22,054 nt of DNA, from the IMG/VR virus record IMGVR_UViG_3300029319_009205, positions 1 to 22,054 of that record; one strand, given 5' to 3'. Both the position numbers and the translations under genes were made by a program. This document shows positions 1-22,054 of the stretch, piece after piece. The notes under the pieces are model-generated. The model did no database searches, was not told the origin of the DNA, and worked only from the letters and a program-made list of their open reading frames with translations. This DNA is from a virus. How positions within the stretch are numbered: the stretch's first letter is position 1; every line of letters begins with the position of its first letter.

Positions 1-732
1 TAATTTTCTATATAACTTAAAATCATAAGCTACATCAATTAATTTTTGAAAGTGTTTTTGTGGTGCTTCAAATCTAACACCTACTTGAGCTGGTTTTTCT
101 TCTGTTGGTAAATTATATTTTTTCATTATTTCAGAAGTAAAATCAATACCGGATTTACCTACACCAAATATAAGTTTATCATAAAATATACCATCATTAT
201 CCATATTAGCAAATTCAGGTTTTACGGACTTAAATGTAACTTCATTATTTTTAAAATCAATATCTGATACTTTAGTTTCCCAATGAAATTCAACACCTTT
301 ACTTACTAAATAATCATACCAACTTTTACCAATTTCATGTAAATAATCTGTACCAATATGCCATACTGGAAATAATCTTAAACCAAAATATGGTTTAATA
401 AAATCTGGTTCTTCATCAGGTGAAGATAAGACAATTTGCTCTGGATGTGGGTGGAATCTTTCAAAATTATCTACTACTTGTTTCATTAGTTCCATTGCTT
501 TTTCATCACCTACATATTTAGATAATTGCCCACCAATTTGAGTAGAATAAGTTAATTTACCATCAGACCAACCACCTGCTCCTAGGTATCCGGTCATTAC
601 CTCCTCATAAGGTCTTAAATATGGGTCTTTACCCATATCAATAATAGTGATTTTACCTTCAAAATTATTATCAACCAATTTAGTAGCAGCATTTATACCT
701 GCTACTCCTGCTCCAATAATTACTATATCCAT
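1..732 (-). CDS. FAD-dependent oxidoreductase (COG2509-like), partial at left edge
   Basis: This reading frame runs from an ATG at 732 to the left edge with no stop, giving 244 codons with the C-terminus missing. The N-terminus has a Rossmann dinucleotide-binding motif, VIIGAGVAGINAA (GxGxxG), followed by an acidic residue at the end of the second strand (TIIDMG), as in FAD enzymes. Residues around 50-60 read GAGGWSDGKLTYS, which resembles the G-A-G-x-x-S-D-G-K-L motif of the uncharacterised COG2509 FAD dehydrogenases, and GVRFEAP near the right place also fits that family. The substrate is unknown. The gene follows a strong terminator, so it probably has its own promoter in the 733-761 gap. 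It is unlike the virion-type genes upstream and may be an auxiliary metabolic gene. FAD binding is secure; the subfamily is from memory. Confidence 0.85.
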   Translation of the reverse strand, partial: MDIVIIGAGVAGINAATKLVDNNFEGKITIIDMGKDPYLRPYEEVMTGYLGAGGWSDGKLTYSTQIGGQLSKYVGDEKAMELMKQVVDNFERFHPHPEQIVLSSPDEEPDFIKPYFGLRLFPVWHIGTDYLHEIGKSWYDYLVSKGVEFHWETKVSDIDFKNNEVTFKSVKPEFANMDNDGIFYDKLIFGVGKSGIDFTSEIMKKYNLPTEEKPAQVGVRFEAPQKHFQKLIDVAYDFKLYRKL

Positions 733-753
733 TTAATACAAGTTTTACACATT

Positions 754-766
754 AATATACGAAAAA
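754..766 (-). promoter_or_regulatory. Possible promoter element upstream of the FAD gene
   Basis: The minus strand reads TTTTTCGTATATT here, 21 bases before the ATG of the oxidoreductase gene. The same 13 bases occur at 13883-13895, just before the kinase gene at 13865. Both copies lie in gaps before a start codon, and this one follows a terminator, which is where a promoter would be expected. The sequence is AT-rich, so chance sharing is possible. It overlaps the T-tract of the terminator. Confidence 0.3.
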
Positions 767-799
767 AAAGCTGTGGCTCCAAATATTTGGGCCACAGCT
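762..799 (-). terminator. Strong intrinsic terminator ending the long minus-strand operon
   Basis: Positions 769-799 form a long hairpin: AGCTGTGGC pairs with GCCACAGCT, continued by CCAAA/TTTGG across one bulged base, leaving a very small loop. On the minus strand it is followed directly by eight T residues (762-769). This is a textbook rho-independent terminator for transcripts coming from the genes above. A run of seven T residues also follows on the plus-strand side (about 805-812), so it could act in both directions. The rest of the 733-847 gap holds only this, the possible promoter element and a weak 5-bp hairpin at 822-840. Confidence 0.88.
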
Positions 800-847
800 C
801 CACTAATTTTTTTAATAAATCGACTGGCTATGAATCAGTCTATATGT

Positions 848-910
848 TTAGCAATTACAACAAGTGCAATTACATACTTCACAATTACAGTTTTTACAAT
901 CGCAATTCAT
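848..910 (-). CDS. 20-residue cysteine-rich metallothionein-like peptide
   Basis: A very short frame starts at ATG 910-908, two bases after the stop of the preceding gene, and ends with TAA at 850-848. It encodes 20 residues, nine of them cysteine (positions 3, 5, 8, 10, 13, 15, 17, 18 and 20). The pattern is CxC, two residues, CxC, two residues, CxCxCC, one residue, C. The other residues are mostly Asn, Asp, Glu, Lys and Thr. CxC and CC clusters of this density are typical of metallothioneins and other soft-metal (Zn, Cu, Cd) binders, so metal binding is the natural inference. The peptide is shorter than known bacterial metallothioneins. It is the last gene before the terminator and is closely spaced with its neighbour, which supports translation. 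There is no clear Shine-Dalgarno, but its neighbours lack one too. Confidence 0.6.
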   Translation of the reverse strand: MNCDCKNCNCEVCNCTCCNC

Positions 911-912
911 AA

Positions 913-1254
913 TTATATATTTCCTACAGTTACCGCAACTTTTTTATTATCTACTTTTATTATTTGAGGTTCATATCCTTCATCTGATAAAAATGGTTCT
1001 TCATCTTTATAAGGAAACTTAGGATCTCTTTCATCTCTATATTTAAAAGCATAAACAGTAAATTCTTCAGGATCAACAGCAGTAAACACTCTGTCATCTC
1101 CCCTAAATGCAAAATCTTTTAACTTCGTACCTAATTGCCTTTCAACATCAGCTTGATTTCTTAAAATGTCATTTGCTAATTGTTTGTCATCAAAAAATTG
1201 TCTTTCATTTAAACGACCTTCAGCTAAATATTTTCTTAAATCAAAGTTATCCAT
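913..1254 (-). CDS. Small protein with T4-like capsid-targeting leader (113 aa)
   Basis: I do not recognise the body of this 113-residue protein, which is charged and hydrophilic with no membrane segment. The N-terminus is informative: MDNFDLRKYLAEG has an L-A-E site at residues 10-12 followed by Gly. It matches the form of the T4 internal-protein leader (about ten residues, aromatic/hydrophobic then I/L-x-E), which the T4 prohead protease cuts after Glu. The next gene upstream (1258-1533) carries almost the same leader, with 34 identical bases. I infer an internal capsid protein that is trimmed on maturation. The start at 1254 sits four bases after the upstream stop and puts the leader at the very N-terminus. 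No Shine-Dalgarno is visible. Confidence 0.82.
   Translation of the reverse strand: MDNFDLRKYLAEGRLNERQFFDDKQLANDILRNQADVERQLGTKLKDFAFRGDDRVFTAVDPEEFTVYAFKYRDERDPKFPYKDEEPFLSDEGYEPQIIKVDNKKVAVTVGNI
1216..1249. repeat. 34-bp direct repeat, copy 1 (codes for leader peptide)
   Basis: These 34 bases are identical to 1480-1513. Each copy encodes the NFDLRKYLAEG leader near the start of one of two adjacent small genes; outside this block the proteins do not resemble each other. This points to recent duplication or recombination-driven spread of the leader rather than duplication of the whole gene. Confidence 0.9.
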
Positions 1255-1257
1255 TTT

Positions 1258-1533
1258 TTATAATTCTCCGTTAGCTATATATTCACCTAATGCTGCTTCA
1301 GGTGATGATTCTGTACCTTCAATTTCGATTACTTTTCTCATAATTTCAAGTGCTTCATCTGCATTTAACATTTCATTATCTTGTACTCTTGAAGAGAATT
1401 TTAAATCACGAGCAATTAAAGCAAATAATTTTTTAGCTGGGTATTCTCTACTACTTAAATCTAGTTGTTCATTTAATTTACCTTCAGCTAAATATTTTCT
1501 TAAATCAAAGTTAGGGGTATGAAATGGCATCAT
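1258..1533 (-). CDS. Small protein with T4-like capsid-targeting leader (91 aa)
   Basis: This is a 91-residue hydrophilic protein of unknown function. Its residues 8-18, NFDLRKYLAEG, are the same leader as in the downstream gene, with L-A-E at 15-17 followed by Gly. The remainder (residues 25-91) is unrelated to its neighbour and looks helical and acidic toward the end. The leader lies a few residues further in because the frame begins MMPFHTP; the second Met could equally be the start. The inferred role is an internal virion protein processed by a prohead protease that is not encoded in this window. It starts eight bases after the stop of the 1542-2471 gene. Confidence 0.8.
   Translation of the reverse strand: MMPFHTPNFDLRKYLAEGKLNEQLDLSSREYPAKKLFALIARDLKFSSRVQDNEMLNADEALEIMRKVIEIEGTESSPEAALGEYIANGEL
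1480..1513. repeat. 34-bp direct repeat, copy 2 (codes for leader peptide)
   Basis: Identical to 1216-1249; see that entry. The spacing between the copies is 264 bases, exactly 88 codons. Confidence 0.9.
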
Positions 1534-1541
1534 AATTTCTA

Positions 1542-2471
1542 TTAATTAGGGGTTGATAAATAATTTTGGAAAATTTTAACTAATTCACCAAATTGAGTAT
1601 CAGTAATACCTGAAATTATATCCGGGGAATATTGTTTAATAAAAGATGGTGTAACAAAAGTATAAGTATCTTTATGAATTTTTAAATTTGTACGCACATT
1701 ACTTTCTTTAAAGCATGGTCCTAATTGGAATGTTTCCGCATTTTCAACTGAACAAGCAGTTATCACAATTGCACTTATAACGGGCATACCCATTAAATAT
1801 TCACATACAAAAATAATATTACCTACTCTAGTATCTTGTTTATCAGATTGGAATCCTAAATTAAATCCAGCTTCACCTATGGAATTAACCATGGCTTGAG
1901 CAAATGCTAATTCACCTCCTCCTGTAGCTAAACCTAAAACAGCTTCTAATAATTCCTTAGAAAAATTAGCACCAAATTGTTCAGTAGTTACATTCATATC
2001 TTCTTCATTAACTTGAATAAAACATCCTGATTCATCTATTACTCTTTTTAGGTTTTGATAATCATATAATGAAAAGTTTTTCTTTACTAAATTTCCTTTA
2101 GCTGGTGCAACCGCTCCGGTACCACTAGGTACAGATGGGGATGGAGTTGGATGCCAATAGAAAAATGGAGATTTTCTACCATCTTTAGGGGCAGCATTAG
2201 CTTTAGTTAAGCCTTTTGAATTATAATAATTTATAGCGTTATTTTCTAATGCCTTAGTCATTGCTGCAAAAAATACTTGTACTTCAGCAAAACATTGTCT
2301 TACACTTTCCTCAATTTGAGAATTAGCAAAATCTGTTGTTGACATCATAACATTACCTGTTTCATTAAAAACATATTGTTTTTTAGCAGGTATATTATAC
2401 GGGTTTTTAGCCGGTATATATTTACCTAAATCCGCGGGATTTGGTTTTCCATAAGTTGAATTAGTAGACAT
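1542..2471 (-). CDS. Hypothetical protein, 309 aa, possible virion protein
   Basis: I do not recognise this family. The N-terminal 40 residues hold two short repeats, YIPAKNPY and NIPAKKQY. Residues 90-125 are rich in Pro, Ser, Thr and Lys and look like a flexible linker. The second half has a hydrophobic Gly/Ala-rich stretch (LEAVLGLATGGGELAFAQAM) and then strand-like segments with three cysteines. There is no signal peptide or clear membrane helix. It lies between a cupin-like gene and two genes for tagged small proteins in one minus-strand operon, which suggests a virion or assembly role by position only. It has no (L/I)-x-E leader at its start. Confidence 0.78.
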   Translation of the reverse strand: MSTNSTYGKPNPADLGKYIPAKNPYNIPAKKQYVFNETGNVMMSTTDFANSQIEESVRQCFAEVQVFFAAMTKALENNAINYYNSKGLTKANAAPKDGRKSPFFYWHPTPSPSVPSGTGAVAPAKGNLVKKNFSLYDYQNLKRVIDESGCFIQVNEEDMNVTTEQFGANFSKELLEAVLGLATGGGELAFAQAMVNSIGEAGFNLGFQSDKQDTRVGNIIFVCEYLMGMPVISAIVITACSVENAETFQLGPCFKESNVRTNLKIHKDTYTFVTPSFIKQYSPDIISGITDTQFGELVKIFQNYLSTPN

Positions 2472-2475
2472 AATC

Positions 2476-2721
2476 TTAATTTATTTTAATTTTTAAATCT
2501 GTTGTACCTTTTAGTACGCGGTGAATCTCACCTTTTGTTATAAATATAATTTCTCCTTGTTTCATTGCTCTAGGTAACATATTATCTCTTTGAATACACC
2601 ACCCTTCACCTTCAAGGATTTCTATTTTTCTATCTTCATCATCTTGATGCCAAACCAATTCCATTGGGTCAACATCTTTAGAGAAGGTTCTTATATTAGA
2701 ACTATCTTTATATGGTTTCAT
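2476..2721 (-). CDS. Small cupin-like (RmlC-fold) protein, 81 aa
   Basis: This 81-residue protein reads like a minimal cupin. ELVWHQDDEDRKIEILEGEG supplies the first strand set with a conserved His and acidic residues, and GEIIFITKGEIHRVLKG supplies the second motif, with G, P-like turn and H-R-V. Similar small proteins occur in marine T4-like phages as I recall them. Cupins bind metals or small ligands, but the classical HxH...E...H set is incomplete here, so binding rather than catalysis is likely. It ends four bases before the 1542-2471 gene begins and follows the 2723 stop by one base. Its exact role is unknown. Confidence 0.8.
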   Translation of the reverse strand: MKPYKDSSNIRTFSKDVDPMELVWHQDDEDRKIEILEGEGWCIQRDNMLPRAMKQGEIIFITKGEIHRVLKGTTDLKIKIN

Positions 2722-2722
2722 A

Positions 2723-3313
2723 CTACCAAAAAGTATTCATATTAGCACCTAAACCAAGAGCCTTAGCATATCTGGGTAATCTACATGACCAATAACGAGC
2801 TGTTGTTCTATCTTTTGCCTGGGCACATCTATGACGAGCTGCAAATGCTTTTCTTGCTTTAGGGTTTCTAATTTTTGCTCTTAAACCACCTGAACCAAAT
2901 GTTACTTTTTTAATTCTTTTTGTTTTAGGATCTCTAACATAAACATAATATGCTTTAGGTCCTCCTCTTTTTGGTTTTCCTATTGGTGGGTCTTTTTTCT
3001 TTTTTTTCTTTTCATTTAGCATAGGTAAATCTAAAGGTACAGCTTCACCTTCGTAAACACCAAATTCACCTAAATGTGTTTTAATTAATCCTTCATCTTC
3101 TTCACTTAAACTAATTACATTACGTGAATATAACCTTCTGGCTTCCTTAATTAAGGATAAATGTTTATTTGATCCAATACGGTATACTGTTTCAAATAAA
3201 GGAATATTTTTATCTATATGATACTGTAAACCTTCAGATAATAAAGATTTTACTTTACCTTCTGTAAGTAAAGGACCTTTTGTTTCACAAGTATTACATC
3301 CACATCCACACAT
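2723..3313 (-). CDS. Cys-capped, lysine-rich modular phage protein (196 aa)
   Basis: The protein starts MCGCGCNTCETKG, with four cysteines in the first nine residues, an unusual metal-binding-like cap. Two protease-type sites follow: L-T-E-G at 16-19 and L-S-E-G at 25-28. A third, L-N-E at 99-101, is followed by KKKKKKDPP. After this basic linker, residues 118-189 form a compact basic module (KAYYVYVRDPKTKRIKKVTF ... RHRCAQAKDRTT ... YWSCRLPRYAKALGL) with two conserved cysteines, which I recall as a recurrent module in marine phage proteins. Function is unknown. The basic module suits DNA contact inside the capsid. It begins two bases after the stop of the nuclease-like gene upstream. Confidence 0.8.
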   Translation of the reverse strand: MCGCGCNTCETKGPLLTEGKVKSLLSEGLQYHIDKNIPLFETVYRIGSNKHLSLIKEARRLYSRNVISLSEEDEGLIKTHLGEFGVYEGEAVPLDLPMLNEKKKKKKDPPIGKPKRGGPKAYYVYVRDPKTKRIKKVTFGSGGLRAKIRNPKARKAFAARHRCAQAKDRTTARYWSCRLPRYAKALGLGANMNTFW

Positions 3314-3315
3314 AA

Positions 3316-4434
3316 TTATTTTCTTAATACATATCTAGGTACATCATCTGAGGGACCAGATATAGCAATGGAAGAACCTATTCCATCAATTAAATTATCT
3401 CCTGATAAATATTCTAATTTACCATTTTTATCTATAAAAAGTAAGCCGTCAAATCCTTCATATTGTTGATATTCATCAACTAACTCTTTAGCTAAATCAA
3501 TTGAAAATTGGCTAGAATTAAACCCATCTCCACTAAAATATGAATTTAAATTAAAGTTTTTTCCGGAAGGATACCAATTAGATTTATTATAAATTTTACT
3601 TAGAATATCCTCTATTCCTTTTATAAATTTATCTTTAGAAAAATTAGGATTATCTTTATAATAATTATAAATAACTTCTAGTTTAGTAGGCCATTTAACT
3701 TTTTTATCAAGCATAGATAAAGCTTCTTTTTCTTCAGCTTCTTCCATACCTAAAGATTTAACAAATTCATCAAATCTACCTTTTCTTCTTGTACTGGACC
3801 ATTCTCCTCTATTATATCCTTTAGCTATTACTGCTCCAGCTCCTTTAGTAGATCCTTTTAATTCAACATTTTGACCCCCTACATCTAAATCTCCCTTAGA
3901 TTCTCTTTTTTTAACATTATTAAATAAAATAGAAAATAAAATTTCTCCAGGACCTATGGAAACAGTACCTTCTATAGTACCACCCATTAATCTAAAAAGA
4001 TCTATTAATTTATCAGATGGAATTCCAGGTACTTGGGAAGTAAAATCTGGTTTAGACATATCTAATGAAGAAGGATTTTTTATATAATCAGCAAATTCTT
4101 TTTGAATATCTAAATCATCTAATAAATCCTGAAATTTTACTATTTGACCCCTAGAAATATTAGATTCTTTAGCTTTTTGAGCTAAATATTGTTCTATGGG
4201 TGCGGTAAAAGTAATTTTACCTATTATTGAATTTAGTTTTTTTAATTGAATAGGACTTAATTCAGTTGAGTCAATTAATTTTTTAATATCATCTTTTGAT
4301 ATTTCTTCTTCCTCTTGTTCCTTAATTATACTTTCTATTATGGTTTTTAAATAACTAAAATCTTCCTCAGTACTAGGATAGCCTTTATCAAATCTCCAAC
4401 AATTTTCTCTTATAATTTTTTCTATAGGATCCAT
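3316..4434 (-). CDS. PD-(D/E)XK nuclease-like protein with possible virion leader (372 aa)
   Basis: Residues about 160-200 carry a restriction-type nuclease core: E164 in a helix, then KGDLDVGGQNVELKGS, giving D182/D184 and E191-x-K193, the D...ExK signature of PD-(D/E)XK enzymes. KGYNRGEWSSTRRKGR follows as a basic loop. The N-terminus MDPIEKIIRE is ten residues long and ends I-R-E, and a second site I-K-E lies at 37-39, so it may be a trimmed leader of T4 internal-protein type. This reading is weaker than for the YLAEG leaders. If packaged, the protein would be a nuclease injected with phage DNA or used in maturation. It starts one base after the 4436-4882 stop. Nuclease fold is fairly sure; packaging is inference. 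Confidence 0.78.
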   Translation of the reverse strand: MDPIEKIIRENCWRFDKGYPSTEEDFSYLKTIIESIIKEQEEEEISKDDIKKLIDSTELSPIQLKKLNSIIGKITFTAPIEQYLAQKAKESNISRGQIVKFQDLLDDLDIQKEFADYIKNPSSLDMSKPDFTSQVPGIPSDKLIDLFRLMGGTIEGTVSIGPGEILFSILFNNVKKRESKGDLDVGGQNVELKGSTKGAGAVIAKGYNRGEWSSTRRKGRFDEFVKSLGMEEAEEKEALSMLDKKVKWPTKLEVIYNYYKDNPNFSKDKFIKGIEDILSKIYNKSNWYPSGKNFNLNSYFSGDGFNSSQFSIDLAKELVDEYQQYEGFDGLLFIDKNGKLEYLSGDNLIDGIGSSIAISGPSDDVPRYVLRK

Positions 4435-4435
4435 A

Positions 4436-4882
4436 TTATGCCTCTTCAGTTTCCGTTTCTTCTGTTTCGGTTTCTATTTCTTCTGCTCCTTCAACATCTG
4501 CTCCTGCCCCAGTTGCTGTTTTACCTCCATAAGCTAAAATACGAGCAATAGCTTTAGCGGCCATTTCTTCTTCATCTAAATTAAGTAAAAAATATTTTTT
4601 ACCTGATACTTGACAAATCCAGCTTCTAGGATCAAATATAAGAACAAAATTTTCACCATTCAACAAATTTATACGAAAAGTTGAAGGACGTGGTGCTATC
4701 CAATCTACTGACTCTAAAAATTTATCAAAGTCAACGGTTAATAAATCTATAATAATTGCTTTAAGTTCTGGGAATTTAACTAATTCATCATATGCTATAG
4801 CAGCATCATCTCCCTTAGTTCTTTCTTTATATACTTTTTTTACAAGTACTTTTATTTTTTCCTTGAGTTCTGAAGCTGTCAT
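4436..4882 (-). CDS. Hypothetical protein with acidic tail (148 aa)
   Basis: I do not recognise this protein. Residues 1-60 look helical (KEKIKVLVKKVYKERTK), residues 65-110 look like beta strands around FRINLLNGENFVLIFDPRSW, and the last 25 residues are a Glu/Thr-rich acidic tail. There is no leader with an L-x-E site. The start overlaps the upstream stop by TAATG, implying coupled translation with the 487-aa protein. Acidic tails are common in scaffold or core proteins of large phages, so an assembly role is possible but unproven. Confidence 0.75.
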   Translation of the reverse strand: MTASELKEKIKVLVKKVYKERTKGDDAAIAYDELVKFPELKAIIIDLLTVDFDKFLESVDWIAPRPSTFRINLLNGENFVLIFDPRSWICQVSGKKYFLLNLDEEEMAAKAIARILAYGGKTATGAGADVEGAEEIETETEETETEEA

Positions 4883-6345
4883 TATTGGTCATTTTTTTCT
4901 GCTAATTTTTTAGCTCTATCAGTAGCTACAGCATAATCAACAGGTTCAAGTTTTTTCTTACCACCTTTTTGCTTTGCAATGCCTTTAATTATATCTTCTT
5001 TTTTATTTTTTTCAGCGGCAGTTAATTTTTTTTCACCAACTATTTCTTTAACATGTTTTTTAATTAAATGTTTTAATGGTAAAACAAATTCTGTATCGGC
5101 ATCTACCTCAATTTTTTCTTCATCTATTCTCCCAACGGCCTTGAATATATCTTCAACATGCATATCTATGTAACCTACATCCGCTTTAGAAATACCTAGG
5201 TTTTCAACCATATCTTTAATTTCGTCAGCTATATATTCTACTTCACCTGATGTAGTAATTTTTTTAGCATAATTAGGATCTTTTAAAGCCTTTAATTTTC
5301 TCATGAAAAGTAAATCATGTAATTTAGCTACTCTTATAATTTCTTCCTTTTTTTCAGACATGTCACCATAACCACCATTTACTACTTTTCTCATAAATTC
5401 TTGAGCACCTGGACATACTTTATAATATTTAGTTTGGTAACCAAATACATTAACATTATCTTTATCAGCTGCTCTTTCTTCATCTATAGTATCAATCATA
5501 GCATCTATTTTAGCTACACTCTCTTTACCATCTAAATAATCAAATGCACTATCTAACATTGCATTTGCTTGAATAATTTTTTTCTGCCACCATTGTGGAA
5601 AATCTACCTCACCTTTACCATCATATTTATCAATTGCTCTATAAAGCATTTGAATCATTTTTCCAGCTCTAGCTAGTTCAGATTTTAACATTCCCGGCTC
5701 ATCATCAATATGACCTACATCTAAATCATCCATAGACATCATATCACCTTCATTTACATACACTTGACCATCTTCAATTTCATATCCTTCTTCTTCTAAT
5801 CTCTCTACAAACTTGCCTAAAGTAACATCATATCTGTTATTAGAATAAGTCATATTAAAAGCACCATAACTATCTAATCTTGATAATTCATTTGGGAATA
5901 TATCTCTAACTATATTTCTAGCTTCATCTGCTTTTTCATCAATATCTCTAATGATATCTCCAAGTTCTCCAATAGCGCTATCAACTTCAAAATCTTTAAT
6001 GTCTTCCTTAATATCAGTTTTGATTGTTACAGGGTGCATTTTGCCACTGCCTTTTGGAAATTCAAATTCTTTTTTACCTGCATCTCTTGCAGCGTCAGCT
6101 GCTAATACAAATGGGGATTGCTCTTTCACAGGTTGTGTAAGAGCATCTTTTATCATTGAGCGTAAATTTTCTAAATTCATTTTTTCAATTTTTTTCTTTG
6201 CCTGTTTAGTGGCTATACCATACATAACTTTTTCCGCATCTGCACCATATTTTTTCACTAGAGCACGTTTATTTTTCAATAAACCTTTTAGAGCGATTTT
6301 TCTTTGCTCTAGCTCATTTTCAGTGAGTTTGCGTTCGTTTAGCAT
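4882..6345 (-). CDS. Modular phage structural-type protein, 487 aa
   Basis: This is a mosaic of modules familiar from T4-like marine phages, none with a known activity. Residues 1-55 are a basic helical module (KKYGADAEKVMYGIATKQAK) preceded by L-N-E (2-4) and L-T-E (7-9). Near residues 78-110 comes SPFVLAADAARDAGKKEFEF with KGSGKMHPVTIK. Residues about 215-290 contain GMLKSELARAGKMIQMLYRA and VDFPQWWQKKI, a helical module I recall from several phage proteins. The C-terminus is again Lys-rich. The composition is highly charged and mostly helical, with no membrane segment. A prohead core or internal virion protein is the most natural guess. It is coupled by TAATG to the next gene and starts one base after the 6347 stop. 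Confidence 0.8.
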   Translation of the reverse strand: MLNERKLTENELEQRKIALKGLLKNKRALVKKYGADAEKVMYGIATKQAKKKIEKMNLENLRSMIKDALTQPVKEQSPFVLAADAARDAGKKEFEFPKGSGKMHPVTIKTDIKEDIKDFEVDSAIGELGDIIRDIDEKADEARNIVRDIFPNELSRLDSYGAFNMTYSNNRYDVTLGKFVERLEEEGYEIEDGQVYVNEGDMMSMDDLDVGHIDDEPGMLKSELARAGKMIQMLYRAIDKYDGKGEVDFPQWWQKKIIQANAMLDSAFDYLDGKESVAKIDAMIDTIDEERAADKDNVNVFGYQTKYYKVCPGAQEFMRKVVNGGYGDMSEKKEEIIRVAKLHDLLFMRKLKALKDPNYAKKITTSGEVEYIADEIKDMVENLGISKADVGYIDMHVEDIFKAVGRIDEEKIEVDADTEFVLPLKHLIKKHVKEIVGEKKLTAAEKNKKEDIIKGIAKQKGGKKKLEPVDYAVATDRAKKLAEKNDQ

Positions 6346-6346
6346 T

Positions 6347-7183
6347 TTATCTTTCTACAACGTGAGTTCTAGTAAAGAATGTAATTGAATTACCAATTTG
6401 GTCAGCTAATTTTTGATCACCCATTGCTACAGCATTATCATAGGCAATCTTTAATGAATCTTGAATTTCTTTTTCATCTTGAGTAAGACCATCTTGAGCA
6501 TCCGCTGCATCCATTTTTGGTTCTTCAGCATCCACGTCCATTTCAATTTCATCTTCTACATCAATTTCATCTTCTTGTTCAGATAAAACATCAATTATAT
6601 CTTCTCTAATTTTAGCTTTAAGTTCTGATACTTTCATTTTAAACTTTATAGTATCATCACCTTTTTTTACTTCACCATCTTTATGAAGATTATCCATTTC
6701 ATCTTGTGAAAGTTCAATTTCAGCTTCCTCAATTTCTTCTTCCTTCATGTTTTTGGCATCTGCTTTGGCTTTAGCAGCTTTAGACATTTCAACATCAGGT
6801 TTTTTATTACCTTTTCTATCAATGCCCATTACTTCTTCTACATCATCTTCTTCGTATTTAGAGTGAGAATGTGATTCTGATGTTAATATTTTTAATTCGT
6901 TTACGGGAATTTTTTCTACTATTTCACCACTTTTAAACATTACGTCATAGTGAGTTACTTCAGCATGGCCATCAGTAGTTTCCACTAATGTATGTCTTCC
7001 TTCTAGACATAAGCCATATCCATGAGATTCGTGCATTACGTGAGCAGCACAATCATGTTTAAAACCTGGTGCTGATTCTTCAATGTCTTTATCTTTTGCT
7101 TCCGTAATTAGTTTATCCTCTGTTACTTCTTCTTGAAGTAAAGGATTGTTTCTTAAATAATCTTGATAATTAAAATCGCTCAT
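6347..7183 (-). CDS. Acidic phage protein with leader-type protease sites (278 aa)
   Basis: The N-terminus MSDFNYQDYLRNNPLLQEEV resembles the tag of the neighbouring tagged proteins (D-F-N-x-x-x-Y-L), with L-Q-E at 16-18 and I-T-E at 26-28 before Ala. Residues 41-100 form a compact His/Cys-containing domain (HDCAAHVMHESHGYGLCLEG ... VTHYDVMFKSG) that looks like a small beta barrel and that I recall from other marine phage proteins. The rest is strongly acidic and helical, with runs of Asp/Glu around residues 195-225. This combination suits a scaffold or internal capsid protein that is cut during maturation. The 25-base gap before the start holds a TATAAATA element. Confidence 0.8.
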   Translation of the reverse strand: MSDFNYQDYLRNNPLLQEEVTEDKLITEAKDKDIEESAPGFKHDCAAHVMHESHGYGLCLEGRHTLVETTDGHAEVTHYDVMFKSGEIVEKIPVNELKILTSESHSHSKYEEDDVEEVMGIDRKGNKKPDVEMSKAAKAKADAKNMKEEEIEEAEIELSQDEMDNLHKDGEVKKGDDTIKFKMKVSELKAKIREDIIDVLSEQEDEIDVEDEIEMDVDAEEPKMDAADAQDGLTQDEKEIQDSLKIAYDNAVAMGDQKLADQIGNSITFFTRTHVVER

Positions 7184-7196
7184 TATAGTATATTTT

Positions 7197-7208
7197 TATT
7201 TATAAATA
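7197..7208 (-). promoter_or_regulatory. T4-late-type TATAAATA element (palindromic)
   Basis: The 25-base gap before the 7183 start contains the palindrome TATTTATAAATA. Its TATAAATA half on the minus strand (7204-7197) is identical to the T4 late-promoter -10 box and lies 13 bases before the ATG. Three other gaps in the window have a related TATATTTATA. The AT-rich background weakens the case. Confidence 0.42.
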
Positions 7209-8099
7209 TTAGTTTCTTCCTCTAGAGTTACCCCCTCTTGAACTGCCTCCATTGGATGATGAACTACCTCTAGAGATATTACTAGATGGTGGAGGAGAAT
7301 AAGATCTATTTATTGAATTTGATCTGGGTTTTATATTGTTGTTGATAATATTATTGTTATAGTTAGGTACTATAGGTCTATTGTTATTATTCCTAATTAT
7401 ATTATTATTAGGTATATTATTAGGGTTACTATAAACTCTAGGCTTAATATTATAATTATCTCTTAATTCATTAATAATATTATTAAGATTACTATTATCT
7501 ATATTTTTTCTAGGGTTATTATACCTTCTAACTATATTATTTTCTATATTACTATTGTTATTTGAAATAATATTTCTACTTCCTCTTCTGCCACTTACAT
7601 AAACTATATTATTATTATAGTTAGTATTCCAATTTATATTATTCCAAGGTCTATAAGGGCGATTCCATCCATAAAAATAATAAGGTCTATTCCAATCATA
7701 CCAGCCCCATGAGTGATAGTTAAAAGGGTAGTTCCAAGCCCAATCAGTCCAGAACCAATGACTATGAAAATAAACATCAAATCTATTATAAGGTCTCCAT
7801 ATACCGTCTAATCTTGGATTATTCCAATACCAAGAATAAGGTTGATTCATAGCATATTGAGCAAAATCCCATCTAAAATTAAAGTCGGTTCTAAGTTTAT
7901 ATCTTAATTGAAAGTAGGAATTAATTGTATCTATTTTTGTTTCATTAGATACTGGGATAGTAAAGTCCACTGGGTACATATCATCACTAACAGTAGCTAG
8001 TCTATATGTGCTACAGCCAGTAACCATAAGATAAATTAATAGTGCAACAATTGCACCCAAAAATCTACCTAAGTATTCAGGGCCTTTTCTGTCTTCCAT
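7209..8099 (-). CDS. Phage-encoded lipoprotein, W/Y/N-rich (296 aa)
   Basis: Residues 13-27 are a hydrophobic helix ending LMVTGCS, a lipobox with the lipidated Cys at 29, so export and signal peptidase II cleavage are expected. The mature part begins STYRLATVSDDMYPVD; a DD(M/V/I)Y motif shortly after the Cys is, as I recall, common in Bacteroidota surface lipoproteins. Residues 70-150 are extremely rich in Trp, Tyr, Phe and Pro (DWNRPYYFYGWNRPYRPWNN), and residues 150-250 are Asn/Arg-rich and low-complexity. The tail is Ser/Gly/Arg-rich. It is coupled by TAATG to the upstream virion-type gene. Possible roles are altering the infected cell surface, superinfection exclusion or release. The activity is unknown; the lipoprotein call is strong. 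Confidence 0.82.
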   Translation of the reverse strand: MEDRKGPEYLGRFLGAIVALLIYLMVTGCSTYRLATVSDDMYPVDFTIPVSNETKIDTINSYFQLRYKLRTDFNFRWDFAQYAMNQPYSWYWNNPRLDGIWRPYNRFDVYFHSHWFWTDWAWNYPFNYHSWGWYDWNRPYYFYGWNRPYRPWNNINWNTNYNNNIVYVSGRRGSRNIISNNNSNIENNIVRRYNNPRKNIDNSNLNNIINELRDNYNIKPRVYSNPNNIPNNNIIRNNNNRPIVPNYNNNIINNNIKPRSNSINRSYSPPPSSNISRGSSSSNGGSSRGGNSRGRN

Positions 8100-8788
8100 T
8101 ATTTTTTCTTAAATTCGGCTTTATCAGTATTTTTTACAAACTGTTTGCCTTTTTTACTACCACGTACTTTTTTAGCTACTGTAGCTTTTCTTTCCGCTTT
8201 AGTAAGGGATTGAGCTTTTTTTCTAGGTAGGCATCTAGTGGTAGGTTTTCCTTTTTTCATTGTACCACAAGGACCGGTTATATTACCTGATGTGTTAATT
8301 CTTACCCAATCCTCTTTTTTAAACCAGTCTCTTAAAGATTCTAGTACTGCTTTTTTATATGCTGAACCAAATGGTGCTGCTTTACCTTTATGTTGTTTTT
8401 GTGCTTTGGGATCTATATTTTCTTTCATTGGACTAAGATAGTCACTAATTTTTTTCATAGCTTCTTCGGCTGTGATATTTCCTCCCATCCAGTTATTATG
8501 GACATAATATAAAAGATCTTCTTCATCAGAACTACCTACATTAATTCTTTTTATACCTCTTTTAATAATCTTTTCCATATCCTCATTATAATCACTAAGA
8601 TTAATAGATTCTTTTAATATGTCAGGATTATAATAACTAGTATTTCCATCTTTATACATTCTCATGGCATCAACAATATCATCTAAAATATTTTCATCCT
8701 TTAACATTAAAATGGTTTTGGCAAACTCCTCGAAGCCAATATCCATAGCAAGTTGATTTAATTTATCTCTAGATACGTTAAGTGCCAT
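8099..8788 (-). CDS. Basic modular phage protein with C-terminal DUF5872-like domain (229 aa)
   Basis: The first 125 residues are helical and acidic. Residues about 151-210 form a basic Cys-containing module: SLRDWFKKEDWVRIN, then GPCGTMKKGKPTTRCLPRKK and SLTKAERKATVAKK. I associate this pattern with the DUF5872-type domains of large phages, though the DUF name is from memory. The end is almost pure Lys/Arg, suiting nucleic-acid contact in the virion. It lacks an N-terminal L-x-E leader. The ATG overlaps the preceding stop as TAATG, and the upstream gene ends in an A-rich tract with a slippery heptamer in the correct frame to make a fusion (see findings). Confidence 0.8.
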   Translation of the reverse strand: MALNVSRDKLNQLAMDIGFEEFAKTILMLKDENILDDIVDAMRMYKDGNTSYYNPDILKESINLSDYNEDMEKIIKRGIKRINVGSSDEEDLLYYVHNNWMGGNITAEEAMKKISDYLSPMKENIDPKAQKQHKGKAAPFGSAYKKAVLESLRDWFKKEDWVRINTSGNITGPCGTMKKGKPTTRCLPRKKAQSLTKAERKATVAKKVRGSKKGKQFVKNTDKAEFKKK

Positions 8789-9876
8789 TATTTTTTCTTT
8801 TTCTTTTTTCTACCACTCATTTGACCTTTACAAACCTTTACAGCACGACCAGATAAGTAAGCAGATGATTTTTCACCAGCAGCCATTCTTCTTTTTCTAT
8901 ATGCTTCACCTTTAGGGCAAAGTTTTTCTTCTAATTGACTGCCTAATTTTTTAATTTCTTTTAATTCAGTAGCTATTTCTTCTACTGTAAATTCTGGATT
9001 ATTTTCTTTAATAAATTTAATAGTTTCTTTTATTTCATCTATAGTACCTGATACTGGGCCTCTTCTAGCATAATAAGCTTGTTGAGCATCTGCTTCTCTA
9101 TCTAAACCACCCATTACATGATCAACTATGTCTTTTAAACCTTTAATTGAAATAGGTGTTGGTGAATAATTACCATCTACCATATAAGCATCCATTCCTA
9201 CTCCAGCTAAGCTACTTGTTTCTCTCATTCCAGCTTTCATAGCTTTTGATCTATCAATTTGATAACCACCTAATTGTCTGATTTGGAATTGATCTTTATC
9301 TTTATCATAATCAAATATTACATATTGATCTTTTCCAGATGGTTCTCTTTTAACAATGTAGCTATCATCACTATGGAAGTGATCATCTACTATATATTTT
9401 TTATTAAAATAATCAAATAAAGTACCACCATCTATTGCTTCATCTAAACCAAAATTAGTTCTTTGTCTAATTTTATCTAATGCCGCCGCCTTAGATTGAA
9501 TATATCCCTCTTGATCTTTCTTAAATTCTTTATCTAAAATATCAAATTTATCACTATCAAAATAACCTTGATTATCTAGTTTAACATCTACATCACCAAA
9601 TCTTTTCATAATACCCTCTTTCCAATCTTCCCATTGTCCCTGGCTATAGATTGTTCTTGAGCTATCATCAGGATTAGGGGCATTAAATCTTTCACTGCTA
9701 AAATACCCTGATAGAAAATCATAAGTTAAATCAGAAAGTTTACCTTTTATTTCCCTATCATTAATACCCTCATTAAGGTATCTATTTTTATTCCATTCAT
9801 ATACATTAAAATCAGGAACATTTTTGGAAGACTGGTTTTCATTTTGCTTCCATTTATATATGTCAAAGTTGTCCAT
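8788..9876 (-). CDS. Double-tagged virion-type protein with basic C-terminal module (362 aa)
   Basis: Two related tags stand at the N-terminus: NFDIYKWKQN (3-12) and DFNVYEWNKNRYLNEG (22-37). The second ends L-N-E at 34-36 before Gly, a T4-type prohead protease site. The middle (about 40-315) is mixed alpha/beta and unrecognised. The last 45 residues carry a basic module with KLCPKGEAY, then AYLSGRAVKVCKGQMSG and a poly-Lys end. The same module occurs inside the 862-aa protein at 373-410, with GRAVKVCKGQMSG identical. Both copies are preceded by L-x-E-K-L-C. It is probably an internal capsid protein matured by cleavage. A TATATTTATA element lies 19 bases before the start. Confidence 0.8.
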   Translation of the reverse strand: MDNFDIYKWKQNENQSSKNVPDFNVYEWNKNRYLNEGINDREIKGKLSDLTYDFLSGYFSSERFNAPNPDDSSRTIYSQGQWEDWKEGIMKRFGDVDVKLDNQGYFDSDKFDILDKEFKKDQEGYIQSKAAALDKIRQRTNFGLDEAIDGGTLFDYFNKKYIVDDHFHSDDSYIVKREPSGKDQYVIFDYDKDKDQFQIRQLGGYQIDRSKAMKAGMRETSSLAGVGMDAYMVDGNYSPTPISIKGLKDIVDHVMGGLDREADAQQAYYARRGPVSGTIDEIKETIKFIKENNPEFTVEEIATELKEIKKLGSQLEEKLCPKGEAYRKRRMAAGEKSSAYLSGRAVKVCKGQMSGRKKKKKK

Positions 9877-9895
9877 AGTAAAAAATATATTTGGT

Positions 9896-9905
9896 TATAA
9901 ATATA
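9896..9905 (-). promoter_or_regulatory. Candidate phage promoter element TATATTTATA
   Basis: The minus strand reads TATATTTATA in the 31-base gap, ending 19 bases before the ATG at 9876. The same ten bases occur in the gaps before the starts at 13865 and 16110. One further copy lies inside a coding region at 2539-2548, so the motif is enriched in gaps but not exclusive to them. Confidence 0.4.
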
Positions 9906-9907
9906 TG

Positions 9908-10486
9908 TTATTTTTCCTTAAGTGACTCTAGGTAATCTACAACTTGATTTAGATATTCTTCTGCCTGTTCTTTATTTATTTTTCCAATCCATTTTTCAAG
10001 TTCCCCAGATTCGGAAATAAAACCATCATTAGATTCATTCATTCTTTCTTTAAAATAAATTTTAAATTCCTTTATGCGATTATCTAATTCATTATTTTTT
10101 ATATTACGTTCGTACTCTTCCCACTTACCATCTTTTTTTAATTGTATTTCCATGTCTATAACACAATCAAAGCATTTTTTATGTATCTTATAAAATGGTT
10201 TATCATTACGTTTTTTCATTACTCTATTACAATTTGGACAAAATAAAGGCATTAAATGTGCTTTTTTAGCCTTATCTAATTTAGTAATATTTTGTTTAAT
10301 TCCATCCTTAATAGTCCAAGTACGACCATCTACCTCCCAAATATCCCCCTCTTTATGGGATTCTTCAGTTTTAGAAAAACCAACACTGGAACGTGTTTTT
10401 TCTCCATGTTTTCCCTTTATAATATTTCTTAAACGTTCAACGTCTTTTTCTTGAAATTCTTTTTTTAAAATACTGTCTTTACTCAT
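9908..10486 (-). CDS. Zinc-ribbon phage protein (192 aa)
   Basis: Residues 46-70 read EGDIWEVDGRTWTIKDGIKQ, followed by a four-cysteine zinc ribbon: C83-P-N-C86 and C105-F-D-C108, separated by RNDKPFYKIHKK. The second half is a charged helical region. I recall close relatives with the same order of motifs in many T4-like marine phages, where function is not established. Zinc binding is well supported; nucleic-acid or virion-protein binding is inferred. The start overlaps the stop of the 862-aa gene as ATGA, so translation is probably coupled. There is no leader of the L-x-E type. Confidence 0.85.
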   Translation of the reverse strand: MSKDSILKKEFQEKDVERLRNIIKGKHGEKTRSSVGFSKTEESHKEGDIWEVDGRTWTIKDGIKQNITKLDKAKKAHLMPLFCPNCNRVMKKRNDKPFYKIHKKCFDCVIDMEIQLKKDGKWEEYERNIKNNELDNRIKEFKIYFKERMNESNDGFISESGELEKWIGKINKEQAEEYLNQVVDYLESLKEK

Positions 10487-13071
10487 AAACCTAATTTTGA
10501 TAAATCGCTTAATACTTGACTTATATTTCTATAATGAATACCCGTACCACCAGCTGCATTCCATCTATCTATAGTATCTTCTCTATCATCTATTAAAATA
10601 TCTTTTTCGGATAATTGGGGTTTAATTAAATGTTTTTCCTTAGCTTTTTTAAAATTTATTCTTGGTTTGCCACCAAATAAGTCACTATGGTTTCTTACCC
10701 AAAGTATTTTTCCTAAATATGATTGTTTTTTAGTTGAAGGAGAAGTTAGTAATTCAAAATTATAATTTTTAACAGCTTGTACTAAATCTCTAGCACCAGG
10801 CATTTCTTCTATACCTACCCAAAAGCTTACTTTATGGTCTTCATCTATAAAATCCCAAAATTTATTTTTTCCATATTTAGATTCAAATTCGGAAGGTGTC
10901 ATACCTGATAAATCTTCAAATCGTTTATTAAAATTAGCTAATACACCATCCATATCAAGATAAACTTTATATTCACTAATTTGTTCTTCTAATCCTCTAG
11001 CTAATTCTAGGGCATAAGCATTTAACCCAAATGGGTCTTTTTTCTTTTTTTCTGTAATTAATTTTCTAGTAGCTTCTTCTAATCTATTACCTGTAAGAGA
11101 ATCTGTCCAACTTCTAAACATTATATTTCCTGTTTCATATGCTTCTCTTTCTAGTTGCTCTAAATAATCATCATCATTTACATTAGTAGTATCTATATTA
11201 TGTAATCTATTTTCCATGTTTTGATGAACATGAACTAATTCATGGGCGTAAGATCTTAAAATGTCTTTAGGATGTCTACCATAAGTAAAAAGTACAACTT
11301 TATTAGCTTCAGGTAAATAATAAGCGGTTTTTCCAAATAAATCTTCTCCATTATCAATATCATCATGTATAAATTCAATTTGTGGTAATGGTTCTAATTT
11401 CATACCATTATCAGTCATATGTTGAGTTAATGATGCTATATAAGGTCTAAAATCAAATTTACTTGAATCTATAGCTTCTTTAATATTTTTTTTAGATTTT
11501 CTAATTAAACCCCATTTAGGTAATTTTTTACCTTTATATTCACCATCCATTTCAAAGTTTCTAACTGAATATTTTTTACCATTATTATCTTCTAAAGATA
11601 ATTTATATCTATTAACCCCTTCTCTAGAATTTTTAATAACTTTTAATTCTAAAGATTTTTCTAATTTTTTACCTCCTAATGGAAAACCTTTAGGTGCCCT
11701 TAAAACATCACCAGGTAATATTTGTCCTGAGTAGTTAGATAAATCTATACCAATTTCTTTTACAATATCAGGTTTTCTACCCTGAGCTGATCTAGTTTTA
11801 CCTTTTTTAGGTCTAAAATCTTTTTTCTGTTTACCATCAACACCACTCATTTGCCCTTTACATACTTTTACTGCCCTACCGGCTAAAAATGGATTATGTT
11901 TTTCACCCTCTCTTTTTCTTTTAGCTATATAAGCTTTACCTCTTTTACATAACTTTTCAGTTAAGTCTCTGTAACTAGTACCAGGAGGAAATGATTGCAT
12001 TTTTCTTTTAGCTGCTGCTTTAGTTTTATAAGGACCAAATTCCTGTCTTATACCAGGTGAAAAGGGATTATCTTGCATAAAATAAAACTTACCATCTTTT
12101 TTATAAATGGATCTATATCTATACCCTGCTGATTTACCAAATCCTTTTTTTTCTTTTAATTTTTTATTTTTTAAACGTTGGGTTTTAGCTTTAGATGCTT
12201 CTTTACGTTTTTTAATATATTTAAATCCCGTTTGTAATTTAGCTTTTTTCTTAGGGTCTTTAGTTCTTGATAATGCTGCTCTTACTCTTTGATGTATCAA
12301 ATTAATAATTTGAGATTGCCTAGCATGGGATTTAGCTTTAAATGATTTTTTATTTAGAGTATTAACTATATCTTGTCTTGTACTAAATTTTACACCTACA
12401 GTATCTTTTGGATCTTCATCAGTGTATAATCTTCTACTTGAACCTTCCGGTTTTTTACCTGTGCCTTTTTTAGGATCTCTTTTCTTTTTTCTACCTTCAG
12501 TTATTTTACCAGCTACTATATTAAATACTTCTTCTGTTTCTTCATCTGATAATTCATCAGGAACAAATTTTTTAAATTTATCTAATGATACTAATGATGC
12601 TTCCCTGGCAGCCGTTCCAGATACTCCTCCTTTTGTTATTGTAGTTCTTAGTTCTAAATTAGGATAATCTGAAATAGATTTAGTTCTATTTTTTATATCA
12701 TCAAAATCAGCATCATTTCCTTCTCTTGCACCTATTACCCATAAAACTTCTTCTGTTGGGTGATTTCTAGAATAATCATATACGGCTTTTATAGGTGGTA
12801 TTGATATTAATTCTATTTTAACTTTTAAAGGTAAATAATTATTATATATTTCCCATACTAATAATGATTCAGCTTGTGAAATACCATTTCTTTCCTTATT
12901 TCCTATAAAAATTATAAATTCTTCTATTTCAGGGTTTTTTTCTAATGCTTGCTTTACAACTTCAAAATGTCCAGAAGTAGGTGGTTTAAAACCTCCTGCA
13001 TATACTGCTACAGTTTTCTTTTTTTCCTGTTCAGGTAGTAATCCTTTTATTATCTCTTTTACTAAACTCAT
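10483..13071 (-). CDS. 862-aa multidomain protein: nucleotidyltransferase, basic modules, HExxH peptidase, HAD nucleotidase
   Basis: Domains in order. Residues 1-14 are a possible leader ending L-P-E. Residues 20-170 are an HxGH-type nucleotidyltransferase (AGGFKPPTSGH; VSGTAAREA as the ISxTxxR motif). At 190-200 a linker reads ITEGRKKKRDP. Residues 200-365 are very basic, followed by L-T-E at 370-372. A basic Cys module (373-410) is shared with the 8788-9876 protein. An unknown domain spans about 435-530. A zincin peptidase follows, with HELVH at 610-614 and a likely third ligand in LEREAYETGN (640-649). At 672-680 a linker reads ITEKKKKDP. Residues 700-862 are a HAD 5'-nucleotidase-like domain (YLDMDGVLANF, D706/D708; ILIDDRED near 825). 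The (L/I)-x-E-basic-DP linkers suggest cutting by a prohead protease into separate virion enzymes. The ATG overlaps the upstream stop as ATGA. Confidence 0.86.
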   Translation of the reverse strand: MSLVKEIIKGLLPEQEKKKTVAVYAGGFKPPTSGHFEVVKQALEKNPEIEEFIIFIGNKERNGISQAESLLVWEIYNNYLPLKVKIELISIPPIKAVYDYSRNHPTEEVLWVIGAREGNDADFDDIKNRTKSISDYPNLELRTTITKGGVSGTAAREASLVSLDKFKKFVPDELSDEETEEVFNIVAGKITEGRKKKRDPKKGTGKKPEGSSRRLYTDEDPKDTVGVKFSTRQDIVNTLNKKSFKAKSHARQSQIINLIHQRVRAALSRTKDPKKKAKLQTGFKYIKKRKEASKAKTQRLKNKKLKEKKGFGKSAGYRYRSIYKKDGKFYFMQDNPFSPGIRQEFGPYKTKAAAKRKMQSFPPGTSYRDLTEKLCKRGKAYIAKRKREGEKHNPFLAGRAVKVCKGQMSGVDGKQKKDFRPKKGKTRSAQGRKPDIVKEIGIDLSNYSGQILPGDVLRAPKGFPLGGKKLEKSLELKVIKNSREGVNRYKLSLEDNNGKKYSVRNFEMDGEYKGKKLPKWGLIRKSKKNIKEAIDSSKFDFRPYIASLTQHMTDNGMKLEPLPQIEFIHDDIDNGEDLFGKTAYYLPEANKVVLFTYGRHPKDILRSYAHELVHVHQNMENRLHNIDTTNVNDDDYLEQLEREAYETGNIMFRSWTDSLTGNRLEEATRKLITEKKKKDPFGLNAYALELARGLEEQISEYKVYLDMDGVLANFNKRFEDLSGMTPSEFESKYGKNKFWDFIDEDHKVSFWVGIEEMPGARDLVQAVKNYNFELLTSPSTKKQSYLGKILWVRNHSDLFGGKPRINFKKAKEKHLIKPQLSEKDILIDDREDTIDRWNAAGGTGIHYRNISQVLSDLSKLGL

Positions 13072-13865
13072 TTTCCTAAAAACGTCCTAATTTTATTTTG
13101 TGCTTCTTCCTTGGAAACTATATTAGGTATTATTTTATCTATATTATCTTTTTTCATTAACTTAATAACCTGTTGTTTTAAAGCCTCTCTATTTTTTTCA
13201 CTTCTAGCTTTTTGAGCTGGAGTTTTAGGTTTTGTATTAGTAGGTTTATAAGGTGTAATATACTTATCTGTAATATCTTCTAAACTTTGTGAATCTGCTA
13301 ATTTTTTATCTTTAGTAGTAGCAACAAAATTATCTCCAAATAATTCCATGTACGGAAAGAAATTTTTAGTTACTTCACTCCATGTTCTCATCACTATAGC
13401 AGGGGCTAAACTTCTATCTTTACCCTTAGATCTTTCAAATCTATCATCATTCTTTTTTAACGATTTTTTTAATGAAGCATAAACATAAACCATTAATACC
13501 TTATATCCAGCATTCTCTAAATTATCCTTTAATTGTTTAGTTTTATTATAAGAAGCAGCTGTACCATCTATTACTATATTTTCTAATTTATCTATATCAG
13601 TTGCTAATTGTTTATCATAGGTTTTTTTAGCTTGTTGCATAGCAATAGCTGCTTTACTCCTAGAAGTAGCATCACCTCTTTTTAGATCTAAAGATACACC
13701 AGCATCCTTTAAATTTTGAATATAATAATCATCAATATTTAAAACTTTAATACCAGAAATAATATCACCTACTATGGATGACTTACCAGCACCCGGAGCC
13801 CCTGCTAAAATTATAGCTTTAGGACTTCCTACTTGTTCAGTAAGTAAATCATAGAGTTTAATCAT
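13068..13865 (-). CDS. Zeta-toxin-like P-loop kinase with possible capsid-targeting leader (265 aa)
   Basis: Residues 16-30 give AIILAGAPGAGKSS, a Walker A motif after a strand. Then VLNIDDYY and, after a helical region, NIVIDGTAAS and VLMVYVYAS follow, the order seen in zeta-toxin-like and AAA_33-type kinases. Those enzymes phosphorylate small molecules such as UDP-N-acetylglucosamine (zeta) or nucleic-acid ends (polynucleotide kinases). The substrate here is unknown. The N-terminus MIKLYDLLTEQ is ten residues ending L-T-E, then Gln, strikingly like the T4 internal-protein leader. The C-terminal 60 residues are Lys-rich and helical. The stop overlaps the next start (ATGA), so it is coupled to the 862-aa protein. 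Confidence 0.84.
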   Translation of the reverse strand: MIKLYDLLTEQVGSPKAIILAGAPGAGKSSIVGDIISGIKVLNIDDYYIQNLKDAGVSLDLKRGDATSRSKAAIAMQQAKKTYDKQLATDIDKLENIVIDGTAASYNKTKQLKDNLENAGYKVLMVYVYASLKKSLKKNDDRFERSKGKDRSLAPAIVMRTWSEVTKNFFPYMELFGDNFVATTKDKKLADSQSLEDITDKYITPYKPTNTKPKTPAQKARSEKNREALKQQVIKLMKKDNIDKIIPNIVSKEEAQNKIRTFLGK

Positions 13866-13878
13866 AAAAATAGTTTGT

Positions 13879-13888
13879 TATAAATATA
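13879..13888 (-). promoter_or_regulatory. Candidate phage promoter element TATATTTATA
   Basis: The minus strand reads TATATTTATA, ending 13 bases before the ATG at 13865, in a 50-base gap that is among the longest in the window. It is preceded by TTTTTCG, as upstream of the oxidoreductase gene. An ACCCGGGT palindrome (13898-13905) lies in the same gap but cannot form a proper hairpin. Confidence 0.42.
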
Positions 13889-13915
13889 CGAAAAATAACC
13901 CGGGTAGCCTAATTT

Positions 13916-14683
13916 TTACACGGTTCTCTTGATAATAGTAGGAAAAGAAGTAGTAGAGGGTTTATGTTTAGGATTTTCTAAATCAAATAAACGTTTTACG
14001 GATTTAAATATTTCCAAATTTTCCTCTTGTGTTCTAGGAGATTCATACATTTCCCATTTTTTACCCTTTATTTTTTTGCCTGATTTATCTACTCCCCTGG
14101 ATTTAGATTTTAACCATAATACTCCTACACGATCAGCTTCCTTACCAAAACATTCCTTGTACATTTGAGTATAAACAGCACTTTGTAAGTCATAAGTAGT
14201 TTGTAAATGATTAGACGTTTTAAAGTCTATAACCCATAGTTTATCATCTATTTCACAAATTAGATCACAAGTACCAGCTACTTTTAATTCATCTGAAAAT
14301 AAATGTACTTCAGTTTCAATTAATGTAGGTTTATAGGTTTCCCAAAAATCAACAAATCGTAAAAACATTTGCCATACTAAGGGATCCATTTTAGGGTAAC
14401 CATGTTCATTAAGATATTTTAATTCCTTGCCATTAAAATATTTTTCTATAAGTAAATGTACAGCGGTTCCTTCTTCCGAAGCTTTTTTTACTATCCAGTC
14501 AGCACTGTAGCCAACTTTTTTAAGCCAATCTTCAAAATGTTTACCCTTAGGGTAAGAATTTAGAACATAAGTTACTGAGGGATAAAATTCACCATGTCTT
14601 CTATAATATCTAGAATCTGGTAAGGTTATTTGTTTGTGATCATCAGATAATTCTATTATCCTATTATATGTTTTTTTGATCAT
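13916..14683 (-). CDS. RecB-like PD-(D/E)XK nuclease (255 aa)
   Basis: All motifs of the RecB/Cas4-type exonuclease fold are present in order: GTAVHLLIE (H76, E80), then VAGTCDLICEIDDKLWVIDF with D140 and D153, K155 in DFKTSN, and LQSAVYTQMY with Q167 and Y171. The protein is probably a Mg-dependent DNA nuclease, used in recombination or in degrading or processing DNA ends. PD-(D/E)XK proteins of this size are common in T4-like phages. The start overlaps the stop of the primase gene as ATGA, tying it to replication. No leader site is present at the N-terminus, unlike the virion-type genes downstream. Confidence 0.9.
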   Translation of the reverse strand: MIKKTYNRIIELSDDHKQITLPDSRYYRRHGEFYPSVTYVLNSYPKGKHFEDWLKKVGYSADWIVKKASEEGTAVHLLIEKYFNGKELKYLNEHGYPKMDPLVWQMFLRFVDFWETYKPTLIETEVHLFSDELKVAGTCDLICEIDDKLWVIDFKTSNHLQTTYDLQSAVYTQMYKECFGKEADRVGVLWLKSKSRGVDKSGKKIKGKKWEMYESPRTQEENLEIFKSVKRLFDLENPKHKPSTTSFPTIIKRTV

Positions 14684-15609
14684 ACTGCTAATTTATGCTC
14701 CAATAAAGATGAATAAGTTAAAGGAGCAGTTTTTTGGATTAGTTTTGTGAAATTTCTAAAACCCATTTCACTTGGGTCCTTATCTTGCATATCAACAAGA
14801 TAGACTTCTTTACCTTCCATCATTAATTGTTCACAAAAGTGTAAAGCTTGTTTTATAGCATCCTTATCTAATGCTATATAAATTTTTTGTACAAATGAAC
14901 TTACTATTTTTTTCATTAGTTCCACTTGTATGTTTTTTCCTAATAAAGGTATTGCATTTCTTTTTATAGCTATTGCATCAAATAAACCTTCACATAATAT
15001 AATAGGAACTCTCCAATTTATTAAATGTTCATTAGGTATTATATTCCTACTAGCCGAGGGATTTCTATATTTTATGTAAGGGTCTTTTTCAAAACTACGA
15101 GCTGTAAAATAATTTAATTGACCATTTTCATTATATGTAGGAATAATTATCATGTTAGCATATAAACCATTTTTACAATAACCTATATTATACTTTATTA
15201 TATCGTATTTACTAATATTTCTATTCCTTAAATATGCTAATGCATGGCGAGCAGAAATATCGCTTAAATCACCTGAAGATAGGCTAATATATTCATGTGG
15301 TAGTTGGACAGTAGTCTTAATTTTAGTATCTTTTATGGATTTAGAAGTAGATACTAAACTTTTTAATTCAGAAAATTTTTCACCTGCTACTTTTAGTTGT
15401 TTAAATAAGGAATAAACAGTAGTACCTCTTACATCACAAGCCCAACAATGCCAAGGATTTTTGCCCTCTTTATTTTCTGTTAAATTTACTTCTAATTTAG
15501 GTTTATGATGATTACAAAAAGGACAATGATATGCATAATTGTTTCGGGCAGTAGGTTTGCCTGAACCCAATACAGAATTCACTAATGTAACCAAAAGTTG
15601 ATTAACCAT
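14680..15609 (-). CDS. DNA primase, CHC2 zinc finger plus Toprim (T4 gp61-like)
   Basis: Numbering from the ATG at 15609 (309 aa): a CHC2-type zinc site has C29-P-F-C32 and C55-W-A-C58. A DnaG-like core follows, with YANMIIIPTYNENGQLNYFT and ARSFEKDPYIKY. The Toprim domain has ILCEGLFDAIA (E207) and IALDKDA (D248, D250). The protein makes RNA primers for lagging-strand synthesis, working with a replicative helicase encoded elsewhere. Its short length and single-chain layout fit phage primases of the gp61 class. A TTG at 15618 would add three residues; I prefer the ATG because nothing supports TTG. It ends in an ATGA overlap with the nuclease gene. Confidence 0.92.
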   Translation of the reverse strand: MVNQLLVTLVNSVLGSGKPTARNNYAYHCPFCNHHKPKLEVNLTENKEGKNPWHCWACDVRGTTVYSLFKQLKVAGEKFSELKSLVSTSKSIKDTKIKTTVQLPHEYISLSSGDLSDISARHALAYLRNRNISKYDIIKYNIGYCKNGLYANMIIIPTYNENGQLNYFTARSFEKDPYIKYRNPSASRNIIPNEHLINWRVPIILCEGLFDAIAIKRNAIPLLGKNIQVELMKKIVSSFVQKIYIALDKDAIKQALHFCEQLMMEGKEVYLVDMQDKDPSEMGFRNFTKLIQKTAPLTYSSLLEHKLAV

Positions 15610-15627
15610 AATTATCAATATATAAAA

Positions 15628-16110
15628 CTACTTACGCTCTGCCACGAGATCCTCAAATTCTATGTTTTGTAAATCTTTAGTATAAAATTTACCTAAAATA
15701 TTATCATTAAAGAATTCATCAGGTTTTTCCAATACTTGATATAGCATTTGATATTTTACTTCAAAATAAGTTAATGTTTTTTTATCAGGGCACATCTTTA
15801 AAATAGTGCGTTTAAATTCATCTTTTTTACCTTCAAGTAATAGTTGTTTAATATCTTTTTGAGAACCATAATATGTTTTCCAATCTGATTCTTTTACTTC
15901 TAATTTATATGCAGGACGCCTCCCAACTATACCTTGTAGTTTTTCTAATTCTCTCTTTCCAAGTTTTTTCTTTTTATTATGAAATAAGACTTTTTTCCCA
16001 ATATATGATTTTCCAGATGGGTTATGAGTAACAATGTAGACGAAACCAAATGTATTTTCTGGAAATTGAGTAATGTCGCCTATTTGATGTGTTTTATAGG
16101 TCCAACTCAT
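15628..16110 (-). CDS. GIY-YIG endonuclease-like protein (SegE-like), 160 aa
   Basis: Residues 22-40 read GFVYIVTHNPSGKSYIGKK, a clear GIY-YIG pair (V24-Y25-I26 and Y36-I37-G38). Lys-rich helices and the W-K-T-Y-Y-G-S motif at about 97-103 follow, which matches the SegE-type GIY-YIG proteins of T4-like phages as I recall them. The family cuts DNA and includes free-standing homing endonucleases. The position between the primase and an unrelated glycan cluster suits a mobile or recently inserted gene. The start is an ATG at 16110, with TATATTTATA ending 14 bases upstream. Confidence 0.85.
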   Translation of the reverse strand: MSWTYKTHQIGDITQFPENTFGFVYIVTHNPSGKSYIGKKVLFHNKKKKLGKRELEKLQGIVGRRPAYKLEVKESDWKTYYGSQKDIKQLLLEGKKDEFKRTILKMCPDKKTLTYFEVKYQMLYQVLEKPDEFFNDNILGKFYTKDLQNIEFEDLVAERK

Positions 16111-16124
16111 AATTTATAATTTAG

Positions 16125-16134
16125 TATAAATATA
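16125..16134 (-). promoter_or_regulatory. Candidate phage promoter element TATATTTATA
   Basis: The minus strand reads TATATTTATA in the 24-base gap between the stop at 16135 and the ATG at 16110. It is the third exact copy of this ten-base element in an intergenic gap, at 13-19 bases before a start in all three. Confidence 0.42.
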
Positions 16135-17193
16135 TTAAAATTTATGTTCATTAAGATTATCTGAATCTCTTGAAATATTTATTGCACCACAAGATGGATA
16201 AGGATTAGTAGGAGAAAAATCATTAATTACCGTTCTTTTTGAATGATTTAATCCCATTATTATTTTATCATATGGTATATTATGTTCTTTTAATTCTTCC
16301 TCTGTAATAGACTGGTATTTTGAGGGTCTACTAGTAGTAATAACAATTTGAGTATTTTCTTTATAATATAAATCTTGAAGCCACTTAATATTTTTCTTTA
16401 AAGGTTTTCCATTTCCTATATAAGGTGGAAATTTATATGAAGTATTTTCTACTAAAGTACCATCTAAATCAATAAATAAAGTATTATATTGAGATTTATA
16501 TTTGTTCCAATCTTCTAAAGTACCCCAATCTTTATAATTAGAACCCTTATTACCTAAAAACTTTTTACCTTTTAAAATTAAATCAAATATAATATTACTT
16601 ACATAACATTCATCTTCTACATCTTCCATTTCTTCAAAGCTTGAAATAAAATCCTCAGTTGAATTAAAACAATAACCCCCTATTGAAAAAGTTGAACTAA
16701 TAACTTTTTTTTCTACAATATTAGATATAATATTATATTCATCTATTTGTAAATAACTTTTATTACTAGGATTAATAAATTGTGTGTCATTTAAATCATA
16801 AAAACAAACCTGATTATCTGTAGAAGTAAGATTGCATTCAAAATAATTATCAGAATCTTTAATCATTATAAATCCTTTTATTTCACATTCTTTTATAGCT
16901 TTATATACTGTTTCAGATTGTGAGGAAGTATTAGAATCCAGGTATACTATTTGTGATTTAGATTTTAAATTTAATTTTTCTAATTCTTCATAAAAACCCA
17001 TTTCAAATTCAAATTTTTTGGAATGCTCTTTTAATGCTACAAAATATATTTTATCAAAAAAATCTAAGTTAATTCCTCTTATACTTTCTAAAACCATAAA
17101 TAAACCACTTTTAGGATGTGTTAGCATCCATTTAGGTCTAATATTAGGAAATCTACTAGATTTACCTGCTATGGGTACTATTAAATTTTTCAT
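16135..17193 (-). CDS. Sugar/choline-phosphate-type nucleotidyltransferase fused to HAD phosphatase (352 aa)
   Basis: Residues 1-225 are an NTP-transferase domain: LIVPIAGKSSRFPNIRPKWM gives the GxxSR...PK signature, and IKDSDNYF (111-118) gives the metal-binding acidic pair. Residues about 236-352 are a HAD phosphatase with FIDLDGTLVEN (D242, D244), TTSRPSK (286-292) as motif II, and INDFSP (323-328) near motif IV. Such fusions occur in surface-polysaccharide loci. The likely role is making an activated NDP-sugar or related donor while removing or proofreading a phosphate. Its N-terminus lies within the overlapping end of the phosphotransferase gene (32 bases), and the signature must start there, so the overlap is real. 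Confidence 0.86.
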   Translation of the reverse strand: MKNLIVPIAGKSSRFPNIRPKWMLTHPKSGLFMVLESIRGINLDFFDKIYFVALKEHSKKFEFEMGFYEELEKLNLKSKSQIVYLDSNTSSQSETVYKAIKECEIKGFIMIKDSDNYFECNLTSTDNQVCFYDLNDTQFINPSNKSYLQIDEYNIISNIVEKKVISSTFSIGGYCFNSTEDFISSFEEMEDVEDECYVSNIIFDLILKGKKFLGNKGSNYKDWGTLEDWNKYKSQYNTLFIDLDGTLVENTSYKFPPYIGNGKPLKKNIKWLQDLYYKENTQIVITTSRPSKYQSITEEELKEHNIPYDKIIMGLNHSKRTVINDFSPTNPYPSCGAINISRDSDNLNEHKF

Positions 17194-18007
17194 AATATTC
17201 TAAACTAGTAATAATTTTATTTAAAACTTTAATTTGTTTCTTATCCTTTAAATATGGTTCTATCCTTAACCAATTCAATATATTAATAATTTTTGTAAAT
17301 TCCAAATTGTAATATATTTTATATTTTTGATAAAGATTGTTCCATAAATAATTAAAACTTTGGTGCATCCTTAAACTACTACCATGTGCATTTAATGCCC
17401 ATTTAAACCGTAGATCCTGTTGTAACTTAACTAAATCTACAATAAATGTATCAATCGCTGAATCTAAAAAGTCGATTAAGTATAAACCGTTTCTACGGAA
17501 AATAATATTTGTAATAGATAAATCTCCATGACAAAAGGTTTTAGGTATATTATTATATTCACTATTTTTTACAGTTCTTATTATATATTTTATAAATTTT
17601 TTATAATTAGAATTAAAATACAATGAATCTAATTTATTTAATAATTTAGTTTTTAATACATTAGAATTATATATTTTTTTATGTTCTTGAGTATTATTAA
17701 AATATACTTCAAAATTATTTAATATTCTATCTAAATCGTCCTTGGAACATTTATTAAAAAAAGTATTATAACTTTCCCCAGGGATATATTCCATATCAAA
17801 ATAGTTTTTTCCTATATTATATATTTTAGGAGTATAAATGTAAGGATAAACATTATTTGAAAATGCTAATTGTTTTTCAATTTGTTTATGTAAACGTTTA
17901 TTAAAAGATTTTTTTGAGGAGGTTTTTTTAATAGTAGAATTATCTATTAATTCTAATTTGCAACCTGATAGTCCAATCTTAATATCCGTCTTCGTCCCAT
18001 CTTTCAT
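17162..18007 (-). CDS. APH/choline-kinase-like phosphotransferase (281 aa)
   Basis: The C-lobe has the catalytic loop FCHGDLSITNIIF (HGDLSITN at 160-167) and LIDFLDS (D179), the Brenner-type HxD...N and ID-F motifs of aminoglycoside phosphotransferase, choline kinase (LicA) and related enzymes. N-lobe strands begin near residue 12, so the ATG at 18007 gives a complete domain. Earlier ATGs at 18031 and 18052 would add 8 or 15 residues and overlap the upstream gene further. Even from 18007 it overlaps that gene by 29 bases. It probably phosphorylates a small sugar or amino alcohol that the following nucleotidyltransferase could activate. Substrate unknown. Confidence 0.84.
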   Translation of the reverse strand: MKDGTKTDIKIGLSGCKLELIDNSTIKKTSSKKSFNKRLHKQIEKQLAFSNNVYPYIYTPKIYNIGKNYFDMEYIPGESYNTFFNKCSKDDLDRILNNFEVYFNNTQEHKKIYNSNVLKTKLLNKLDSLYFNSNYKKFIKYIIRTVKNSEYNNIPKTFCHGDLSITNIIFRRNGLYLIDFLDSAIDTFIVDLVKLQQDLRFKWALNAHGSSLRMHQSFNYLWNNLYQKYKIYYNLEFTKIINILNWLRIEPYLKDKKQIKVLNKIITSLEYYEKFNSTHSR

Positions 18008-19409
18008 TAAATCTGCTATATTGTGAATCATAAGGATATTTTTCCCACCCATATTTAGGCCATTCTAAGTCTATATTTTGTTTAGGAAAAGATTTAAATA
18101 CTTGTTTAGATAAAACATTACTTAATACTAATGCATGTTCATAATAAGGAGAATCATCATATAAGTATTGTTCTGGTTTTAATAACCATTTTTTTATTTT
18201 TTCATTAAATTTAGAGCAATAATGACTACCAATATAAGATTCAGTTCTAATGTAACAATCATAATATTTCCAGTAATCTTCTCTTTTCATTTTTACTTTA
18301 TCTTCTATACCTAAGGGTTCTAGTGGCATATCAAATATATCAATTAAGTCTTCTTTGTGACCCCAAAAAACATGGTCTCTGGGATGGAATGGGAATCCTT
18401 CAAACATACCTGCTACTAATACTCTATTTTTAGGTTTAGTTTCATCTCCTTCATATGTAATTATTCTTTCTTTATTTTTATGGAAAAATTCATACATAAT
18501 ATTCATGCTATTTAGATCATATCTTTGATCATTTCTCATTTTAATAGCAAATTTTGTTTTTACCTTTTTTAAACCATTTAATGAAGATACTATTTGTAAA
18601 TTTCTATTTCCTGTACCATTTACATTAGGTAAATTATTTTTAACAATTTTAATTTTTAAATTATTATTAAAAGGTATATCATCATCTTCCCAACAAGAAA
18701 GGATTACATTATTTACAAAATTTAATTGTAAATAATGATTAGCAGTATCTAAAACATACTGGGAGCATTTTCCCTGCAAAACAATATCTATTTTAGAATC
18801 ATCTACATTATCTTCAGATGTAAGAGAGGAAATAAATTCATCCGTAAACCCAAAATTTCTTAAATTATTAATACAAATTTTAGCATAGGGTTCTGTGATG
18901 TTAGGGTGTTGTAAAGTTTCTTTCCATAATTCTCTACATAAATCTCTTTGACCTACATACCAACTACTAAAAGCTTTTTGAAATAGTAAACTAAAGTCCC
19001 CAGGATATTGTACATCTGTTCTACACTTTTTAGTATTATGTTCAGTTAATTCTAGTCCTACTTTAGCAAAGTAATAACATGATTTCCATTCTTTTTTATC
19101 ACCATGATTTTTGCTTAATAAATAGTAAGCTTCAGGTCGTTTAGGATCATGGGTAATAGCTGTAATTAATTGTTGATATTCATACCAAGGTCTTCTACCA
19201 GATTTATTAACACATGACCATGTTTTTAGTAAACATTCATATATTAAATCCTTATCCTCACTCATTTCTGCGCACCTTAAATAATAGGATAATGCAGAAG
19301 CGTTTTGACCAATTTGTTCATATTCCCAACCTAACCAAAAATTAATTTCGGGATCCAGGGGGTTTTCAATATACTGGTTTAATAAAGGTTGTATTTTATT
19401 CTCGTTCAT
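17979..19409 (-). CDS. TPR plus WavE-like glycan-synthesis protein (476 aa)
   Basis: Residues 20-170 form TPR-like helical hairpins (FWLGWEYEQIGQNASALSYY; EAYYLLSKNHGDKKEW). Residues about 207-420 resemble the WavE family of lipopolysaccharide-synthesis proteins: IDIVLQG..., VILSCWEDDD, then FAIKMRNDQRY (K290, R292, D294) and HVFWGHKEDL (346-355). The TPR-plus-glycosyl layout is common in uncultured phage glycan genes. It may act as a glycosyltransferase or partner in building or modifying a surface or virion glycan. The gene overlaps both neighbours by 14-29 bases, indicating a tight operon. The WavE assignment is from motif memory. Confidence 0.8.
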   Translation of the reverse strand: MNENKIQPLLNQYIENPLDPEINFWLGWEYEQIGQNASALSYYLRCAEMSEDKDLIYECLLKTWSCVNKSGRRPWYEYQQLITAITHDPKRPEAYYLLSKNHGDKKEWKSCYYFAKVGLELTEHNTKKCRTDVQYPGDFSLLFQKAFSSWYVGQRDLCRELWKETLQHPNITEPYAKICINNLRNFGFTDEFISSLTSEDNVDDSKIDIVLQGKCSQYVLDTANHYLQLNFVNNVILSCWEDDDIPFNNNLKIKIVKNNLPNVNGTGNRNLQIVSSLNGLKKVKTKFAIKMRNDQRYDLNSMNIMYEFFHKNKERIITYEGDETKPKNRVLVAGMFEGFPFHPRDHVFWGHKEDLIDIFDMPLEPLGIEDKVKMKREDYWKYYDCYIRTESYIGSHYCSKFNEKIKKWLLKPEQYLYDDSPYYEHALVLSNVLSKQVFKSFPKQNIDLEWPKYGWEKYPYDSQYSRFNERWDEDGY

Positions 19410-20436
19410 TATCTATTAAATATTCTAATTTATCTAGAGTTTTTATTGGCATTCTTAAAATATAAGCTGCATTATCTTGGTATCCAAAAGTAATTAATAA
19501 ATCATTATCTTTTTTAGCTAAACCTACACCAAACTCTATTTCAGCATCCATAAATTTAAATGGTTCTGTTAATTTTATAATATTCCAATCTTTATCCCAA
19601 TAAATAAATCTATGATAATATTTAGCATCTTTACATTCGTTTTGGTTATACCAAAATTTACATTCATGCAATAATGCTAATCTTCCTTTTTTAAATGGTA
19701 TAACTTGAGAACCACCTCTTTGTGGTCTAATATCTGGTATGAAAAATTCTTTTGTAATAGCTACTTCACTAGGTATAATTGTTATTTCACCGTTAGGAGC
19801 TTGTTCTTTTTTCTTTTGTGTGGGATCTACTTTTACTATTTCCAAAGGATTAGTCCATTTTATATAATGATAGGGCATATCTAAAATGGGCATCCAATTT
19901 TTTTCTAAATAAGAATGAGTAGGGGGTTGAATTCTATCTCTAGTGACTTCTTTACAATGATCATCTGTCCAATCAATTTCACATAATTCCATTCTTCCTT
20001 CTCCATCATCTTTAATATCTCTTCTTACACCGGATATAAATAATTTACCATCCCACCTCATTACTCTAGCATCCTCTAATCCAACAAATTCCCAATTAGG
20101 TGTAATATCATTTTTAGATGTATCTACTTTTTTAAATTCTTTAACATATAAAGTATCTGGATCTAACTTACATAAATAATTTCCAGTTATTAATCTACAA
20201 TCATCTTCAGGGTTTAGATATGCTAAACAACCCCAACCACAATAAAATTGTTGTTTAAATTCAGAATGATATAATAAATAATGTACATGTCTTATATTTA
20301 AAATAATGTCTCCATTTTCTTCAATATAAACAGAAGAATTACATAACCCAGTACCATCTATTAATTCTCCTGGAATTAAAGAAGGGGATATTTGTCCTCC
20401 ATTTTCAATTGATAATTTTGCTAAATTTCTTATCAT
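19396..20436 (-). CDS. GH130/GH43-like five-bladed beta-propeller protein (346 aa)
   Basis: Signatures of propeller glycosidases are spread along the chain: SPSLIPGELIDGTGLCNSSV near the N-terminus, FVGLEDARVMRWDGKLFISG with G-L-E-D-A-R at 119-124, EKNWMPILDMPYHYIKWTNP, and near the end EIEFGVGLAKKDNDLLITFG. This fits the GH130-like (beta-mannoside phosphorylase) superfamily, which also includes non-catalytic relatives in capsule loci. A role in cutting or transferring host or phage glycans is inferred. There is no signal peptide, so it acts in the cytoplasm or in a virion. It ends 14 bases inside the next gene and starts one base after the oxygenase stop. Confidence 0.82.
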   Translation of the reverse strand: MIRNLAKLSIENGGQISPSLIPGELIDGTGLCNSSVYIEENGDIILNIRHVHYLLYHSEFKQQFYCGWGCLAYLNPEDDCRLITGNYLCKLDPDTLYVKEFKKVDTSKNDITPNWEFVGLEDARVMRWDGKLFISGVRRDIKDDGEGRMELCEIDWTDDHCKEVTRDRIQPPTHSYLEKNWMPILDMPYHYIKWTNPLEIVKVDPTQKKKEQAPNGEITIIPSEVAITKEFFIPDIRPQRGGSQVIPFKKGRLALLHECKFWYNQNECKDAKYYHRFIYWDKDWNIIKLTEPFKFMDAEIEFGVGLAKKDNDLLITFGYQDNAAYILRMPIKTLDKLEYLIDNERE

Positions 20437-20437
20437 A

Positions 20438-21031
20438 TTATCTATAATGTGAACCTCCTACCCATAATACAAAAGATTTTCTTACTCCTCTAGTAACAGG
20501 AGTAACTCTGTGCATCATATAGGAGGGAAATATAAATACAGAACCCGCTCCTTTATATGCCTTAACTGCACTATCCTGGGGTCCTCCTTGCCACATTTCT
20601 AATACTCCACCATCATACTCACTAGGATCTGAAAGTTGTACAGTTATTGAAATTTTTCTTTTACTTAAAATACCAGGTCCTATATCTTGATGCCAAGTGT
20701 AATGTCCATTTTCCGTTGCATAATATTCTGTGAATTGAATTTGTTCAGGCATTGAATGTAGATCAAATTTCCATAATTCATTATTAGCCGTAACTATCAT
20801 ATCAGATAACTTATTATATAACCACCACCACTCTTCATTTTGTGGAATCCATCTAATTTGAGAAGAACGTATATCATCTTTTCCATTACCCGCTGTTTGG
20901 GCTTTTTGCAGTTTAAGTTTTTTTATACCTTCATCTATAGTTTTTAATTCATCACTATTAAATCCAGTTTGCCAATAGTATGAATTTTGGGGGTCATTTT
21001 CTAAAGCATCAAAATTATAACTTGAATACAT
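20438..21031 (-). CDS. 2-oxoglutarate/Fe(II) dioxygenase, PKHD type (197 aa)
   Basis: The facial triad is visible: H114-x-D116 in HYTWHQDIG and H174 in YMMHRVTPV, with R184 ten residues later to bind 2-oxoglutarate. KISITVQLSDPSEYDGGVLE and GSVFIFPS supply the jelly-roll strands typical of PiuC/prolyl-4-hydroxylase-like enzymes. Such genes are frequent in marine T4-like phages. The substrate is unknown; hydroxylation of a protein or of a sugar-linked product in the glycan cluster is possible. It begins one base after the DUF2061 stop and runs straight into the propeller gene. Confidence 0.9.
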   Translation of the reverse strand: MYSSYNFDALENDPQNSYYWQTGFNSDELKTIDEGIKKLKLQKAQTAGNGKDDIRSSQIRWIPQNEEWWWLYNKLSDMIVTANNELWKFDLHSMPEQIQFTEYYATENGHYTWHQDIGPGILSKRKISITVQLSDPSEYDGGVLEMWQGGPQDSAVKAYKGAGSVFIFPSYMMHRVTPVTRGVRKSFVLWVGGSHYR

Positions 21032-21032
21032 A

Positions 21033-21230
21033 TTATTTATTTTTTTTTATTTTAGGCCATATTCTTTCAAATATAAAATAACCTATAGTTTTAACAATTA
21101 CTTCTATACTACCTATAGCTAATCCAAATTTAAAATTTCCTGTAACTAACCAGCCTGTAAGTATAGTTAAAATGGTAGCTATAGTTCTCCATATAATAGT
21201 TTTAATTAAAGTACTTTTATAGCTTTCCAT
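21033..21230 (-). CDS. DUF2061 small membrane protein (65 aa)
   Basis: This 65-residue protein has an N-terminal TLIKTIIWRTIATILTILTG segment, a second hydrophobic helix (GLAIGSIEVIVKTIGYFIF) and a basic end, ERIWPKIKKNK. The spacing of W-R, W-(L)-x-T-G, I-G-x-I-E and the ER-W end matches DUF2061 as I know it. DUF2061 genes in Bacteroidota often sit beside cysC and the sulfate adenylyltransferase genes. Here it directly follows an APS-kinase-like gene and a nucleotidyltransferase gene, overlapping the latter by 14 bases. Inner-membrane location is expected; the molecular role is unknown. Confidence 0.85.
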   Translation of the reverse strand: MESYKSTLIKTIIWRTIATILTILTGWLVTGNFKFGLAIGSIEVIVKTIGYFIFERIWPKIKKNK

Positions 21231-21570
21231 CTTTTCTCATTTGGGCTCTAATTTTAGTAGCAGATATTTCTTTTACATTATTAGGAGGGATATGTTCAAT
21301 TACTTCATATCCTACTCCTCTTCCATAATTTATAGATTCAATATCAGGTATTATTATTATTTTTACTTTACCTTTTTGTATTAAATCATCTAATTCTTTA
21401 GATACATTTACTAAAACTTCTTGTGCGGTCCAAGGTTGTTTTTCACTTGGTTCTACATCTCTAATACAAATTAATACGTTTTTACCTTCATTTAAGCGTT
21501 GATCTATTAACCAACGATGGCCTTGGTGCCAAGGTTGCCAACGTCCTATAAACATACTATATTGTTTCAT
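21217..21570 (-). CDS. Small HxGH nucleotidyltransferase (117 aa)
   Basis: Near the N-terminus MFIGRWQPWHQGH gives the HxGH site (H15, G17, H18), and VKEISATKIRAQ near the end gives ISxTxxR (102-108). This is the cytidylyltransferase/NMN-adenylyltransferase superfamily at about the size of a TagD-type catalytic core. The reaction would be NTP plus a phosphorylated substrate giving an NDP- or AMP-activated product and PPi. Its neighbour is APS-kinase-like, so it could activate a related acid or phosphate. It is far too short to be a full ATP sulfurylase. Overlaps of four bases upstream and 14 downstream show coupling. Confidence 0.87.
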   Translation of the reverse strand: MKQYSMFIGRWQPWHQGHRWLIDQRLNEGKNVLICIRDVEPSEKQPWTAQEVLVNVSKELDDLIQKGKVKIIIIPDIESINYGRGVGYEVIEHIPPNNVKEISATKIRAQMRKDGKL

Positions 21571-22007
21571 ATTTTTAATTCTTCTCTTATTATATCCAAA
21601 CTTTGGTTAGGAGAATCATCTGATGTATCTACATCCACAAAATTAAATTGAGGGTTTTGATATCCTAAAACATGATACTCCTCCCTGCCTCTAATTCTAT
21701 TACTATAATGTACAAAAATTTCTTTGATTTGCCAATCTAATTTATTTTTAAATTCCTCTCTTTGATCTAAATAAGGAGAAACTAAAGATACAATTACATC
21801 TTTTCCTTGATTATGTAAATAATGAGCTATTTTTTGTGCTGCATCAATATTAGCTATTCTACCTTTAATAGAATAATCTTTATTATCAAATAATTCTCGC
21901 ATTTCATCCCCATCTATTCTATAAGCATGGGGAAGTGCTTTTTCTTTTAATAAGTCAGCTAAAACTGTTTTTCCAGAACCAGGTTGACCTGTAAACCAAT
22001 ATATCAT
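21567..22007 (-). CDS. APS-kinase-like (CysC-like) P-loop kinase (146 aa)
   Basis: Walker A is G7-Q-P-G-S-G-K-T14, followed by RIDGDEMRELF (30-40), which matches the LDGDxxR motif of adenylylsulfate kinase. GRIANIDAAQKIA and VIVSLVSPYLDQRE match the APS kinase ENIRR and F(I/V)SPYxxxR regions. The typical end with a lid loop is altered (VHYSNRIRGREEYHVLGYQN), and the protein is shorter than cellular CysC (about 200 aa). APS kinase makes PAPS from adenylylsulfate and ATP. Some relatives use other substrates, such as the diphosphoramidate kinase of Campylobacter capsule, so the substrate here is open. It starts one base after an upstream stop. Confidence 0.86.
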   Translation of the reverse strand: MIYWFTGQPGSGKTVLADLLKEKALPHAYRIDGDEMRELFDNKDYSIKGRIANIDAAQKIAHYLHNQGKDVIVSLVSPYLDQREEFKNKLDWQIKEIFVHYSNRIRGREEYHVLGYQNPQFNFVDVDTSDDSPNQSLDIIREELKI

Positions 22008-22008
22008 A

Positions 22009-22054
22009 TTATTTTGTATTTCTTTTATGTTCTTTCATTGTAAAAAGTTCTTCA
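22009..22054 (-). CDS. C-terminal end of an upstream gene, partial at right edge
   Basis: The minus strand is open from the right edge to a TAA at 22011-22009, one base before the ATG of the APS-kinase-like gene. Only the last 14 codons are visible (EELFTMKEHKRNTK). This is too short to assign, but the tight spacing fits the operon. Confidence 0.4.
   Translation of the reverse strand, partial: EELFTMKEHKRNTK

Follow-up and report, generated by a model that had tools for sequence, protein, structure and literature searches.

Predicted expansion of T4-type capsid targeting, with probable polyprotein cargo, in a relative of Flavobacterium phage immuto

The window, the whole 22,054-nt stretch of DNA analyzed here (IMG/VR record IMGVR_UViG_3300029319_009205), is best read as a fragment of a T4-like phage genome, drawn from its late head genes, and the phage appears to be kin to Flavobacterium phage immuto; compared as a whole at the DNA level with named phages, it had no match. 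An earlier note on this DNA had described one operon in which otherwise unrelated proteins begin with short leaders ending in (L/I)-x-E, and had compared them to the leaders of T4 internal proteins. The N-termini it quoted for genes 913, 1258, 2723, 3316, 6347, 8788, 10483, and 13068 (genes are named by their first coordinate) are all present and all lie on the minus strand, but several leader classes take the place of the single family it proposed (Table 1). Sites of similar form inside genes 10483, 8788, 8099, 6347, and 2723 had escaped it.

Table 1. Candidate leaders and internal sites in the window. A slash marks the predicted cut; L numbers denote relatives.
Feature	Coordinates	Strand	Basis or parallel
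Class C leader MIKLYDLLTE10/Q, zeta-toxin/polynucleotide-kinase-like P-loop protein (gene 13068-13865)	13836..13865	-	Pattern, conservation
Leader MSLVKEIIKGLLPE/Q (GLLPE14), 862-residue multi-domain protein	13030..13071	-	Pattern
Tandem class A-like leader FDIYKW...FNVYEWNKNRYLNE/G (RYLNE/G), gene 8788-9876	9766..9876	-	Sequence
Leader with LLQE and LITE28/A sites, acidic protein 6347-7183	7100..7183	-	Sequence
Two-site leader (LLTE18/G, LLSE27/G), basic protein 2723-3313	3233..3313	-	LxE conservation
Class A leader PNFDLRKYLAE17/G, gene 1258-1533	1483..1533	-	Pattern
Class A leader MDNFDLRKYLAE/G (FDLRKYLAE12/G), gene 913-1254	1219..1254	-	Pattern
Gene with IIRE N-terminus (IIRE10)	3316..4434	-	Family conservation: leader not conserved
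Internal site GLDE/AIDGGTLFDYF, gene 8788	9439..9480	-	L065: module after class A leader (LLNE/AMDGGRLFDYF)
Internal site QLEE/KLCPKGEAY, ahead of C-terminal basic Cys module, gene 8788	8926..8955	-	
Internal site VLE/SLRDWFKKED, gene 8099-8788	8339..8368	-	Module with own leader in many relatives
Class B leader-like stretch KVSELKAKIREDIIDVLSE/QEDE inside gene 6347	6578..6634	-	Opens separate gene in L143, L151
Internal site PMLNE/KKKKKKDPP, ahead of basic C-terminal module (phrog_7595), gene 2723	3011..3040	-	
Putative cargo polyprotein, 862 residues	10483..13071	-	Domains joined at LxE sites
Internal site GKITE/GRKKKRDPKKGTGKKPEG	12496..12516	-	Module separate with leader in L049, L174 (EILNE/ADPKKGTGKKPKG)
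Internal site DLTE/KLCKRGKAY	11956..11976	-	Module separate in L188/L189 (EILTE/KLCKRGKAY)
Internal site DIVKE/IGIDLSNYSGQ	11755..11775	-	Module separate in L049 (MIKLFDILSE/IGINLSNYKGQ)
Internal site NIKE/AIDSSKF, ahead of zincin-like domain	11476..11496	-	
Internal site KLITE/KKKKDPFG, between zincin-like and nucleotidase domains	11050..11070	-	
Internal site QISE/YKVYLDMDGV, ahead of nucleotidase	10972..10992	-	

The bare [LI]xE motif is weak: it occurs within residues 2-20 of 9/15 operon genes, only about twice the 4.3 that composition shuffles give (P = 0.007). Of the 11 genes upstream of the operon 1 has it, where 1.4 are expected. A fuller pattern drawn from T4 mutagenesis, with hydrophobic residues at P7 and P4, L/I at P3 with V also allowed, and E at P1, was counted in the first 30 residues of each protein, with expectations obtained by shuffling. 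It was found in 6 of the 15 operon proteins where 0.57 are expected, a roughly tenfold excess, and in 1/11 upstream (0.31 expected). In immuto, 12 of 21 proteins in the block between primase and terminase matched compared to 0.84 expected, and the rest of the genome was near chance; immuto proteins with a predicted cut after the leader Glu include gp179, gp184, gp187, gp191, gp194, and gp195. Four further viral contigs of 155-170 kb gave 29/104 within this block (4.4 expected) and 57/713 outside it (30.7 expected), with some leader-like N-termini sitting far from the head genes. The primase-terminase interval replaced a count of matches within 25 kb of the protease, which was misleading because the contigs are permuted. 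Applied to T4 itself, the pattern recovers just 4 of 10 gp21 substrates, with 22 matches where 12.4 are expected.

An LxE leader is kept in 95% of 43 nonredundant relatives of the 13068 kinase and in 97% of 89 nonredundant relatives of the 2723 protein, compared to 0% for the portal protein and 0/88 relatives in the 9908 family, and the P1 glutamate stays at the right place across diverged families. The weaker example of the earlier note, the IIRE of gene 3316, should be dropped: most relatives read MNIFDKFLHSVSYKF or similar at the N-terminus. No conserved leader was found in operon genes 9908, 4436, 4882, and 2476 or the lipoprotein-like 7209, and therefore not every gene in the operon is tagged. 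The leaders are real, non-random, and reach well beyond the window.

The leaders behave as interchangeable cassettes of at least three classes. The commonest, class A (MDNFDLRKYLAEG), stands on about 37 unrelated body families, and one relative (L084) has a class A leader on the kinase body that carries class C in the window; LxE lies upstream of this body in 37 of 38 N-terminal cases. The leaders of genes 913 and 1258 have 33/33 nt in common ahead of unrelated bodies, and within a contig leader DNA is 80% identical compared to 35% for bodies. The cassette matches at least 120 viral stretches and, among 84,980 bacterial and archaeal species genomes, a single contig that belongs to the same phage group. 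A tblastn search of leader peptides against named phages gave no match, the queries being too short to decide.

What the leaders carry is mostly unannotated. Among 139 leader-bearing bodies, Pfam recognized only about ten families, most of them uninformative, and with PHROGs included nearly all bodies are unknown. No Pfam match to an internal protein (IP) or Alt family was found among the window proteins or the 139 bodies, and the 2723 protein gave a moderate structural model with no PDB match. Four proteins were suspected of being ADP-ribosyltransferases comparable to T4 Alt, but we do not claim such cargo, as only one (L085:590-1051) gave a PARP match, and that below threshold (E = 0.011).

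For several modules, the leader site of a separate gene and an internal site are equivalent across relatives. In L144, for example, the body of gene 913 (96% identity) is part of a fusion, where it follows KPVNE. Sites precede the internal module in 13 of 14 cases for the nucleotidase (2.7 expected) and in 22 of 23 for the DWFK module (5.4 expected). Across fused junctions, the mapped leader site was exactly conserved in 264 of 920 compared to 19 expected, a figure that homology extending past the site may have raised; a stricter test that counted only unaligned linkers gave a smaller excess (494/902 compared to 245), and 37 of 72 module families had it in the majority of cases.

The 862-residue protein of gene 10483 contains an NMNAT-like adenylyltransferase, two strongly basic regions, a further module, a HELVH domain, and an HAD 5'-nucleotidase, linked through LxE sites that follow residues 14, 192, 372, 439, 532, 674, and 700. 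The HELVH domain is called zincin-like solely from its HExxH motif and a conserved E downstream of it. The leader of the protein is predicted to form a helix at residues 2-11 followed by low-confidence residues 12-15. AlphaFold places the inter-module sites within or beside low-confidence linkers; 8 of the protein's 17 LxE sites lie strictly in low-confidence residues compared to 4.1 expected (P = 0.035), although low confidence does not prove a linker. The immuto nucleotidase is a separate gene with the leader ADLLLE/E. As [LIV]-x-E sites precede modules that are leader-bearing genes elsewhere, the product of gene 10483 resembles a chain of cargo modules with protease sites at the joints.

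The earlier note had proposed a search for a gp21-like prohead protease, whose absence from the genome would have counted against its reading. None lies in the window record, which spans just 22 kb, but a gp21 homologue is encoded by immuto, as gp201, and by 12 related contigs, of which four are 155-170 kb long. The two homologues tested, that of immuto and one other, match Pfam PF03420 (Peptidase_S77) at 8.9e-35 and 7.2e-30. The leader block of immuto, like that of several contigs, adjoins terminase, portal, protease, and gp23. In immuto, Mel-JY01, and eight contigs, the precursor of gp23, the major capsid protein, has [LIV]-x-E/[SAT] at one alignable position, which suggests a cut site of the same kind as that of the leaders.

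In T4, capsid targeting and cutting depend on separate residues and are separable functions (PMC9026906). The leaders match the four T4 residues that matter, are modular, are largely confined to one block, and have the protease in relatives, which favors the capsid-targeting interpretation that the earlier note offered. We propose, at a probability of roughly 80%, a capsid-targeting system of T4 type that has expanded greatly, probably includes polyproteins in its cargo, and delivers this cargo along with the DNA. A short amphipathic leader would dock each protein on the prohead scaffold core, a gp21-type phage protease would cut after the leader glutamate, and the mature protein would remain in the head with the DNA, probably to be ejected into the next host. 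One leader could carry in several modules that the protease then separates. The motif with its enrichment, position, and conservation, the modularity of the leaders, the protease and capsid cut-site sequence of the relatives, and the matching of leader to internal sites for several modules are observed; packaging, cutting, ejection, and a cargo role after entry we infer. The literature searched yielded nothing on immuto virion proteins. At somewhat better than even odds, the prohead protease also serves as a cargo polyprotein protease and leader plus site forms an exchange unit, such that any module behind an [LIV]-x-E joint, alone or fused, would be packaged and released as a protein of its own.

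One alternative, which we consider unlikely, is that the leaders target and are cut but belong to scaffold or core parts that are destroyed or lost in maturation and never reach a host. The 6347 protein is very acidic (net charge -40), several leader proteins are E-rich, and in T4 the gp21 protease cuts gp22, gp67, and gp68 into fragments (PMC5694885); however, many of the leaders sit on folded enzymes, among them a kinase, a nucleotidase, and an NMNAT-like protein, or on strongly basic modules, and because the sites fall between domains, cutting would free the domains intact rather than destroy them. Less probable still is that the 862-residue protein is a classic polyvalent protein cut by its own zincin-like metallopeptidase, with coincidental LxE sites between modules. 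Its HELVH domain fits such autoprocessing, which has been proposed for phage proteins of this type (Iyer et al. 2017; PMC5512222), but the junctions share the form of the leaders on separate genes and of the gp23 cut site, and they also join modules in proteins lacking a zincin domain (8788, 8099, and 2723). A role of the leaders as docking helices in some other late step, one involving for example a chaperone, the terminase, or the tail, with LxE incidental, is quite improbable: the motif is short and T4 targeting can be uncoupled from cutting, but the E is kept in place across diverged families and is common to the gp23 precursor, and immuto tail genes show no clear excess (2/24 compared to 0.81). 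Short motifs picked by eye from an E- and L-rich proteome are a negligible explanation, for although bare [LI]xE is expected in 4.3 of 15 genes, the externally defined pattern replicates in five other phage genomes or contigs and is near chance elsewhere in immuto; chance is excluded for the leader family as a whole and still applies to isolated weak examples like 3316.

The proposed capsid-targeting system shares with the T4 capsid-targeting sequence of IPI-IPIII and Alt a short N-terminal leader, an L/I-x-E cut, unrelated bodies, two targeting and two cutting positions, and, in relatives, a gp21-family protease and gp23. T4 has three IPs plus Alt. In contrast, at least three distinct leader classes occur here, up to about ten or more proteins per genome carry tags, the leaders spread like cassettes, and multi-module proteins contain the same sites internally. 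Within the tests made, the bodies have no homology to T4 IPs. Ejection proteins of phiKZ and SPN3US are also numerous inner-head proteins with N-terminal propeptides cut after Glu by a prohead protease at multiple sites, but several of those propeptides exceed 100 residues and are cut at A-x-E or S/A/G-x-E (PMC5694885), whereas leaders here span 10-40 residues and end in [LIV]-x-E. The polyvalent proteins of Iyer et al. are multi-domain, combine zincin-like and nucleotide-related domains, and are predicted to be packaged and injected; the 862-residue protein is likewise a single polypeptide with several unrelated enzymatic domains, a zincin-like MPTase among them. Where an embedded zincin was proposed for that class, sites of prohead-protease type separate the modules here, and the modules move between fused and separate, leader-bearing forms. 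In P1 Dar proteins, a targeting region suffices to send a reporter to the capsid (PMC9024508). These too are capsid-targeted cargo, but of a different phage family. We know of no short leader that they share.

From sequence alone, these leaders turn a large set of unannotated phage genes into predicted capsid cargo, and they offer a sequence-based rule by which injected proteins might be recognized in T4-like phages that have not been cultured. The isolate immuto, whose host is Flavobacterium sp. LMO8, makes the capsid-cargo reading directly testable. If the polyprotein reading is true, prohead proteases serve a second function, and the joints supply a natural design for loading multiple proteins into a phage head. 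If leader plus site is indeed an exchange unit, the payload of these phages would be modular and evolvable and comprise up to ten or more proteins.

Our best-supported reading of these N-terminal tags is T4-type prohead-core targeting with leader removal, expanded in the present phage group, compared with T4, to many tagged proteins and several leader classes. The bare motif [LI]xE is common, occurring in 9 of 15 operon genes against 4.3 expected, about a twofold excess, and because it had been spotted by eye in the same data, an externally defined pattern was used. In the T4 leader MKTYQEFIAE, residues 4 and 7 control targeting and residues 8 and 10 control cutting (PMC9026906); the T4-derived pattern was hydrophobic-x-x-hydrophobic-[LIV]-x-E, with V at P3 (counting backward from the cut) an addition to the T4 rule. 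It matched 6 of 15 operon genes, where shuffling predicts 0.57 and internal windows predict 0.39, and 1 of the 11 genes upstream. In Flavobacterium phage immuto, the block homologous to the window has matches in 12 of its 21 genes (0.84 expected) and the head genes in 3 of 15 (0.48 expected), with the remainder of the genome close to chance. Four more contigs of 155 to 170 kb gave 29/104 block genes (4.4 expected) and 57/713 non-block genes (30.7 expected), some of these matches belonging to second leader clusters. Two of these, G042 and G037, had just 4 block matches apiece, so how many genes are tagged differs from one contig to another. On T4 itself the pattern recovered 4 of 10 known gp21 substrates and made 22 matches against 12.4 expected; it is thus incomplete and, for individual genes, not clean. 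Second leader-gene groups distant from head genes resemble small accessory loci; they occur in contigs G043 (60-70 kb) and G046 (40-65 kb) and in immuto (1803 and 24569).

Conservation, scored on nonredundant relatives with diverged bodies, separated the genes for which the earlier note had proposed (L/I)-x-E leaders. LxE is kept in 95% of 43 relatives of the P-loop kinase 13068 and 97% of 89 relatives of the 2723 family; the leader suggested for 3316 is not conserved among its relatives, and no LxE excess was found in relatives of the portal, the FAD protein, 4436, or the 9908 family (0/88).

Leaders also behave as exchangeable cassettes. About 37 body families carry class A (MDNFDLRKYLAEG-KLLKE), 23 carry class B (MKKSELKQLIKEEI-KVL-E), and 21 carry class C (MIKL-DLL-E); the kinase normally has a class C leader, but in contig L084 its body is preceded by class A. 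Within a given contig, class A leader DNA is 80% identical, bodies 35%, and upstream DNA 43%, and the leaders of 913 and 1258 are identical at 33/33 nt. The class A pattern matched at least 120 viral stretches; among the 102 matches examined, 89 begin at a start codon and 11 are internal. A scan of 84,980 species genomes from bacteria and archaea gave a single match, on a contig sharing this phage gene order. A fourth type (MKKQILSEQFRRMQKLAGIITE; L051:21676-22140, L221:9250-10479, L168:15388-15765, G046 at 155607) is similar to the C-terminus of putative scaffold proteins (RMQQLAGIIK, ERFKKLAGIIK), as though, judging by sequence, the scaffold's docking helix had been copied.

The virus is uncultured, its complete record being this 22-kb fragment, and its main genes all lie on the minus strand. 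Its closest named phage, immuto (primase 50% identical), is T4-like, with gp20 portal, gp21-type protease (PF03420, 8.9e-35), and gp23 (PF07068, 6e-84) directly after the homologous block. The FAD-protein gene is truncated at the window's low end, and because terminase and portal follow within a few kilobases in L144 and L208, the window ends just before the head genes. The prohead protease that the earlier note called for was found in immuto and 12 further contigs. Precursors of gp23 carry QAKQ-LVVE/SS, IVSE/AN, LVQE/AS, and LISE/AN (slash, predicted cut) at the expected propeptide end, so the leaders are compatible with what the protease prefers in this group. Major capsid precursors (L221:7617-9221 and other gp23 genes) open with class C-like stretches (MSLQTLLESAN, MNVNTLLEGAS), as does T4 gp24 (MAKINELLRES).

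Modules that elsewhere are separate leader-bearing genes reappear within fused proteins, with an [LIV]-x-E lying on the joint or close to it.

Window modules and fusion joints, with counterparts elsewhere
Feature	Window	Counterpart
Small basic Cys module	in gene 2723-3313	
Small basic Cys module	in gene 8099-8788	
Small basic Cys module	in gene 8788-9876	
Small basic Cys module	in gene 10483-13071	
Joint	DLTE/KLCKRGKAY	EILTE/KLCKRGKAY
Joint	DIVKE/IGIDLSNYSGQ	MIKLFDILSE/IGINLSNYKGQ
Joint	GLDE/AIDGGTLFDYF	LLNE/AMDGGRLFDYF
Gene 913 body	separate gene	fused in L144 behind KPVNE, 96% identity

Related sequences enter all the joint counts below repeatedly, so these counts are not independent. Sites accompany 13/14 internal nucleotidase modules (2.7 expected) and 22/23 DWFK modules (5.4 expected), and leader sites map exactly to 264/920 joints (19 expected). 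A strict count of unaligned linkers only gave 494/902 joints against 245 expected; the joint rule therefore holds strongly for some modules and not at all for others. AlphaFold modeled the 862-residue protein (mean pLDDT 72) with well-folded adenylyltransferase (PDB matches CoaD/NadD), HAD phosphatase, and HELVH domains. Sites after 14, 192, 307, 439, 532, 666, 674, and 696 lie in low-confidence stretches, those after 372 and 700 within 2 residues of one, and those after 6, 51, 74, 588, 744, 756, and 822 within folded parts.

Elsewhere in the window, 15628-16110 bears the PHROG name NAD synthetase, which looks wrong, its Pfam match being the SegE GIY-YIG endonuclease family (3e-27). Within the operon, 7209-8099 encodes a protein rich in Asn and in Trp/Tyr that carries a lipoprotein-like signal (LMVTGC).

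Small, strongly basic modules of several kinds with conserved cysteines (phrog_7595, phrog_23735, phrog_27331) recur behind leaders. A Pfam search found no family for most of the putative cargo, and 2723 matched no known fold. The leader protein L085:590-1051 has a subthreshold ADP-ribosyltransferase (PARP) match, which, if real, would parallel T4 Alt. T4 gp61.1 (NC_000866 18966-19130) starts MKTFKEFIKED, near the internal-protein leader, and is possibly an unrecognized packaged protein.

In the proposed T4-type route, the leader would direct each protein into the prohead core and then be removed, and the cargo, by analogy with T4 Alt and the internal proteins, would be delivered to the host; the fate of fused cargo is predicted from the same analogy. 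The putative cargo includes enzymes (the P-loop kinase, a nucleotidase, and one resembling NMNAT) along with several small basic modules in which cysteines are paired, and this mix suggests roles in nucleotide metabolism and DNA binding.
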